This document shows, piece after piece, positions 1 to 64,000 of a DNA stretch of 64,000 nucleotides. A program made the position numbers and the translations under genes. Each line of letters begins with the position of its first letter. Position 1 is the first letter of the stretch. The DNA is from an uncultured Flavobacteriaceae bacterium (GTDB taxonomy: Bacteria; Bacteroidota; Bacteroidia; Flavobacteriales; Flavobacteriaceae), in contig CALSUF010000001.1 in the NCBI GenBank assembly GCA_943789465.1, positions 62,001-126,000 of the forward strand, in the 5' to 3' direction. The notes below the pieces were generated by a model that saw nothing but the letters and a program-made list of their open reading frames with translations, was not told the origin of the DNA and ran no database searches.

Positions 1-454
1 GCCAATTGGAGTTTGCTTTTAGATCATAAAAGATAGGGTCTGCACCAACAAGTTTAGTAACAGAGGTATAGGTTGGATAACCAGGATTTGGAATTAAAAC
101 AGCATCGCCTTCATTTAGGTATGCCATAGAAATATGCATAATCCCTTCTTTACTTCCAATCAATGGTAAGACTTCATTTTCAGGGTTCAGACTTACATTA
201 TAATTGGTTTGATAAAAGTCTGCCATGGCTGACCGAAGTTCTAGTAGCCCTTGATAGCTCTGGTATTTGTGTGCTGAAGCATCCATCAAACTGTTAGTGA
301 TCGCAGAAATGACGGTTTTTGGTGGTGCCAAATCAGGACTTCCGATGCCTAAATTGATGATGGGCGCACCGGCAGCTTTCATGGCATTGACTTCTCTTAA
401 TTTTTTAGAAAAGTAGTATTCTTCAACGGTATGTAATCGATTGGCAGTGACCAT
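1..454 (-). CDS. Pyridoxal-phosphate aminotransferase, class I/II (partial)
   Basis: Reading the minus strand from ATG at 454 gives an open frame that runs off the left edge, so about 151 N-terminal residues are visible. They include the fold type I start LGIGSPDLAPP and the later PNPGYPTY segment typical of class I/II aminotransferases of the aspartate/LL-diaminopimelate type. The lysine that binds PLP lies outside the window. The start overlaps the pheA stop by one base (TAATG), so the two are almost certainly translated from one message. Next to prephenate dehydratase, the likely role is transamination of phenylpyruvate or 4-hydroxyphenylpyruvate in Phe/Tyr synthesis. The exact substrate is an inference from position. 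Confidence 0.85.
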   Translation of the reverse strand, partial: MVTANRLHTVEEYYFSKKLREVNAMKAAGAPIINLGIGSPDLAPPKTVISAITNSLMDASAHKYQSYQGLLELRSAMADFYQTNYNVSLNPENEVLPLIGSKEGIMHISMAYLNEGDAVLIPNPGYPTYTSVTKLVGADPIFYDLKANSNW

Positions 455-1281
455 TATTTTTTTGCGTTTTTATATTCCCCTAATATTTTAAATTCTTCAG
501 CCATAAGTTTCATAATGGCTTTCCCCTTTTCGTAATCGGAGAATTTCTCAAAAGTAATGTCCACAAAAAAGGCATATTTCCAAGGGGTATCAATTTTTGG
601 TAAGGATTGTATTTTAGTTAAATTCAAATTACAATCACTCATCACATTGAGCATTGCTGCTAAACTCCCGCGTTTGTGATCTAATAGAAATTTAACTGAG
701 GCTTTATTAATTATGGCTTTGTTGTGTGTTGATGGGGTTCGTTCTACAACGACAAATCGAGTTTCATTGTGTTTGATTGTTTGAATACTTTTTGCAAAAA
801 TTTCCAAATCGAATAATTGAGCGGCTTGTACACTAGCAATTGCAGCGACGCCTTGAAGTTGATTTTCAGAAATTCGTTTGGCAACCTCAGCAGTGTCGGT
901 ATCCTCGATTAATTTTATATGAGGGTATTGTTTGAAAAATTCTTTACACTGTAATAACGCCATGGGATGCGAAAACACTTCTTTTATATCTTGAACGGAT
1001 TGCCCTTTGAGTGCCATCAGGTTGTGTTGAATTTCTAAAAAATACTCACCAGTAATGTGTAAATCCTGATCATTGATATGTGCATAATTAGGAATGATAG
1101 AACCCGCAATAGAATTCTCTAAAGCCATAATAGCCACGTCCGAGTTGTTAGACATTAGGCTCTCCACAACTTCGCTAAATGAAAGGTAAGGTTGCACCAC
1201 AACAGCTTCCTCAAAATATGTTTGAGAAACGATGTGATGGAACGATCCTTCAATTCCTTGTATGGCTACTTTCTTTGTCAT
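454..1281 (-). CDS. pheA: Prephenate dehydratase
   Basis: This enzyme converts prephenate to phenylpyruvate, the committed step to phenylalanine, in the cytoplasm. The 275-aa protein has the dehydratase domain at about residues 4-180, with the conserved TRF motif at 174-176, and a C-terminal ACT domain at about 193-268 for feedback control by phenylalanine. The usual ACT signature ESRP appears here as QSLP. There is no fused chorismate mutase. The gene is first in an operon with the aminotransferase. Its ATG directly abuts the T-run of a hairpin, with a Phe/Tyr-rich leader peptide farther upstream, which indicates transcription attenuation. The start MTKKVAIQGI is the usual beginning of the family and no better ATG exists. 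Confidence 0.95.
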   Translation of the reverse strand: MTKKVAIQGIEGSFHHIVSQTYFEEAVVVQPYLSFSEVVESLMSNNSDVAIMALENSIAGSIIPNYAHINDQDLHITGEYFLEIQHNLMALKGQSVQDIKEVFSHPMALLQCKEFFKQYPHIKLIEDTDTAEVAKRISENQLQGVAAIASVQAAQLFDLEIFAKSIQTIKHNETRFVVVERTPSTHNKAIINKASVKFLLDHKRGSLAAMLNVMSDCNLNLTKIQSLPKIDTPWKYAFFVDITFEKFSDYEKGKAIMKLMAEEFKILGEYKNAKK

Positions 1282-1310
1282 AAAAAAAAATCCCGATGTT
1301 TACATCGAGA
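1282..1310 (-). terminator. Attenuator hairpin in front of pheA
   Basis: Read on the minus strand, an 8-bp stem (TCTCGATG / CATCGGGA, one G-T pair) with loop TAAA is followed by nine T and then directly by the pheA ATG. This is an intrinsic terminator inside the 5' leader. The left arm (GTCTCGAT) can instead pair with ATCGAGGC at codons 20-22 of the upstream leader peptide, an 8-bp antiterminator with one G-U pair. A ribosome stalled on the Phe/Tyr codons would leave that segment free and let transcription continue. Confidence 0.8.
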
Positions 1311-1337
1311 CTTATATTTAAAATTTATATTGATAAA

Positions 1338-1415
1338 TTACATACACAGTGCCTCGATTTCTTTTCTAAAAAAGAAATAATAAAAGCTATAAAAAATATA
1401 ATTTACTGTTGTCAT
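1338..1415 (-). CDS. Phe/Tyr-rich leader peptide of the pheA operon
   Basis: A 25-codon frame with ATG at 1415 and TAA at 1338 contains five Phe and four Tyr between codons 6 and 16, including the run YYFFF. It ends 28 bases before the terminator stem. Such density of Phe and Tyr codons is the signature of a leader peptide that senses charged tRNA-Phe and tRNA-Tyr. Sensing both fits an operon that probably serves both amino acids. No Shine-Dalgarno sequence is visible, as is normal in this phylum. A possible -7 element (TACTTTAG, 1433-1440) lies just upstream and would give a 5' leader of about a dozen bases. Confidence 0.8.
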   Translation of the reverse strand: MTTVNYIFYSFYYFFFRKEIEALCM

Positions 1416-1432
1416 AGATTTGTAATTGGAAG

Positions 1433-1440
1433 CTAAAGTA
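1433..1440 (-). promoter_or_regulatory. Possible -7 element of the pheA leader transcript
   Basis: TACTTTAG on the minus strand matches seven of eight positions of the flavobacterial TAnnTTTG pattern allowing one change. It is placed so that transcription would start about 12 bases before the leader-peptide ATG. No convincing -33 TTTG is seen at the usual distance. Confidence 0.35.
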
Positions 1441-1486
1441 TATATATTTTCAACAAAAAAAAACTTAATTTCTTTTTTTTATGACT

Positions 1487-1500
1487 TGCATAGGAAATTT
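1487..1500 (+). promoter_or_regulatory. Half-site identical to half of the etfB palindrome
   Basis: The 14 bases TGCATAGGAAATTT are identical to the right half of the perfect 28-bp palindrome at 26260-26287. Here the site lies upstream of the pheA leader transcript and its partner half is degenerate (TATGACTTGCATA is only an imperfect inverted repeat). It may be a weak site for the same regulator, or chance in AT-rich DNA. Confidence 0.3.
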
Positions 1501-1626
1501 GTAGATAATGCAATAAAAATAGCTCATAAATTGATAAATTATATTTTTAAGAGCTTATTTTGGTAAATTAATTTAGGGGGGCATTATTCAGAATCAGCTT
1601 AAAATGTGCTGATTAGTGAATTCTTG

Positions 1627-2373
1627 TCAATCCAAAAACAGCAATCGACCGGTATAGTACTCCTCAACCTCAACCAAGGGAGGTGTATGCATACTAATCA
1701 CATTGCCTACACTTCTAATATCAACTTTTAAAGATTGTTGTGGATTTACTGTGATATCATGACTGCTTCTTTGAAATATAGTGACGCCTTGCGCTGTAAG
1801 ATTCGCTCCTTTAAAGGTACACAAACCGGCATAAAACCCCACCGTTAGTGTTTCAGTGGATCCTGAAATTGTGAATCCTGAAAGGTTATTCGCTACTACT
1901 CTAAGGTTTTGAGTATTTACAGTCATATTAAAATCTCCTGAGCTTATATAACCCGAATTATAATTCTCTGAAATAAGGGATAGATCTTCAAAAGTTAAAA
2001 CTCCTTCTGAGGATGTTAAATACTGCGTGCTACTCCTAATTGCTTTGAGGACTGGAGTGGTTACGATTATTCTGGTTTGCCCATAAGCTCTTACAAAGTT
2101 ACAAGTGTTAGGATCGGTTAATTGAAGTTCATTCCCTACAACGATTACCTCAACAGAATCAATTAAGTTTTCTCCTGTTTGAATTTCAACTTTATAGTCT
2201 TGACCTTGTTTGACTACCAATTCGATATCTCTATTAACTAGTATTTTTTCAAAAGGATCAACTGTCAATTCTAGTGTTGCTGGAGTTCCTGAGGTTTGAA
2301 TGCAGTCCCAGGCATCTTTTTGGTCGCAAGAAAGGGTTGAAAACAACACAAGTATGTATACTAATTTCTTCAT
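1627..2373 (-). CDS. Lipoprotein with head-GIN (DUF2807) domain
   Basis: The 248-aa product begins with a lipoprotein signal (lipobox LSTLSC, Cys at about residue 16) and continues as an all-beta protein of the head-GIN/DUF2807 type: FEKI at the start, alternating short strands, many Ser/Thr/Asn turns, and the closing RSVGNV segment. Members are small exported beta-helix-like proteins common in Bacteroidota. Their function is not established. It lies one base downstream of the PagL-like gene on the same strand, so the two probably form one transcript. The facing gap of about 345 bases to pheA holds the pheA leader region. Confidence 0.8.
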   Translation of the reverse strand: MKKLVYILVLFSTLSCDQKDAWDCIQTSGTPATLELTVDPFEKILVNRDIELVVKQGQDYKVEIQTGENLIDSVEVIVVGNELQLTDPNTCNFVRAYGQTRIIVTTPVLKAIRSSTQYLTSSEGVLTFEDLSLISENYNSGYISSGDFNMTVNTQNLRVVANNLSGFTISGSTETLTVGFYAGLCTFKGANLTAQGVTIFQRSSHDITVNPQQSLKVDIRSVGNVISMHTPPLVEVEEYYTGRLLFLD

Positions 2374-2374
2374 A

Positions 2375-3466
2375 TTATAATCGGATTCCTATTCCAAACT
2401 CAAGTGTTTCAGCTTTTGCTAAATGGGATTTGACAGAAAATGCTCCAAACCACTTTTCACTAAAATAATATTTTAAACCGATTCTATTATAGATACGCCC
2501 TTCAAAATCATAGGGGTAATACAGGTAATATCCAAGCTGAGCAACTACCGACCAGTTATTTACAAATAATTCATAACCCAAAAACCCCCCAAGGCGTTTA
2601 TAATCAGCATTAGGGTCTGACGGATTTTCAGGAAATGCAACGCTTCGATAATGGATTTCTTCTTGTAAAGCCTTTGAAAAGAAAGCTTCTATCCCCAATT
2701 GAAATGCACTGAAAAAATTAATACGTTTATCTACATAGGCAGAAAGTGTATAAAATGGAAATTGCTCGCTCCCCACTACATCTGTTTGACTGACACCAGA
2801 GCGCAATACAAAATTATATTTAAATGTTTTGTCAATAATGGTTTCCTTTATGGATTCTTCGTAGACCACTTCCTTCGTGTCTAAATCGTAATTTATTCCA
2901 ATATTAAATGCAATGGTATTGACACTTGTGTTGGGTGCTCTAAAATTTCCATTGGAGGCGTGAAAGAAAACCAGCCCTGTTTGAAGTCCAATAGGCCCTA
3001 AAAAGTTTGGTTTTTTATAATTTGCCATTAGATAAGGGCTGCCTAATATTTTTGATCCAAATGCAATATTTTTTGGGTTTGAAGCTTTATCATATGGGTT
3101 GGTAGCGACCACAAAACCTTGTCCAACGCGCAACATGAGTTGGCGTTTGAAAAAGTAAAAGTTATAGTGTCCATAGAACCCAAACGTGTTACCTAGAACT
3201 TCATTTTTTAAATCTTGATACATAAATGAAGCTCCATAATCTGGGTAATTATACCGTTGTTCCCACTCTTTTTTTCCATTGGTTCGATGGTTCCAGCCAA
3301 CGATAAGACCTTCAGGATGACCTTGAATGAGATGCAGAATATCCGTGTTATGAAGTGGAATCGTTCCTTTAAAATAGTTAATGTCTAAATAGGTACTACT
3401 CGACTTGTTTTGTGAAGACCCCACAAAAAAAGAAACAACAAAACACCAAATAAGTAAACGATGCAT
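2375..3466 (-). CDS. Outer-membrane acyloxyacyl hydrolase, PagL-like
   Basis: The 363-aa protein has a signal peptide (first about 18 residues) followed by a beta-barrel with many aromatic residues near strand ends. The segment FFHASNGNF near residue 170 matches the His-x-Ser-Asn catalytic signature of the lipid A 3-O-deacylase PagL family, and a later acidic residue would complete the triad. Proteins of this family remove an acyl chain from lipid A in the outer membrane. At 363 residues it is longer than PagL of Gammaproteobacteria, as is usual in Flavobacteriia. It is the first gene before the head-GIN lipoprotein. The deacylase activity is inferred from family membership. Confidence 0.7.
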   Translation of the reverse strand: MHRLLIWCFVVSFFVGSSQNKSSSTYLDINYFKGTIPLHNTDILHLIQGHPEGLIVGWNHRTNGKKEWEQRYNYPDYGASFMYQDLKNEVLGNTFGFYGHYNFYFFKRQLMLRVGQGFVVATNPYDKASNPKNIAFGSKILGSPYLMANYKKPNFLGPIGLQTGLVFFHASNGNFRAPNTSVNTIAFNIGINYDLDTKEVVYEESIKETIIDKTFKYNFVLRSGVSQTDVVGSEQFPFYTLSAYVDKRINFFSAFQLGIEAFFSKALQEEIHYRSVAFPENPSDPNADYKRLGGFLGYELFVNNWSVVAQLGYYLYYPYDFEGRIYNRIGLKYYFSEKWFGAFSVKSHLAKAETLEFGIGIRL

Positions 3467-3558
3467 TTCGATTTAATTAGATCGCAAAAATAAAAGAAAT
3501 AAATTATTGTCAAGACAAAACATTAGATATAAAGCTTTTTTATTAATTCTATATTCAG

Positions 3559-3566
3559 TAAATTTG
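3559..3566 (+). promoter_or_regulatory. metK -7 promoter element
   Basis: TAAATTTG is a perfect match to TAnnTTTG. It places the transcription start near 3573, right at the 5' edge of the SAM-II-like aptamer. Confidence 0.55.
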
Positions 3567-3574
3567 CCACATCA

Positions 3575-3628
3575 TAGGAGGACAAATTTGATCTGATTGC
3601 AACCTCATTAAAAAAAAGCTAAAGCAGT
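3575..3628 (+). promoter_or_regulatory. SAM-II-type riboswitch upstream of metK
   Basis: The stretch contains a P1 stem GAGG ... CCTC closing a loop with TTTGAtctgATTGCAA. An A-rich stretch and AGCTAAAG then pair back as in an H-type pseudoknot. These are the conserved pieces of the SAM-II (SAM-alpha) aptamer known from Alphaproteobacteria and Bacteroidota. It lies at the very 5' end of the predicted metK mRNA. Downstream, GCAG ... CTGC followed by a T-rich stretch (3624-3664) could be part of the expression platform. SAM binding would lower expression of SAM synthetase. The call rests on motif recall and was not scored with a covariance model. Confidence 0.75.
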
Positions 3629-3684
3629 AAATTCTACTCCACTAGCCCTGCAATCTTCTTTTTTGTTCTCATAAAAAATTGTTT

Positions 3685-4938
3685 ATGAGTTATTTATTTA
3701 CATCCGAAAGCGTTTCAGAAGGCCATCCAGACAAAGTTGCTGACCAAATTAGTGATGCTTTAATCGATCATTTTCTAGCTTTTGACCCCGATTCAAAAGT
3801 GGCTTGTGAAACCTTGGTGACAACTGGTCAAGTTATATTAGCTGGAGAAGTAAAGTCTAAAACTTACTTGGATGTGCAAAAAATTGCACGCGATACCATC
3901 AACAAAATTGGTTATACCAAAGGAGAGTATATGTTTGACGGCAATTCTTGTGGCGTTCTTTCTGCTATTCATGAGCAATCAGAAGACATCAACAGAGGAG
4001 TGGACAGAGGAGATGAAGAAGAACAAGGAGCCGGTGACCAAGGGATGATGTTTGGATATGCAACGAATGAAACCGAAAACTATATGCCCTTGGCATTGGA
4101 TTTGTCACACCGTATATTAATTGAACTTGCTGCCATGCGTCGCGAAAACTCCGATATCACATACATAAGACCGGACTCTAAAAGTCAAGTAACAATTGAG
4201 TATGATGATGACAATACGCCCAAACGAATTGATGCAATAGTTATCTCTACACAACACGATGATTTTGATGAAGAAATTGCTATGTTATCAAAAATTCGAG
4301 AAGATTTAAAAACAAAATTAATACCTAGAGTAGTTGCAAAACTACCTGCGCATATTCAGGATTTATTTAATGATGAAATTACGTATCACATCAATCCAAC
4401 TGGGAAGTTTGTGATTGGTGGGCCTCATGGTGATACAGGACTTACAGGACGAAAAATTATTGTAGATACCTATGGAGGAAAAGGGGCTCATGGCGGAGGT
4501 GCCTTTTCTGGAAAAGACCCAAGTAAGGTAGACCGTAGTGCTGCTTATGCAACGCGTCACATTGCCAAAAATATGGTGGCTGCTGGAATTTGTTCAGAAG
4601 TATTAGTACAAGTGAGTTATGCTATTGGTGTTGCTGAACCTATGGGTGTTTTTGTGGATACGTATGGGACGAGTCCATTTAATTTGACTGATGGTGAAAT
4701 CGCCGATAAAATCTCTACATTATTTGATTTACGTCCTGCAGCCATCGAAAAGCGTTTAAAACTTCGCAGTCCTATATATAGCGAAACAGCTGCTTATGGA
4801 CATATGGGACGTGAGCCTAAAACAGTAACCAAAATATTTCATCAACCGAATGGTGAAAGCTTAACTTTAGATGTTGAATTATTTACATGGGAAAAACTGG
4901 ATTATGTAGATGTAATTAAAGACGCTTTTGGTATTTAA
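3685..4938 (+). CDS. metK: S-adenosylmethionine synthetase
   Basis: This enzyme makes SAM from methionine and ATP. The 417-aa product starts [17 protein letters not shown], the classic N-terminal motif with the ATP-binding His. It contains the methionine-site loop near [10 protein letters not shown] and the phosphate-binding [13 protein letters not shown] segment near residue 250. The length is normal for bacterial MetK plus short flavobacterial insertions. The TTG six bases upstream (3679) is a possible but unlikely start, and the ATG at 3685 gives the family N-terminus. A SAM-II-like riboswitch precedes it, giving direct product feedback. It is convergent with the broken EamA gene. Confidence 0.97.
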
Positions 4939-4949
4939 AAACACGTTAG

Positions 4950-5772
4950 CTAAAGCATCCACGCTCCTAATACCACCAAAACCATAGAGGTTACATAATG
5001 CCATTTAAAGTGCTCTTTTAATAGGAGTACAGCCAACACCATTGTCAGCATGGGGGTTGTCAAACTCACAATACTAGAGATAAAAGGGTTGGTCATTTTT
5101 AAACCATACATGCCGGCAATAATTGCAATGGCAATAATCGGCGCCATCAACAAAATGTGATCAAATTTGAAGAACGTTAAGGATTGGCTGCTTCAAATAA
5201 CGTATTAAAATTCCTGCAATAATCAAAACTTCAATTTCTTGATGTATAACAAGAAAAACTACACTATGTGTTTTTAAATTATACCATTGCATGATTCCCG
5301 AAGTAGAAAAACAAAGCGTCATCAATATCAAATAACGATGGGTAGAAAACTGAACGGTTTTAGAAGTAAATCGTTGATTCCATAAGAATATAGAAAATCC
5401 TAAGAGAATCAAAAGAATTCCCAAAAGGTAATTTTGCGGAACAATATCTTCAACAAAATAAAGTTAAGAAGCAGTACCTATACTTCCCATTAAGCTATAA
5501 TGTATAAAATTATTAAGGGTACTTTCTTTTAAGGCATAAATCATAAAAACTAAACCCAGTGCACCAATAATACATGTTGAATTGACAAAAAGAGCTTCAC
5601 CAAGGGTCGTATATATTGTAAAGTCACTAACGCATAAAACAACAACACCAAATAAACTTGTAACCATCGAACGTTTGACAATCACTTGTAAAGGCAAATA
5701 GTCTGCTACAACCCACTTCCATAACACATTGTTAATTGCAAAGAACAATGAGGATAAAATTAAATATTCCAT
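4950..5772 (-). pseudogene. Broken EamA/DMT-family permease
   Basis: Three adjacent minus-strand pieces together make one ten-helix drug/metabolite transporter of about 275 residues. The first piece (5772 to 5464) ends at an in-frame TAA where the family would continue. The second (to 5161) is in the same frame and loses frame at CTTAACG near 5180. The third (5153 to 4950) completes the last helices, ending LLLKEHFKWHYVTSMVLV. So there is one nonsense change and one +1 frameshift. All parts still read as good membrane protein, so the damage is recent or partly sequence error. It lies 10 bases downstream of the HTH-headed gene at 5783-7078 and may have shared its transcript. Confidence 0.75.
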
Positions 5773-5782
5773 AGATACTTAG

Positions 5783-7078
5783 CTAATATTTTTTTAAAAG
5801 GGTTAAATTAAATCGCTTGAAACCCGTTATTTTAACCAAGGATTGATAGTCCTTCTGTAACTGAAAAAGAGTGTCTGAATTGGCAGTTGTATGTTTTTCT
5901 AGTTGATATGCCGCGATGCAGTAAAATAAATTTAAATAGTGGTAATACGAATTGGAGGGACTTACATTTAAATTAATTTGATTAAAACTATAAATGGCAT
6001 CTTTGTAATTCTGTCTTTTCAATTTCACTAATACATGTGCAATCAAGTAAACATTATGGGATGTATAAAATTGCCAAGTGGGGTTGACAAAAAGATTTTT
6101 ATCATAAAGCTTAAAAATTGTTTCTAGAGTTTCTATTTGTTTGGTGAATATAAGTGCAGGGAAAACTTCTATGTAAAATAAAATCTTAGAATATTGTTTA
6201 CCTGTTTTAATAATCTGTAACAACAATGTGTGGAGGGGTTGTTTGAATTTAAAATGCTGTATCAGCAACTGATACCCTAACAACCGCCCATGTAATACAG
6301 GGAACATCTTAGGACTCATAACTTCAGGTTGGTAGGGTTCAAAATTTGATTTTCCAGCTAAAAAGAGATGATAGTTTTTTATTAGATTGATAAAAATTCT
6401 TTGATCTGGGTGAGTATCATGTGCAAATCTGGCTGTATTTAAGTAGCCATAGTAGCCATTAAAATGTGTGTAATCTACATGGAAATCTAAAATATATTTT
6501 TTAAAAACATATGTATCTGACAGTAGTGCTTCTAGCTCTATATATCTATTTTTAGGCAGCGTTCTTAAAAGCCCTCCAACAGCATATGCTAATTTTTCAA
6601 GCTCCTTATTTTGGGAACTTATATCGAAAAAAATAGTAGGATTTGAAAATATAGTTTTCAATAGATCAATTCTATTTCTTCGAATAAATGTCTTTATAAT
6701 GTAACTTAGAAACAACACATAATCGGGATGTGATTTTAGAGCGACCAATTGTTGAATTTGAGAGGGATCGATTGACTGAAAATTTTCAAAATCGTTTATA
6801 AAAGTCCAGTGAAACCAGTTTTGATCTTTATTGATAATATTTAAAAAATCCGAGTAGGATGCATGTCCCAAAAATTTTGCTAAGACTTCCAATGTTTGAA
6901 GCTGTGGAGCTCCTGCTGGTAAAAACCCGAAGAAGCGACGCAAGGTATTAAAGCCAATCTTAAAGTTATTTTCTAAAACTATAGCTTGGTGAAGGTACCG
7001 CACATCGGCTTGACGCCGAATTTCAAAACCTAACTTTTGATTAATGTCTTGTTTTAATTGTTTGATCATGTACTCCAT
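5783..7078 (-). CDS. HTH-headed helical protein, copy 1 (putative regulator)
   Basis: I do not recognise a named family. The 431-aa protein has an N-terminal segment (about residues 5-75) with the Bacteroidota-type pattern TLRRFFGF then TLEVLAKFLG, which looks like a DNA-binding helix-turn-helix. It is followed by about 350 residues of mostly alpha-helical, TPR-like sequence containing the motif NGYYG. The gene at 7705-8973 is a clear paralogue (TIRRFYGL, TLNTLAQFIG, NGYYG, nearly equal length). Each faces a small paralogous gene across a short intergenic region carrying an 11-bp tandem repeat. A role as the local transcription factor is inferred. Start options are ATG 7078 or ATG 7069. A TAATTTTG element at 7084-7091 would make the upstream ATG nearly leaderless. 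Confidence 0.7.
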   Translation of the reverse strand: MEYMIKQLKQDINQKLGFEIRRQADVRYLHQAIVLENNFKIGFNTLRRFFGFLPAGAPQLQTLEVLAKFLGHASYSDFLNIINKDQNWFHWTFINDFENFQSIDPSQIQQLVALKSHPDYVLFLSYIIKTFIRRNRIDLLKTIFSNPTIFFDISSQNKELEKLAYAVGGLLRTLPKNRYIELEALLSDTYVFKKYILDFHVDYTHFNGYYGYLNTARFAHDTHPDQRIFINLIKNYHLFLAGKSNFEPYQPEVMSPKMFPVLHGRLLGYQLLIQHFKFKQPLHTLLLQIIKTGKQYSKILFYIEVFPALIFTKQIETLETIFKLYDKNLFVNPTWQFYTSHNVYLIAHVLVKLKRQNYKDAIYSFNQINLNVSPSNSYYHYLNLFYCIAAYQLEKHTTANSDTLFQLQKDYQSLVKITGFKRFNLTLLKKY

Positions 7079-7106
7079 AAATTCAAAATTAAGAAAAATT
7101 TGACTT

Positions 7107-7153
7107 ATGGGCTATAATTGGGCTATAATTTAAAATTATTTAAATTAGATTTG
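7107..7153 (+). promoter_or_regulatory. Tandem 11-bp repeat plus -7 element, copy 1
   Basis: ATGGGCTATAA and TTGGGCTATAA sit head to tail at 7107-7128, followed by 17 bases and a perfect TAnnTTTG element (TAGATTTG, 7146-7153) that drives the gene at 7180. The repeats occupy the -33 region, where an activator would contact RNA polymerase. The same arrangement and the same 17-base spacing occur at 8989-9035 and, on the other strand, at 62719-62765. Confidence 0.7.
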
Positions 7154-7179
7154 TATTTTAATTTATTAAAATTAATCCA

Positions 7180-7584
7180 ATGGCAACAAGTGTTACAAAA
7201 CACTCCATAAAAGCAAACGTAAGAAAGCAAACCAACTCGAGGCTAGCTCAAAAAATAGTAGAAAATTATATTGATAAAACTAAAATGAGTTTTAGTGTAT
7301 TGCAAAAAGTTTGGTTTGATGAGTTGCAAGGTGTTAATGGAGTTATCAAAAATCTGAATGATATTGATAAAGGGAATGAACAAAACTATTATATAGACAC
7401 TCCAATTACATTAATTGATGGTACAAAAATTGCCATATGCAACCAATGGGAAGAAAAGAATTTCTCAAATTTTATTTTACATGCTAGACAGTTAGGGGTT
7501 GAAATCAAAGCTGATGATTTTCAAGTAGAATACGTAACCAATTATTCCAAAAAATTAAAGTCAAAATCCTCAAATTTACTCTAA
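7180..7584 (+). CDS. Small conserved protein of unknown family, copy 1
   Basis: The 134-aa protein has no signal peptide or membrane helix and no family I recognise. It is clearly paralogous to the protein at 9043-9429 through the core FSVLQKVWFD, LQG, GVIK, then PITL-x-DGTKI and CNQW, and the closing HA-x-x-LG segment. Only the first 25 residues differ freely. It is transcribed from a promoter with the 11-bp tandem repeat, divergently from the HTH-headed gene at 5783-7078. A hairpin terminator follows at 7618. In copy 2 the same position leads into the surface-fibre genes, so copy 1 may be the remnant of a module that lost its fibre pair. Confidence 0.75.
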   Translation: MATSVTKHSIKANVRKQTNSRLAQKIVENYIDKTKMSFSVLQKVWFDELQGVNGVIKNLNDIDKGNEQNYYIDTPITLIDGTKIAICNQWEEKNFSNFILHARQLGVEIKADDFQVEYVTNYSKKLKSKSSNLL

Positions 7585-7617
7585 CAAGAGTTATTTTAAG
7601 TTAGTCTGTTATGTAAG

Positions 7618-7637
7618 CCCGACCCACAGTCGGGTTT
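7618..7637 (+). terminator. Terminator after the copy 1 small protein
   Basis: Stem CCCGAC / GTCGGG with loop CCACA is followed by TTT. The identical hairpin sequence recurs at 11808-11824 after the fibre gene, which supports a common origin of the two transcription units. Confidence 0.65.
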
Positions 7638-7704
7638 ACTGCTTTAAATACCTAAGTGCTCCTTCCAATTTACAACGGACTATAAATGACAAATACCTCT
7701 AACA

Positions 7705-8973
7705 TTAGGCAAAATAATTGACTAAAAAATCTTCTGAGAAGTAAGCGTATTTTAAGTCTTTACTTAGTGTGGTATATACCTTTTTAATTTTGGATTTTTT
7801 AGAATCTATTTTAACATCTCCAAATAGATAAATTTGATATAATATTGTGATTAAATCACTATAGCTATATACGCAATTCTCCAAGCTAAAAAGATTAATA
7901 TATTTTTTTTCATTTGATAGTTCTCCACAGGATTTATAATAAAACGCACTCATCAAGTAGAAAGAGTTCAAATGATTCTTTTGATAATAAAAATCAGGCT
8001 TCTGATCAATGTTGATTTCTCCAATTAAAAATGCCATTAACTGCAGATCCTTGATTAGTATCGCAGTGGTGTAAAGCTCATAATAATAGTCTGTTATATT
8101 TGATTTTTTTGCATGAATTTGTTTATAGGTGTCTAAAATTCTCAATTTCTGGTTGCTATTATTTAGCAGTAGTTTTAACGCTAATAAACGACTGCATAGA
8201 ATAGGGTTTAAATCTGTTGAAAAAATTAAATCTTTTGAAAAAATTAAATCTTTGTGACAGTCAACGGGCTTTTTACAATTTAAAAAAAATTTAAATTGTA
8301 AAACCGCAGAGCTAAACAAAGCTATTTCATTTGTAGGTGAATTGCGTTTAATCGTTTCTGTCCATTCCCCATAATAGCCGTTCAAATTAGAATAATCCAC
8401 AAAAGTTAAATAGACACATTGTAAAAAATTAGTATTTTTGAGCAACAATACATCTATTTCTGGCTGTTTACGAAGCAATAACCCTATTGAATTTCCCAAA
8501 TACAATACTTCTGAATAGGAGAAAGTATCAAAAGCAAGTGCTTTTAGCCTGAACAGTTTATCTATTAAAGAATAACTTTCGTTATGTAACAACTCTCTTG
8601 TTAACATTACGATAAAGCCCGTAAAATTTTCAAGACTTTTTTTAGTGGAGTTGACTAAGTTAATTATGACTTTTTCATCGCCGTCAAAAACCGCTTTATA
8701 AGTAAGCTGAGATAAATCAATTTTTTCTCTATAAATGTCTGTTTGCGTAAAATGAATATAATTTTTATAACCTATAAATTGAGCTAAGGTATTTAGTGTT
8801 TTAATATTTGGCTTCGTTTGAGGTGCTAAGCCATAAAATCGTCTTATGGTACTACAACTTATATCAATATCTAGTGTTTCAGTCATAGTATTCGAAACCA
8901 ATTCACAGTCTCCACGAGTTTTTATTGGTCTTCCAATTTTCTCTTCAATTCTTTTTCTTAAAACGTTAACCAT
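7705..8973 (-). CDS. HTH-headed helical protein, copy 2 (putative regulator)
   Basis: This is a paralogue of the protein at 5783-7078. The N-terminal HTH-like part contains STIRRFYGL and TLNTLAQFIG. The remaining 340 or so residues are helical and TPR-like, with FVDYSNLNGYYG in the middle. The ATG at 8973 (MVNVLRKRIEEKIG) aligns with copy 1. A TTG at 8997 would extend into the tandem repeat and is less likely. It differs from copy 1 by a six-residue tandem duplication (FSKDLI / FSTDLN), caused by an exact 18-bp duplication at 8217-8252. It is divergent from the small protein at 9043 and the fibre genes behind it. A regulatory role is inferred from the HTH-like head and the position. Confidence 0.7.
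   Translation of the reverse strand: MVNVLRKRIEEKIGRPIKTRGDCELVSNTMTETLDIDISCSTIRRFYGLAPQTKPNIKTLNTLAQFIGYKNYIHFTQTDIYREKIDLSQLTYKAVFDGDEKVIINLVNSTKKSLENFTGFIVMLTRELLHNESYSLIDKLFRLKALAFDTFSYSEVLYLGNSIGLLLRKQPEIDVLLLKNTNFLQCVYLTFVDYSNLNGYYGEWTETIKRNSPTNEIALFSSAVLQFKFFLNCKKPVDCHKDLIFSKDLIFSTDLNPILCSRLLALKLLLNNSNQKLRILDTYKQIHAKKSNITDYYYELYTTAILIKDLQLMAFLIGEINIDQKPDFYYQKNHLNSFYLMSAFYYKSCGELSNEKKYINLFSLENCVYSYSDLITILYQIYLFGDVKIDSKKSKIKKVYTTLSKDLKYAYFSEDFLVNYFA
8217..8252 (+). repeat. Exact 18-bp tandem duplication inside copy 2 regulator
   Basis: TTGAAAAAATTAAATCTT occurs twice head to tail (8217-8234, 8235-8252). It is in frame and adds six residues to the helical region of the protein encoded at 7705-8973. 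The paralogue lacks it. Confidence 0.85.
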
Positions 8974-8988
8974 AGTATATTTTAAATT

Positions 8989-9035
8989 ATGAACCAAATA
9001 TGAACCAAATATAACATAAATATAAATTAGTTTTG
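8989..9035 (+). promoter_or_regulatory. Tandem 11-bp repeat plus -7 element, copy 2
   Basis: ATGAACCAAAT is repeated exactly at 8989-8999 and 9000-9010, followed by 17 bases and TAGTTTTG (9028-9035), a perfect TAnnTTTG. The start codon of the next gene is at 9043, so the transcript would be almost leaderless. Spacing is identical to the copies at 7107 and 62765. Confidence 0.7.
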
Positions 9036-9042
9036 ATGGTAA

Positions 9043-9429
9043 ATGAATATTGATTTACATAGCGTGCCAAAAATTTATCCAAAAAGTCCTTACAGTGGAC
9101 TTTTAAAAAATCCAAACCGTTCGAGACTAGTTCAGAAGACTATTAAAAATTTCATTGATACATCTAAAATGGGTTTTAGCGTGTTGCAAAAAGTTTGGTT
9201 TGATGATCTACAAGGCGCTGTAGGTGTTATTAAAAAATTAACCGAGGTCGATAAAAAGAATGCACAAAACTACGACATGAACGATCCAATTACTTTAAGT
9301 GATGGCACTAAAATTGTCGTCTGTAATCAGTGGGGAAAAGAAAATTTGACAAACTTTATTTCACACGCAAAACTATTAGGACTCAATATTAAAGTTGAAA
9401 GTTCTCAAACAAAAATGAAAATCAATTAA
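9043..9429 (+). CDS. Small conserved protein of unknown family, copy 2
   Basis: The 128-aa protein is paralogous to the one at 7180-7584. It shares FSVLQKVWFD, GVIKKL, DPITL-x-DGTKI, CNQWGKEN and the closing HAKLLGLNIK. It has no signal peptide, so it should be cytoplasmic. Function is unknown. It is the first gene after the tandem-repeat promoter. The T9SS-sorted gene starts 90 bases after its stop with no terminator or clear promoter between them, so it probably heads an operon with the surface cassette (9520, 9993). One possibility is a regulatory partner for the HTH-headed protein or a helper for the cassette. Both are guesses. Confidence 0.75.
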   Translation: MNIDLHSVPKIYPKSPYSGLLKNPNRSRLVQKTIKNFIDTSKMGFSVLQKVWFDDLQGAVGVIKKLTEVDKKNAQNYDMNDPITLSDGTKIVVCNQWGKENLTNFISHAKLLGLNIKVESSQTKMKIN

Positions 9430-9519
9430 AGACAATGCTTCTAGTGAAAGAGATCCGTTTTTAGCAAAATTATAGTTAGTAAATTCAACCAATTTAATAT
9501 AACAAACCAATTAATTTTT

Positions 9520-9996
9520 ATGAAACATCTAATATTACTTTGTATGCTTATGAGTTTGAGTGTGTCTTCTCAAACCATTTCAAAACAAGTGATTGGCCCT
9601 GGCGGATCCACTGTTGACAATGGCACCAACAAATTAAGTTATACCACCGGCGAAGTGCTCGTAGGCGCTATGACTTCCGAAGATGGCTCCATACAGCTTG
9701 GAAATGGGTACTACCCTTCCTTAGACTTGGAAGCCTTGAGCGTAGAAAATCCTGAACTTCAACTGAATTTAAAAGTATATCCCAACCCCGTAACTGAAGC
9801 CTTTTATATATCACACCCTTCAGCGATACAGTTTAAGCTGGACATCGCAGAAATTAACGGTAAACAGCTATTTTCAGGGACACATCAAAAAGAAGCGCCC
9901 TTTTCGATGCAATCCTACGGATCAGGCGTTTATTTAATTACAATAACAACTTTAGAAAATAACCAATCAAATACTTACAAAATCATAAAACAATGA
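9520..9996 (+). CDS. Short T9SS-sorted surface protein (cassette 1, first gene)
   Basis: The 158-aa protein has a signal peptide (to about residue 18). A conserved region of about 50 residues follows, containing KQVIGPGGST, NKLSYTTGEV and SIQLGNGYYPSLD. It ends in a type A T9SS sorting domain (VYPNPVTEAF through SGVYLITI to KIIKQ). There is little room for any other domain, so it may act as an anchor or adaptor. The paralogue at 62219-62698 has the same layout. In both cases the next gene overlaps by four bases (ATGA), implying translational coupling with a fibre-like protein. It should be exported across the outer membrane and attached at the cell surface. Confidence 0.85.
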   Translation: MKHLILLCMLMSLSVSSQTISKQVIGPGGSTVDNGTNKLSYTTGEVLVGAMTSEDGSIQLGNGYYPSLDLEALSVENPELQLNLKVYPNPVTEAFYISHPSAIQFKLDIAEINGKQLFSGTHQKEAPFSMQSYGSGVYLITITTLENNQSNTYKIIKQ

Positions 9997-11717
9997 AAAA
10001 ATTACTCATAACATTACTGCTTGCCTTAACAAGTACTTTGAGTTTACAAGCTCAAACACAACAAGGATTTAACTACCAAGCTACCGTTCGAAATGCTGGA
10101 GGAGAACTGATTGTCAACCAAAATGTCAATTTTAGGTTCAATATCCAACAAGGATCTGAAACAAGCAGCCCTATATTTACAGAAACCCACTTAGTTTCTC
10201 CAGACGATTTAGGTCAAGTAAATCTTGTCATCGGAGATGGTACTTCTATTATTGGCGATTTTAGTCAAATAGACTGGTCGTTAGGAAGTTATTTTTTGGG
10301 CATCGAGCTTAATACAGGTGCTGGTTATGTAGCTATGGGAACCACCCAACTCCTCAGTGTTCCGTTTGCATTGTATGCAGAAAATTCTGGTACTGAGGCC
10401 TCCGATCTTCAAACTGTATTAAACACCGGCGCTATTGCAGACTTGGTTGTGAGCGAAGAAAATGTATCCGGAATTGAACTTTCTACTTCTGGAGGTGACG
10501 AAGCTGGTAATTCCTATTACGGAATTGTGAGTTCCATTGCTGGAACTAATGGTGAAAATACTGGAGTACTTGGCGAATCTACAGGAATGAATACATACAG
10601 AAATTACGGATTAAGAGGAGCTGCTTCAGGCGCAGAAGTGAATAATATTGGTGTTCAAGGGATTTCTAATAGTGAAACAGGACACAACTATGCTGTTTGG
10701 GGAATAGCTGCCAATGCTGTAGATGGAAATGATAACAGAGGCATCATGGGATATGCTACTTCACCAACACCAACTGGAAAAAACTATGGTGTTACAGGAT
10801 GGACAGGCGGTTCAGAGGTTTTTAATATTGCTCTAGGTGGCTATGCCGATGCTGCCAACAGTACCAATGGGAGTAATTATGGAGTGCAAGCGAGAGCGAG
10901 TGCCGTTACTGAAAACGGATATAACTACGGCGTTTATTCTGAAGCAAGCAATGCACCAAATAACTATGGTATACATGCAAGCGCAATTGGCACAGTAGGA
11001 AATAATTACGGGATTTTTGCTAATGCATCCGGTGGCGAGTTCAACTTTGCAGGGTATTTCATTGGGGATGTTGTCGTTACCGGGGGTACTTTAACCGCTG
11101 ATGTGACCTTAGACAGTGCACCAACCGAAGAAATGGATGCAACAACCAAAGGGTATGTTGACCAACTCATCGCAGAATTAAAGAGTGAAATTCAACTTTT
11201 AAAATGGAAAACTTCACCACTTATTGGATCATGGAAACTAGCACCAGAAGCATATGCACTTACTTTAGGCCCAACTTTGAACGACTTTTCTTGGTATTGG
11301 AATACTTTAGAATCGGTTACTGAAAATAGAGCGTGTCAATTTGATGATGAATATATATTTGGTGCAGATGGATCGTTCCAAAATGTTTTAGGGACACAAA
11401 CTTATTTAGAAGAATGGCAAGGTACGGTGAATGAGTGCGGTACACCAGTTGCGCCACACGATGGAACAGCAACCGCGACTTATATATACAATGAAGCAGA
11501 TGGAACGATTACAATTAATGGGGTTGGGGCATACCTAGGATTGTCCAAAGTTGTTAATGGTTCAGAACTACTCAGTCCTGCGGATGCAGCGAATTCAATT
11601 ACGTATATGGCAACTCTTTCAGAAGATGGAAACACATTAGACTTAGACATTGAATCCACAACAGCAGATGGATCACAGGCTTTTTGGTCTTTTAAACTCG
11701 TAAGGCAAATGCAATAG
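9993..11717 (+). CDS. Fibre-like surface protein with glucan-locus tip domain (cassette 1)
   Basis: The 574-aa protein starts with a signal peptide and a roughly 120-residue domain (QGFNYQATVRN to LLSVPFALYAENSG) shared with the protein at 60945-62222. About 230 residues of degenerate NYG-containing repeats follow, resembling the shaft of a tail fibre. The stretch TKGYVDQLIAELKSEIQ then looks like a trimeric coiled coil. The last 165 residues (from about 409) are the same domain that occurs three times in the surface protein at 40972-42825 (WKLAPE, FDDEYIFGADGSFQN, APHDG). It has no T9SS domain of its own. It overlaps the preceding T9SS gene by four bases. A surface adhesin or glycan-binding fibre is the likely role. 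Confidence 0.75.
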   Translation: MKKLLITLLLALTSTLSLQAQTQQGFNYQATVRNAGGELIVNQNVNFRFNIQQGSETSSPIFTETHLVSPDDLGQVNLVIGDGTSIIGDFSQIDWSLGSYFLGIELNTGAGYVAMGTTQLLSVPFALYAENSGTEASDLQTVLNTGAIADLVVSEENVSGIELSTSGGDEAGNSYYGIVSSIAGTNGENTGVLGESTGMNTYRNYGLRGAASGAEVNNIGVQGISNSETGHNYAVWGIAANAVDGNDNRGIMGYATSPTPTGKNYGVTGWTGGSEVFNIALGGYADAANSTNGSNYGVQARASAVTENGYNYGVYSEASNAPNNYGIHASAIGTVGNNYGIFANASGGEFNFAGYFIGDVVVTGGTLTADVTLDSAPTEEMDATTKGYVDQLIAELKSEIQLLKWKTSPLIGSWKLAPEAYALTLGPTLNDFSWYWNTLESVTENRACQFDDEYIFGADGSFQNVLGTQTYLEEWQGTVNECGTPVAPHDGTATATYIYNEADGTITINGVGAYLGLSKVVNGSELLSPADAANSITYMATLSEDGNTLDLDIESTTADGSQAFWSFKLVRQMQ

Positions 11718-11800
11718 ACATTTAAACTTTTTTTGTAATACTACAACAAAGTAAATACCTAACAATTCCTTAAATATAATTTGTTTGAAGTTAGTTAGTC

Positions 11801-11831
11801 AAAAAAACCCGACCCACAGTCGGGTTTTTTA
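11801..11831 (+). terminator. Terminator after fibre gene
   Basis: Stem CCCGAC / GTCGGG with loop CCACA is flanked by seven A and six T, so it can stop transcription from both sides between the fibre gene and the convergent receptor gene. The same hairpin core occurs at 7618. Confidence 0.8.
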
Positions 11832-11851
11832 GTTTAATAGCTCGGAGTTAG

Positions 11852-14563
11852 TTACAGCTCGTAACGGACTCGAAAGGTCACGTAGCGCGGTTGGATAAAG
11901 TATTCTGTCGCGCTTACCGAAATGTTTGAGGTGCTGCTCTGGTTTTGAGAACGAGTATCTAACAAGTTCGTCGCTTTGATTTCGTATTCAAACTTGGCAT
12001 CTTCATCCTTTCTGTAAGATAAGGACGCATTCCAAAATTCATAGGTATTGATCGTACGATCTTCATCGCTAAAATCATTATATGAAAAATCCGTTTTAAG
12101 TGTAAACGCTTTTAAAATTAAGGCATCCACTTCAATAGAAGGACTTTTGGTGAAAAATTTGGTGCTATTAGCTCCTAAATTATTGTCCTGTATAGAGTAT
12201 CTGTAACTCAAATCGACGTTAGGCGCAGTTCTAAAGTTGGTGCGCAACTGGGCTCTGTAGGTTTGTGAAAAACTCTCATTAACAGTTCGACTGTTTTGTA
12301 CAAACTGATTGAATTTAGAGTAATTCAAATTCGCTCTGACAGAGGCACGTAACTTTCCAAAAGTACGCTGAAAACGACCATTAGCTGACAAGCTTTCATC
12401 GGCAAAAGCAGAATTAAATGGTGTCGAGACGCGAATCACACTTCCAGGAACGAACTCAGAAACTGTTCTAATATTGTCAATACTTTTGTTGTAATTAATA
12501 TTAGCAAATACGTTGGTATAGTTAAACATATTAAAACTATAGTAAAACAAGCTCAAATTGTGCGATAGTGCGCTTTGCAAATCTGGTGAACCCGAAAATA
12601 ACGAGTTATAGTTGTTAAGCACTAAGCCACTTGCAAATTTCGACACATCTGTAAATTGTGTTTGCATGCGATAACTTAGGTTCAAGGTTTCACTCTTTTT
12701 GATTTGAAATATCACATTCATATCAGGTAAAAACCGGAAGAAGTTATCCGTAGTCTTAGACCCCATCTGCGTATTTGAAATTCCATAGGCATGGGCAGCT
12801 ATACCAGGTGTGAAAGTAAACTTACCTGACTTTAAACGGTAATGAAACCCTACATACACATCCGAAAAATTATAAGCAATGTCATTAGTGGATACACCAT
12901 TTGCAATTTGAGGAGTTGGACTGGTTTCAGTTTGGTTGTCTAGGTATTGAAAAATATTAGAATCAAATTGTTGATGGCTTAATATAGATCCAAAGGTGAG
13001 ATTGATATTGCTCTTTTTATTTAAAATATTCCAATAATCCAGTTTTGCATCTACTTGATTGGATTGCACCCGTTTTTCTTGACCAAAATTATAATCCAAT
13101 TGAGAGCCATCTAATCCCAAACTGTTCGCAGTACCTTCGTAATTGGCTTTATCCTCAAGAATCGCATTGTAAAAAGGATCTTCATCTTTGATAAGATGCT
13201 GTGCTTCAAATGCAAAAATATTGGTTTCATTCAACGTATAATAATAGTTCAAACTCTGATTAAAACTAAATGGGCTCGTATTTTCTAACTGATTGATGTC
13301 CCCATTTATTGAAGAATTGAAGCGCTGGTCTTGCGTGCTTTTGGATAAATTTCCAAGAGCTTCGTACTCTAGTTGGTTACTGCTGTTTGGTTGATACTTA
13401 GTGGTTAACTTCAGCATACCAAGATCATTATTTTGTGAGGTATTACTCTGGGTATCTTCGTCTGAAAACCCAGGAGGTGCATCAACATACTGGACACTTC
13501 TGTTTTCTTGTAATTCGTTTTTACTGTTAGAAAAAATAGCAAATCCACCGATATCCAACGTCTTTTTTGGAGACCAACTAAAATTAGCGGCTCCAAATTT
13601 TGTACTAATGTCTTTAGCCCTGTTGTTTTGAAGTAATAAAAATCCAATATCATTATTTCCTAAACTCAAGCTCGTTCCACTTTTTTGACTAGGCGATCGG
13701 AAACCCCCAGAAAAATTGAAGTAATCTCGACGTGAAAACGCAACTTCTCCAATATTGTTGAGATCTCCAATAAAATTGACACTGTATTCTGGACTGTAAT
13801 AAAACAACTTTGGCTGGGCTAAGTAGAGCGAATTTGCGTCCGAATCTCCCGCGCCAACCGTGACATTTCCAAACCAGAAATTTTTCTTACCATCCTTTAA
13901 TTTAATGTTGATAGCAATGTTGTCTTGGTTGTTGGTAACCCCACCCAATTGACCAACTTCAGCATAATTTTTTAATACCTGAACTTTGTCTACCGCACTA
14001 GATGGAATGTTTTTGGTTGCTAATTTGGTGTCGCCATCAAAAAAATCTTTGCCTTCAACCATTAATTTGTTTACAACCTTGCCTTCAACTTCTACCTGGC
14101 CATCGTCATTAATTTCAACTCCAGGTAAGTTTTTCAACACATCCTCTAGTTTTCTTTCGGTACCTGTATTGAAGGAATCTGCATTATACACTAGAGTGTC
14201 TCCACTGATGGTAACTGGCATTTCATAAACTAATTCCACTTCATCTAAAGAGTTGTCTTCAAAAAGTATAAAATCTTTGGTAATATTTTCTTCTTTTGTT
14301 TCTAAAACTTCGTCTAGAGATTTCATTCCAATATAACTCGCTTGTATGGAATAGGAGGTATTCTTTTTCAGATCCAAACGAAAACGACCTTCATCATTGG
14401 TGATTCCATAGGAATCCAATGATTTGGTGGCTTTATTAATGGCAATGACATTAGCTAATTCCAAGGGACTTCCTAGACTGTCTTTAATGACGCCTTCCAG
14501 TTTTACCTGAGAAAACCCGGCAATACTCATTGACAGGAATGTGATTGTAATAAACTTTTTCAT
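11852..14563 (-). CDS. Outer-membrane beta-barrel receptor, TonB-dependent type
   Basis: The 903-aa protein has a signal peptide, an N-terminal carboxypeptidase-regulatory-like beta-sandwich (about 20-100) and a plug-like region (LEDVLKNLPGVEINDDGQV, about 140-230). The long C-terminal barrel ends in the aromatic strand FRVRYEL. This is the outer-membrane beta-barrel family that accompanies GLPGLI proteins in Flavobacteriia. Two GLPGLI genes lie immediately upstream on the same strand (25-base gap), so it is the third gene of that operon. The substrate is unknown. A peptide or metal-related ligand cannot be judged from sequence alone. Confidence 0.85.
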   Translation of the reverse strand: MKKFITITFLSMSIAGFSQVKLEGVIKDSLGSPLELANVIAINKATKSLDSYGITNDEGRFRLDLKKNTSYSIQASYIGMKSLDEVLETKEENITKDFILFEDNSLDEVELVYEMPVTISGDTLVYNADSFNTGTERKLEDVLKNLPGVEINDDGQVEVEGKVVNKLMVEGKDFFDGDTKLATKNIPSSAVDKVQVLKNYAEVGQLGGVTNNQDNIAINIKLKDGKKNFWFGNVTVGAGDSDANSLYLAQPKLFYYSPEYSVNFIGDLNNIGEVAFSRRDYFNFSGGFRSPSQKSGTSLSLGNNDIGFLLLQNNRAKDISTKFGAANFSWSPKKTLDIGGFAIFSNSKNELQENRSVQYVDAPPGFSDEDTQSNTSQNNDLGMLKLTTKYQPNSSNQLEYEALGNLSKSTQDQRFNSSINGDINQLENTSPFSFNQSLNYYYTLNETNIFAFEAQHLIKDEDPFYNAILEDKANYEGTANSLGLDGSQLDYNFGQEKRVQSNQVDAKLDYWNILNKKSNINLTFGSILSHQQFDSNIFQYLDNQTETSPTPQIANGVSTNDIAYNFSDVYVGFHYRLKSGKFTFTPGIAAHAYGISNTQMGSKTTDNFFRFLPDMNVIFQIKKSETLNLSYRMQTQFTDVSKFASGLVLNNYNSLFSGSPDLQSALSHNLSLFYYSFNMFNYTNVFANINYNKSIDNIRTVSEFVPGSVIRVSTPFNSAFADESLSANGRFQRTFGKLRASVRANLNYSKFNQFVQNSRTVNESFSQTYRAQLRTNFRTAPNVDLSYRYSIQDNNLGANSTKFFTKSPSIEVDALILKAFTLKTDFSYNDFSDEDRTINTYEFWNASLSYRKDEDAKFEYEIKATNLLDTRSQNQSSTSNISVSATEYFIQPRYVTFRVRYEL

Positions 14564-14588
14564 AAATTATTGGTTATTTTGGATGTGC

Positions 14589-15461
14589 TTAATTTCGCCG
14601 TTTATTTCTACGACCTCCGTACATGGAGCGCATTTCTTCCATTTTTTTCTTGACCGTTTCATTGTACTTTTGACGTGAAACCACATCTCCCTTTTCTGGC
14701 GCTTTGATCTGTACTTTTTCTTGTGGGTTCATTATAATTTTTGAACATAAAATTGTGGTCTTATCTGTATTTACTTCAAGAATTAAACCTGGAAGACCCC
14801 AAAAGTCTCCTGGGCCATGGCTCACAGGAATCTGTGGAGTGTACCATGCTGTGACTTCAATTTGTTTTGGTATTTCTATGTCCTCAGAAACAGAAGTTGC
14901 AGTAGAATCTTTTTTAGTTTCACCTTCTTTAACTTCTTTAGATTTTGGTTTTCTTCGCATGCTACGCCAATCAAATTCATCTACTGTTTTGACAGCCGTT
15001 GCTTTCATACAAAGGTACTGACCAATTTGTTTTGTTTCAGTTCCTAATTTCCAATTGAGTTTAGACAACGAATCCGTAATTAGAAATTGCTTTCCAAAAA
15101 ATTCTTGGTCTTGCAAATACTGTTGAGATTTAATGTTTTTGTATTGCATACCGGCAGAAAAACTACTGCCCCATTTTCCAAAACCACCTTGCCCACCAGG
15201 TGCCTCTAAAACTTCTTCTTCTTTATAGGTGGAAGCTTCTCGGTCAAAATTTAAAATATACGTTTTTTCAAACATGCTGCGCATGCGATCCGCTATTTGT
15301 TTTTTTTGACCTTCACTCATTTTCCGACCGCCCCAACTATCCATATCAACAGATGTTTTAGAAAAGTAATAGGCTTTCCCTTGAAAGTTTTGTGCGGAAG
15401 CTACTGCTGAAAATAACAACACCATACACCCTATCAAAAAGAAGTTTTTTCTTAGAATCAT
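14589..15461 (-). CDS. GLPGLI family protein, first of two
   Basis: The 290-aa protein has a signal peptide (to about residue 23) and the name-giving motif in DFWGLPGLILEVN near residue 217, after TAWYTPQIPVSHGP. The C-terminus is rich in Lys/Arg/Met/Gly (MRSMYGGRRNKRRN). GLPGLI proteins are exported and probably periplasmic or outer-membrane associated. Their function is unknown. It lies between a second GLPGLI gene (15539-16339) and the outer-membrane receptor, all on the minus strand, and these three probably act together. Confidence 0.88.
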   Translation of the reverse strand: MILRKNFFLIGCMVLLFSAVASAQNFQGKAYYFSKTSVDMDSWGGRKMSEGQKKQIADRMRSMFEKTYILNFDREASTYKEEEVLEAPGGQGGFGKWGSSFSAGMQYKNIKSQQYLQDQEFFGKQFLITDSLSKLNWKLGTETKQIGQYLCMKATAVKTVDEFDWRSMRRKPKSKEVKEGETKKDSTATSVSEDIEIPKQIEVTAWYTPQIPVSHGPGDFWGLPGLILEVNTDKTTILCSKIIMNPQEKVQIKAPEKGDVVSRQKYNETVKKKMEEMRSMYGGRRNKRRN

Positions 15462-15538
15462 ACTTAAGAATGTTAATTTAATATCTAATTTATTGGCACA
15501 AATTACGGATTGTTTAATAATATCTCGTTAAAATAAAA

Positions 15539-16339
15539 CTAATTTCCTATTTCAATTTTGAAACTATTACCATCTTCATCATCGCGACCGTATTGAGATT
15601 CCATTTCTTTCATCTTTTTATCCATAATGGCATCGAATTCCGACTGGCTTACAGAATCTCCACCCGTGGGCTCTTTAATCTTAATTGGTTTTGAAGGGTT
15701 AAGTGAAATCTTACTACATAAAATGGTTTGAGAATCATAACTTAGTTCTAGAATAAGTCCTGGTAGACCTTGAAATTGTTCAGGACCATTGCTAACAGGG
15801 ATTTGTGGCGTGTACCACGCTGTCACCGTTTGTGTTTCTTTAGTGACCTCATCCATTTCTGAAACGGACTTTACTTCACGCTCCAGAGTTGCTTTAAAAC
15901 AGGTATAATTTCCAATGTTTTTGGTGTCGCCCTGTAATTTCCATGGATTTGTTTTTAAAGAGTCTTGGATCAAAAACATCTTTCCAAGCAAGTCACTTTC
16001 TTGGACATAACGCTGTGTCTTAATATTTTTATATAACTCTCCTGAACCTCCCATGTTAGAAATGAATACCATGGAGCCACCTGCAGATGGAGGCGCTAGA
16101 GATTCGTCTTCCTTATAAAGAGATTCTTCTTTGTTAAATGTTAAAATATACGTTTTTTCAAACTGTTTTTTAAGCATTGCCATAATTTCATCTTGCATAC
16201 CACCAACTTGAGTACTATCTATTTTGATGTCTACCTTGCGCTGGGTTTTATAGGTGGCTATCCCTTGAAATTCTTGGGCTTGAATTCCTGAAATCGTACA
16301 TGTGAATGCGATTAAAAGTACTTTAACTGATCTTGTCAT
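15539..16339 (-). CDS. GLPGLI family protein, second of two
   Basis: The 266-aa exported protein is paralogous to its downstream neighbour. It shares KKQFEKTYILTFNKEES, TAWYTPQIPVSNGP and the motif FQGLPGLILELS near residue 205. It is the first gene of the minus-strand receptor operon and is divergent from a sensor kinase gene at 16466. The shared 126-bp intergenic region could let the two-component system control this operon. That link is inferred from position only. Confidence 0.88.
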   Translation of the reverse strand: MTRSVKVLLIAFTCTISGIQAQEFQGIATYKTQRKVDIKIDSTQVGGMQDEIMAMLKKQFEKTYILTFNKEESLYKEDESLAPPSAGGSMVFISNMGGSGELYKNIKTQRYVQESDLLGKMFLIQDSLKTNPWKLQGDTKNIGNYTCFKATLEREVKSVSEMDEVTKETQTVTAWYTPQIPVSNGPEQFQGLPGLILELSYDSQTILCSKISLNPSKPIKIKEPTGGDSVSQSEFDAIMDKKMKEMESQYGRDDEDGNSFKIEIGN

Positions 16340-16449
16340 TTTTTATTTTTTAAATTATTACTGACGCAAATATGAAAAGAATTTTGAATATTCATCGTTA
16401 ACTACTGTTAACGTGTGTTAAGCGATTTGTATTAATTAGTTTTAAAATT

Positions 16450-16457
16450 TACTTTTG
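16450..16457 (+). promoter_or_regulatory. -7 element for the sensor kinase gene
   Basis: TACTTTTG is a perfect TAnnTTTG match. The expected transcription start falls at about 16462, which is itself an ATG, so a leaderless start there is possible. Confidence 0.5.
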
Positions 16458-16465
16458 ACTTATGA

Positions 16466-17986
16466 ATGATATGCGTTATAAGTGGATGTCTTTATGTTAT
16501 TACCTTTGTGATCCTGAGCACAATTGGCATTCAAGTGTATTGGAATTATAAAAACTATCAAACGAATAAGCAACAGCTTATTAATGACGTGCAAGTGAGT
16601 TTAGATAATGCGGTGGATTCCTATTATACCAATCTTGCTGAGTATAGCGCTGTTGAAGGTTTTGCGCTGCACTCAAACTCCAAAGATAAGTTGTTCGACC
16701 TCCCCTTTGATCTTGATAGTTTGATCAATGAGAGACCAAAGAGTAATAAATTCAAACTTAATAAGGATCTAAAACGTTTAGCACGTAAATCGGTACATAA
16801 TTACCACAAACAAAACTCGAGAGATTTAGATTCAATTCGTATGGAAAGTATTTTTCATAACCCTGATTCAATTGTTTCAGACTCTTTTCAATTTGGGATT
16901 AAAAGGATAAAATTGTTTGATATCGACTCACCTACTATAAAAGATATTAATTTACTAACCTCAAAAGTATTTGTTGCTATTACCCGCGATTCATTATCGC
17001 TTGAAGACATTGACGGTTTGTTGAAATCTGAGTTGTCTCGCAAAAAAATCAATATTATATATGGTTTAACATTTGAGAGTCTCGGGTTAGAGACTCAAAA
17101 ACTTAAAAAAATCAATCCAAGCCACTTATCAACGAATTCGAAATCTCCTTTTTTGCCGAGGGGAAGTTCATTGTCTATTCATTTTTCAAACGAAACAAAA
17201 ATTATTCTAAAACGAATTCTTACAGGTATTTTAATTTCTACTTTATTGGTGCTCGCTGTTATTGGATGTTTGTTTTATCTTTTGCAAATTATAAGACGTC
17301 AAAAACAACTGGCAGAAGTGAAAAATGATTTGATTAGCAATATCACTCATGAATTCAAAACACCGATTGCTACTATTAGTGTTGCCCTAGAAAGTCTTAA
17401 AAGTTTCGACGGTATCGATGACAAGAAAAAGACTAAAACCTATTTAGATATGTCAAGTGAACAATTGACAAAGTTAAATGTGATGGTTGAAAAACTTTTA
17501 GAAACCGCCACTTTGGATAGCGGAAATTTAGAGCTTCATAAAACGCCTATTAATGTTATTGATTTGCTTCACACAATTGTTGATAAGCATCAGATGCAAA
17601 CGGAATCTACGACTCTAATTTTTGATCCTAAACAGACGAATATAGAGGTGGAAGTTGATGTGTTTCATTTCGAAAATGCAATTAACAATATTATTGATAA
17701 TGCCATTAAATACGGCGGTAATCAAATTTGGATTGAAGTCTCACAAAACGCGTTTTTATTTACAATTTCAATTTCTGATAATGGGACCTCATTAAAAATG
17801 TCCAATAAAGATCAAATTTTTGAGAAATTTTACCGCGTATCAAAAGGCAATACCCATAATGTTAAAGGGTTTGGGATTGGGTTGTACTACACTAAGAAAA
17901 TTGTCGAAAAACACAGCGGCACTATACAATTGGAGCTGAAAAAAACGCATACTACTTTTAAACTGACACTTCCAAATGAATCATAA
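16466..17986 (+). CDS. Sensor histidine kinase (HisKA type)
   Basis: The 506-aa membrane kinase has a first transmembrane segment in the first 25 residues, a sensor region of about 210 residues, and a second transmembrane segment near 250-270. The H-box NITHEFKTPIATI lies near residue 293, the N-box NAINNIIDNAIKYG near 410 and the G-box GFGIGLYY near 470. It overlaps the response-regulator gene by 11 bases. The frame as given starts MICVISGCLY, which is odd. ATG at 16462 starts MNDMRYKWMSL, the usual beginning of the family, but needs one base removed near 16490 to join the kinase frame. A small +1 frameshift near the start is therefore suspected. Confidence 0.88.
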   Translation: MICVISGCLYVITFVILSTIGIQVYWNYKNYQTNKQQLINDVQVSLDNAVDSYYTNLAEYSAVEGFALHSNSKDKLFDLPFDLDSLINERPKSNKFKLNKDLKRLARKSVHNYHKQNSRDLDSIRMESIFHNPDSIVSDSFQFGIKRIKLFDIDSPTIKDINLLTSKVFVAITRDSLSLEDIDGLLKSELSRKKINIIYGLTFESLGLETQKLKKINPSHLSTNSKSPFLPRGSSLSIHFSNETKIILKRILTGILISTLLVLAVIGCLFYLLQIIRRQKQLAEVKNDLISNITHEFKTPIATISVALESLKSFDGIDDKKKTKTYLDMSSEQLTKLNVMVEKLLETATLDSGNLELHKTPINVIDLLHTIVDKHQMQTESTTLIFDPKQTNIEVEVDVFHFENAINNIIDNAIKYGGNQIWIEVSQNAFLFTISISDNGTSLKMSNKDQIFEKFYRVSKGNTHNVKGFGIGLYYTKKIVEKHSGTIQLELKKTHTTFKLTLPNES

Positions 17987-18658
17987 AATAACCCTACTTT
18001 TAGCTGAAGACGAGCCCTCGCTTGGTCAGATCATTAAAGAAAGTTTGGAAACTCGAGGATTCGATGTTTTACTTTGCGAAAATGGTGAAAAAGCATTTGA
18101 AGTTTATAAAACAAAAAATCCAAAATTATTAATTCTAGATATAATGATGCCAAAAAAAGATGGTTTTACTTGGCTAAGGAAATTCGTTTAGAAGATGCTG
18201 ACATCCCTATTATTTTTTTAACTTCTAAATCTCAAACGCAAGATGTTGTCGAAGGCTTTCATATTGGTGGAAATGATTACTTAAAGAAACCTTTTAGCAT
18301 GGAAGAACTCATTGTTCGCATAAATAATCTCCTGCAAAATACTGTATTACAAAAACCACATAACATCATTAAACTTGGTGATTATACTTTTAATTTTACT
18401 AATCAAACACTTCAATTTAAAAATAATCCGAGCTCAACACTAACACATCGAGAAGCACATTTATTATTTCACCTTGTAAAAAACAAAAATAAAGTGCTAG
18501 AACGCTCCTTGATTTTAAATAAACTTTGGGGGAACGATGATTACTTCAGTTCAAGAAGTATGGATGTATTTATAACTAAGATTCGAAAAAAATTGAAAGA
18601 AGATCAGACAATACAAATTTTAAATGTACGCGGATTCGGTTATAAATTAATCTATTAA
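17976..18658 (+). pseudogene. OmpR-type response regulator, frameshifted
   Basis: Together the two frames encode a receiver domain (acidic pair EDE near residue 11, phosphorylated Asp in LILDIMMPKKDGF) and a winged-helix output domain (LTHREAHLLFHLVKN, IRKKLKEDQTIQILNVRGFGYKL). The frame breaks at 18168-18176, where GGTTTTACTTGGCTAAGG lacks one T. Restoring it gives DGFTLAKEIRLED, the normal family sequence. Nothing else is damaged. The partner kinase directly upstream looks functional, so this is either a very recent mutation or a base-call error in a short T-run. If intact, it would regulate the divergent receptor/GLPGLI operon or related genes. Confidence 0.8.
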
Positions 18659-18697
18659 ATTGGTTTGATTTTTGTACTTTTCGAATCAGAATGAAAT

Positions 18698-19471
18698 ATG
18701 CTTTACTATTTAATACTGTTTTTTAATTTTTATGGATTCAGCCAAAACTCCATAAATGCCAACTTGGTAATGTCCACTCCTTTTGATTGGGATTCCTTTG
18801 TGGGCATTGATTCCTTTGAATCTGTTTATTTTCTAAAATCAAACGTGCTTTTCAAAAAAAATAATCAAGGGCTTCAAAATTATAGCAACTTAGATAAAGG
18901 GGCTGTTAATGAGGTTTCCGTATTTAATGCGCTCAAGCTTGCTTTGTTTTATAAAGACTTCAATAGCGTTACACTGTTAGACAATCGTCTAGCGGATCTG
19001 ATTACTGTTGATTTTAATGTCTTAAGTCCTTTACGAACACTATCGCATATCTCGTATGGCAATGATACTACCTTTTGGTTGTTTGATTCCAATACACTTC
19101 AATTGGAATTATTTGATTATAACAACTCTAAAACACGTGTTAAAACAGTGCCATTTCAAAATGAAATTATCGCTTTAGACAGTGATTATAACACTTGTTG
19201 GGTGCTTACAGAAAAAGAATTACAGTGTTATAATTATATGGGGAGTTTAGTTTCTAAACTAACACACGAAGGATTTACAGATTTAAAACTTTGGAATGAT
19301 ATTTTATTTTTAAAGAAAGAAAATGCAATTTATTATAAACTAAAAAACAGTGATGCATTTTTAATGTTTAACTTACCTAAAGTTTTAGTTAAACAGTTTT
19401 TTGTAACCAACCAAACCTTGTATATTTATGACGAAGAATTTCTTCATCACTACCAACTAATAAACAATTGA
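18698..19471 (+). CDS. Exported protein of unknown function upstream of dNK
   Basis: The 257-aa protein has a hydrophobic N-terminus ending FYGFSQ, a likely signal peptide, followed by short beta-strands with repeated aromatic and Asp/Asn turns that resemble a propeller. I do not recognise a named family. It ends five bases before the deoxynucleoside kinase start, so the two should be cotranscribed. An alternative ATG at 18691 (MKYALL) would give a more typical signal peptide but needs one base removed at TTTAATA near 18710. This may be another single-base error. Confidence 0.65.
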   Translation: MLYYLILFFNFYGFSQNSINANLVMSTPFDWDSFVGIDSFESVYFLKSNVLFKKNNQGLQNYSNLDKGAVNEVSVFNALKLALFYKDFNSVTLLDNRLADLITVDFNVLSPLRTLSHISYGNDTTFWLFDSNTLQLELFDYNNSKTRVKTVPFQNEIIALDSDYNTCWVLTEKELQCYNYMGSLVSKLTHEGFTDLKLWNDILFLKKENAIYYKLKNSDAFLMFNLPKVLVKQFFVTNQTLYIYDEEFLHHYQLINN

Positions 19472-19475
19472 TATT

Positions 19476-20090
19476 ATGCATGTTGCAATTGCCGGAAATA
19501 TTGGGGCGGGAAAGACAACCTTAACCCAGTTACTCGCGAAACATTACAAATGGGAAGCTCAACTAGAAGATGTTGTAGACAATCCTTATTTAGATGATTT
19601 TTACAACCAAATGGAACGTTGGAGTTTTAATCTCCAAGTGTATTTTTTAAATAGTAGGTTCCGTCAGGTGTTACAAATTCGTGAAAGCGGCAAGGATATT
19701 ATTCAGGACCGTACCATTTATGAAGATGCCAATATATTTGCGCCTAACTTACATGCAATGGGTTTGATGACCAATCGTGATTTTGAAAATTATTCGTCAC
19801 TTTTTGGGCTTATGGAATCTTTGGTACAAAGTCCAGATCTTATTATTTATTTGAGAAGCTCCATCCCAAACCTTGTATCTCAAATTCACAAGCGTGGACG
19901 TGACTATGAGAACTCTATTAGTATAGAATACCTGAGTCGTTTAAACGAGCGTTATGAAGCTTGGATTCATGGCTATACCAAAGGACGGTTACTTATTATT
20001 GATGTGGATGATTTGGATTTTGTTGAAAACGAAGAAGATCTTGGTTTTATCATTAACAAAATTGATGCTGAAATAAACGGCTTGTTTTAG
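19476..20090 (+). CDS. Deoxynucleoside kinase
   Basis: The 204-aa cytoplasmic enzyme phosphorylates deoxynucleosides in the salvage pathway using ATP. The P-loop GNIGAGKTT is at residues 7-15. The DRTIYED segment near 88 contains the family's Asp-Arg substrate motif. The lid-region arginines lie in RGRDYENSI near 148. The length is typical of the bacterial dGK/dAK-like family. Substrate specificity (dA, dG or dC) cannot be read reliably. It lies directly after the exported protein at 18698 and is followed by a strong bidirectional terminator. Confidence 0.9.
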   Translation: MHVAIAGNIGAGKTTLTQLLAKHYKWEAQLEDVVDNPYLDDFYNQMERWSFNLQVYFLNSRFRQVLQIRESGKDIIQDRTIYEDANIFAPNLHAMGLMTNRDFENYSSLFGLMESLVQSPDLIIYLRSSIPNLVSQIHKRGRDYENSISIEYLSRLNERYEAWIHGYTKGRLLIIDVDDLDFVENEEDLGFIINKIDAEINGLF

Positions 20091-20111
20091 AACAAGCCTT
20101 ATTTATAAACA

Positions 20112-20142
20112 AAAAAATCACCTCAATGAGGTGATTTTTTTA
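20112..20142. terminator. Bidirectional terminator between dNK and hppA
   Basis: AAATCACCTC and GAGGTGATTT form a 10-bp stem with loop AAT, flanked by A-run and T-run. It serves the convergent genes on both sides. Confidence 0.88.
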
Positions 20143-20168
20143 TGTTGTAATACTAATTTATACTATAA

Positions 20169-22527
20169 TTACTTTTCTTTTAAAAATGCATCTACTGCAT
20201 CTTCAACTTCTTGTTGTGTCCCTTTAAAGGTTTTATCAACAACAACTACAGAACCATCAACAACTTTACTGTAAGTAACAGACGCTTTTGCTGAATCTAC
20301 TGAATTATCACTTATAACTTCTACACTCACATCTTGTGTGTGCACAGTTTCTAAAGAGTGTCCTCCTAAGATCGGTGCAATCACCAATCCAATTAGACAT
20401 GTAAGTTTAATAAGGATGTTCATTGATGGTCCAGAAGTATCTTTAAATGGATCTCCAACAGTATCACCTGTAACAGCTGCTTTGTGAGCTTCAGACCCTT
20501 TGTAAGTCATCACGCCGTTGATCTCGACACCAGCTTCAAAAGATTTTTTAGCATTATCCCAAGCACCACCTGCATTGTTTTGGAAAATAGCCCAAAGTAC
20601 ACCACTTACGGTAACTCCTGCCATATAACCACCAAGCATTTCAGCAACTAACATATTGTTGTCCTGATATACTAACTTTCCTACCAATACTACTAATATT
20701 GGGAATCCAATTGTTAAGATTCCCGGTAAGCATCATTTCTTTAAGAGATGCCTTCGTTGAAATATCTACACATTTGTCATATTCTGGTTTTCCAGTTCCT
20801 TCCATAATTCCTGGAATTTCTTTAAACTGTCTTACCACTTCGTTTACCATTTCCATAGCTGCTTTTCCTACCGCATTCATTGCTAATGCAGAGAATACCA
20901 CCGGTACCATTCCACCTACAAATAACATGGCTAAAACTGGCGCTTTAAAGATGTTAATTCCATCAATTCCTGTAAATGTTACATAAGCAGCAAATAAGGC
21001 CAATGATGTTAAGGCTGCAGAAGCAATTGCAAATCCTTTTCCTGTAGCTGCAGTTGTGTTACCAACAGCATCTAAAATATCTGTACGTTCTCTAACAATT
21101 GGATCTTGTTCACTCATTTCAGCAATACCCCCTGCGTTATCAGCAATAGGTCCAAAAGCATCGATTGCTAATTGCATCGCTGTAGTTGCCATCATTGCTG
21201 AAGCTGCTAATGCTACACCATAAAATCCAGCTAAAGCATAAGATGCCCATATCGCAGCTGCGAATAATAATACAGAAGAGAATGTAGAAATCATTCCTGT
21301 TGCTAAACCAGCAATAATGTTGGTTCCAGCTCCTGTACTTGATTGTTGTACAATTTTTAAAATTGGCTTCGAACCTAATCCTGTGTAATATTCAGTAAAT
21401 GCTGAGATTCCAGCTCCTACTACTAAACCTACTAAACAGGCATAAAATACACGTATTGAAGAAATTTCTTGAAGACCTTCTCCAAAGAATTCCATTTGCA
21501 TTGTTGCTGGTAACATCCAAGTTACTAATCCAAAACATGCTGCAGCAACCATTGCTATGGATGCCCAGTTTCCTATGTTTAATGCTTTTTGTACGTCTGC
21601 TTCTTTTGCATCATTGAGAAATTTTAACTAATAATGTTCCTATAAGTGAAATGATAATTCCAACACCTGCAATTGACATTGGCAATAAAATTGGTCCAAT
21701 TCCACCAAAAGCATCTACAATGCTACCGCCCATATCTTTAATCACATAGTTTCCTAAAACCATGGCAGCTAAAACTGTTGCTACATACGAACCAAATAAA
21801 TCGGCTCCCATTCCTGCAACATCTCCAACGTTGTCACCAACATTATCAGCAATAGTAGCTGGGTTTCTTGGATCATCTTCTGGAATATCCGCTTGGACTT
21901 TTCCTGCTAAATCAGCACCAACATCAGCAGCCTTCGTGTAGATTCCTCCACCAACTCTTGCAAATAAGGCAATAGACTCAGCTCCTAAAGAGAAACCAGC
22001 TAATGCTTCTAAAACAATTGTCATCTGATCAGTATTGGTCCATTCACCACCCATAAACAAGTGATAGAAATATAATAAAGAACATTGTTAATCCTAAAAC
22101 CGCTAAACCAGCAACGCCAAGTCCCATCACAGTTCCACCACCAAATGATACTTTTAAAGCATTTGGTAAACTTGTTTTTGCAGCTTGCGTTGTTCTAACA
22201 TTTGTTTTGGTTGCGATTTTCATACCCATATTTCCTGCAAATGCAGAAAATATAGCACCTATAATAAAGGCAACTACGATTAAGATACGTAGTATCCATG
22301 TAAAAAGCGATTGCAGTTAAAATAAGACTGGCTCCGATTACAAAAAATGTTAATAATCTGTATTCAGCTTTTAAAAATGCTAGAGCACCTTCATAGATAT
22401 GATCTGAAATTTCTTTCATTTTACCATCACCTGCATCTTGTTTCATTACCCAAGATTTTTTAACTAGCATGTAAGCTAGACCTAATAGTGCCATTGCAAT
22501 TGGCATCCAAATCATCATTGATTCCAT
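20169..22527 (-). pseudogene. hppA: Membrane-bound pyrophosphatase, four +1 frameshifts
   Basis: The pieces on the minus strand together encode one ion-translocating pyrophosphatase of about 785 residues with 16 membrane helices. It couples PPi hydrolysis to Na+ or H+ export. Catalytic loops are intact: [30 protein letters not shown], and near the end [33 protein letters not shown] has Ala where K+-independent enzymes have Lys, so this is the K+-dependent type. The frame shifts at about 22281 (CTTAATCG), 22067 (TTTCTATC), 21616 (TCTCAATG) and 20715 (CTTAACAA). Each is explained by one extra base. No other damage is seen. Sequence error, recent decay or recoding are all possible. Confidence 0.85.
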
Positions 22528-22671
22528 AGTGTAATTTTGTTTATTTTTACGGGCGTAAATGTAGTAAAATGATAAGGAACTAAAAAACCTAATTTAACAT
22601 TATTATAACAGGTCGTTTTTGTCCTATATCACAAGTTTATAAAAAACAATGAAACTGTGTTGTGATCCTTC

Positions 22672-25170
22672 TTAAAAGTCAGGTGATATTTTTAATCGGA
22701 CTCCAAAATTGGGAGTAGAACTGTTTAGATTGACAAATTCCGAACGCCATATACAGTCAACACGAAATATTCTCAGGTTTCCGAAGCCAATATTTTCAAT
22801 TCCAAAACCATATTCATAGTACAAATCTGTAGGAGTATTGTAAATAATAGACGATCGATTGATGCTTCTATTTGTGTCGGACACATTTCCAATAACGCCT
22901 CTAAAGGTGATGACGCTTCTTAGTTTGAGTTTGTTAATGAGAGGGATTCTATTTAAAATAATGCCGTTAAAATGATGTTCGAAATGTCCAACTAAAAATT
23001 GATCTACCACCAAATCATAATAATTTAAGAGGGAAAACGTATTGGATACCAGCGAATAGGTTTGATTGGCTGGCACAGGACTCAGAACAGATAATGGTGC
23101 GTTTCCAAAGATTTTTCCGGCAGCAAGGGTGTTATCAAGAACGCCAAATTTTCCAAGTTTTATGGGTTGGTTGTATGAGAATAATAGTTTCGAGTAATCT
23201 GTTTGCCCTGATGCAATTTTTAGGCCTTTTTGAAAACTTAACAAAAACGTAGGGTAGAGATTTGCTCCAAACTTTCTTTCAACGCCATATCCAAAAATAT
23301 TTCGTTTAGGAGTAAATGATAGATATAGCTCTGCACTGTTGTCCACTAAGCTAGATTTTATCTTTTGATCGACTTCATCAAAATAATCAATTGAAAACTT
23401 ATCTGGAGCTGCGGATTCGACTTGGTTGTTTGAGTAATTGACACCTATAACAAAATTTCTGTAAACCTCAACATTTATATTTGCAGATATTTTTTTTATA
23501 CGAGATAAAAAGTAGTTGTCTCCTCTGCTAAAAAGCGAAGAACTTCCAAACCTACCTGAAGTTGTACCATAACTATCTATAATTTTAGACCCCAATTGAT
23601 CGGTGTCATTTAAATAACTAAGACCTACTGAAATTCTTGGTTTATAACTCAACAAATATTTAGTATCCAAATAATACTTGAACTGCTCGTCCTCAAATCC
23701 ATAAGCTAATTTTCCTTTGACCCTAAATCGATCGTCCAGACTTTTGAACGACCTGAAACCTACTGAGAGCTTAACCCCTTCAACGTCATTGAAAGCGAAA
23801 GTATTCCATATAGATCCAAATTCAATGAAATTAGAAACTTTAAAATAACCACTTGACAGGGTTCTAATCAAACCTGTAATATTTTTAATTTTTTTGTTGC
23901 CGTTAAGATTTGAAAGTACAGACTCCGAATCACTATTATTTATATTTTCTGGTAAATTTTCTTTCCAAAATTCGTCACTTTTTTCAAACTGATCTTGCCT
24001 GTATTTTACAACTTTTGTGTCATAAAAATCAGGTGTTTGTTTGTTTGTGAAATTATAATTTTCGAAGGTTTCTGTACGCTTTACATAGAGTCCTTTTTCT
24101 TTATCGTTTTTAGTCAACAAGGTAATATCCGCTTCGTATACATTGTTTTGAGGCAGAAAGACACTGTCATTCTCAATCGAATATGTTTTTTCAAAATACA
24201 AATTACGAACAAGATTCAAATTGATTTTAGAGTTGACTTTCATACTAATGGCGTTCACTGCATAAATACTATCGGTCACAACAAAATTTCCTTCAAACAC
24301 TAAATCGCCTTCTTTACGAGGGAAAAAATAAATTCGATATTTGGTCCTTGAATTTGACACAATACTGTCTTGCAACACATAATCATATGAACCAAAACCT
24401 TCTGTAGATAACGGGCTCACAAACGACCTGTTTAAGAGCTCAATATTATTGTCATACACGTTAATTTCTTTGAAAATATTACTAATACGATCAAACACAA
24501 ATCCATCTTGTTGGATTCCAATCTGTTTTTCTGCCTGTATCAGCTCGAGTGTTTTGTTTAATCTATTATCTCCATAAACAGTCTCTATTTTTTCATTTAA
24601 GTAAATGGGAACAAAGAATTTTTTATTTCGTTTGTCTTGTTTTATGATGGAGACAACGGAGTCATAATCATCTCTCAAAAGCCTCTTTAAAAACTTTTGA
24701 TCAATATTATTGAGTCCAATTTCTGTAGAAGCATATTTTTTGTACTCGTATTGATCAACTAGGCTAAGTCCATTCTTTTTTTTATGAGCCCAAATACCTC
24801 TCATAATTTTATAAGCGGGGTTTTCTTTCTTTTTCAATCGTTTTTTAGGCCTATTGACAATCAAAACTTCATCCAACTCAAAGCCTGTTTGCAAGACAAT
24901 TTCTAATCCTGTGCTTGTCTTGGTTTTAAGCTTAAACTCTGCTGTTTCAAACCCTACAAAGGATACGACTATTGTTGAATGGTTGTTTTCAGATTGCAAT
25001 AAAAAATTACCATCAAAATCGGATATAACTCCTTCTGAAGAATTTTTAAAAAGAACATTTGCAAAAGCAATGGGTTGGTTGTTTTGATCGTAGACGGTAC
25101 CGGAGACTCTGGTTTGTGCAGAAATATGTATTGACAGAATCAATACTATAGATAGTATGGAATATCTCAT
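22672..25170 (-). CDS. DUF5686 outer-membrane protein with carboxypeptidase-like domain
   Basis: The 832-aa protein has a signal peptide (MRYSILSIVLILSIHISAQ) and a carboxypeptidase-regulatory-like domain (about 20-105, TVYDQNNQPIAFANV). A long region with the DUF5686 character follows (PAYKIMRGIWAHKKKN, DQYEYKKYASTEIG), then a C-terminal beta-barrel ending FGVRLKISPDF. Such proteins are widespread in Bacteroidota. The function is unknown but the protein is probably an outer-membrane barrel. The ATG at 25170 is chosen because it begins the signal peptide. A TTG at 25194 would only add eight residues. It lies 47 bases after pdhB on the same strand. Confidence 0.85.
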   Translation of the reverse strand: MRYSILSIVLILSIHISAQTRVSGTVYDQNNQPIAFANVLFKNSSEGVISDFDGNFLLQSENNHSTIVVSFVGFETAEFKLKTKTSTGLEIVLQTGFELDEVLIVNRPKKRLKKKENPAYKIMRGIWAHKKKNGLSLVDQYEYKKYASTEIGLNNIDQKFLKRLLRDDYDSVVSIIKQDKRNKKFFVPIYLNEKIETVYGDNRLNKTLELIQAEKQIGIQQDGFVFDRISNIFKEINVYDNNIELLNRSFVSPLSTEGFGSYDYVLQDSIVSNSRTKYRIYFFPRKEGDLVFEGNFVVTDSIYAVNAISMKVNSKINLNLVRNLYFEKTYSIENDSVFLPQNNVYEADITLLTKNDKEKGLYVKRTETFENYNFTNKQTPDFYDTKVVKYRQDQFEKSDEFWKENLPENINNSDSESVLSNLNGNKKIKNITGLIRTLSSGYFKVSNFIEFGSIWNTFAFNDVEGVKLSVGFRSFKSLDDRFRVKGKLAYGFEDEQFKYYLDTKYLLSYKPRISVGLSYLNDTDQLGSKIIDSYGTTSGRFGSSSLFSRGDNYFLSRIKKISANINVEVYRNFVIGVNYSNNQVESAAPDKFSIDYFDEVDQKIKSSLVDNSAELYLSFTPKRNIFGYGVERKFGANLYPTFLLSFQKGLKIASGQTDYSKLLFSYNQPIKLGKFGVLDNTLAAGKIFGNAPLSVLSPVPANQTYSLVSNTFSLLNYYDLVVDQFLVGHFEHHFNGIILNRIPLINKLKLRSVITFRGVIGNVSDTNRSINRSSIIYNTPTDLYYEYGFGIENIGFGNLRIFRVDCIWRSEFVNLNSSTPNFGVRLKISPDF

Positions 25171-25217
25171 ATTTTGTACTTCATCAACAATCAAACCAAT
25201 AAAGGGTTGTAAGTTGA

Positions 25218-26195
25218 TTATTTATACAACACCTTTTTTACCGCCTTTACAACATCATCGCTATTTGGCAACCATTCTTTTAATAGTTCAGGCGAATATG
25301 GAGCTGGGGTATCAGCTGTATTGATTTTTATAATAGGTGCATCCAAGAAATCGAATGCTTTTTCTTGAACTTGATATGTAATTTCTGTCGACACATTTCC
25401 AAAAGGCCATGCTTCTTCAAGGATTACTAAACGGTTTGTTTTTTTAACCGATTCCAAAATAGTATTAATATCTAACGGTCGAACAGTTCTTAAATCAATC
25501 ACCTCACATGAGATTCCTTCTTTTGCTAATGCATCCGCTGCAACATAGGCCTCTTTAATGATTTTCCCAAAAGACACGATTGTAACATCGGTTCCTTCAC
25601 GCTTGATCTCAGCAACTCCGATTGGCAAAATATATTCCCCTTCTGGGACTTCTCCTTTATCACCATACATTTGCTCACTCTCCATAAAAATAACGGGGTC
25701 GTCGTCGCGTATTGCTGCTTTCAATAATCCTTTAGCATCATATGGGTTTGAAGGCACAACAACTTTAAGCCCAGGACAATTTGCAAACCAGTTTTCAAAA
25801 GCTTGCGAATGCGTTGCCCCTAACTGGCCTGCCGAGCCTGTAGGCCCTCTAAAAACAATAGGACATTTGAACTGCCCTCCAGACATTTGTCTGATTTTAG
25901 CAGCATTATTTATAATTTGATCAATTCCAACTAACGAGAAGTTAAACGTCATAAATTCGACAATAGGACGGTTGCCTGTCATGGTAGATCCTACAGCAAT
26001 TCCTGAAAATCCTAACTCTGCAATAGGGGTGTCAATCACACGTTTGGCACCAAACTCGTCTAACATTCCTTTGGAAGCTTTATAAGCACCGTTATACTCG
26101 GCCACTTCTTCACCCATTAAATAAATGCTTTCATCGCGACGCATTTCTTCACTCATCGCTTCACATATTGCTTCTCTAAACTGAATTGTTTTCAT
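25218..26195 (-). CDS. pdhB: Pyruvate dehydrogenase E1 component, beta subunit
   Basis: The 325-aa subunit pairs with an alpha subunit (not in this window) to form the thiamine-diphosphate-dependent E1 of the pyruvate dehydrogenase complex. The start MKTIQFREAICEAMSEEMRR, the ThDP-contacting EEVAEYNGAYKASKG, the MTFNFSLVGIDQI segment and the C-terminal transketolase domain (ILEEAWPFGNVSTEI) are all present. The length matches the family. It is transcribed away from etfB. The 138-bp gap between them contains the 28-bp palindrome. Confidence 0.95.
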   Translation of the reverse strand: MKTIQFREAICEAMSEEMRRDESIYLMGEEVAEYNGAYKASKGMLDEFGAKRVIDTPIAELGFSGIAVGSTMTGNRPIVEFMTFNFSLVGIDQIINNAAKIRQMSGGQFKCPIVFRGPTGSAGQLGATHSQAFENWFANCPGLKVVVPSNPYDAKGLLKAAIRDDDPVIFMESEQMYGDKGEVPEGEYILPIGVAEIKREGTDVTIVSFGKIIKEAYVAADALAKEGISCEVIDLRTVRPLDINTILESVKKTNRLVILEEAWPFGNVSTEITYQVQEKAFDFLDAPIIKINTADTPAPYSPELLKEWLPNSDDVVKAVKKVLYK

Positions 26196-26259
26196 TTATT
26201 AAATTTTATGAGGGACAAAAATAAGAATAATACTCAATTATAATTATAAGATTCTACTA

Positions 26260-26287
26260 AAATTTCCTATGCATGCATAGGAAATTT
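26260..26287. promoter_or_regulatory. Perfect 28-bp palindrome between pdhB and etfB
   Basis: The 14 bases AAATTTCCTATGCA are followed directly by their exact reverse complement, with no spacer. It sits just upstream of a possible etfB -7 element (TAATTTCG, 26301-26308) and about 65 bases upstream of the divergent pdhB start. The position suits an operator for a dimeric repressor of etfBA and perhaps pdhB. One half recurs at 1487-1500. Confidence 0.65.
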
Positions 26288-26333
26288 AAAGTTTTTTATT
26301 TAATTTCGTAGACTATTATAATCAAAACAAAAA

Positions 26334-27080
26334 ATGAAACTATTAGTCTGTATTAGTCATGTTCCCGACACGACTTCTAAAATTAATTTCTCAGAAGGAG
26401 ATACCAAGTTTGATACCAACGGAGTTCAATATGTCATTAATCCAAATGACGAGTTTGGGCTGACCCGCGCAATGTGGTTTAAAGAAAAACAAAACGCGAC
26501 AGTAGACGTCATCAGTGTTGGTGGTGCAGAAACGGAGCCAACCCTGCGAAAAGCACTTGCCATTGGCGCAGATGCAGCAATTCGTATAAACGCAGAAGCG
26601 ATAGACGGACATACGGTTGCTACCTATTTAGCCGCAGCAGCCAAAGAAGGTTCTTATGACCTTATCATTGCAGGTCGTGAGTCTATTGATTACAATGGAG
26701 GCATGGTTCCTGGAATGTTAGCAGCCATGATCGATGCCAATTTTGTAACCAATTGTATTAGTCTCGAAATTGATGGCACAAACGCTACAGCAGTGCGTGA
26801 GATTGACGGAGGAAAAGAAACGGTCTCAACCGCTTTACCACTGGTTATTGGTGGCCAGAAAGGACTGGTAGAAGAAAGTGACCTACGAATCCCTAATATG
26901 AGAGGAATTATGATGGCACGAAAAAAACCACTTACAGTAGTGGAACCTACTATTGAAGCTTCAGAAACACATTCTGTTTCTTTCGAAAAACCAGCGCCTC
27001 GAGGTGCTGTTAAACTAGTAGAAGCCGAAAATATTGATGAACTCATCAACCTTCTTCATAACGAAGCAAAAGTTATTTAA
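26334..27080 (+). CDS. etfB: Electron transfer flavoprotein, beta subunit
   Basis: The 248-aa subunit binds AMP and, with the alpha subunit, accepts electrons from acyl-CoA dehydrogenases. The N-terminus MKLLVCISHVPDTTSKI, the AGRESIDYNGGMVPGMLA segment near 120 and the IGGQKGLVEESDLRIPNMRGIM region near 180 are typical. The length is normal. It is first in the etfBA operon and is followed after 21 bases by etfA. The 28-bp palindrome upstream suggests control with fatty acid or branched-chain amino acid degradation, which is an inference. Confidence 0.95.
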   Translation: MKLLVCISHVPDTTSKINFSEGDTKFDTNGVQYVINPNDEFGLTRAMWFKEKQNATVDVISVGGAETEPTLRKALAIGADAAIRINAEAIDGHTVATYLAAAAKEGSYDLIIAGRESIDYNGGMVPGMLAAMIDANFVTNCISLEIDGTNATAVREIDGGKETVSTALPLVIGGQKGLVEESDLRIPNMRGIMMARKKPLTVVEPTIEASETHSVSFEKPAPRGAVKLVEAENIDELINLLHNEAKVI

Positions 27081-27101
27081 TTCATTTTAAAAAAAAGAAA
27101 T

Positions 27102-28058
27102 ATGTCCGTTTTAGTTTATACAGAATCTGATCAAGGAAATTTTAAAAAAGCAGCGTTAGAAGCTGCATCATATGGAAAAGCCGTAGCAGAAGCTATGGGC
27201 ACCAACCTAGTGGCACTTACCTTCAATGCGAATGAAGCTTCTGAGTTAGGAACTTATGGCGTAGAAAAAGTGTTAAACATAAATACGGTTAGTGCGTTTA
27301 ATGCTAAAATTTATGCAGATGCCATCAAACAAGCCGCTGAAAAAGAAGCTGCAACGGTTGTTGTTTTAAGCGCGAGCGCAGACAGTCGTTATATTGCACC
27401 TCTGCTATCTGTAGGATTAAAAGCTGGATATGCATCAAACGTGGTTACAACTCCCTTAAGCTTAAACCCTTTTGTTGTAAAGCGTACTGCTTTTACCAAC
27501 AAGGCGTTTTGTAATACTGAAATTTCAACAGCAATAAAAATAGTAGGTGTTTCTAATAATTCATTTGGATTGGTAGAAAACACGACTACTACACACATAG
27601 AAGACTTTTCACCTAGTTTGGTAAGCTCATCTACAAGTGTAACTTCTGTTGATAAAGCAAGTGACAAAGTCAGCATAGCAGATGCAGAAGTAGTGGTTTC
27701 TGCAGGTCGCGGATTAAAAGGTCCAGAAAACTGGGGAATGGTTGAAGAATTGGCAGAGGTTCTTGGAGCTGCAACAGCTTGTTCTAAACCTGTCTCAGAT
27801 TTAGGATGGCGACCGCATAGCGAACATGTTGGTCAAACAGGAAAACCTGTGGCGACAAACTTGTACATCGCTATTGGAATTTCAGGTGCTATTCAGCATT
27901 TGGCAGGTATCAATTCATCCAAAATTAAAGTCGTTATTAACACGGATCCTGAGGCACCGTTTTTCAAAGCTGCTGACTATGGTATTGTAGGTGATGCTTT
28001 TGAAGTGGTTCCTAAATTGATAGAAAAATTAAAAGTTTTCAAAGCTCAAAACTCATAA
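27102..28058 (+). CDS. etfA: Electron transfer flavoprotein, alpha subunit
   Basis: The 318-aa subunit carries the FAD. The N-terminal domain (1-185) is degenerate as usual. The C-terminal FAD domain contains VVSAGRGLKGPENWGMVEEL near 195, GWRPHSEHVGQTGKPVATNLYIAIGISGAIQHLAG near 235-270 and the final NTDPEAPFFKAADYGIVGD. It is cotranscribed with etfB. Confidence 0.96.
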   Translation: MSVLVYTESDQGNFKKAALEAASYGKAVAEAMGTNLVALTFNANEASELGTYGVEKVLNINTVSAFNAKIYADAIKQAAEKEAATVVVLSASADSRYIAPLLSVGLKAGYASNVVTTPLSLNPFVVKRTAFTNKAFCNTEISTAIKIVGVSNNSFGLVENTTTTHIEDFSPSLVSSSTSVTSVDKASDKVSIADAEVVVSAGRGLKGPENWGMVEELAEVLGAATACSKPVSDLGWRPHSEHVGQTGKPVATNLYIAIGISGAIQHLAGINSSKIKVVINTDPEAPFFKAADYGIVGDAFEVVPKLIEKLKVFKAQNS

Positions 28059-28171
28059 AACTTACAACTTGCTATTCGATTTCAAGTCATGTTCGTTCGT
28101 GTTTTAATCTAAACTAATTTGTCAAGGGTTTGGTACTTTACGAATTAAAACTGTTCTTTGTCTTATAACTT

Positions 28172-28792
28172 ATGAGTTTAGTTCGTCTCAACATAAAAGG
28201 CATTTCATACAGTCAGACACAAAGCGGCGCTTACGCTTTGATTTTGAGTGAAGTGGATGGGCAACGAAAACTTCCAATTGTCATTGGAGCTTTCGAAGCG
28301 CAGTCTATTGCTATCGCTTTAGAAAAAGACATCCAACCCCCAAGACCTTTAACGCACGATTTATTTAAAAACTTTTCTGACCGTTTTGATATTGTTGTAA
28401 AACAAGTTATCATTCACAAACTGGTTGACGGGGTTTTCTACGCCTCCCTTATATGTGAACGCGATAAGGTTGAAGAGATTATCGATGCACGAACTAGCGA
28501 TGCTATTGCACTCGCATTGCGTTTTTCTGCACCCATATTTACCTACAAAAACATTTTAGAAAAAGCTGGAATCATATTAAAAACAGATTCCAAAAAAGAT
28601 GATGACAAAGGTCACCCTGAAGATGTATTGTTATTTGACGATTTAGAATTTGAAACCGAGGAAGTAGAAGCTTCAAACGACGGCTATCAACCTAAATCTG
28701 TTAAGGAATTACAAGAATTACTAACAAAGGCGGTTGCGGATGAAGATTATGAAACTGCTGCCAAGTTAAGAGATGAAATCTCTAAACGCTAA
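28172..28792 (+). CDS. Bifunctional nuclease family protein with UVR motif
   Basis: The 206-aa protein has the bifunctional nuclease domain (DUF151; about residues 1-135, with LPIVIGAFEAQSIAIALE and RTSDAIALALRF). An acidic linker follows, then a C-terminal UvrB/UvrC motif (LQELLTKAVADEDYETAAKL). Family members were described as DNase/RNase proteins. The role in Bacteroidota is not clear. It is followed 12 bases later by the nucleoside transporter, so both may share a transcript. The 113-bp gap from etfA has no evident terminator. Confidence 0.88.
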   Translation: MSLVRLNIKGISYSQTQSGAYALILSEVDGQRKLPIVIGAFEAQSIAIALEKDIQPPRPLTHDLFKNFSDRFDIVVKQVIIHKLVDGVFYASLICERDKVEEIIDARTSDAIALALRFSAPIFTYKNILEKAGIILKTDSKKDDDKGHPEDVLLFDDLEFETEEVEASNDGYQPKSVKELQELLTKAVADEDYETAAKLRDEISKR

Positions 28793-28803
28793 CAACAAGC
28801 TGT

Positions 28804-30201
28804 ATGAAAAAATTAATGCTAATTGTATTTGTATTATTTACAAATATTCAGTCGATTGATGCACAACAATCAACTTCTGAAATCGTATCAAGCCAAGGAT
28901 TTACAATTGAAAGCCTATTAAGAGGACTTCTAGGAATGTTTGTGCTCATTTTAATTTCATATGTCTTAAGTGCCAACAGAAAAGCAATCAACTGGAGAAC
29001 TGTTGGTTTTGGTTTGGGAGCACAACTCATTTTGGCTGTTGGAGTTCTTAAGGTTTCTTTTGTTCAAATCTTTTTTGAATGGGTCGGAAGCTTATTTATT
29101 GCCGTATTAGATTTTACAATGGAAGGTACAAAATTTCTATTCGCTGCGTTTTCTACAGGCGAAATTGAAGCTCCTTTAGTAACGTTTGCTATTTCAATTT
29201 TACCAACTGTTATTTTCTTTTCTGCCCTAACTTCTGTTTTATTTTATTTAGGCATTATTCAAAGGGTTGTAAAAGGATTAGCTTGGCTACTTAGCAAACT
29301 CCTTCAGGTTTCTGGAGCAGAAAGTTTGAGTGTTGCAGGAAACATATTCTTAGGACAAACAGAATCGCCTTTGATGATTAAGGCATATTTAGAAAAAATG
29401 AACCGTTCCGAAATATTGTTAGTCATGATTGGCGGGATGGCAACCGTTGCCGGTGGTGTTTTAGCAGCCTACATTGGGTTTCTTGGAGGAGAAGATGAAG
29501 TCTTGCGTTTATTTTATGCTAAGCATTTATTAACGGCTTCTGTAATGGCAGCTCCTGGTGCAATTGTCATTTCAAAAATACTCTACCCACAAGTAGAAAC
29601 AATTGATAATGAAATTCATATATCTCAAGAAAAAATTGGTTCAAATATTTTAGAATCCATTGCAAACGGCACCACCGAAGGCCTCAAATTAGCATTAAAT
29701 ATTGGCGCTATGCTTTTAGTGTTTTTAGCTTTTATAGCCATGATTAATGGCATCCTTGGATGGGTCGGAGATCTCACAACTCTTAATGACTGGGTAGCTT
29801 CAAATACTTCTTACAAATCATTTTCACTAGAATTTATTCTCGGATATGCTTTTGCACCCCTAATGTGGTTGATTGGAATTGCCAAAGAGGATGTTGCTTT
29901 AATGGGACAACTCTTAGGTATAAAACTAGCAGCAAGTGAATTTGTTGGTTACATCCAGTTAGCAGACTTAAAAAACCCCTTAAACTTATTGCATTTGAAA
30001 TATGAAAAATCAATCATCATGGCAACTTATATGTTATGTGGGTTCGCCAATTTTGCTTCGATAGGCATTCAAATTGGAGGAATTGGATCTTTAGCTCCAG
30101 GACAAAGAAAAACACTTTCTGAGTTTGGAATCAAAGCACTTATTGGAGGAACGATCGCATCTCTTTTATCTGCAACAATTGCTGGTGCAATTATCGGATA
30201 A
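28804..30201 (+). CDS. Concentrative nucleoside transporter, NupC/CNT family
   Basis: The 465-aa integral membrane protein imports nucleosides with H+ or Na+. After an N-terminal signal-like segment (to about residue 20), which is common in Bacteroidota members, it shows the CNT core. The signature NIFLGQTESPLMIKAYLEKM lies near 180, MATVAGGVLAAYIG near 215, and the closing CGFANFASIGIQIGGIGSLA near 420. It lies downstream of the bifunctional nuclease gene and ahead of thyA, matching a nucleotide-salvage neighbourhood. A hairpin terminator follows. Confidence 0.93.
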   Translation: MKKLMLIVFVLFTNIQSIDAQQSTSEIVSSQGFTIESLLRGLLGMFVLILISYVLSANRKAINWRTVGFGLGAQLILAVGVLKVSFVQIFFEWVGSLFIAVLDFTMEGTKFLFAAFSTGEIEAPLVTFAISILPTVIFFSALTSVLFYLGIIQRVVKGLAWLLSKLLQVSGAESLSVAGNIFLGQTESPLMIKAYLEKMNRSEILLVMIGGMATVAGGVLAAYIGFLGGEDEVLRLFYAKHLLTASVMAAPGAIVISKILYPQVETIDNEIHISQEKIGSNILESIANGTTEGLKLALNIGAMLLVFLAFIAMINGILGWVGDLTTLNDWVASNTSYKSFSLEFILGYAFAPLMWLIGIAKEDVALMGQLLGIKLAASEFVGYIQLADLKNPLNLLHLKYEKSIIMATYMLCGFANFASIGIQIGGIGSLAPGQRKTLSEFGIKALIGGTIASLLSATIAGAIIG

Positions 30202-30227
30202 ATAGTTAATAACTTTTAAAATTATTA

Positions 30228-30262
30228 CAAGCTTCAATTTCTTTAAGATTGAAGCTTTTTTT
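30228..30262 (+). terminator. Terminator after nupC-like gene
   Basis: AAGCTTCAAT and ATTGAAGCTT form a stem with a 9-base loop, followed by a T-run. Confidence 0.85.
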
Positions 30263-30291
30263 ATTTTTATTTTTCTTAAAATAACATTGAA

Positions 30292-31116
30292 ATGAAACAA
30301 TATTTAGACCTTGTATCCCATGTACTAAACACAGGAAATGAAAAAGGAGACCGCACCGGAACAGGCACTAAAAGTGTTTTTGGACATCAAATGCGTTTCG
30401 ATCTTAGTGAGGGATTTCCAATGGTGACTACCAAAAAGCTACATCTTAAATCTATTATTTATGAATTGCTATGGTTTTTAAAAGGCGACACCAATACGGA
30501 TTACCTGACCGAAAATGGTGTTAAAATTTGGAATGCATGGGCAGATGAAAATGGCGACCTTGGTCCTGTTTATGGACACCAATGGCGCAACTGGAATAGT
30601 GATGAAATTGATCAAATCACAGAGGTTATTGAGACCCTAAAAACAAACCCCAACAGTAGACGTATGTTGGTATCTGCTTGGAATCCCTCAGTACTTCCTG
30701 ATACTTCAAAATCGTTCAGTGAAAATGTGGCAAATAACAAGGCAGCACTCCCTCCTTGTCATGCCTTTTTTCAGTTTTATGTGAGTGACGGAAAACTGTC
30801 TTGTCAACTGTATCAGCGAAGTGCCGATATTTTTCTAGGCGTACCATTCAATATTGCTTCTTATGCTCTTTTGACCATGATGATGGCACAAGTTTGTGGT
30901 TATGAAGCTGGAGAATTTATTCATACTTTTGGAGATGCACATATTTACAGTAATCATATCGAGCAAGTAGAAACACAACTCAACAGAGAGCTGCGTCCAC
31001 TCCCAAAAATGACTCTGAACCCAGAGATAACAAATATTTTTGATTTTACATTTGAAGACTTCACTTTAGAAGGTTATGATCCACACCCACATATCAAAGG
31101 AGCTGTTGCCGTTTAA
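30292..31116 (+). CDS. thyA: Thymidylate synthase
   Basis: The 274-aa enzyme methylates dUMP to dTMP using methylenetetrahydrofolate, producing dihydrofolate. It shows the N-terminal [20 protein letters not shown], the catalytic Cys in [12 protein letters not shown] near residue 158, the dUMP-binding [20 protein letters not shown] and the closing [12 protein letters not shown]. Dihydrofolate reductase follows directly, the usual pairing for regenerating the cofactor. Confidence 0.98.
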
Positions 31117-31131
31117 TTTAATAGAAACCCT

Positions 31132-31139
31132 TACTTTTG
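31132..31139 (+). promoter_or_regulatory. -7 element for folA
   Basis: TACTTTTG is a perfect TAnnTTTG match between thyA and the TTG start of folA, so folA may have its own promoter with a leader of about 12 bases. Confidence 0.45.
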
Positions 31140-31156
31140 TGCTCTAATTCACACTA

Positions 31157-31666
31157 TTGAAAACAACAAACCACTCTTCAAATCTCACACTTATTGTCGC
31201 CGTTTCTGAAAACGATGTGATTGGAAAAGACAATGATTTAATTTGGCATTTGAAAAATGATCTGAAACGATTCAAAGCACTCACTTCTGGTCATTGTATT
31301 ATCATGGGACGAAAAACCTTTGAAAGTTTTCCAAAACCCTTACCAAATAGAACGCACATCGTTATCACGAGACAAAAAAACTATACAGCACAAGAAGGTG
31401 TTGTTGTCGTCAATTCTTTGGAAGCCGCTATAAAAAAGGCTGAACAAGATACCAATCCTTTCATTATTGGTGGTGGCGAAATTTATAAACAAGCCTTAAA
31501 CGTTGTGGATATCATAGAATTTACCAGAGTACACCATAGCTTTGAAGGCGATACTTTTTTTCCTGTTATAAGTGAAACTGTTTGGAAAGAAACCGATCGA
31601 ATATTTCATAAAAAAGACGATTTACATAAATTTGACTTTTCATACATTACTTACAAAAGACGTTAA
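31157..31666 (+). CDS. folA: Dihydrofolate reductase, TTG start
   Basis: The 169-aa enzyme reduces dihydrofolate to tetrahydrofolate. It contains TLIVAVSENDVIGKDNDLIW, with the acidic residue of the active site in the first helix, then IIMGRKTFESFP and FIIGGGEIYKQAL for NADPH binding. No ATG exists before the conserved N-terminus, so the TTG at 31157 is the probable start. It recycles the product of thyA. fabD follows 19 bases later. Confidence 0.95.
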   Translation: MKTTNHSSNLTLIVAVSENDVIGKDNDLIWHLKNDLKRFKALTSGHCIIMGRKTFESFPKPLPNRTHIVITRQKNYTAQEGVVVVNSLEAAIKKAEQDTNPFIIGGGEIYKQALNVVDIIEFTRVHHSFEGDTFFPVISETVWKETDRIFHKKDDLHKFDFSYITYKRR

Positions 31667-31685
31667 AAACAATACATAAAGACTT

Positions 31686-32573
31686 ATGAAGGCATATATA
31701 TTTCCAGGACAAGGGGCTCAATTTACAGGGATGGGATTACCTCTCTATGAAAATTCAGCCGCTGCAAAATCACTTTTTGAACAAGCCAATGACATTTTAG
31801 AGTTTGACATTACAACAACGATGTTTGAAGGAAGTGTGGAGGATTTAAAACAAACAAAAGTGACACAACCTGCAATATTTTTGCATTCTGTGATTCTAGC
31901 AAAAAGCTTAGGGGACGATTTTCAAGCTGATATGGTTGCAGGACATTCATTAGGAGAGTTTTCGGCTTTAGTTGCTAATGGTACGCTTCGTTTTGAAGAT
32001 GGGTTGAAGCTTGTTTCTCAACGCGCACAAGCAATGCAAAAAGCTTGTGACCTCACAGAAGGAACGATGGCCGCTGTATTAGGCTTAGAAAATGAGATTG
32101 TAGAAGAAACTTGTAAATCAATTGGTGGGGTTGTAGTCGCTGCCAACTACAATTGTCCTGGACAATTGGTGATTTCGGGAGCGGTTGACGCCATTCATTT
32201 GGCTTGTGACGCCCTCAAAGGAAAAGGTGCACGAAGAGCACTTGTACTGCCTGTTGGTGGGGCTTTTCACTCACCTTTAATGGCGCCAGCAAAAGAGCAA
32301 TTAGCAGCCGCTATAGAAAATACAACATTCCAGACACCTAGTTGCCCTATTTATCAAAATGTAACAGCGATGCCAGTTGTAGATGAAACGGAGATTAAAG
32401 CCAATTTAATTTCACAACTAACAGCACCTGTTAAATGGACACAATCTGTTCAGCAAATGATTCAGGATGGTGCGAGTGAATTTATTGAAGTAGGTCCTGG
32501 CAACGTACTTCAAGGCCTCGTAAAAAAAATAGATAGAGGAATGAGCACAAAAGCAGCGACTTTTGAAAACTAA
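31686..32573 (+). CDS. fabD: Malonyl-CoA-acyl carrier protein transacylase
   Basis: The 295-aa enzyme loads malonate onto ACP for fatty acid synthesis. It shows FPGQGAQFTGMG at the start, the nucleophile Ser in GHSLGEF near residue 91, the catalytic His in GGAFHSPLM near 198, and the final GPGNVLQGLVKKI. The length is typical. lspA starts six bases after its stop, so they are cotranscribed. Confidence 0.97.
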   Translation: MKAYIFPGQGAQFTGMGLPLYENSAAAKSLFEQANDILEFDITTTMFEGSVEDLKQTKVTQPAIFLHSVILAKSLGDDFQADMVAGHSLGEFSALVANGTLRFEDGLKLVSQRAQAMQKACDLTEGTMAAVLGLENEIVEETCKSIGGVVVAANYNCPGQLVISGAVDAIHLACDALKGKGARRALVLPVGGAFHSPLMAPAKEQLAAAIENTTFQTPSCPIYQNVTAMPVVDETEIKANLISQLTAPVKWTQSVQQMIQDGASEFIEVGPGNVLQGLVKKIDRGMSTKAATFEN

Positions 32574-32578
32574 ACGAG

Positions 32579-33076
32579 ATGAATACTAAAAGAATTTTAA
32601 TACTAATCCTCGTCATATTTAATATTGGTTTGGATCAAGTTTCAAAAGAATACGTACGCAAAAATCTGGTGCCAGGCTCTAGAACAGAACTTTTAGGGTC
32701 ACAGTTACAATTGATGAATGTAGAAAATTCAGGTGCATTTTTAAGTATGGGCAGTAACTCAAATCCAACCGTAAAGCTGATTTTTTTGCTCATACTTCCC
32801 GTAATTGTTTTAGGAGCTGTATTGTATTATGTTTTCACCAATAAAGCACTTGACAACTTGTCAATCATAGGGCTTTGCTGTATTGCTGGAGGTGGAATAG
32901 CCAATCTTTACGATCGATTTTTATATGGGTCGGTAACCGATTTCTTGTATATAGATCTTGGTGGTGTATTCAAAACAGGCATTTTTAACAGTGCCGATTT
33001 ATCTGTAACTACAGGAATGATTTTATTATTGATGTCGTCTTTTTTGAATCGACCTTCAAAAACTACTGAAGTATAG
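32579..33076 (+). CDS. lspA: Lipoprotein signal peptidase II
   Basis: The 165-aa inner-membrane aspartic protease removes signal peptides from prolipoproteins. Four transmembrane segments are visible. The conserved pieces are LDQVSKEYV, the NSGAF motif, GGGIANLYDRFLYGSVTDFL with the first catalytic Asp, and FNSADLSVTTG with the second. Many lipoproteins in this window (GH3, GH16, fasciclin, head-GIN) are its likely clients. It is convergent with the amidohydrolase, with one base between the stops. Confidence 0.95.
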   Translation: MNTKRILILILVIFNIGLDQVSKEYVRKNLVPGSRTELLGSQLQLMNVENSGAFLSMGSNSNPTVKLIFLLILPVIVLGAVLYYVFTNKALDNLSIIGLCCIAGGGIANLYDRFLYGSVTDFLYIDLGGVFKTGIFNSADLSVTTGMILLLMSSFLNRPSKTTEV

Positions 33077-33077
33077 T

Positions 33078-34355
33078 TTAGTTTTTGTAAACAACGCCTT
33101 CTTTCATTACAAAAACAACATTTTCAAGTGTAGAAATATTTTCTATTGGATCTTCGTTGGTGGCAACAATATCGGCCAAATACCCTTCTTTTAATTGTCC
33201 TAATTCATCTGCTAATCCAAGAACAGTTGCATTTGTAGTGGTCGCCGATTGAAGTGCTTTCATGGGCGGCATTCCTACTTCTACCATATATCCAAATTCT
33301 TTCGCATTCAAACCATGCGGAAATACACCTGCATCGGTTCCAAATGCAATTTTAACGCCGTGCTTGTAGGCTTTTGCAAATGTATTTTGAATTTTGGGGC
33401 CAATTTCAAGTGCTTTTGGAACTATTATTTCGGGATAAAAACCTTTGATTTTCGCATTGTCAGCAACTGCTTTACCTGCTGTAATTGTAGGCACCAAATA
33501 AGTCCCATATTGCATCATTAAATCCATGGTTTGTTCGCTCATTTTAGTACCGTGTTCTATGGTGGTAACGCCACCAATCACAGCACGCTGCATACCTTCA
33601 TCTCCGTGGGCATGTGCAGCAATGATCATTCCATAATCTTTGGCCGTAGCACAAATTGCTTGTACTTCTTCTAAAGTAAATTGAGGGTTTTGTCCGTTTT
33701 TAGCAACGCTAAGCACACCTCCAGTAGCGGTAATTTTGATGTTATCGGCACCATTTTTATAACGTTGTCTCACTGCTTTCTTAGCTTCGTCGGCACTATT
33801 AATAACTCCTTGTTCGGGTCCAGGATCGCCCATCAAAAGTTTACTTGATCCATTGGTGGGGTCGGCATGACCTCCAGTGGTTGCAATCGCTTTTCCTGCT
33901 GTGAAAATTCTAGGCCCTACAATATGCCCCTGATTGATCGCATTTCGCAGTGCAATATTTACACCTGAACCTCCCAAATCTCTTACAGTCGTAAATCCAG
34001 ACATTAGAGTTGTACGGGCAAATTTTACAGATTTAAAAGCAATATCAGCTTCGTTATCTGTAAATTTATCCATGTATTTTTTTGGGTTGTATTCACTTTC
34101 CATATGGACATGTAAATCAATCAAACCTGGCATAACTGTATTTGATTTTAAATCAACAATAGAATCTTTAGGATTTGCACTATCAATATATCCATTTAAA
34201 ATAGATATTATTTTGTTTCCTGAAACTACAATCGTTTTTTGAGTTAAAATCTCTCCATTTTCAGTATCTACAAGTTTGCCACAATGCAAATAAATATCTT
34301 GAGCTGGTAGGCTCAATGAGAACAAAGAAAGTAAAATCAAAAAACAGTTTTTCAT
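33078..34355 (-). CDS. Exported metal-dependent amidohydrolase
   Basis: The 425-aa protein has a signal peptide (to about residue 18) and the amidohydrolase barrel. The metal-binding DLHVHME lies near 80. A stretch near 205 (NIKITATGGVLS) contains the bridging Lys, followed by HAHGD near 250, EHGTKM near 267 and TDAGVFPHG near 345. This subgroup includes secreted imidazolonepropionase-like and Xaa-Pro dipeptidase-like hydrolases. The substrate is probably a small cyclic amide or dipeptide. It lies eight bases after the DegT-type gene on the same strand, which seems to be only an operonic neighbour. Confidence 0.9.
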   Translation of the reverse strand: MKNCFLILLSLFSLSLPAQDIYLHCGKLVDTENGEILTQKTIVVSGNKIISILNGYIDSANPKDSIVDLKSNTVMPGLIDLHVHMESEYNPKKYMDKFTDNEADIAFKSVKFARTTLMSGFTTVRDLGGSGVNIALRNAINQGHIVGPRIFTAGKAIATTGGHADPTNGSSKLLMGDPGPEQGVINSADEAKKAVRQRYKNGADNIKITATGGVLSVAKNGQNPQFTLEEVQAICATAKDYGMIIAAHAHGDEGMQRAVIGGVTTIEHGTKMSEQTMDLMMQYGTYLVPTITAGKAVADNAKIKGFYPEIIVPKALEIGPKIQNTFAKAYKHGVKIAFGTDAGVFPHGLNAKEFGYMVEVGMPPMKALQSATTTNATVLGLADELGQLKEGYLADIVATNEDPIENISTLENVVFVMKEGVVYKN

Positions 34356-34362
34356 AATATCT

Positions 34363-35517
34363 CTATTTAGATAAAAAATTAATAACAGTTGAAGTGATGA
34401 AATCTATTTGATCGTCCTCCAATTCAGTATGCATTGGCAGTGAAATAACTTCATCAATTAATGTATTTGTTACTTTAAAATCCGCATCATTATAACGTTC
34501 ATCTGTGTAGGCTTTTTGCTTGTGTAATGGAATTGGATAGTATACACCACATGGAATTTCTTTCTCTTGTAGATGCGCTACTAGTGCATCTCTGTCGGCA
34601 TTTTGTATTTTTAAGGTATATTGATGGAATACGTGACAATCACAGTTGTCACAAATTGTTTCACATCCGTTACCCGCTTTTGGAGTAATTATGTTTGGAT
34701 GGTTTTTAAAAGCAGCGTTGTATTTTCGAGCGGCAGATTGACGTGCTTTGTTATAAGTGTCTAGTTTTGGAAGTTTCGCATCTAACACAGCTGCTTGGAT
34801 AGAGTCCAATCGAGAGTTAACTCCAACTACGTCGTGGTGATAGCGTTTGTACATTCCATGGTTTACAATTCCTCGTATGGTGTGAGCTAAGTCGTCGTCA
34901 TTAGTAAAAATTGCCCCGCCATCTCCGTAACACCCTAGGTTTTTGGAAGGAAAGAAGGATGTAGATGCCACGTGCCCAATTGTCCCAGCTTTGGCTTTTG
35001 AACCATTTTTAGAAGTAAAAGTTGCACCAATGGCTTGGGCATTGTCTTCAATTACAAATAAATTATGAGCTTCTGCTAGTTCCATAATAGCATCCATATT
35101 GGCGCATTGACCAAATAAATGTACGGGTACAATTGCTTTTGTTTTTGGAGTGATTGCTTTTTTGACCGCTTCAATATCTATATTAAATTTATTGGGGTCT
35201 ACATCTACTAATACAGGTGTAAGTCCCAATAACGCTATGACCTCAACGGTTGCAGCAAAGGTAAAATCGGCGGTTATAACCTCATCTCCTGGCTTCAGAC
35301 CAAGTCCCATCATTGCAATTTGTAAGGCATCCGTTCCGTTGGCACAAGGAATAACGTGTTTGATGCCTAGGTAAGCCTCTAAGTTTGCTTGAAATTCTTT
35401 GACTTTTGGACCGTTGATGAAAGAAGCGTTATCTATAACTTCTTGAATAGAAGAATTTACAACCTCTTTTATAGAAGCATATTGACCCTTCAGGTCCACC
35501 ATTTGAATTTTGTTCAT
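34363..35517 (-). CDS. DegT/DnrJ/EryC1/StrS sugar aminotransferase
   Basis: The 384-aa PLP enzyme aminates keto sugars bound to nucleotides, for surface polysaccharide or LPS. It contains ANGTDALQIAMMGLG near 60, EDNAQAIGA near 155 and the PLP-binding Lys in FFPSKNLGCYGDGGA near 187. A Cys-rich insertion (GCETICDNCDCH, near 285) is present where many relatives have none and could bind a metal. It is closest in style to WbpE/DegT-type UDP-sugar aminotransferases. The substrate is not certain. waaA is transcribed divergently, consistent with envelope glycan synthesis. Confidence 0.88.
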   Translation of the reverse strand: MNKIQMVDLKGQYASIKEVVNSSIQEVIDNASFINGPKVKEFQANLEAYLGIKHVIPCANGTDALQIAMMGLGLKPGDEVITADFTFAATVEVIALLGLTPVLVDVDPNKFNIDIEAVKKAITPKTKAIVPVHLFGQCANMDAIMELAEAHNLFVIEDNAQAIGATFTSKNGSKAKAGTIGHVASTSFFPSKNLGCYGDGGAIFTNDDDLAHTIRGIVNHGMYKRYHHDVVGVNSRLDSIQAAVLDAKLPKLDTYNKARQSAARKYNAAFKNHPNIITPKAGNGCETICDNCDCHVFHQYTLKIQNADRDALVAHLQEKEIPCGVYYPIPLHKQKAYTDERYNDADFKVTNTLIDEVISLPMHTELEDDQIDFITSTVINFLSK

Positions 35518-35633
35518 TTCTTTAAAATTATGTTTCTAAGCAGTACATTTTATAATAAACAAAAATACAAAATTAGCATTGCTAAGTCTTAAAATTAATA
35601 TAAAGAATGTATTTTAGCTACAAATAAAACCTA

Positions 35634-36872
35634 TTGAAATTTTTTTATAACATCATTATTGAACTCGCTGCTGTAATGGTTCGTCTTTTTGGTGGCTTGA
35701 ATAAAAAAATTCAACAGGGTCAAAAAGGACGCAATAAAAGTCTGAACGTTTTGAAAGAAGCGCTTCTCCCCTCAGACAAGGTAATATGGTTACACTGTGC
35801 ATCTTTGGGTGAATATGAACAAGGCTTACCTGTTTTTGAAGCACTCAAACAAGAATATAAAGGTTATAAATTTGTCATGACATTTTTCTCTCCTTCGGGA
35901 TACGAAATCCGAAAAGATAATCCTATTGCGGATGTTGTTGTATATCTTCCTTTAGATCAAAAAGCAGCTGTAAAATGCTTTTTAGATGTTGTTCATCCAG
36001 AGTTGGTAGTGTTTGTAAAATACGATCTTTGGCCAAATTATTTGTTAGAAATAAAGCGCCGGAATATCACTTCTATACTAATTTCAGCACTTTTTAGACC
36101 GTCTCAAGCGTACTTTAAATTTTATGGTGGGTGGCTTAAAAATTTACTCTTTTCTTTTGATCATATATTTACACAGGACACGAATTCGAAAGTGTTATTA
36201 AATTCTATTGGCTACGGGGCTGTTACCGTTTCAGGAGATACTCGTTTTGACCGTGTTGGAGACCAATTAAAAATAGATAATACTTTAGATTTTATTTCGG
36301 AATTTAAAAACAATCAAATTTGTGTTGTGGCTGGAAGTACCTGGCCAGAAGATGAGACGCTTTTAATTGATTACATTAATAGCAGTAAAGAAGGAACTAA
36401 GTTTATAATTGCTCCTCACAATATGGATTTAAATCAAATTAAATCTGTGGTGAAACAACTTAAAAAACCGACCGTACTTTACTCTAATTATACCACCGAA
36501 ACGTTAAAAGATAAAACAGTTTTTATTGTCGACACCATTGGTCTTTTGTCTAAAATTTATAGTTATGCCAATATTGCTTATATAGGTGGAGGCATGGGTA
36601 CGAGTGGACTTCACAATACGCTTGAAGCTGCCACTTTTGGACTTCCTATTGTCATTGGTAAAAACTATCAGAAATTTCCTGAAGCAAAGGCCATGCTTTC
36701 TAATGGTGGTCTCTTCAGTATCCGTGATTTTGAATCTCTTGAATCTACATTAAGCATGCTAATTAATGACTCTCAAAAAAGAACAGAATCTGGTCAAAAA
36801 AACAAAGATTATATTGAAGGCAACAAAGGAGCTTCGGAACTTGTAATGTCTGAACTAAAAACACTGTTCTAA
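35634..36872 (+). CDS. waaA: 3-deoxy-D-manno-octulosonic acid transferase, TTG start
   Basis: The 412-aa GT30 enzyme transfers Kdo to lipid A precursors at the inner membrane. An N-terminal hydrophobic anchor is followed by the GT-B fold: WLHCASLGEYEQGLPVFEAL near 50 with the catalytic Glu, FVKYDLWPNYLLE near 128, SGDTRFDRV near 200, and IGGGMGTSGLHNTLEAATFG near 318. The frame begins with TTG at 35634 and no ATG precedes the conserved start. The N-terminal match to the family supports TTG. It is convergent with the glucan locus, seven bases apart. Confidence 0.94.
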   Translation: MKFFYNIIIELAAVMVRLFGGLNKKIQQGQKGRNKSLNVLKEALLPSDKVIWLHCASLGEYEQGLPVFEALKQEYKGYKFVMTFFSPSGYEIRKDNPIADVVVYLPLDQKAAVKCFLDVVHPELVVFVKYDLWPNYLLEIKRRNITSILISALFRPSQAYFKFYGGWLKNLLFSFDHIFTQDTNSKVLLNSIGYGAVTVSGDTRFDRVGDQLKIDNTLDFISEFKNNQICVVAGSTWPEDETLLIDYINSSKEGTKFIIAPHNMDLNQIKSVVKQLKKPTVLYSNYTTETLKDKTVFIVDTIGLLSKIYSYANIAYIGGGMGTSGLHNTLEAATFGLPIVIGKNYQKFPEAKAMLSNGGLFSIRDFESLESTLSMLINDSQKRTESGQKNKDYIEGNKGASELVMSELKTLF

Positions 36873-36879
36873 TAAATAT

Positions 36880-37644
36880 CTATTGGTATACCTTAACGTA
36901 ATCAATAATAAACTCTTTTGGGAAAATTGAATCGTCCACTTCTGGGCCACCAAAGCTACCTCCAATTGCCAAGTTTAGAATGAGGTAGAACGGCTGATTG
37001 AAAGGCCACGTTTTAGCATTTTTAACTTCTGGTGAAAACGTATATACAAGTGCATCATTAATATAGAATTGAATTTGATTGGCATCCCACTTGGTCTTAT
37101 ACACATGAAAGCCGTTTTCTATAGATTCTATTTTAGAGATTCTCGTGTTGATAGACTTACCGAAACTATCGGGAGTGTGTAAAGTAGTGTGAATTTCTCC
37201 AGGGTTTTTTCCAACATATTCCATGATGTCAATTTCGCCACAGGCTGGCCATGTGTTTGTGTCAATATCTTGCCCTAACATCCATATAGCAGGCCATAGA
37301 CCTTTACCTTCTGGAAGTTGTGCTTTGACCTCAACAGTACCGTATTTAAATTCAAATTTGTCTTTGCTTGTGATGCGACCTGAATAGTAAGTGTCTCCTT
37401 GTTTGGTTGCAGAAATAATAAGTTGATCATTAACTGTGGATACATTTTCTTTGGAGTACACTTGCCGTTCGTTATTGCCCCAGCCACAGAGGTTTGGACA
37501 GCCGTTTCCCAGATCATAGGACCAATTAGTTAAGTTTAATGTGTCTTCACTAAATTCGTCTGAAAACAAAAGGTTGGTATTGGAGTCGTTTTGAGGTTTC
37601 AAATATAAAACCATAAACAGTGTTAGTAATACTCGTAAAATCAT
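36880..37644 (-). CDS. Secreted GH16 endo-beta-1,3-glucanase (laminarinase), second copy
   Basis: The 254-aa protein has a signal peptide and a single GH16 jelly roll. Its active-site motif is GEIDIMEYVG near residue 140 (nucleophile and acid/base Glu), and DEFSEDTLNLTNWSYDLG near the start and NLAIGGSFGGPE near the end are typical of bacterial laminarinases. It hydrolyses beta-1,3-glucan chains. It is the last gene of the minus-strand glucan locus, with the start adjacent to the GH3 stop, so the two are cotranscribed. Confidence 0.93.
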   Translation of the reverse strand: MILRVLLTLFMVLYLKPQNDSNTNLLFSDEFSEDTLNLTNWSYDLGNGCPNLCGWGNNERQVYSKENVSTVNDQLIISATKQGDTYYSGRITSKDKFEFKYGTVEVKAQLPEGKGLWPAIWMLGQDIDTNTWPACGEIDIMEYVGKNPGEIHTTLHTPDSFGKSINTRISKIESIENGFHVYKTKWDANQIQFYINDALVYTFSPEVKNAKTWPFNQPFYLILNLAIGGSFGGPEVDDSIFPKEFIIDYVKVYQ

Positions 37645-39942
37645 TTATAATGTAATTTTAGATTGAAGTGTTGTGTTTGAATCTCCTCCAACAAAGATTG
37701 AAAAATCACCTGGCTCAACAATAAAGTTTCCTTCATTATCATAAAATCCAAGTTCCTTTTCTGAAAGGGTGAACTCAATTTTTTTACTTTCGTTTGCTTC
37801 AAGACTGACCAATTCAAATCCTTTAAGCTCTCTCACTGGGCGTGTCACACTTGCATAATGGTCTTTGATATAAAGTTGTACCACTTCTTTTCCTGTGAAT
37901 TTTCCAGTGTTTTTGAGTGTAACTGATACGTTTACTTCATAATCAGAAACAACTTTAGCTTGTAGGGCGCTGTATTCAAATGTTGTATAGCTCAATCCGT
38001 AACCAAAAGGATATAAAGGTGTGTTTTCCACATCTTGATAATGAGACCAAAACACGGTGCTTGGGGTTGGCATTAATGGACGGCCTGTATTTTTGTAATT
38101 ATAATAGATAGGGACTTGACCTACGGCTCTTGGAAAACTCATTGGTAATTTTCCACTAGGATTGTAATCGCCATAAAGAACTTTTGCTATTGCATTTCCA
38201 CTTTGCGTTCCTAATTGCCATGCTTCTACAATTGCGGGAAGGTGTTCCTGATGCCAGTTTAGGACTAAAGGTCTTCCGTTATTAAGAACTAAAACAATGT
38301 TTTTATTGACTTTATAAATAGCTTCTAGTAGGTCTTGTTGAACTCCAGGTAAACCTAAATCAGTACGGCTTCTAGCCTCTCCACTTTGATAGCCAACTTC
38401 TCCTAATACCATGACAACCACATCCGCCGTTTTGGCTACAGCAATGGCTTGTGGAAATTCACTTCTATCTGTAGTGTTTATTTTAAGTTCGTCAATAAAC
38501 TTGGTTTGACCTAAACTCACATCTGCTCCTTTGGCGTAGGTTAATTGGTTTCCAGTATAGGCCTGCATTCCCTCCAAAACTGATACTGCGGTATTATCTT
38601 TAGCCGCAATTCTCCAACTTCCTAGGGGACTTGTTTTATCGGATGCTAAGGCTCCAATTAACGCAATTTTTTGGCCTTGTTTTTTAAGTGGTAAGAGTTG
38701 ATTTTCATTCTTTAAAAGTACGATTGACTTTTTAGCCATATCTAAAGCAGCCTCATGAAAAGCGGGTTGTCCGATGACTTCTTTTTCACGTTGCTCATCA
38801 CAGTATTTGTAAGGATCATCAAAAAGTCCTAATTCAAATTTTACACGTAAAATCCGTTTAGCGGCATCGTCAATATAGGCTTCTTTCACCTTACCTTCTC
38901 TAACTAAAGCTGCCAATTCATTGACATACAAATAGGATTCCATATCCATGTCAGAACCAGCGTTCGCTGCAATTTGCGCGGCATGTTTCCCGTCTTTTGC
39001 ATGGCCATGTGTTACCATCTCTTCAATAGAGCCCCAATCGGAGACCACAAATCCATCAAATTTCCATTTATCTTTAAGAATAGTTCTCTGTAAGTTTGTA
39101 TTTCCTGTGGCAGGAATTCCATTGAGTTCATTAAAGGCATTCATAAACGTTCTGACACCTGCATCAATGGTGGCTTGAAAGGGTGGAAAAACTATATTAT
39201 TTAAAGTGGATGTTCCTACATCAACTGTATTATATTCTCTTCCAGATTCTGGAAAGCCATAGGCTGCAAAATGCTTAGCACAAGCTGCCAGTGTGGTGTG
39301 TTTTGATAAGTCCGATCCTTGGAATCCTTGGACTCTTGCAAAGGCTATCTTAGAGCCTAAATAAGGGTCTTCACCAGCACCTTCCATTACGCGTCCCCAG
39401 CGGGCGTCACGTGAAATATCGACCATAGGAGCAAACGTCCAGTTGATCCCTGCCGCAGCAGCTTCTTCTGCAGCGACTTCAGCTGATTTTTTGATGGCTT
39501 CTAAATCCCAACTTGCGGATTCTGCTAAAGGAATTGGGCTGAGTGTTTCATAGCCATGAATGACATCAAACCCTATAATTAAAGGAATCCCTAAGCGGGT
39601 TTCTTCAACGGCAATTTTTTGAATTTTGCGCACATTTTCTACACCTCTCAAATTGAGCATCGATCCTACGTAGCCTTTGCGAAGGTGGTCATATTTTTTC
39701 GCCGCATTACCACTGCTTGGAGCGGGGCCCGTAAGGTCCCAAAATCCATTATATTGATTCATTTGACCAATCTTCTCTTCAAGGGTCATTTGTTTTAATA
39801 AGGCGGACACCTTTTGCTCTACATGTTCAACAGACGTTATTGGTGATAAATTTACATTTGTAGTAGTGGAGTCAATTATTTCACAGGAATGCATTCCAAA
39901 TAAACAAAATATTAATACTATTTTTAAACTATACTTAATCAT
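37645..39942 (-). CDS. GH3 beta-glucosidase, lipoprotein
   Basis: The 765-aa enzyme has a lipobox (FGMHSC, Cys near 20), the GH3 N-terminal barrel and a C-terminal domain plus fibronectin-like end. The nucleophile Asp is in GFVVSDWGS near 300. KHFAAYG lies near 220, and GQSGEA-type residues (YQSGEARSRTDLGLPG) near 520. It is of the BglX type and removes glucose from oligosaccharides released by the two GH16 enzymes. The lipid anchor places it in the periplasm or on the outer membrane. It lies between the two GH16 genes with almost no gaps. Confidence 0.94.
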   Translation of the reverse strand: MIKYSLKIVLIFCLFGMHSCEIIDSTTTNVNLSPITSVEHVEQKVSALLKQMTLEEKIGQMNQYNGFWDLTGPAPSSGNAAKKYDHLRKGYVGSMLNLRGVENVRKIQKIAVEETRLGIPLIIGFDVIHGYETLSPIPLAESASWDLEAIKKSAEVAAEEAAAAGINWTFAPMVDISRDARWGRVMEGAGEDPYLGSKIAFARVQGFQGSDLSKHTTLAACAKHFAAYGFPESGREYNTVDVGTSTLNNIVFPPFQATIDAGVRTFMNAFNELNGIPATGNTNLQRTILKDKWKFDGFVVSDWGSIEEMVTHGHAKDGKHAAQIAANAGSDMDMESYLYVNELAALVREGKVKEAYIDDAAKRILRVKFELGLFDDPYKYCDEQREKEVIGQPAFHEAALDMAKKSIVLLKNENQLLPLKKQGQKIALIGALASDKTSPLGSWRIAAKDNTAVSVLEGMQAYTGNQLTYAKGADVSLGQTKFIDELKINTTDRSEFPQAIAVAKTADVVVMVLGEVGYQSGEARSRTDLGLPGVQQDLLEAIYKVNKNIVLVLNNGRPLVLNWHQEHLPAIVEAWQLGTQSGNAIAKVLYGDYNPSGKLPMSFPRAVGQVPIYYNYKNTGRPLMPTPSTVFWSHYQDVENTPLYPFGYGLSYTTFEYSALQAKVVSDYEVNVSVTLKNTGKFTGKEVVQLYIKDHYASVTRPVRELKGFELVSLEANESKKIEFTLSEKELGFYDNEGNFIVEPGDFSIFVGGDSNTTLQSKITL

Positions 39943-39943
39943 A

Positions 39944-40759
39944 TTATTGATATACTCTTATATAATCTACTTCCATTGAATCGGAGGTAAAGTTAGGGTT
40001 AATAGTGCCGCCATTAGTGCCACCCATTGCTACATTAAATATTAAAAAGAAGTTGGCGTCAAAAGGCATTGTACTGTCTATTGACATTACAAAATATTCA
40101 ACGTCATCTACATACGCTTTGATACTGCCTTGTCTCCAATCTATAGAGTACGTATGAAACTCTGTTGGCGTACTTAAATTCGTTGGTAGTCCATAATTCG
40201 CATTTCCGCCATTATGGTCCCAATGACAGGTTGCTTGTACATACGTTTTGTTTGCAAATTGTTCCATGATGTCAATCTCTCCACATTTAGGCCATCCTAC
40301 CGAGCTAAAATTAGAGCCTATCATCCATAGGGCTGGCCAAGTACCAGCCATAGAAGGGAGTTTGGCACGAATGTCAATGCGTGCATATTTGAAATCGACT
40401 TTACTTTGAGTTGTAATACGAGCAGAAGTGTAAGTTCCATTCGATTCTTTGACAGCCGTTATTTTCAAAACACCATTTTCTTTTACAATATTAGTGCTAT
40501 TAGTGGTATAAACTTGGACTTCTTGGTTACCCCAACCGCCACCGCCAGTTTCATAATTCCAAAATTCGTTGTTGATGCGTCCATCACCATCAAATTCGTC
40601 AGACCAGACTAATACGTCATTATTTCCAGACCCTTCTGTTGAAACAGGGTTAGAAGGGGTGTTATTTTGATACTCATTGTCATCACTAGAAGAACAGCCT
40701 TCAGTAGAGAGCCCTATTAAAATTGCAAAAACAAGAGTAAAGATGTTTGATTTTTTCAT
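39944..40759 (-). CDS. GH16 endo-beta-1,3-glucanase, lipoprotein
   Basis: The 271-aa protein begins with a lipoprotein signal (LSTEGCSSSDDN, an SDDN stretch after Cys typical of surface-exposed lipoproteins). It continues as a GH16 domain with GEIDIMEQFAN near residue 165 and MGGTNGGTI near the end. It differs clearly from the other GH16 in this locus, so the pair probably divide surface and secreted cleavage of laminarin. It follows a terminator that separates it from the SGBP gene, so GH16-GH3-GH16 may be a second transcript of the locus. Confidence 0.93.
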   Translation of the reverse strand: MKKSNIFTLVFAILIGLSTEGCSSSDDNEYQNNTPSNPVSTEGSGNNDVLVWSDEFDGDGRINNEFWNYETGGGGWGNQEVQVYTTNSTNIVKENGVLKITAVKESNGTYTSARITTQSKVDFKYARIDIRAKLPSMAGTWPALWMIGSNFSSVGWPKCGEIDIMEQFANKTYVQATCHWDHNGGNANYGLPTNLSTPTEFHTYSIDWRQGSIKAYVDDVEYFVMSIDSTMPFDANFFLIFNVAMGGTNGGTINPNFTSDSMEVDYIRVYQ

Positions 40760-40829
40760 GATTACGAATTTAATAAAAGCGAAAAAATTTCGACTCTTTT
40801 ATTTTAATTTATTTGGTATTTTTTATTTG

Positions 40830-40838
40830 TTGTATAAC
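40830..40838 (+). promoter_or_regulatory. TTGTATAAC element in front of the GH16-GH3 transcript
   Basis: TTGTATAAC lies in the 212-bp gap upstream of the GH16 lipoprotein gene. The same nine bases occur, on the other strand, upstream of susC (47518-47526). It may be a shared regulator site of the glucan locus. The element is short and could be chance. Confidence 0.25.
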
Positions 40839-40913
40839 ACAAGTTCATCTCCCTATATTATTGATCTCACATGTAATTCTAATGCATTAGATTGAGACAA
40901 TTCTATAATACAA

Positions 40914-40946
40914 AACATCCCCCATAAAACGATATGAGGGATGTTC
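40914..40946 (-). terminator. Terminator after the surface glycan-binding gene
   Basis: Read on the minus strand, ACATCCCTCAT and ATGGGGGATGT form an 11-bp stem with one G-T pair and an 8-base loop, followed by TTTTGT. It would end or attenuate the susCD transcript before the GH genes. Confidence 0.75.
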
Positions 40947-40971
40947 ATTTATTAAAACAAAAGGTTTATTA

Positions 40972-42825
40972 CTATTGTCTTGCTAGTTTGAAAGACCAAT
41001 GTCCACCACCCGCAACTTCAATATCGAGGTCTAATGTAAGACCATCATCTGAAAGTTCAGCTATGTATGTAATTGTATCTGCTGCATCTGCAGGGCTTGC
41101 AATTTCCGCGCCATTTACCACTTTAGCTAATCCTAAGTAAGCTCCAGCCCCATTAATTGTAATGGTTCCTGCTGCTTCATCATATGAGTAAGTCGCTGTT
41201 GCAGTTCCATCATGTGGAGCGACGGGTGCGCCACATGCTTCGCCTGCTGCTCCTTGCCATGCTTCTACCCAAGTTTCTGTTCCTAAGATGTTTTGGAAAG
41301 ATCCATCAGCACCAAATACATATTCATCATCAAATAAACAATCTCTTGTAGCAACATCATCTGTAGTGCTTGACCACCAAGATACATTGTTCAATGCTGG
41401 ACCAACACCAAGTGCTCCAGAAACTGGAGATAATTTCCAAGTGCCTTCAACTCCAACAGGAACTACATCTTTTACAAGTTTGAAAGACCAGTGTCCTCCT
41501 CCTGCAACTTCAATATCTAATTCTAAAGAATTTCCATCGTCTGAAAGTGCCGCTATATAAGTAATTGAATCTGCTGCATCAGCAGGGCTTGCAATTTCTG
41601 CTCCGTTGATAACTTTAGCTAATCCTAAGTAAGCTCCAGCTCCATTAATTGTAATGGTTCCTGCTGCTTCATCATATGTGTAAGTCGCTGTTGCAGTTCC
41701 ATCATGTGGAGCGACTGGTGCGCCACATGCTTCGCCTGCTGCTCCTTGCCATGCTTCTACCCAAGTTTCTGTTCCTAAGATGTTTTGGAAAGATCCATCA
41801 GCACCAAATACATACTCATCATCAAATAAACAAGCTCTTGTAGCAACATCATCTGTAGTGCTTGACCACCAAGATACATTGTTCAATGCTGGACCAACAC
41901 CAAGTGCTCCAGATTCTGGTGCTAATCTCCATGTACCGTCAAGAGCTGAAGGTACTGGAGGTGCATCTTTTGCTAGTTTGAAAGACCAAAACCCTCCACC
42001 TGCAACTTCAATGTCTAGTTCTAGTGTAAGACCATCTTCAGAAAGTGTTGCAATGTATGTAATTGAATCTGCTGCATCAGCTGGGCTAGCAATTTCTGCG
42101 CCGTTAATAACTTTGGCCAATCCTAAAAATGCTCCAGCACCGTTGATTGTAACGGCTCCTGCACTGTAAACATAAGTAGCAGTTGCTGATCCATCATGTG
42201 GAGCAACTGGCGCACCACATGCTTCACCTGCTGCACCTTGCCATGCTTCAACCCAAGTTTGTGTTCCTAATACATTCTGAAAAGAACCATCGGCACCAAA
42301 TATATACTCATCATCAAATAGACAAGCTCTTGTTGCAAGATCATCAGTAGTGTTTGACCACCAAGATACATTGTCTTGCGCTGGTCCTACTCCAATTGCA
42401 CCTGCTTCTGGCGCTAATTTCCATACTCCTGTTAGAGCGTCCCCTGTTGGAGCTGCTTCTACGATAGTTACAGTGTGTTCTTTACTAATTGTAACGTCAC
42501 TTTGTCCAGGAAAAGAAGCCGTTACTGTAACCGTGTAAGTGGCTGTTTCATTTGGATATTCATAGGTTACCATTGGACCACTTGTTTGAAATACATCTGT
42601 ATCGTCATCAGCTGTTGCTCCAAAGTCTACAGTGTATATTGTTCTGTTGTCACCAGGAACTGTTGAGGCTAATACCCCTGTTTTATTTCCTTCAGCATTT
42701 AGTGTTGCGATAACAAAATCTAAACCCCCAATGGTGTTTCTCATTTCGTCATCTTCATGACAAGAGATCGTAGTGCTTAATAAAAGCACTAATATCAGAT
42801 ACATTCCGTTTTTTAATAATTTCAT
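40972..42825 (-). CDS. Surface lipoprotein with PKD and three tandem copies of a ~160-aa domain
   Basis: The 617-aa protein has a lipobox (LLSTTISC) and a PKD-like Ig domain at about 25-125. Three repeats start near 131, 295 and 459, each with WKLAPE (or WKLSPV, WRLAPE), a Cys, DDEYIFGADGSFQN, a second Cys near APHDG, and a closing WSFKL. It sits directly after susD, the usual place of a surface glycan-binding protein, and comparable PKD proteins occur in Formosa-type laminarin loci. Binding of beta-1,3-glucan is inferred. The same domain caps the fibre protein at 9993-11717. Repeats 2 and 3 are nearly identical at DNA level, so the array is recent. Confidence 0.85.
   Translation of the reverse strand: MKLLKNGMYLILVLLLSTTISCHEDDEMRNTIGGLDFVIATLNAEGNKTGVLASTVPGDNRTIYTVDFGATADDDTDVFQTSGPMVTYEYPNETATYTVTVTASFPGQSDVTISKEHTVTIVEAAPTGDALTGVWKLAPEAGAIGVGPAQDNVSWWSNTTDDLATRACLFDDEYIFGADGSFQNVLGTQTWVEAWQGAAGEACGAPVAPHDGSATATYVYSAGAVTINGAGAFLGLAKVINGAEIASPADAADSITYIATLSEDGLTLELDIEVAGGGFWSFKLAKDAPPVPSALDGTWRLAPESGALGVGPALNNVSWWSSTTDDVATRACLFDDEYVFGADGSFQNILGTETWVEAWQGAAGEACGAPVAPHDGTATATYTYDEAAGTITINGAGAYLGLAKVINGAEIASPADAADSITYIAALSDDGNSLELDIEVAGGGHWSFKLVKDVVPVGVEGTWKLSPVSGALGVGPALNNVSWWSSTTDDVATRDCLFDDEYVFGADGSFQNILGTETWVEAWQGAAGEACGAPVAPHDGTATATYSYDEAAGTITINGAGAYLGLAKVVNGAEIASPADAADTITYIAELSDDGLTLDLDIEVAGGGHWSFKLARQ
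40975..42435 (-). repeat. Tandem 492-bp repeats coding the triple domain
   Basis: Equivalent landmarks fall at about 41212, 41704 and 42196, giving a period of 492 bp (164 codons). The middle and C-terminal copies share long identical stretches, while the N-terminal copy is more diverged. Such near-identical repeats can expand or contract by recombination and can be collapsed in assemblies. Confidence 0.9.
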
Positions 42826-42853
42826 TTTATTTGTTTTTTGAGTTTATAATTTT

Positions 42854-44365
42854 TTAATATCCTTGGTTTTGTCCCCAACGTTCTACTGCGTTTGCTAATT
42901 CTAGCTCTATCAATGGAATTGGGAATACTTCATTTTTGCTGGCTGTAAATCCTGGAATTGCAGCCGCTGCTTTGTTGGTTCTAACAAGGTCAAAGAAACG
43001 GTGTCCTTCTCCTGCTAGTTCTTTACGTCTTTCTAAATAAATAGCGTCTAATAGATCGCCTTCAGTTGCAGAGAAATCATGACTGCTGTCTCCATAAGCT
43101 CTTGCTCTTACTTCGTTTAAATAGGTTTCAGCATTGGCACCACCACTTTGAACGTCTGCTTCTGCTGCCATTAATAAAACATCTGCATAGCGAATAGAAC
43201 GGTAATTGTTGGCGAAATTTAAAGGATCTGATCCTGCTCTGTCATCGGCTTTACGTGGGATGTATTTTTTATTGAATAATCCTGTATCGTCTCTTCCTTG
43301 AGAATACGAATCTTGTTGATCTCTTAAGTCATAAAAAGTAACATCTCTTCTAGCATCGGTAGCATCAAATAGGTCATACAATTCTTGTGATGGTAAGCAA
43401 AAGCCCCATCCTGTTACAAATTCTTGGTTGTCATAAGGAGATCTTGGTCCACAAAATTTAGGAAAATAACTTCCTTCACTACAGATAATACAATCCCATC
43501 CTGCTGGCTCAACTCCAGTGTACTGAATTTCGAAAACAGATTCATCACCATTTTCAGCACTGCTTTCAAATAGGTTTTTGTAATCATCTCCTGTTTTTAA
43601 ACTGTATTGTGCACTTCCAATAACTTCTGAAAATGTAGTTGCTGCATCTGCAAATTTAGTAGCATCAAAAGTTCCGTGGTATAAGTATACTTTTCCTAAC
43701 AAAGCCTGTGCAGCTCCTTTAGTTACTCTATAAACTTCACTTTGTTCTGTTGGTAAATTAAGAATGGCTTCTTTTAAGTCTTCTTCTATTAGACTGTAGA
43801 CCGCCGAAATACTTCCAACTCTGTTGATGTCGTATTGTTCACCAATAATAGTTCGTTGGTCTGCAATTCTGCTGACACCATCACGAGTTTCTACTTTTAA
43901 AGGTATGTTTCCAAAATGCTTCGTCAACTCAAATGTAAAATAGGCTCTTAAAAAATAAGCTTGCGCTATGATTTGCTCTTTACCATTAAATTCTGTTTTA
44001 TCTTTAAATTCTAACAAGTAATTAGCTCTGTTTACACCTGCATACATTAAGTTCCAGATGTCTCTTAATTGGTTGTTGTCTGAAGGTGTATGAATCATTT
44101 GATTCACGTTCTGGATCGTTGGTTGATCAAAGTTAAAAGAATCACCTCCTGCAGCATAATCATCTGAAGCAACTACACCAAGTAATACATTCCAAAAAGA
44201 GGATTGTAACATGTCGTAAGCACCAATTAAAGCACTTTCATATTCTTGTTCGTTATTGAAATAGTCATCTGCATTTGGGCCGATTGGTTCTACCTCAATA
44301 TAATCATCACATGATCCTAAAAGGACAAGTGAAAATACCATTATTGTTTTGAATATTTTTTTCAT
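42854..44365 (-). CDS. SusD/RagB-type glycan-binding lipoprotein
   Basis: The 503-aa protein has a lipobox (VLLGSCDD) and the SusD all-helical TPR scaffold: YFNNEQEYESALIGAYDML near 33, MYAGVNRANYLLE near 107, AQAYFLRAYFTFELTKHFG near 133, LRYADVLLMAAEAD-type segment near 390, and LDAIYLERRKELAGEGHRFFDLVRT near 440. It forms the lid on the SusC channel, 10 bases downstream of susC. In this locus it should deliver laminarin fragments. Confidence 0.95.
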   Translation of the reverse strand: MKKIFKTIMVFSLVLLGSCDDYIEVEPIGPNADDYFNNEQEYESALIGAYDMLQSSFWNVLLGVVASDDYAAGGDSFNFDQPTIQNVNQMIHTPSDNNQLRDIWNLMYAGVNRANYLLEFKDKTEFNGKEQIIAQAYFLRAYFTFELTKHFGNIPLKVETRDGVSRIADQRTIIGEQYDINRVGSISAVYSLIEEDLKEAILNLPTEQSEVYRVTKGAAQALLGKVYLYHGTFDATKFADAATTFSEVIGSAQYSLKTGDDYKNLFESSAENGDESVFEIQYTGVEPAGWDCIICSEGSYFPKFCGPRSPYDNQEFVTGWGFCLPSQELYDLFDATDARRDVTFYDLRDQQDSYSQGRDDTGLFNKKYIPRKADDRAGSDPLNFANNYRSIRYADVLLMAAEADVQSGGANAETYLNEVRARAYGDSSHDFSATEGDLLDAIYLERRKELAGEGHRFFDLVRTNKAAAAIPGFTASKNEVFPIPLIELELANAVERWGQNQGY

Positions 44366-44375
44366 AATATAATTA

Positions 44376-47300
44376 TTAAAAGTTTAAATTAATACCTAAA
44401 AGATATGAGCTTGCTACAGGGTAAAAGCCTTTATCGATTCCAGAACCAATTGGAGCTCCGTTGCTTGCTGAAGGATCATATCCTAAATAATCTGTAAGTG
44501 TGTACAAGTTGTTTCCTGAAATGTAAATTCTAAATTTATCTAATCCTAAACTCGATAATACTTTCGAATTAAACGAATACCCTACTTGAACGTTTTGCAA
44601 ACGTAAGAACGATGCGTCTTCCACATAAAAATCTGAGAAAAAACCTGTGTTTACAGATGCACCTGACACAGCTCTTGGCACTGTATTGCTGGTTCCTGCT
44701 CCTTGCCATCTGTCTAACATATAAGTTCCTCTGTTAGCATATAAATCTGTACGCTCATAATCTCTTATCATATCGTTTCCTATAGAAGCAAAAGCATTGG
44801 CGCTAAAGTCAAAGCTTTTATAAGTAAACCCAATATTTAAGCCCATAGTTATATCAGCTAAAGGATCACCAAGGTTTGTTTTATCTTCTGGATCAATGTA
44901 TCCGTTGCCGTTAGTATCTACAAATTTTAAATCTCCTGGCGCTGCGCTTGCATGATAAACGCCTTCTGGTGCGTTGGCGTTGAGAACATCAATTTCTGCT
45001 TGTGTTTGGTAGAGTCCATTTGTTTGGTATCCATAAAAATACCCCATTGGCATCCCAGCTTGCATACGAGAAGTTGTTATGCCAGTTCCAACTCCAAATT
45101 GACCGCCATTCACAATTCCATTTCCTCCAACATCAACAGATAATACTTCATTTTGTAGGGTTGTAAAATTGAATCCAATATTAAATTTGAAATCGTCACT
45201 TAATTGATCGTTATAGTTGATACTAAACTCGACCCCTTTATTTTCAACAGAACCAGCATTTACAATTGGCAAAGCAGAACCCGGAGCCGCTGCACCTAAT
45301 AACCCAGAACCGTCTGGAGCAATAAGTAAATCTTCCGTTATTTTGGAATAAATGTCCGCTGAAATAGATAGCTTGTTGTTAAATAGAGACGTATCAAAAC
45401 CAATGTTTTTAGATATTTGCTCTTCCCATTGAATATCTGGATTTCCGATGAGACCAATAGCTACACCATTAAGTAAGTCTGGAATTCCTGTTGCATTTCC
45501 TGGATCATATGTTGCTTCACCCGTTAAAAGGGATGTAAATCCAAATAATCGAATTTTATCATTTCCAATGACTCCGTAACTGGCTCTTACTTTAAGGTTG
45601 TTTAACCATGAACTGTCTTTTAAGAAATCTTCTTCAGACACGTTCCATCCAATAGATCCAGAAGGGAAGTAACCGTATTTATTATTTGGGCCAAAAGCAG
45701 AAGAACCATCTCTTCTCATGACTGCAGACAGCAAATATTTTCCTTCATAGTTATACTGTACTCTTGTAAATATGGATGATAAACGTTTCTCAAAAACATT
45801 GTTACCAACGGCAATTTGAGATGGTACGAATCGTGGGTTTATAACTTCCATATCCCATACACTTTGGTTTGGATTGTTGGAAGCTATTGATGTTGTTCCT
45901 TGGTATCCATAAAACTTCCCTTCTTCATGAGAAAAAGAGGTCCCTAATAAAACAGTTAAATTATGTTTGTCGTTAAAGGTGTTTTCATAGGTGATATAGT
46001 TATCCCAAATATAGTCATCATAGTCTGCACCATGATCTACAACTTCATTTCCAGTTGTATCACTTGTTCCATAATCTACTTCTGGAATAAAGCTATCGTC
46101 TCTTACATTGGCGTGATTCATTTGAAGTTTTGAACTCACTGTGAAATTATCGAGGAACGTATAATCTATTCCGAAGCTTGCACTTATTTTAGCGACACGA
46201 CTTGTGTTATAGCTGTTTTGTATTTGTGCTAACGGATTTTTGATTTCTATCTGTCTGATATCTTCAACTAAGGAATAGTTTCCGTCGGCATCTGTTGTTG
46301 CTAAGTTCGGATTGATATTGACTGCATTGTATAAGACTGCTCCAATGCCTCCTTCTGGGAGGTTGTTTTTTTCTGATACTGTATGGAGTGCTGTCGCTGT
46401 TAGTTTTAGATTATCTAAAATGTTGTATTGATAATTCAGTCTAGCAGTAAGTCTATTAAAATTAGATTTCCCTGAACCTACAATTCCATCTTGATCCAAA
46501 TAAGAGACTCCAAATGAGTAAGCTGATTTTTCTGTACCACCACTCGCACTTAAATTTACGTTAGAAATGATTGCTGTTCTAAAAACCTCATCTTGCCAGT
46601 CTGTACCCGTTTGTGGATACACAAAAAACTCAGGGTTTAAAGGGTCATTTACAGCATCGTTTACGTAGATGGCAAAATCTGTTGGGTTTAATAAATCCAG
46701 TTTTTTACTAGTTTGTTGGATTCCTGTATAGGAGTCAAATTGAAATTTTAATTCCGAATTTTTTCTTCCTGTTTTCGTTGTGATAAGAATGACACCGTTT
46801 GCAGCTTGAACTCCGTAAATACCAGCGGTTGCATCTTTTAATACATTGATACTTTTGATGTCGCTTGGATTGATAGCAGATAAGTCACCCACTCTTATTC
46901 CGTCAACTAGAATCAAAGGTGCACTGTCTCCGTTAGTGGATACCCCACGAATTCGAATGTTCGAACCGGCACCAGGCGAACCTGAACCTGAAGTTACATT
47001 AACACCAGCCACTTGGCCTTGTAAGGCTTGTTCTACTCTAACTGGGTTTAGTCTTTCAATAGCTTTAGACCCTAAAACGGTAACCGCTCCTGTGACTTCT
47101 TTTTTCTTCTGAGTTCCGTATCCAATTACCACAATCTCATCTAGAGTTTCATTGTCTTCGTCTAAAGAAACATTCATGTTTGCCGATGCTAGTAATTCTT
47201 TAGTTTCAAATCCTATGTAAGTAAATACTAAAGTTGCATTGGGCTGTACGTTGGTGATGGTAAAATTTCCATCGAAATCAGACACTGCACCTGTGCTTGT

Positions 47301-47441
47301 GTCTTTGACTATGACATTAACTCCAATCAAAGGGAGGCCGTCAGCGCTTGATTTCACTGTACCGCTAACTGTTTTGTTTTGAGCAGTTGCTGTGAGAGCA
47401 AAAGCCAAGGTTAACAGTGCGGAATAAAATATTTTTTTCAT
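44376..47441 (-). CDS. SusC/RagA-type TonB-dependent transporter
   Basis: The 1021-aa outer-membrane transporter has a signal peptide and a carboxypeptidase-D-like domain (25-100). The SusC signature IVVIGYGTQKKKEVTGAV near 108 is followed by a plug (VNVTSGSGSPGAGSNIRIRG) and a 22-strand barrel ending YLLGINLNF. It imports oligosaccharides, powered by TonB, with the SusD lid. It is the first gene of the susCD transcript. A regulator with periplasmic propeller lies upstream on the same strand. Confidence 0.96.
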   Translation of the reverse strand: MKKIFYSALLTLAFALTATAQNKTVSGTVKSSADGLPLIGVNVIVKDTSTGAVSDFDGNFTITNVQPNATLVFTYIGFETKELLASANMNVSLDEDNETLDEIVVIGYGTQKKKEVTGAVTVLGSKAIERLNPVRVEQALQGQVAGVNVTSGSGSPGAGSNIRIRGVSTNGDSAPLILVDGIRVGDLSAINPSDIKSINVLKDATAGIYGVQAANGVILITTKTGRKNSELKFQFDSYTGIQQTSKKLDLLNPTDFAIYVNDAVNDPLNPEFFVYPQTGTDWQDEVFRTAIISNVNLSASGGTEKSAYSFGVSYLDQDGIVGSGKSNFNRLTARLNYQYNILDNLKLTATALHTVSEKNNLPEGGIGAVLYNAVNINPNLATTDADGNYSLVEDIRQIEIKNPLAQIQNSYNTSRVAKISASFGIDYTFLDNFTVSSKLQMNHANVRDDSFIPEVDYGTSDTTGNEVVDHGADYDDYIWDNYITYENTFNDKHNLTVLLGTSFSHEEGKFYGYQGTTSIASNNPNQSVWDMEVINPRFVPSQIAVGNNVFEKRLSSIFTRVQYNYEGKYLLSAVMRRDGSSAFGPNNKYGYFPSGSIGWNVSEEDFLKDSSWLNNLKVRASYGVIGNDKIRLFGFTSLLTGEATYDPGNATGIPDLLNGVAIGLIGNPDIQWEEQISKNIGFDTSLFNNKLSISADIYSKITEDLLIAPDGSGLLGAAAPGSALPIVNAGSVENKGVEFSINYNDQLSDDFKFNIGFNFTTLQNEVLSVDVGGNGIVNGGQFGVGTGITTSRMQAGMPMGYFYGYQTNGLYQTQAEIDVLNANAPEGVYHASAAPGDLKFVDTNGNGYIDPEDKTNLGDPLADITMGLNIGFTYKSFDFSANAFASIGNDMIRDYERTDLYANRGTYMLDRWQGAGTSNTVPRAVSGASVNTGFFSDFYVEDASFLRLQNVQVGYSFNSKVLSSLGLDKFRIYISGNNLYTLTDYLGYDPSASNGAPIGSGIDKGFYPVASSYLLGINLNF

Positions 47442-47517
47442 AAATATTGGTTTGGATTAGTTTGTTGTAAATCTACTACAACTAATTATTAATTTTGTTT
47501 AAAAAAACCAAACAAAT

Positions 47518-47526
47518 GTTATACAA
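47518..47526 (-). promoter_or_regulatory. TTGTATAAC element upstream of susC
   Basis: On the minus strand TTGTATAAC lies about 75 bases before the susC start, in a 231-bp region without genes. The same element, inverted, precedes the GH16-GH3 transcript at 40830. It is a possible operator of the locus regulator. Confidence 0.25.
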
Positions 47527-47672
47527 AATAAAAAAATACACTAAAATTTAAGAAAACATCAATTTTATAGATTAAAAAAGGGGGAGTTAATAAAACGCAG
47601 GAAAGTACAGTTAAAACAACTTTAACCAAATGTAGGGTATATGTATGGGTGAAAAAGAGGTGTGTAGGGTTA

Positions 47673-50477
47673 TTATATTTCTAAAATATAATTTGTTAAG
47701 CTGGATTCATGGGGTAAATCCATTTTTTTACGCAATCGGTATCGTTTTACTTCTACACTTCTAGGTGAGATATTTAGGAGCGGAGCTATTTCTTTGGAGG
47801 ACAAATTCAGTCGCAAGTACGCGCACAAACGCAGATCGTTAGGGGTTAGTACAGGGTGTTTTTCTTTGATGAGTTTAAGGAAGTCCTTGTCCGCATTGTT
47901 AAATGCTTCTTCAAATAGTTTCCAGTCATCAGTGTTGTTAAGGTTTTTATCAATAATCTTAATCACTTTTTTAATGTCTTGTTGATTGTCTTTTTCCTTC
48001 AATTCACTTTTTATACTGTTCAAAAACTCGTTTTTCTTTATCAGACTCATTGTAGAAACCGCTAACTCTCGATTCTTACTTTCGATATCGAGTTTTAGTT
48101 TCTCATTTGTTAACTGCATAAATTTCTGAGAGGCTTCAAGTTCTTTAAGTGCAAGTTGCTCGTGAGACTTTTGAATGAGTTGCTGTTGTTGTTTTCTGTA
48201 ATATCTTTTGTATAGGTTATGAATTAAAATCCATAAAACAATAAAAATGACTGCATACAGAGTTACTAAAGTATTAGAAAGATACCAGGGGCGATTAATG
48301 ACAAAAGAGTAGGAAGCGGTATTAAGGGTTTCAGAATTTCCAATTTTTCCTTTGACTTTAAACTCATAACTCCCGTAAGGCAAATTTTCAAATACTTGTT
48401 GGGGTTCGGTTTGCCAATCAGACCAAGAGTTGGACCACCCGGTTAACTTATAAGAGTATTTTTTGCTAACCTCATTGTCGAAATGTGGAATGCTGTAGTT
48501 GATATAAATATTATTACTTTCGGAGTCTAAATTCGCTGGAGATGTGAAATCGAGTTTAAATTTATCTTCATTTATTTTACTGGCCTGAACAGAGTTAATT
48601 TTTAAATTATAAAGATGGTTTGGTTTTGAGGAGTTTGAGTTAAAAATAAAATAACCATAAGCAGAGCCCAAAAGGTATTGATCTGAGTCAATTTTGGTAA
48701 GATTCTCAAAACCAGAAACGACCTTTCTAAAGTTTGAAATAGCGATAGGGATGACTTCAACTTTTGGAGTTTGTGTAACGCTTCCAGCGCTAATTATTAA
48801 TATATTATCATCTGCAAAACACCATTTAAGGCCTTCAGAATCTTTGACGTCCATAATGGTTGTTCGTGTCGTGTATTCTTTTAAAATCTCCTTGAAAGGT
48901 TCTGATTCTGAGAAGGATTGATCTACTGTATTGAAATTATATACATCTTCAGAGGAGGTGTAGTAATAATTTTTAGAAAATTTAAAAAAGTTTAAACCAT
49001 TACCTGTGATGATTGGAGTAATATTTGAAACCTCTGAGACCGCTGTTAAGTCTTTATCCAGAGTAAGTTTGAATAGACCTCTTAATTCATGGTTTACAAA
49101 AATTTGATCTCCAATGTATTGATAAAAACGACTTGCGATATCAAATCCTTTGATTTTATTTCTGAACCTCCATTTTCCTTGAGATTTTTCTAAAAGACTT
49201 AATCCATTATAATTTCCTTGTAATATGATATTTGGGTTTCCTTTTAGGGGCTTAAAATCCCATGTTCCAAGAGATTGACCTATGGTGTATTCTACTTTTT
49301 GGTTTTTAATTAATAAGGTTCCACGATCATGTCCACAAAAAATTTGATTGTCAATAACCTTAAGATTCCATACTTGTCCATTAGTACCCTCAATAAATGA
49401 AAAGTCCGCATCTGTATCTCTGCGTTTATAAAATAGCCCCTGATTTGTTCCTAAGTATAAGTAATTCTCAAATACTACAGAGGTATAAACGGTTCCAATG
49501 GCGCCTTTTGTATCATTATAAACCACAAACTGAGAAGAAAGGTTTACATGGCTTACCCCAATGTCTAATCCTAACCATAAGTTGTTTTGGTAATCTTCAA
49601 AAACAGATAACACTGTATTATTACTGAGACCTTTCTCAAAATTAAGGTCATATTTAAGGTTCCCTTGTGGGCTTAGGTGGTAAAGTCCGTTAGAAACAGT
49701 TCCAATCACTATACTGCTATCTTTTAAAATAGTGGCACTGTAAATTGTAAGCATATTGAGATCAACTTTTGGATCTATTTTCCAAGGGGTTAGTTTGTTG
49801 TTTTTTAAAAAATAGAAACCATTAGAAGCCGTCATAATCAGCAACTGATCCTCAATCTCAAATACTTCAACAACATTGCTGGATACTAATTTTTGATGGT
49901 CACTAACAAGTTCCACATTGCCATCAATTATTTTATATAACCCGTTATTTAACTGGTTGAAAAATAAAACTCCATCTACCTGAAAGATATTTGAGATGAC
50001 TTGTTCAGATTCTATAAAAGTTGTTTCTTTCGTAAGTTCATTGACCAAATAAATTCTAGAGAGAGACTGAAAGATCAACCAATTATCTAGTTTCATTATA
50101 TCCCAAAACTGTTCATCTTCAACGAGTTCAATATTAAATTGCTGAACCAAAGAAGTGTATTCCAAAATGCTTTTATTGTTCCGTTTCCAAACACCAAAAT
50201 CCATATAACTCCCTGTATAGATCAGGTTATTAATTGCCTTTACAGACCTTACAATAGATTTGTCAGGAACTGGATAAAGCTTCCAGTTTGTACCATCATA
50301 CTCCAATAATCCAGAATTATTGGCAAAATACATAGTTTGGTCCGAAGTCTGTGAAATACTCCAGTTTTGATTTTCAGCTACATAAGCATCTGGGTTGTAA
50401 GACATTACTGGTGGATGCTCTTGAGCTGAGACCACAAAAGAAGCCAATAAAACTAAAATATACTTAGTGATTTTCAT
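47673..50477 (-). CDS. Transmembrane one-component regulator: propeller, Y_Y_Y, LuxR-type HTH
   Basis: The protein of about 934 aa has a signal peptide, a seven-blade-like beta-propeller region (about 30-620) and a Y_Y_Y domain (YSYKLTGWSNSWSDWQTEP, about 640-735). A transmembrane helix follows (LVTLYAVIFIVLWILIH), then a coiled coil, and a C-terminal LuxR-type HTH (LTPNDLRLCAYLRLNLSSKE, RSVEVKRYRLRKKM). There is no kinase domain. It resembles HTCS sensors in the periplasmic half but acts as a one-component membrane activator. It directly precedes susC, so it should sense a glucan product and switch on the locus. ATG 50477 (MKITKYIL) is preferred over 50483. Confidence 0.88.
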   Translation of the reverse strand: MKITKYILVLLASFVVSAQEHPPVMSYNPDAYVAENQNWSISQTSDQTMYFANNSGLLEYDGTNWKLYPVPDKSIVRSVKAINNLIYTGSYMDFGVWKRNNKSILEYTSLVQQFNIELVEDEQFWDIMKLDNWLIFQSLSRIYLVNELTKETTFIESEQVISNIFQVDGVLFFNQLNNGLYKIIDGNVELVSDHQKLVSSNVVEVFEIEDQLLIMTASNGFYFLKNNKLTPWKIDPKVDLNMLTIYSATILKDSSIVIGTVSNGLYHLSPQGNLKYDLNFEKGLSNNTVLSVFEDYQNNLWLGLDIGVSHVNLSSQFVVYNDTKGAIGTVYTSVVFENYLYLGTNQGLFYKRRDTDADFSFIEGTNGQVWNLKVIDNQIFCGHDRGTLLIKNQKVEYTIGQSLGTWDFKPLKGNPNIILQGNYNGLSLLEKSQGKWRFRNKIKGFDIASRFYQYIGDQIFVNHELRGLFKLTLDKDLTAVSEVSNITPIITGNGLNFFKFSKNYYYTSSEDVYNFNTVDQSFSESEPFKEILKEYTTRTTIMDVKDSEGLKWCFADDNILIISAGSVTQTPKVEVIPIAISNFRKVVSGFENLTKIDSDQYLLGSAYGYFIFNSNSSKPNHLYNLKINSVQASKINEDKFKLDFTSPANLDSESNNIYINYSIPHFDNEVSKKYSYKLTGWSNSWSDWQTEPQQVFENLPYGSYEFKVKGKIGNSETLNTASYSFVINRPWYLSNTLVTLYAVIFIVLWILIHNLYKRYYRKQQQQLIQKSHEQLALKELEASQKFMQLTNEKLKLDIESKNRELAVSTMSLIKKNEFLNSIKSELKEKDNQQDIKKVIKIIDKNLNNTDDWKLFEEAFNNADKDFLKLIKEKHPVLTPNDLRLCAYLRLNLSSKEIAPLLNISPRSVEVKRYRLRKKMDLPHESSLTNYILEI

Positions 50478-50587
50478 GATCAATTTAAAGGCACAAGATA
50501 ATGAAAATTTGAAATCTTAGCTAATTGAAAGAAAGGATAACACCAGATTTACTTGAGCAGTTACAATGAAACGGATCTAAAAAAAGA

Positions 50588-51349
50588 TTACCTAATGTTT
50601 AAAAAAGAAACTAAGTCTTCTTTTCGACGTTTTGCAACAGGGAGGGTATGATTTCCAACAAGCTCACAATTGCTACCATCAGCATTATTAATATTGATAA
50701 TGTACTTTATATTTATCAAATATTTTTTGTGAATTCTGAAAAAATACTTTGGAGCTAAGATTTTGTCATATTCTCCAATATTTTTGGATACAAAAAAGGT
50801 GGTTTGGTTCATCAGGTGAATAATCGTGTATCTCCCATCAGACTCAAAGTAAAGAATATCATCAATCTTAATAAAATCAATCTTTTTAGTGGATGGTATT
50901 GCAATAAAATTATAGTCAGAGGTTTTAGCCTTAATAGACGTTTTTAAAGATTCAAGTTGTGGATTGGTTGTGTACAATTTGTTCTTAAGATTGACCTCCA
51001 GAGCTTGTACAGTTGTCATTAAATCTTTTGGGTCTACTGGTTTTAACAGAAAATCAATAGCGTTAAACTTAAAGGCCGTAAGTGCATACTCTTGAAATGC
51101 TGTTATGAATACTACAGAATAATCTTCGTAATTTATACCGTCAAGCACATCGAAACCTGTGCCATCTTGCAAAACAATATCTAAAAAAATAAGATTCGGT
51201 TTTAATTCATTGATTTTTTGGACAGCATCTTCAACGGTAGTACAAATGCTTACCACATCAATTAAAGGACAATACTTCTCCAAATAAATATTTAATAATT
51301 CATTATTTTTGATTTCGTCATCGACGAGTATGGCACTGATTTTTGACAT
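50588..51349 (-). CDS. LytTR-type response regulator
   Basis: The 253-aa protein has a receiver domain (DDE at residues 10-12, phospho-Asp in LIFLDIVLQDGTGFDVL near 56, Lys in FLLKPVD near 105) and a C-terminal LytTR DNA-binding domain (FIKIDDILYFESDGRYTII, RIHKKYLINIKYI). It is divergent from the LytS-like kinase at 51563. LytTR proteins bind direct repeats of nine bases about 20 bases apart. Such repeats precede the genes at 55215 and 58019, which makes them candidate targets. Confidence 0.93.
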   Translation of the reverse strand: MSKISAILVDDEIKNNELLNIYLEKYCPLIDVVSICTTVEDAVQKINELKPNLIFLDIVLQDGTGFDVLDGINYEDYSVVFITAFQEYALTAFKFNAIDFLLKPVDPKDLMTTVQALEVNLKNKLYTTNPQLESLKTSIKAKTSDYNFIAIPSTKKIDFIKIDDILYFESDGRYTIIHLMNQTTFFVSKNIGEYDKILAPKYFFRIHKKYLINIKYIININNADGSNCELVGNHTLPVAKRRKEDLVSFLNIR

Positions 51350-51562
51350 AACAAGTTAAAATAGGTTAATGAATTTTAGTGATTCATATAATAGGCAGTT
51401 GGTTAGGGTTACTAACATAAATAAATTGTAATTTAAAACAAATTATTCATAACAAACTTAAGAAATTAATTATACAAATACAATTTAATAACCATAATGA
51501 AATATTCTAAAGTTAACTTACATGTTTCTAAAAAGTAATTACGTAAATTTAATTTTTAATGT

Positions 51563-53398
51563 ATGATGAATAAACCCCTAAAATTTTTAAACTCAGTCTG
51601 GATGTTGTCAAGCATTGTCTTATTAACTTTGTGTGTCAATCCCATGAATGCTCAGCAGATTACAAAAAAAGAGCAGTTTATAAAAAAAGTTAATACGGTA
51701 TTTGAAAATCAACCTAATCAAAAATATGATAGTATTTTCACCAATCTCAGAGAGGAGGCATGGTCTTTAAAAGAAGATTCCCTTTATGTAGATTTGACAT
51801 TTCGGCAAATAGAAAACAACAAAGAATCTGTTGATATTTTTTTAGTCACAAATGTTCTGGAAGATCTTATGCGCAAAAAGTATGAGTATCTGAAAAAGCA
51901 TCCTAGACTTCTACTTCTTTGCTATCTTAATTTGGGGGAGTTCCATTTGTCTCAGATTAACAGTTCTAAAGCAACGCTAGATTTAAGCAAGTATTACTTT
52001 GATCGCTATTTTGAAATTTTAAAAACAATCCCCTTAAGTACTAGTGAAGTTAAATTACATCAAAAACACAGGCTAACCTTTCTAGAGAAAACACATAATG
52101 ACAGTCTTTTTTATTACCTAAACTCCTATAAAACTCCAAAAAAAGAAAAGAATCTAATTTTGACACGTTGGTATCGCTCTCAAAATAACTCTGTAAAAGA
52201 GCTGGTTCATGCTAAAAAAAGTGGGGATTCATTGGAGCTTTTAATTGCTTACAAAAACAACTCACAGCTGGCTAAGGTAGATAGTTTGTTCCCAATTTTA
52301 TTGAAAAATTTCAAAACAGGAAGTCCTTTTAACCAGCATATCCTATTTCTAAATATGGGGCATCGCTATGCTTTAGAGCACCATTATAAAAAGGCTGATA
52401 AAATGTACCTTAAAGCCTTGACCTATTTAGAAAAAAACCAAAATTTTCAACAATTAAATGAATGTCTAGAAGCAATCATTGAAGTTAAAATTCATAATGG
52501 AGATATAAATGCATTCAAATTTTACAACAAAAAGTTAAAAACAATCACACAGCTCCAACAGGAAGAACAATTAGTCGTAATTGAAAAGTATTTAAATTTT
52601 GTTAAAGACGTCACAGACTTAGAAGCTGAAACAAAAATGAAAGCTGATAAACTCGAAAAAGAACAAGCTAAAAATGATCTAAAATTTCAAAAGACAATAA
52701 CTTCTATTGGACTTGCATTTTTTCTTGTATTTTCAGTTTTTATATTTTTTTATTTTCAAAGTACAAAAGAAAAAGAGTCTTTGGAATATAAAAACAAAAA
52801 AATGAAGGTTGATATTTTAAGATCTAGGTTTAAACCTCATTTTACATTTAATGCACTATCTGTTATAAATTATTTTATTGCCAAAAAAGATGTTGAAAAT
52901 GCTTCTATAGCACTTACCAAAATGGCAACACTTTTAAGAACAACTCTTGACAACATGAACAAGGATTTAGTATCCTACCAGTCCGAATATAATATCTGTC
53001 AAAATTACATGTACTTAGAGTTGTTGCGGTTTTCAGATAGATTTGATTGCGATTTTAAAGAACTCAACGACCCCACTATCAAAGGATGGAAAATTCCTCC
53101 AGGAATTATAGAGCCTTTTTTAGAAAACTGTGTAAACCACGCTTTTAAAGGAATGAAGAGTAAAGGGTTTATTTCTCTAAACCATCAAATAAAGAATAAT
53201 TGTTTGGTGATTTCTATAAAAGATAATGGGGTTGGAATTGATACCGAAAAAATATACTCAGAAAACTTACATGGAATGAAAATTACTGAAGATACTATCA
53301 AAACAACTTCATATCTTTACAAGGTTCCTATCGAGCTTAAAATTAAAAAAGACAATGGAACTATTATATCTCTTACCATTCCCAAACTAAAATCATAA
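51563..53398 (+). CDS. LytS-type sensor histidine kinase with TPR-like sensor
   Basis: The 611-aa protein has a signal peptide, a helical TPR-like periplasmic region (about 32-370) and one transmembrane helix near 380-402. The His_kinase domain contains the phospho-acceptor His in KPHFTFNALSVI near 430 and the ATP-binding N-box PFLENCVNHAF near 520. Most family members have NPHFLFN; Lys in place of Asn before Pro-His is unusual, but the His is kept. G-box-like DNGVGID lies near 555. It should phosphorylate the divergently encoded LytTR regulator. Confidence 0.92.
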   Translation: MMNKPLKFLNSVWMLSSIVLLTLCVNPMNAQQITKKEQFIKKVNTVFENQPNQKYDSIFTNLREEAWSLKEDSLYVDLTFRQIENNKESVDIFLVTNVLEDLMRKKYEYLKKHPRLLLLCYLNLGEFHLSQINSSKATLDLSKYYFDRYFEILKTIPLSTSEVKLHQKHRLTFLEKTHNDSLFYYLNSYKTPKKEKNLILTRWYRSQNNSVKELVHAKKSGDSLELLIAYKNNSQLAKVDSLFPILLKNFKTGSPFNQHILFLNMGHRYALEHHYKKADKMYLKALTYLEKNQNFQQLNECLEAIIEVKIHNGDINAFKFYNKKLKTITQLQQEEQLVVIEKYLNFVKDVTDLEAETKMKADKLEKEQAKNDLKFQKTITSIGLAFFLVFSVFIFFYFQSTKEKESLEYKNKKMKVDILRSRFKPHFTFNALSVINYFIAKKDVENASIALTKMATLLRTTLDNMNKDLVSYQSEYNICQNYMYLELLRFSDRFDCDFKELNDPTIKGWKIPPGIIEPFLENCVNHAFKGMKSKGFISLNHQIKNNCLVISIKDNGVGIDTEKIYSENLHGMKITEDTIKTTSYLYKVPIELKIKKDNGTIISLTIPKLKS

Positions 53399-53435
53399 AA
53401 AAACATTACAATTCGTTTGGTGCAATTCTTATTTT

Positions 53436-53612
53436 TTAATCTTCGAAGACATCATCTTCTACGGTTGGCGGCGGTAAAGATAGGGCTTGAGACTTTCTTG
53501 GGTTTAACGTTATAAATGTACCTATGGCGGTCAGTGCCGCATATTTACCCATTTTTGAAAGGGCTTCCTTACGAGTGATCTGATTTTTAATATTGTTGTT
53601 TTCTTTCTTCAT
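53436..53612 (-). CDS. Small exported protein of unknown function
   Basis: From ATG at 53612 the product is 58 aa: a basic N-terminus with RKEALSKMGKYAALTAIGT, a hydrophobic stretch and a possible cleavage site before LSLPPPT, then an acidic tail VEDDVFED. Similar short proteins with a MGKYAALTA motif occur in other flavobacteria. No function is known to me. Upstream in-frame ATGs at 53681 would overlap the T9SS gene and are less likely. It lies 58 bases after that gene on the same strand, so cotranscription is probable. Confidence 0.55.
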   Translation of the reverse strand: MKKENNNIKNQITRKEALSKMGKYAALTAIGTFITLNPRKSQALSLPPPTVEDDVFED

Positions 53613-53670
53613 GTCTAGTGATTTGAAATTTCGCATGTAATTTCTAATGTTTTTATTGTTTAATAATTTT

Positions 53671-55215
53671 TTAATTAACAATCAGCTTCGTTATTTTAGA
53701 TTGATTTTTATTGTTCAAGTTTGCGAGATATACTCCTGAACTTACACCAGAGACATCAATTACATGTTTTGTTTGTGAAGCTTCTAGTTCATATGTTTCA
53801 ATAATACGACCACTGATATCATGTAAGTTTAAAACAGTATGACTCCTAAGTTGCCCTTGAACAATTAGTTTTTTGGTAGTTGTTAAAAATAAAATTTCAA
53901 CAGAATCAAGTGCTGTCGAGGGGCTTGAAAAAGTACCCGAGGTTGTACGTAAATAAAAGCGACCAATACCACTTAGACTCGTAGAAGGGGTGAATGTGTA
54001 GTCGTTTGAAGTAATTAATGTTTGAATGTTTAATAGAGCATCTTCTAAATAAAATTCTGTTTCTGAAGGCACATTTAAATCACTGACACTTAGAGTTGCT
54101 TGCTGACCTGCTGCTACATTGAGTTCTAAGGGAATGCTATAATCCGTTGCTGTTAGGTCATCTGTGGAAAGAACTTGAATAGCCATATTAACTCCTTGAG
54201 AATCTTCCGCTAGATGTGTCCCTATATCAGAACCTAAAGTACCAGCGTCATAGGTTACGTCCAAACCTCTAGATCCATTTTGGTCAATAAAATATAGTGA
54301 AGTTTCGGAAACATTACTACCTTTTGTTAATTTCAATTTAAAAGATGAAGGTGTCGTTGTTGGCTGACGACCAGCAATAAAATCATCTGTAGGATCTGCA
54401 GCTACTCGTCTAGATGATTTTGGAAAGGTGAATGTTCCTCCAGCCGCGGAGGATATAACAATAAACCCTTGTCCAGGTGTGATCAGTTCGGTAGACGAAA
54501 GACTATTGATAACTCTCCAAGTATTAGGGTCGTTAGTGGCAGTTCCGTTCCATCCATACAGAGCAGCATAATTTTGGTCAATATGAGAGTGCCCATCTAG
54601 TACAGCTAATATATCAGCAGCACTCACATGGGTTGTAAAAGGATTTCCTACTAAGTTGGTGTATTTGTATCCTGCAGTGGAACCATAGGCAAGAGCCACT
54701 CCAGTATCTATGGTTGAAACAGAACCTTCATAGCGCAACGTACCACCGCTTGTTGTTCCAGCACGATATCCTTTACCACTAACTAATGGCGTAGTATCTC
54801 CAGAGGCGTATTCTACATACGAGCCACTCGCTGTGTCAAAAGGTCCATACATTAAATTAGAAGTGTTGATAGTGCCTGTTGCTATTTGACCGTCGTTAGC
54901 AACTGCAAAGTCAGCAAACGTTTGACCGCCTACAGGGGGAGACACTAAGTCTCTTGTAGCAGAGGACTCAGTAAAACGACGATACTCTACATCCCCAGTA
55001 GAAGTTCCAACAATAAAAAAATCAGAAAAATCATTGGACATAGAGTCCATTATAAGTTCGCCATCGGCGTCCACAGATACGTTACTTGATGCGTGAACGA
55101 ATGCGGTAGGTGCTATGTACATTTGACCAGCAGAAGCTACCTTCAAATCTTGAGCAAAAGCGGGTAAACTTAAAATGGCGGTAAAAGTAGATAATTGTAG
55201 TATATATTTTTTCAT
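53671..55215 (-). CDS. T9SS-sorted surface protein, 514 aa
   Basis: The protein has a signal peptide (to about residue 21), a long Ser/Thr/Gly-rich beta region (YRRFTESSATRDLVSPPVGG and a GFIVISS segment) and a C-terminal type A T9SS sorting domain (VQGQLRSHTVLNLHDISG, SGVYLANLNN, SKITKLIVN). It should reach the cell surface or be released. No enzymatic motif is visible. Two direct repeats of LytTR-box type lie 75-105 bases upstream, so the LytTR regulator encoded 2.3 kb away is a possible activator. Confidence 0.87.
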   Translation of the reverse strand: MKKYILQLSTFTAILSLPAFAQDLKVASAGQMYIAPTAFVHASSNVSVDADGELIMDSMSNDFSDFFIVGTSTGDVEYRRFTESSATRDLVSPPVGGQTFADFAVANDGQIATGTINTSNLMYGPFDTASGSYVEYASGDTTPLVSGKGYRAGTTSGGTLRYEGSVSTIDTGVALAYGSTAGYKYTNLVGNPFTTHVSAADILAVLDGHSHIDQNYAALYGWNGTATNDPNTWRVINSLSSTELITPGQGFIVISSAAGGTFTFPKSSRRVAADPTDDFIAGRQPTTTPSSFKLKLTKGSNVSETSLYFIDQNGSRGLDVTYDAGTLGSDIGTHLAEDSQGVNMAIQVLSTDDLTATDYSIPLELNVAAGQQATLSVSDLNVPSETEFYLEDALLNIQTLITSNDYTFTPSTSLSGIGRFYLRTTSGTFSSPSTALDSVEILFLTTTKKLIVQGQLRSHTVLNLHDISGRIIETYELEASQTKHVIDVSGVSSGVYLANLNNKNQSKITKLIVN

Positions 55216-55249
55216 AAGTAATAATAATTAAATTTAATTCTAAATTCGG

Positions 55250-55320
55250 TTTAAAAGTAAGTCGTTTTTGGAAAGTGGACTATCTCGTTGTAACAAACGG
55301 CAATATGGCGTAACAAGTGG
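55250..55320 (-). promoter_or_regulatory. LytTR-like direct repeats and -7 element before the T9SS gene
   Basis: On the minus strand CCACTTGTTAC (55310-55320) and CCGTTTGTTAC (55290-55300) are spaced 20 bases start to start. A TACTTTTA element follows at 55250-55257. The second box fits the LytTR pattern [TA][AC][CA]GTTN[AG][TG] except at the first base. The first box has one more change (CTT for GTT). Confidence 0.5.
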
Positions 55321-55336
55321 TAATTAACTTCATGTA

Positions 55337-56527
55337 TTAATTCGTTTTTTGGGACACCCATGATATTAGATAAATAAAAGATGATAAAAATAGCATTACA
55401 AAGAAATGGTTGGTAATTTCCCATGAACTTAAAGCTAGGGCAATCCCTGTTAAAACAATAGTGTAACCCACTACTAAAAGTGTACTTTCAATATGAGAAA
55501 ACTTTAGATTTGTAAGATGATGATGTAAATGGTTTCTATCTGGAGCAAATGGATTTTTACCTTGGATCAACCGGACACAAAATACGCGAATGGTATCTAA
55601 TAGCGGAAAACTTATTAAGGCTAAAACTATTACGCTTGAATTGTTAATAAAATAGCCTGTCCCTTCAACAAGGTTTGCTCCATTAGGCGTTGTTATAATG
55701 GAAAAAATCCCAAAAGCAATGACGACTCCCAAGCTCATTGAACCGTTGTCACCCAAAAATAATCGCTTTTTGAAATTAAATATTAAAAATGATGCCAATG
55801 CTCCTGAATAACAAAACATAATTAATGCCTGAATCACTAAATCATTTAAAAAGAAAAACAGCCCAAAGCATAAGGTACTTACTACCCCTACAGATGCCGA
55901 TAAACCATCAATCCCATCTATTAAATTAAAAGCATTCACAACAATTACGAATACAAATACAGAAAATATATAGCTAAAAACAATAGGCAAAGCATATACC
56001 CCAAAAAGACCATCAAAGTTATCAATTCGGACTTCGCAAGAAACAATCACAAAAAGAGCTGTAATGATTTGAAAAATTACTTTTTCAAAAGGACTGACGT
56101 CAAAGATATCATCTTTAAGTCCGAAGAAAATCATTAAAGAAACAGCACTAAACAAACCAAAAACGATCTTAAAATCCAAATCAATACTCGATGAGTTATA
56201 TAAAAATGAACTCGTTAGCGCCAATGCAAAAACAACACTAATAAATATACTGACACCTCCTAAAATGGGTGTAGATTTTATATGTGTTTTTCTTAAACTT
56301 GGATGGTCTACTAATTGAAATCGATGTGCAAATCGAATCGCTTGAGGAATCAACCACTGTGCAGTAAAAAAAGCTAATACAGATACGAAAGAATATAAAT
56401 ACAACTCTGGAGTTACACTCGTTGTCTTTGATAGTAATGGGTCTAGTAATGACAGATAAAATAGGTCATTTATCCAGACCGTTGTACTTATTGCTGACAG
56501 CATAAAAAAAGTAAAGATTCCTGTCAT
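55337..56527 (-). CDS. Undecaprenyl-phosphate sugar-1-phosphate transferase, WecA/MraY family
   Basis: The 396-aa polytopic inner-membrane enzyme starts synthesis of surface polysaccharides by moving a HexNAc-1-phosphate onto undecaprenyl phosphate. It has about 11 helices and the conserved DHPSLRKTHIKSTPILGG near 73, the Asp pair in FFGLKDDIFDV near 135, NAFNLIDGIDGLSA near 199, FLGDNGSMSLG near 258 and the cytoplasmic DRNHLHHHLT near 332. This is the WecA/TagO pattern rather than MraY. It lies alone between the T9SS and OmpA genes. Confidence 0.92.
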   Translation of the reverse strand: MTGIFTFFMLSAISTTVWINDLFYLSLLDPLLSKTTSVTPELYLYSFVSVLAFFTAQWLIPQAIRFAHRFQLVDHPSLRKTHIKSTPILGGVSIFISVVFALALTSSFLYNSSSIDLDFKIVFGLFSAVSLMIFFGLKDDIFDVSPFEKVIFQIITALFVIVSCEVRIDNFDGLFGVYALPIVFSYIFSVFVFVIVVNAFNLIDGIDGLSASVGVVSTLCFGLFFFLNDLVIQALIMFCYSGALASFLIFNFKKRLFLGDNGSMSLGVVIAFGIFSIITTPNGANLVEGTGYFINNSSVIVLALISFPLLDTIRVFCVRLIQGKNPFAPDRNHLHHHLTNLKFSHIESTLLVVGYTIVLTGIALALSSWEITNHFFVMLFLSSFIYLISWVSQKTN

Positions 56528-56668
56528 AAACGAAATTTCTGTAGGTTAAGATTTAACAAAAAACGCCAACACTCCGAAAAAATAATAATTTCTGGCTGTG
56601 GGGTCTATTCTGTGTAGTATTTTATAGGTTATAAAACTTGTGTTATTTAATTTTTTTCGCAAATAAAA

Positions 56669-58019
56669 TCAGTTCATTATAATAATTTCAACACGTCTAT
56701 TTTTACGTCTGCCTTCTTCCGTTAAGTTTGAAGCTATTGGTTTTGTTTCCCCGAATCCTTCAACAGCAATGTGTTCTAAAGGAACCCCCTCCGCTTACTA
56801 GATAATTACGAACCGTGTTGGCTCTAGTTTGAGACAAGCGTTTATTGAACTCATAATCTCCTACGCTGTCTGTATGACCTTCTATTTTAAATTGAACGTC
56901 AGGGTGTTGTTTCATCTCTTCAATAATTTTGATCAGAACAGGGTACGAATCTTGTCTGATATTGGCGTTTCCTGTATTAAATAATATGTCTGGTGTCATT
57001 TTATTTAACCCTAAAGCCAAATCAGACAAAACCTCTTCCTTAAAAGGGCATCCGTTATTGGATTCTAAGCCAGGAACCGTAGGACATTTATCCGCTGCAT
57101 CTACGATACCATCATTATCAGTGTCAGGTAAAGGGCAGCCATTATTGGTTGGTAATCCCTTTATTTTTGGACAGTTATCTACAGAATCAAAAACTGTATC
57201 TCCATCAGTGTCTATCTCTGTGATTTTAGCAACTTTTGGGCAACCAACACTAGTACCATACACATCTGGGCAACTATCAATTGCATCAACGACTCCGTCA
57301 CCATCACGATCCTTTATTTCTTCAGGACAACCATTATTTTCAGCAACTCCAGGAACATTTGGACAATCATCAACTGTGTTTTTCACACCATCATTGTCGT
57401 CGTCATTATCAATAAATCGATACATTAAAGAAGCAGAGTATTGAAAATGATTTGTGTCATATTCTTGATCTCCATGGTTTAAAGCCCATTTAGCTGTACC
57501 GTTAACATTGACGCCAAATTGATCCGAAAGCCAAAAGTTAGCACCTGGTCCAAAATTAAGACTAATGTCAGCGTAACTTCCCTGATAAACTGATCCTACA
57601 CCGCCGTGTAAGTAAAGCTCTGCCCAATCATTTCGATCGAACCAACCAATGGCTTCATCGTAATAAAATTTTAAATCAAAGTCTATTGCTAAGTATTTTT
57701 GATCTGTATTAATGATTATTCCATCAATATTTCCTTCATTTGCTTTCCATTTATTTTTACTCAAAATCATGGCTAAACTGAACCATTTGCTAAATCTGTA
57801 TTCGAGTTCAATAGTGTAATTATTAGAAAATGCCATTTGATCAAAATCACTAAGAGCTGAAAAAGGATTATGATCTCCATCGCTATCGACTAGGTTTACA
57901 CCAAACTTAAGTATGAGTGTCCTATTTACATCATTAATAGAATCGTTAGACATCAAATCTTGGGCTTGCAGAGACACAAGTCCTGCTACAAAAAATAAAA
58001 ATAATGTAAATTTTTTCAT
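56669..58019 (-). pseudogene. OmpA-family protein with thrombospondin type 3 repeats, one frameshift
   Basis: The start MKKFTLFLFF gives a signal peptide, a beta-barrel of about 170 residues and a calcium-binding thrombospondin type 3 region (DNDDDNDGVKNTVDDCPNVP and four similar units). The OmpA peptidoglycan-binding domain follows (FNTGNANIRQDSYPVL, IEGHTDSVGDYEFNKRLSQ). The frame breaks in a run of five G at about 56787-56791. Removing one G restores [17 protein letters not shown] and the usual end [14 protein letters not shown] with stop at 56669. The gene is otherwise perfect. A base-call error or a very recent mutation is likely. LytTR-like boxes precede it. Confidence 0.82.
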
Positions 58020-58114
58020 GTTAAATTTGGAGTTTACTTTTAACTGGCTATGAAATTGTATTTCAGTTTCGGATAGCAAAGAAAGGGAGCTTAGTAGCAA
58101 GATGCTAACTAGAT

Positions 58115-58166
58115 GTAATAAACGGCAGTTTGATGTAATAAACGGCTATTTTGAAGCATTTAACGG
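58115..58166 (-). promoter_or_regulatory. Three LytTR-like direct repeats before the OmpA gene
   Basis: On the minus strand CCGTTTATTAC occurs exactly twice (58135-58145 and 58115-58125, spacing 20), preceded by a weaker CCGTTAAATGC (58156-58166). The core CCGTTTAT matches the LytTR consensus at eight of nine positions. A TTTCTTTG element lies 30 bases downstream (58077-58084). The repeats match those before the T9SS gene at 55215. Confidence 0.5.
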
Positions 58167-58281
58167 TATAATGGACTGATTAGAATTAAAATACAAAAAA
58201 TATTCTCTATTCAAACAAAGAAGTCATTGTGAGAATATGTCAAAAATTAGCTCTCAATTTATTTTTTTATATCTTTAGAAC

Positions 58282-59325
58282 ATGAAAGATTTAAAATATC
58301 TTTTTGCCTATTCCGTACCTCTTTCGGCGTTCATCTCTTTTGAATCCATGGGGTTGGGGACGTATACATCCGTAATTTACGCTTTTATAATACTTCCTTT
58401 TTTGGATCTCGTAACTGGTAATAGTCCTAAAAACCTCTCTAAAGAAGATGAAAATAACAAGAAAGTCAAATGCATTTTTGATGTCATGTTATATTTGAAT
58501 TTACCTATTGTTTTTGGTCTTTTGTGGCTTGTTTTTACAAAAATTCAAACACAAGAATACGCTACATATGAACTCATTGGAATTGGACTCTCCGCTGGAA
58601 TTTTATTAGCAACCAATGCCATTAATGTAGCGCATGAACTAGGACATCGAATTCCGTACTTTGAACGATTTATGAGCAAATGTCTATACATGCCCTGCCT
58701 GTATATGCACTTTTATATAGAACACAACTTTGGACATCACATGAACGTTGCAACTCCAAATGATGGCGCAACAGCAAAATACAACCAGACAGTATTTTCG
58801 TTTTGGATAACCTCTGTTACAAAGCAATACCTAGATGCTTGGAAATGTCAAATGAAACTTTTAAAAACCCAGAAAGGTTCCTTCCTTTCTGTAAAAAATG
58901 ACATGCTTTGGTATCACCTCATTCAACCATCCTATCTTTTTGGAGTATTCTATTTCTTTTCATTTGATGTGATGCTATTTGCTATCGCTATTGGAGTGGT
59001 ATCTTTTCTTTTTTTAGAAAGCATCAATTATATTGAACATTATGGATTGAGACGATTTAAAACACCATCTGGAAGATACGAACGCGTACAACCTCACCAT
59101 TCATGGAATTCTAATTTTAATATTGGAAGAATTGTTTTGTATGAATTGACAAGGCACAGCGACCACCACTTTAAATCATCCAAAAAATACCAACTCCTCA
59201 ATAGTTATGAGCAATCCCCTAGATTACCTTTGGGTTATCCCGCTTCTATTTTACTGAGTTTTATTCCTCCGCTTTGGTTCAAAATCATGAACCCATTGGT
59301 CCCTGAGCAAATGAAGGAAACATAA
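58282..59325 (+). CDS. Membrane-bound alkane/fatty-chain hydroxylase, AlkB-like
   Basis: The 347-aa protein belongs to the di-iron membrane hydroxylases. Histidine clusters are all present: HELGHR near 117, EHNFGHH near 147, NYIEHYGL near 253 and RHSDHHFKSSKKYQLL near 295. About six membrane helices surround them. The NYIEHYGL and final LPLGYPASI motifs point to the alkane 1-monooxygenase group. The substrate could be alkanes or other aliphatic chains. The rubredoxin partner is not in this window. It is a single-gene unit followed by a hairpin terminator. Confidence 0.88.
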   Translation: MKDLKYLFAYSVPLSAFISFESMGLGTYTSVIYAFIILPFLDLVTGNSPKNLSKEDENNKKVKCIFDVMLYLNLPIVFGLLWLVFTKIQTQEYATYELIGIGLSAGILLATNAINVAHELGHRIPYFERFMSKCLYMPCLYMHFYIEHNFGHHMNVATPNDGATAKYNQTVFSFWITSVTKQYLDAWKCQMKLLKTQKGSFLSVKNDMLWYHLIQPSYLFGVFYFFSFDVMLFAIAIGVVSFLFLESINYIEHYGLRRFKTPSGRYERVQPHHSWNSNFNIGRIVLYELTRHSDHHFKSSKKYQLLNSYEQSPRLPLGYPASILLSFIPPLWFKIMNPLVPEQMKET

Positions 59326-59357
59326 AAAAGCCAAGACAAGTGTCTCGGCTTTTTTTG
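59324..59357. terminator. Bidirectional terminator between alkB-like and fasciclin genes
   Basis: AAAGCCAAGACA and TGTCTCGGCTTT form a stem with one mismatch and loop AG, with A-run before and T-run after. Confidence 0.85.
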
Positions 59358-59385
59358 TATTGTTCCTATTTGGGTTTATTGACTA

Positions 59386-60372
59386 TCAATCAAGCACTGG
59401 TAAAATAACTTTATCTACGGCATGAACTACTCCGTTCATAGCTTGAACATCAACAACAATGATATTGGATACAAATCCATTTGGATCTGTAATATTTGGT
59501 GCTGTGGTTAAGGAAAATGTAATGGTTTCATCCGCAACAGTTACAGCTTCCATCCCTTCAGTTAAATCGCCTGATCTCACATTAGCTTCTGGAACAACAT
59601 GCATTCCTAAGACATTTTCTAGCAAACCTAAATCGATTTCGGCCAATGTACTATAACCAAGGAAAGAAAGTAAATCTCCAAAAGCAGCATTGGTTGGAGC
59701 AAACACAGTAAGTGGTGCTGGTTCGTCAGAAGACGATAATATGGATACAAAGTCCTCTTGATGATCTTCTCTAGTTAAGGCGGCAACAAGCGTTTCAAAT
59801 GTAGGATCGGCTGTTGCAAATGTTACAACTGTTGGAAGTCCAATAACAGCATCTACCACATGAACAATCCCATTTGAAGCAGTAACATCTGCTGCGGCAA
59901 CACTAGAAATTCCATTAAAGACAACTCCATCTGAGGTATCAAAGTATATACTTAAATTGTCGCCATCGGCGTTGATTGCATTGGTTGTAGAATACCCCGC
60001 ACCAAGAGTCGCTAAATCGGAGGAACTAACCGATCCTGAAATGACATGATTGAGCAAAATATTAGCTAATACATCAGTTGGTACATCCCCTAAAGTTGCA
60101 AAACCGTTCTCAGAAAGAAATGTTTCAAAGGCAGCATTTGTAGGTGCTAGTACCGTAAATTCTCCACCGCTTAAAGTCGTAACTAAATCTCCATCGGCAG
60201 CTCCAAGTGCAGCAACCAAGTTACTTAAATCGGGAGTATCTATCGCTATTTCAACAATAGTTCCAACTTCTGGATTTGAGGCAGTAGTATCATCATCGTC
60301 ACTGCAGGAAATCGTCATAAGGCCCACAAATAGTAGGGTTAGTAGTTTGTAGTTGTTCAATAAATTTTTCAT
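59386..60372 (-). CDS. Lipoprotein with two fasciclin (FAS1) domains
   Basis: The 328-aa protein has a lipobox (GLMTISCSDDDD) and two FAS1 domains at about 45-180 and 185-327. Each contains the H2-type motif (FTVLAPTNAAFETFL, LTVFAPTNAAFGDLL) and the closing GVVHVVD/GVVHAVDKVI segment. FAS1 proteins mediate adhesion. The acidic stretch after Cys suggests export to the outer surface. It is a single-gene unit. Confidence 0.94.
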   Translation of the reverse strand: MKNLLNNYKLLTLLFVGLMTISCSDDDDTTASNPEVGTIVEIAIDTPDLSNLVAALGAADGDLVTTLSGGEFTVLAPTNAAFETFLSENGFATLGDVPTDVLANILLNHVISGSVSSSDLATLGAGYSTTNAINADGDNLSIYFDTSDGVVFNGISSVAAADVTASNGIVHVVDAVIGLPTVVTFATADPTFETLVAALTREDHQEDFVSILSSSDEPAPLTVFAPTNAAFGDLLSFLGYSTLAEIDLGLLENVLGMHVVPEANVRSGDLTEGMEAVTVADETITFSLTTAPNITDPNGFVSNIIVVDVQAMNGVVHAVDKVILPVLD

Positions 60373-60899
60373 AAATATGTTTTTGTTTAGACCACAAAAA
60401 AATAATATTTATTGTAATTTTTGTTTAACTTTTTGTTAAAAAAATAAGACAAAATGATGTATTATGATTATCTTAACTTTTTGAGTTAATTTAATGCAAT
60501 AAATTAGTTAATTAAATGTAAATAAATAGTTTTTATAGTTAATAATTAGAGATTAGTTCAGCTAATTAATTATAATGTATTTAAGTAAAAATTGATTTCA
60601 TGCTGAGATATTCAACTAAGCGAAGGAAATTTAAAAGAGTTATTAGAATACTACTAAGTTTTTGAAATAGAAACGTTTTTAAGTTGTCAAGAAACAATTA
60701 TAACCCCACGAACTTTATAAGATTTACTTGTAATACAAAAGCCGAAACCTTCGTTTCGGCTTTTCATCTGTACACCCAATTGAGCTGTTTTCGAAACAAA
60801 CACTGGATTTTTTAAACAACTTTTTTTTAACTTCTTAGAAAAAATAAAACCCAAAATTGAGTTTGATTTTTAAGCGCCTTACGGCGCTGATTATAAAAG
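60373..60899. other. Intergenic region with a tRNA-Leu terminator copy
   Basis: This AT-rich gap has no supported gene. It holds a copy of the tRNA-Leu downstream terminator (37 bases at 60737-60773, differing by one base from 62974-63010) and a small hairpin AGCGCC/GGCGCT (60873-60888). From 60373 to about 60730 I see only low-complexity AT-rich sequence. Confidence 0.6.
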
Positions 60900-60922
60900 A
60901 AGGGGCTGCTTAGCAGCCCCTT
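60892..60922 (-). terminator. Terminator after the FISUMP gene
   Basis: AAGGGGCTGC and GCAGCCCCTT form a perfect 10-bp stem with a 3-base loop (60900-60922), 22 bases after the FISUMP stop, followed on the minus strand by CTTTTAT. Confidence 0.8.
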
Positions 60923-60944
60923 AAAGAGTCAAAAGTCAAGATTT

Positions 60945-62222
60945 TTAATCCCTAACAAAACGCACTGAAAAGCCGTTCCGCTTGTAGTAGCTGTACCAGA
61001 ATAGGTTACTGCTAACGTTGTACAGGTAGCGGCTCCAAGCGTAATCTGAATCGAACTCAGTGGAACTCCAAAAGAAAGCATTGAAACCCTCAGGGTAGAA
61101 CGAACCATTGTTGTAACGGTAACCCTCTGGGAAGGCATTAAAGTCACTGCTGTTGTTTAAGCTTTGGTCATTGCCTATTGCTCCTACATCTACATCTGTT
61201 GAACTATTCCATCCAGTGTTGGAGGCCATCGCTTTGGCTATTTTGTTTTCTGTGGTGGTGCCGTCATAATTATAACCACTCGCTATGAGATATTCTTCAA
61301 GCGTTGTCCACTCGGCATCTGTGGGTACGTGCCAACCCTCTGGGGCAAATTCTTTATTAGGAGTGTTAGGGTCGTTGTCGTGTATCCCTGCAACAGCATA
61401 CCAATTATAAAGTTTTGGCTTTGTGGGGTCATTATTGTAATAACACCAAGCGCCTGTGGTAGTATCGGCCCAGACTCCATTAGAAGTTACCTGTGGAATC
61501 TCTGTACCATCTCTATACGTCACCATTTCGGCATTATCCACTGTCCAAACCTGGTCGCCGTAAGTAATGTAATTGTATGTGTTGCCGTCTTGGTCTGTGA
61601 CTGTGCCTGAACCGTCATCAGATTCCAAGTTATCTATCTGGTTTTGAAGGTTAGCAATTAAGGCATCAACCTCACTTTGAGAATAAAATTGTGTTTCTGC
61701 ATAATTTTTTGTCACTGCATCCTGCGCCTCTGTAGGGTCTTGTAAATCTTTTATCTGTTGACTATTTGCAGAATTGTTTTCAGCGAGTACTGCTTCTAAA
61801 TTTGGTGTTGCTGATGTAGCGTTGCCACTGTTCTCTGCATATAATGCGAAAGGAACACTAAGCAGTTGTGTGGTGCCCATAGCCAAATAACCATTACCTG
61901 TATTAAGCTCTATGCCTAAGTAATAACTTCCTAGAGACCAATCCAGTTCTGAGAAGACGCCTGTATTGGCTGTACCTTGTCCAATCACAAGATTAACTTG
62001 CCCCAAATCGTCCGTTGGCACATAGTGTGTTTCTGTGAAAACAGGCACTGCTGTTTCAGAACCTTGGATCACATTAAACTTAAAATACACATTGGTATTT
62101 ATGATTAAATCCCCAGCACTGTTTCTTACAGTCGCTTGGTAGTTAAAACCCTGTGGGGTTTGCGCTTGTAGTTGTGTGAGTGATGCTATGGCTAGGCATA
62201 TTATGGCGTAAAACTTTTTCAT
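60945..62222 (-). CDS. Fibre-like surface protein with FISUMP tip (cassette 2)
   Basis: The 425-aa protein shares its signal peptide and first 130 residues (QGFNYQATVRN, LLSVPFALYAENSG) with the fibre protein at 9993-11717. A short coiled-coil stalk follows (DAVTKNYAETQ, SEVDALIANLQNQIDNLE). The tip (about 210-425) is a FISUMP domain (MVTYRDGTEIPQV, LYNWYAVAG, EGWHVPTDAEWTTLEEYL, FSVRFVRD), a fold related to C-type lectins. The last 40 codons are unusually C-ending (TAC, AAC, AGC) in an AT-rich genome and recall a diversity-generating variable region. It overlaps the T9SS gene by four bases. Confidence 0.82.
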   Translation of the reverse strand: MKKFYAIICLAIASLTQLQAQTPQGFNYQATVRNSAGDLIINTNVYFKFNVIQGSETAVPVFTETHYVPTDDLGQVNLVIGQGTANTGVFSELDWSLGSYYLGIELNTGNGYLAMGTTQLLSVPFALYAENSGNATSATPNLEAVLAENNSANSQQIKDLQDPTEAQDAVTKNYAETQFYSQSEVDALIANLQNQIDNLESDDGSGTVTDQDGNTYNYITYGDQVWTVDNAEMVTYRDGTEIPQVTSNGVWADTTTGAWCYYNNDPTKPKLYNWYAVAGIHDNDPNTPNKEFAPEGWHVPTDAEWTTLEEYLIASGYNYDGTTTENKIAKAMASNTGWNSSTDVDVGAIGNDQSLNNSSDFNAFPEGYRYNNGSFYPEGFNAFFWSSTEFDSDYAWSRYLYNVSSNLFWYSYYKRNGFSVRFVRD

Positions 62223-62698
62223 TGCTTAATGATTTTATACGTATTGGTTTGTTTTGAATCTTTTGTGGTGACTGTTACAAAGTAAGTGCCTGTGGTGAGT
62301 GTTTGAACACTTAAAGGTTGCTCTTTTTGATGTTGGGTTTGTAGAATTTGTTTTCCACTTACATCTGTAATCCTTACTTCAAAGAATTGTTCTGTGGGAT
62401 GGGTGATATAAATGGCTTCTGTCACAGGATTTGGAAAGACCTTGACTTGTAATTGTAGCTGTGGTGTTTGTGTAGTTAAAATTGTTAAATCTAGGGAGGG
62501 ATAATAGCCGTTTCCTAATTGGATGCTGCCATCTTCGGAGGTCATGGCACCGACGGCTAGTTCTCCAGCGGTATAGCTAAGTTTGTTATTTCCGTTTTCA
62601 TAAGTGGCTCCTGCTGGACCAATGACTTGTTTGGAAATCGTTGGCTGAGCATAGGCTGATAATCCTAACAGCAAAAAAGCTAATATGAAGTAACGCAT
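62219..62698 (-). CDS. Short T9SS-sorted surface protein (cassette 2, first gene)
   Basis: The 159-aa protein is paralogous to the one at 9520-9996: signal peptide, KQVIGPAGATYENGNNKLSY, DGSIQLGNGYYPSLDL, then a type A sorting domain (VFPNPVTEAIYI, TGTYFVTVTT, TYKIIKQ). It is probably translocated by T9SS and may anchor or assemble the overlapping fibre-like protein. It is transcribed from a promoter with the 11-bp tandem repeat also used by the distant module at 7-9 kb, but no HTH-headed gene lies next to it, so control would be in trans. Confidence 0.85.
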   Translation of the reverse strand: MRYFILAFLLLGLSAYAQPTISKQVIGPAGATYENGNNKLSYTAGELAVGAMTSEDGSIQLGNGYYPSLDLTILTTQTPQLQLQVKVFPNPVTEAIYITHPTEQFFEVRITDVSGKQILQTQHQKEQPLSVQTLTTGTYFVTVTTKDSKQTNTYKIIKQ

Positions 62699-62718
62699 TG
62701 TTAAATTGGTTTATAATT

Positions 62719-62765
62719 CAAATATAAAAAAATAAAAACCATTTTTAAGCCCATAATAGGACCAT
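62719..62765 (-). promoter_or_regulatory. Tandem 11-bp repeat plus -7 element, copy 3
   Basis: On the minus strand ATGGTCCTATT (62755-62765) and ATGGGCTTAAA (62744-62754) are head to tail, followed by 17 bases and TATATTTG (62719-62726), a perfect TAnnTTTG. The T9SS gene starts 20 bases later. Layout and spacing equal those of the copies at 7107 and 8989. Confidence 0.65.
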
Positions 62766-62823
62766 AATAAAAATTAGATAATTAACGAAATTTATCTGTT
62801 TGTTTAAAATAGCCCAAAAAACA

Positions 62824-62861
62824 TTCGTTTCGGTTTTTCATCTGTACTGAAGACGGGACTT
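62824..62861 (+). repeat. Partial copy of the tRNA-Leu 3' end and downstream DNA
   Basis: The 38 bases differ by one from 62987-63024, which covers part of the tRNA-Leu terminator and the 3' acceptor/T-arm strand of tRNA-Leu. The rest of the tRNA is missing. A hairpin GGGACTTAGC/GCTGAGTCCC follows. It resembles an attachment-site remnant. Another partial copy (terminator only) lies at 60737, on the far side of cassette 2. Confidence 0.75.
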
Positions 62862-62972
62862 AGCTGCGCTGAGTCCCAGAATCAACATTTTGAAAAAAGC
62901 CGACGCCACTATACAGCTTGTTTATTATTTCCTTAAACTCATTAAAGCAAGCTTTACTCGTTACAGGAAACA

Positions 62973-62999
62973 AAAAAGCCGAAACGTTCGTTTCGGCTT
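62973..62999 (-). terminator. tRNA operon terminator
   Basis: AAGCCGAAAC and GTTTCGGCTT form a 10-bp stem with loop GAAC on the minus strand, followed by TTTT, just after tRNA-Leu. Confidence 0.88.
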
Positions 63000-63007
63000 T
63001 TCATCTG

Positions 63008-63091
63008 TACTGAAGACGGGACTTGAACCCGTACGTCCTAATGGACATTGGATTTTAAGTCCAACGTGTCTACCAATTCCACCACTTCAGC
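63008..63091 (-). tRNA. tRNA-Leu (anticodon TAA)
   Basis: An 84-base cloverleaf with acceptor GCTGAAG/CTTCAGT, anticodon loop CTTAAAA, a long variable arm as expected for Leu, and T-arm ACGGGTTCAAGTCCCGT. CCA is not encoded. It lies 28 bases after tRNA-Gly on the same strand. Confidence 0.96.
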
Positions 63092-63119
63092 ATCTTGGTA
63101 TGTTTTAAAAAAGTATCAG

Positions 63120-63191
63120 AGCGAAAGACGAGATTTGAACTCGCGACCCCCACCTTGGCAAGGTGATGCTCTACCCCTGAGCTACTTTCGC
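63120..63191 (-). tRNA. tRNA-Gly (anticodon GCC)
   Basis: A 72-base cloverleaf with acceptor GCGAAAG/CTTTCGC, anticodon loop TTGCCAA and T-arm GCGAGTTCAAATCTCGT. CCA is not encoded. It is cotranscribed with tRNA-Leu. Confidence 0.96.
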
Positions 63192-63278
63192 AATTTTGTA
63201 ATGAACGCTTCTCTACTATTATATAGAGAGGTGCAAATTTAACACAATTCTTAGAATAGCAAAGTTTTTTTAAACTTT

Positions 63279-64000
63279 TTATGTGCTTTTCTTTTTGGTC
63301 AACATTCGTTTGATTTCATTCAATTTCATCAACGCCTCAACAGGTGTTAAGGTATCAATATCAATCGCCTCAATATCTGTTTTTAAGGCCTCCAACATGG
63401 GATCATCCAAATTGAAAAAACTCAGTTGCATCTCTCCCTCCATGTCTTTGACTTTGGCTGTTAGCTCATCACTCGAATGTGATTTTTCCAGCTGTTTCAG
63501 AATTTGTTGTGCGCGGTGTAAAACCTGTGGTGGCATTCCTGCCATTTTTGCCACATGAATTCCAAAACTGTGGTGACTCCCTCCCTTTACCAACGTTCTT
63601 AAAAACAACACATTGTCTTTCAGCTCTTTGACAGATACATTGTAATTTTTAATACGATCAAAGGTTTCAGTCATTTCATTCAACTCGTGGTAGTGGGTTG
63701 CAAATAAGGTTTTGGCGTGTGACGGATGTTCGTGCAAATATTCGCTAATTGCCCATGCAATTGAGATCCCATCATAGGTACTCGTCCCACGTCCAATTTC
63801 GTCCAACAACACCAAACTGCGTTCTGAAACATTGTTTAAGATCGAAGCGGTTTCATTCATCTCAACCATAAAGGTCGATTCGCCCATAGAAATATTATCA
63901 CTCGCTCCTACCCTTGTAAAAAGCTTATCAATCAATCCGATGCGTGCGCTTTTAGCAGGCACAAAACTTCCAATTTGGGCCAAGAGGACAATCAAGGCCG
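63279..64000 (-). CDS. mutS: DNA mismatch repair protein MutS (C-terminal part)
   Basis: The frame enters from the right edge and ends at 63279, giving about 239 residues of the ATPase domain and C-terminus. Walker B ([17 protein letters not shown]), the ATPase-associated [10 protein letters not shown] and [16 protein letters not shown] are clear. The Walker A loop lies just beyond the window edge. MutS recognises mismatches as a dimer. The truncation is due only to the window. Confidence 0.96.

Follow-up and report, generated by a model that had tools for sequence, protein, structure and literature searches.

Tandem 11-bp operators and a family of predicted HTH–helical-repeat regulators that appear to control individual surface-protein cassettes in Flavobacteriaceae

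A family of predicted regulators of about 420 aa, nameless in the libraries that we searched, appears to control individual surface-protein cassettes through tandem 11-bp direct repeats. By comparing genome sequences, we show that these operators are paired with the regulator genes, that they keep a conserved geometry relative to the facing promoter, and that operator and regulator have diverged together. From these comparisons we infer binding, activation, autoregulation and any signal that is sensed.

Results

Three promoters in the window

The window, which is the whole 64-kb stretch of flavobacterial DNA that was analyzed, contains the following features.

5783..7078, minus strand: putative regulator P0001, 431 aa, predicted HTH and helical repeats; likely start at 7069 (MIKQ)
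7084..7091, minus strand: TAATTTTG, directed toward the regulator gene P0001, 17 bp from the operator-1 repeats in a register shifted by 2 bp
7107..7128, plus strand: operator 1, two 11-bp direct repeats ATGGGCTATAA/TTGGGCTATAA, 10/11 identical
7146..7153, plus strand: -7 element TAGATTTG in the promoter of the small-protein gene, separated from operator 1 by 17 bp
7180..7584, plus strand: small protein P0003, putative target at locus 1
7705..8973, minus strand: putative regulator P0002, 422 aa, predicted HTH and helical repeats; ATG 15 bp from operator 2
8989..9010, plus strand: operator 2, ATGAACCAAAT twice (11/11 identical)
9028..9035, plus strand: -7 element TAGTTTTG, 17 bp from operator 2
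9043..9429, plus strand: small protein P0004, putative target at locus 2
9520..9996, plus strand: P0005, a short protein with a T9SS type A sorting domain
9993..11717, plus strand: P0006, fibre-like, with an N-terminal Bdello_MAT_N match below the cut-off
60945..62222, minus strand: P0008, fibre-like, with a C-terminal FISUMP (Fib_succ_major) domain
62219..62698, minus strand: P0007, a short T9SS type A protein
62719..62726, minus strand: -7 element TATATTTG in the promoter of P0007, separated from site 3 by 17 bp
62744..62765, minus strand: operator-like site 3, ATGGTCCTATT/ATGGGCTTAAA (7/11 identical), a probable P0001 site

Operator 1 lies between the divergent genes for P0001 and P0003, and operator 2 between those for P0002 and P0004, the latter followed by P0005 and then P0006. 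Site 3 (locus 3) is located upstream of P0007 and P0008, a paralogous pair. The two regulators are distant paralogues (24% identity over 272 aligned columns), P0003 and P0004 share 55% identity over 108 columns, and the products of the regulator-adjacent genes in the window are 128-134 aa long.

A preliminary description of this DNA had reported tandem 11-mers followed by 17 bp and a perfect TAnnTTTG at three loci. This arrangement can be read directly at loci 1 and 2, where the two copies agree at 10/11 and 11/11 positions. The same description held the copies to be near identical within each locus, which is true of loci 1 and 2 but not of locus 3, with 7/11 in the register then used; in a register shifted upstream, site 3 reads TTTTATTATGG/TCCTATTATGG and is 9/11 identical. 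The pattern WTGRNCYWAWW given for the repeats fails at position 9 in the locus-1 copies. The operator-1 cores are ATGGGCT and TTGGGCT, both of which recur in five orthologous loci. On each strand a -7 element stands at a gap of 17 bp to operator 1; the earlier account did not include the one on the minus strand.

Chance occurrence in AT-rich DNA of this genome had been named as an objection to the shared design. We scanned the 64-kb window and 400 kb of the same genome (464 kb from an assembly of 2.1 Mb in 5 contigs, 85% complete), which together hold 861 TAnnTTTG sites. A tandem pair of at least 10/11 at a gap of 17 bp (N17) precedes three of the 861. One is at locus 2; the other two are both at locus 1, which counts once for each strand because its repeats are also 17 bp from the TAATTTTG that faces the divergent gene. 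Pairs of at least 7/11 at N17 precede 28 of the 861 sites and 15 of the 175 intergenic ones, and locus 3 is therefore unremarkable by self-similarity in that register. By this measure, agreement as high as at loci 1 and 2 is rare, and agreement as high as at locus 3 is common.

A putative regulator family with no convincing library match

Neither Pfam nor NCBIfam contained a convincing model for P0001, P0002 or a 21-member set of the family, and no HTH or TPR sequence model matched these proteins at the thresholds used. An AlphaFold2 model of P0002 (mean pLDDT 79.9) has five helices in the first 80 residues, followed by helical repeats, and we read the five N-terminal helices as a putative HTH domain. 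A sequence search of the PDB with the regulator gave a best E-value of 0.47, and the Foldseek and VIA-align lists for the model were topped by unrelated helical-repeat proteins. Among 198 related genomes, the source genome included, matches to P0001 were found in 18, to P0002 in 22 and to P0004 in 8, and a profile built from the 21 members found matches at E ≤1e-10 in 26 of 395 genomes sampled across the order. Among the papers found by searches of open-licence PMC literature, no title or abstract start described such a site or regulator family, which does not prove their absence, and nothing was found there on the control of T9SS-sorted fibre cassettes in marine Flavobacteriaceae.

The small protein likewise matched no Pfam or NCBIfam family above cut-off. 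Its best match in PHROGs had an E-value of 0.036, and its structural model (pLDDT 78.4) gave no convincing fold match in the PDB or BFVD. PDC-S57, a phage-defence candidate model of PADLOC, matched P0004 at E 1.2e-5 and P0003 at E 0.0014; a literature search on PDC-S57 returned no paper. The small protein also occurs as the N-terminal domain of larger proteins with varied C-terminal parts (L017, L019-L034).

Operators lie beside regulator genes at a fixed distance from the facing promoter

We collected the upstream regions of 53 distinct regulators, including the three from the source genome, after removal of near-identical ones, and selected those containing a pair of 7-mers, each with TG as its second and third letters, at a spacing of 11 bp. 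This tandem-core filter was passed by 22 of the 53 regulators, whereas 200 shuffles averaged 1.36 and never exceeded 5. When periods of 8-15 were compared for the first 33 regulators, 11 was the sole best period in 22, tied in one and not best in 10. By eye, GTAC-type pairs spaced 10-11 bp are present close to the start of some of the 31 regulators that failed the filter; a few of these pairs can be read as inverted, and several of the upstream regions show nothing.

A TAnnTTTG-like element (at least 5/6) was present at a gap of exactly 17 bp in 20 of the 22 filter-passing loci, all except L060 (4/6) and L148; because the loci are related, the 20 do not count as independent cases. The other 36 gaps in the range 3-39 together hold 11 such elements across the 22 loci, and all 11 of the perfect (6/6) elements lie at gap 17. 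The same gap was seen in two loci that fail the filter, L039 (= L178, scored) and L050 (by eye). The promoter design proposed from the window is thus shared by regulator loci of relatives and of the source genome. On the other side, the operator is 6-37 bp from the regulator start across the 22 loci, and 6-17 bp from the start codon in 14 of them; this distance varies mostly between clades and depends on the assigned start codons.

A TTG at -33 is missing from all 22 target promoters. This is weak evidence for activation, because most background promoters lack it too, with a TTG at -33 in 16 of 83 (and in 4 of 83 at a control distance).

At L074/L211 (G003:C6), several tandem 11-bp repeats of the AGTACAT type lie between the regulator gene and a lipoprotein-like gene, the last of them 17 bp from a perfect TAATTTTG.

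Operator and HTH sequences diverge together

The operator cores are of the types ATGGGCT, ATGAACC, ATGAATC, ATGAGCC, ATGTACA, ATGTACT and ATGTATC, with T in place of the first A in some copies. Their common part is [A/T]TGnRYn, from which the first core of locus 3, ATGGTCC, deviates at position 5 (R). Distances between HTH sequences were correlated with distances between operator cores (Mantel r 0.857, 0/10,000 permutations, n = 21 with L148 left out). As a control, the 17-bp spacers gave r 0.51, so that part of the correlation between HTH and operator is due to shared descent. This co-divergence agrees with the earlier suggestion that the sites had diverged with paralogous HTH-headed regulators. 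At L025 and L026, the targets are 91% identical and the regulators 21% identical, and the operators, of the ATGGGCT and ATGAACC types, are each of the type of the locus's own regulator.

Genes facing the operators

The facing gene is P0004-like in 12 of the 22 loci (L065, L067-L070, L035, L012, L015, L018, L017, L033 and L032; that of L070 was read in L205). A fibre-type gene faces the operator in L088 and, judging by eye from a short fragment, in L060; the facing gene is lipoprotein-like by eye in L047, L058 and L074, and other or unclear in L030, L087, L127 and L148. In G004 (L206, outside the 22), the regulator directly adjoins a T9SS cassette, and an operator stands there at N17. The gene after the lipoprotein-like one at L074/L211 encodes a T9SS-sorted protein, and a collagen-like protein is encoded two genes further on. 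G013 and G008 each have a second operator copy, located between the small-protein gene and the T9SS gene; the element at the 17-bp gap is TAGCTTAG (5/6) in G013 and TAGCTCAG (4/6) in G008. The small protein and the T9SS/fibre cassettes, named earlier as the gene set behind these promoters, are therefore both represented among the predicted targets.

Two loci show signs of change. At L066/L213 (G006:C99) the operator and a perfect -7 element are kept and no ORF of at least 35 aa starts within 400 bp, which would fit either a decayed target or an untranslated RNA. At L185 (G008:C38:28438-28854) a P0005-like cassette gene carries two in-frame stops; the regulator and small-protein frames of this module are open.

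Mostly private operators, with candidate distant sites

The preliminary description had proposed one regulon. We searched for the tandem TAGCCCA pattern in 18 genomes of the genus at up to two mismatches and obtained 68 matches, against 28 for the reversed control. Six exact matches and one with a single mismatch all lie beside regulators of the P0001 type, and the other 61 have two mismatches. Since the exact matches are confined to regulator loci, a single genome-wide regulon was rejected; each regulator instead appears to have its own operator beside its own gene. A second pattern gave 17 matches against none in the control, the five exact ones all at regulator loci. Ten cassettes away from regulators (L005, L006 and eight in relatives, locus 3 being considered apart) had a core pair at N17 in no case, and nine of the ten had none within 160 bp. 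The tenth, L006 (G000:C1 near 467,400), has the tandem pair TTGGCACTAAT/TTGGCACTCTT (9/11, TTGGCAC twice) upstream of a P0007-like cassette; this pair does not obey the family's core rule and stands 48 bp away from the -7 element. The search of the whole genome and of relatives that had been called for was carried out here on 464 kb and the relatives, and cassettes without such a pair proved to be common. On these sequence comparisons, the relationship appears to be mostly one regulator per cassette.

A looser pattern, in which a looser core is followed by N17 and TAnnTTTG, gave 42 matches at up to two mismatches in the 18 genomes, against 17 for the reversed control. Matches with mismatches also occurred in genomes lacking a regulator; for this reason, and given the 17 control matches, we used only the six exact ones. 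Four of these are at regulator loci and the others are locus 3 and G017:C16:28007, of which only the G017 match is independent, because the looser pattern was written with locus 3 already known and widened to admit it. The G017 site precedes a gene for a NusG-domain protein similar to the UpxY antiterminators (94.3 bits, cut-off 100), followed by a WecA-like transferase and sugar-nucleotide genes that make up a polysaccharide locus, and G017 encodes a regulator of the P0001 type. Among the 61 two-mismatch TAGCCCA matches, surroundings were read for two chosen by eye. One (G014:C22) is a perfect ATGGGCT core pair before a lipoprotein-like gene at a gap of 18 bp; the other (G006:C61) lies inside an open reading frame and was judged to be a chance match.

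Locus 3 might stand outside the system, with weak repeats that resemble an operator by chance in AT-rich DNA upstream of a TATATTTG promoter of the ordinary kind. Its self-identity of 7/11 is common, as noted above; the leader and the -7 element recur at its sister cassettes, L005 and L006, without such a pair at N17; its first core is two positions off the orthologous core; and the stricter TAGCCCA search misses the site. We had read locus 3 as chance from its self-identity and sister cassettes, and revised this reading because of a matrix built from the five orthologous locus-1 operators, by which locus 3 scores 15.0 bits and ranks second among 2064 promoter-like sites. The next-best site in the 464-kb sample scores 6.0 bits, locus 3 keeps 13.4 bits when locus 1 is added to the matrix, and the estimated chance count of sites scoring like it at N17 is 0.002-0.005 in the sampled DNA. 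It is also one of the two exact matches to the looser pattern away from regulators in the 18 genomes, although that pattern admits it by design. An accidental origin is therefore doubtful to us, and the distant cassette at locus 3 is probably under the control of P0001 as well. Together with the polysaccharide operon of G017 and the lipoprotein gene of G014, locus 3 is a candidate distant target, and by these matches regulators of the P0001 type may have one or two such targets each.

Cassettes away from regulators were also scanned for nearby tRNA genes. A tRNA gene lies within about 0.65 kb of the T9SS cassette in six of the nine loci scanned (62800-63100 in the window; L004, L005, L006, L174, L177 and L180, and none at L181, L182 and L184). 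The tRNAs are Leu (with Gly beside it), Arg three times and Ala twice. In locus 3 and L005 the tRNA is followed by a short, incomplete duplicate of its 3' end, as if the cassettes integrate at this place.

Discussion

We consider class-II-like activation of the target, combined with autoregulation, a likely role for the HTH–helical-repeat regulator. The protein would be a one-component regulator composed of an HTH domain (about 80 aa) at the N-terminus and a helical-repeat domain (about 330 aa) at the C-terminus. The 7-bp cores [A/T]TGnRYn are spaced by one helical turn and would be occupied by a pair of HTH domains in head-to-tail order. From this place, which covers -33 in the target promoter, the regulator would stand in for the missing -33 contact and bring RNA polymerase to TAnnTTTG, and the same binding would probably restrain the regulator's own divergent gene. 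The predicted targets are the small protein of unassigned family, the T9SS/fibre cassettes and the lipoprotein-like genes. Each cassette would answer to its own regulator, because the operators diverge with the HTH, and autoregulation is suggested by the short distance to the regulator start in 14/22 loci. If TAnnTTTG begins near -12, as we assume, the two cores centre near -42, which is a class II position. A class II site is one at a fixed distance over -35/-33, and the gap here is 17 bp in 20/22 loci; the position relative to the transcription start is a presumed one.

The regulators could instead be repressors, with repeats that cover both the target -33 and the regulator promoter or leader and block polymerase on both sides until a signal arrives. 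The -7 element on each side of the locus-1 repeats would suit such an arrangement, the position close to the regulator ATG is typical of autorepression, and the match of P0004 to PDC-S57 would fit as well, since defence genes are often repressed. A repressor would not need exactly 17 bp, however, yet the spacing to the target promoter is constant and that to the regulator gene ranges over 6-37 bp, and for this reason we favour contact with polymerase over simple blocking. There is also no -33 TTG to block in any of the 22 target promoters, though most background promoters lack one too. On balance we judge repression unlikely.

OmpR/PhoB-family sites, among them the PHO box, lie over the -35 region and serve activation. 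Binding by another protein, such as a response regulator of this family acting on a PHO-box-like site with the divergent HTH gene as a bystander, would account for the geometry, in that the PHO box consists of 11-bp direct repeats with a conserved 7-bp core (GTTCACC in S. coelicolor, PMC9019756), but it is very improbable, given that operator type tracks the divergent regulator and not the target (targets 91% identical carry different operators), that HTH and core distances correlate so closely, and that the six exact tandem TAGCCCA sites in the 18 genomes all adjoin these regulator genes.

With activation by the divergent regulator as the preferred reading, the system can be compared with known ones. 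The flavobacterial operators share the 11-bp direct repeats and 7-bp core of the PHO box; they differ in that each operator is private to its regulator, and P0001, P0002 and the 21 family members have no Pfam match to a receiver or winged-helix domain. In its geometry the site is thus PHO-box-like, but the protein family linked to it is different and nameless in the libraries searched.

In LysR-type systems the regulator is divergent from its target and the two share one operator region. The divergent layout and the proposed combination of autoregulation and target activation are alike here, whereas the protein family is different (the regulators scanned gave no Pfam or NCBIfam match to LysR HTH or substrate-binding domains) and the flavobacterial operators are tandem 11-bp direct repeats.

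The predicted order of an HTH followed by helical repeats recalls the RRNPP regulators (PlcR, NprR, ComR, Rgg, PrgX and AimR). VIA-align superposed the P0002 model, from residue 1, on PlcR (3u3w; Z 9.1, rmsd 14.4, 243 aligned), ComR (5jub; Z 8.8, rmsd 15.1, 258 aligned), Rgg144 (7zcv; Z 8.3, rmsd 15.1, 251 aligned) and Rgg3 (6w1f; Z 8.3, rmsd 14.7, 254 aligned). A Z-score under about 13 may reflect merely a common arrangement in this program, and unrelated helical proteins (separase, MalT and APC/C) reached Z 9.0-9.9, equal to or above the RRNPP values. We therefore treat the likeness, which comes from a predicted model, as a lead. The flavobacterial regulators also differ from RRNPP in belonging to Bacteroidota instead of Firmicutes, in having no Pfam or NCBIfam match, and in their direct-repeat sites; several RRNPP regulators use inverted sites.

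The fibres themselves have a possible parallel in the mosaic adhesive trimer (MAT) fibres of Bdellovibrio (PMC10769870). NF053851 is matched by three N-terminal regions, those of P0006, P0008 and the G004 fibre, with E-values from 2.6e-8 to 3.6e-9 and scores of 34-37 bits that are below the curated cut-off of 60, and the flavobacterial fibres are accompanied by T9SS-sorted partners.

It is conceivable, though we think it rather improbable, that the family is a Bacteroidota counterpart of RRNPP, in which ligand- or peptide-sensing regulators each switch on their own fibre cassette via a private operator. If this were true, a cell could express individual chimeric fibres under individual signals. 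The analysis provides a testable cis-element for the T9SS-sorted fibre cassettes of marine Flavobacteriaceae, consisting of two [A/T]TGnRYn cores 11 bp apart and 17 bp from TAnnTTTG, together with its likely regulators. The regulators and operators form pairs that have diverged in nature, with at least seven core sequences among them. Such pairs could reveal how the specificity of HTH domains evolves, and they might yield non-cross-reacting parts for Bacteroidota.
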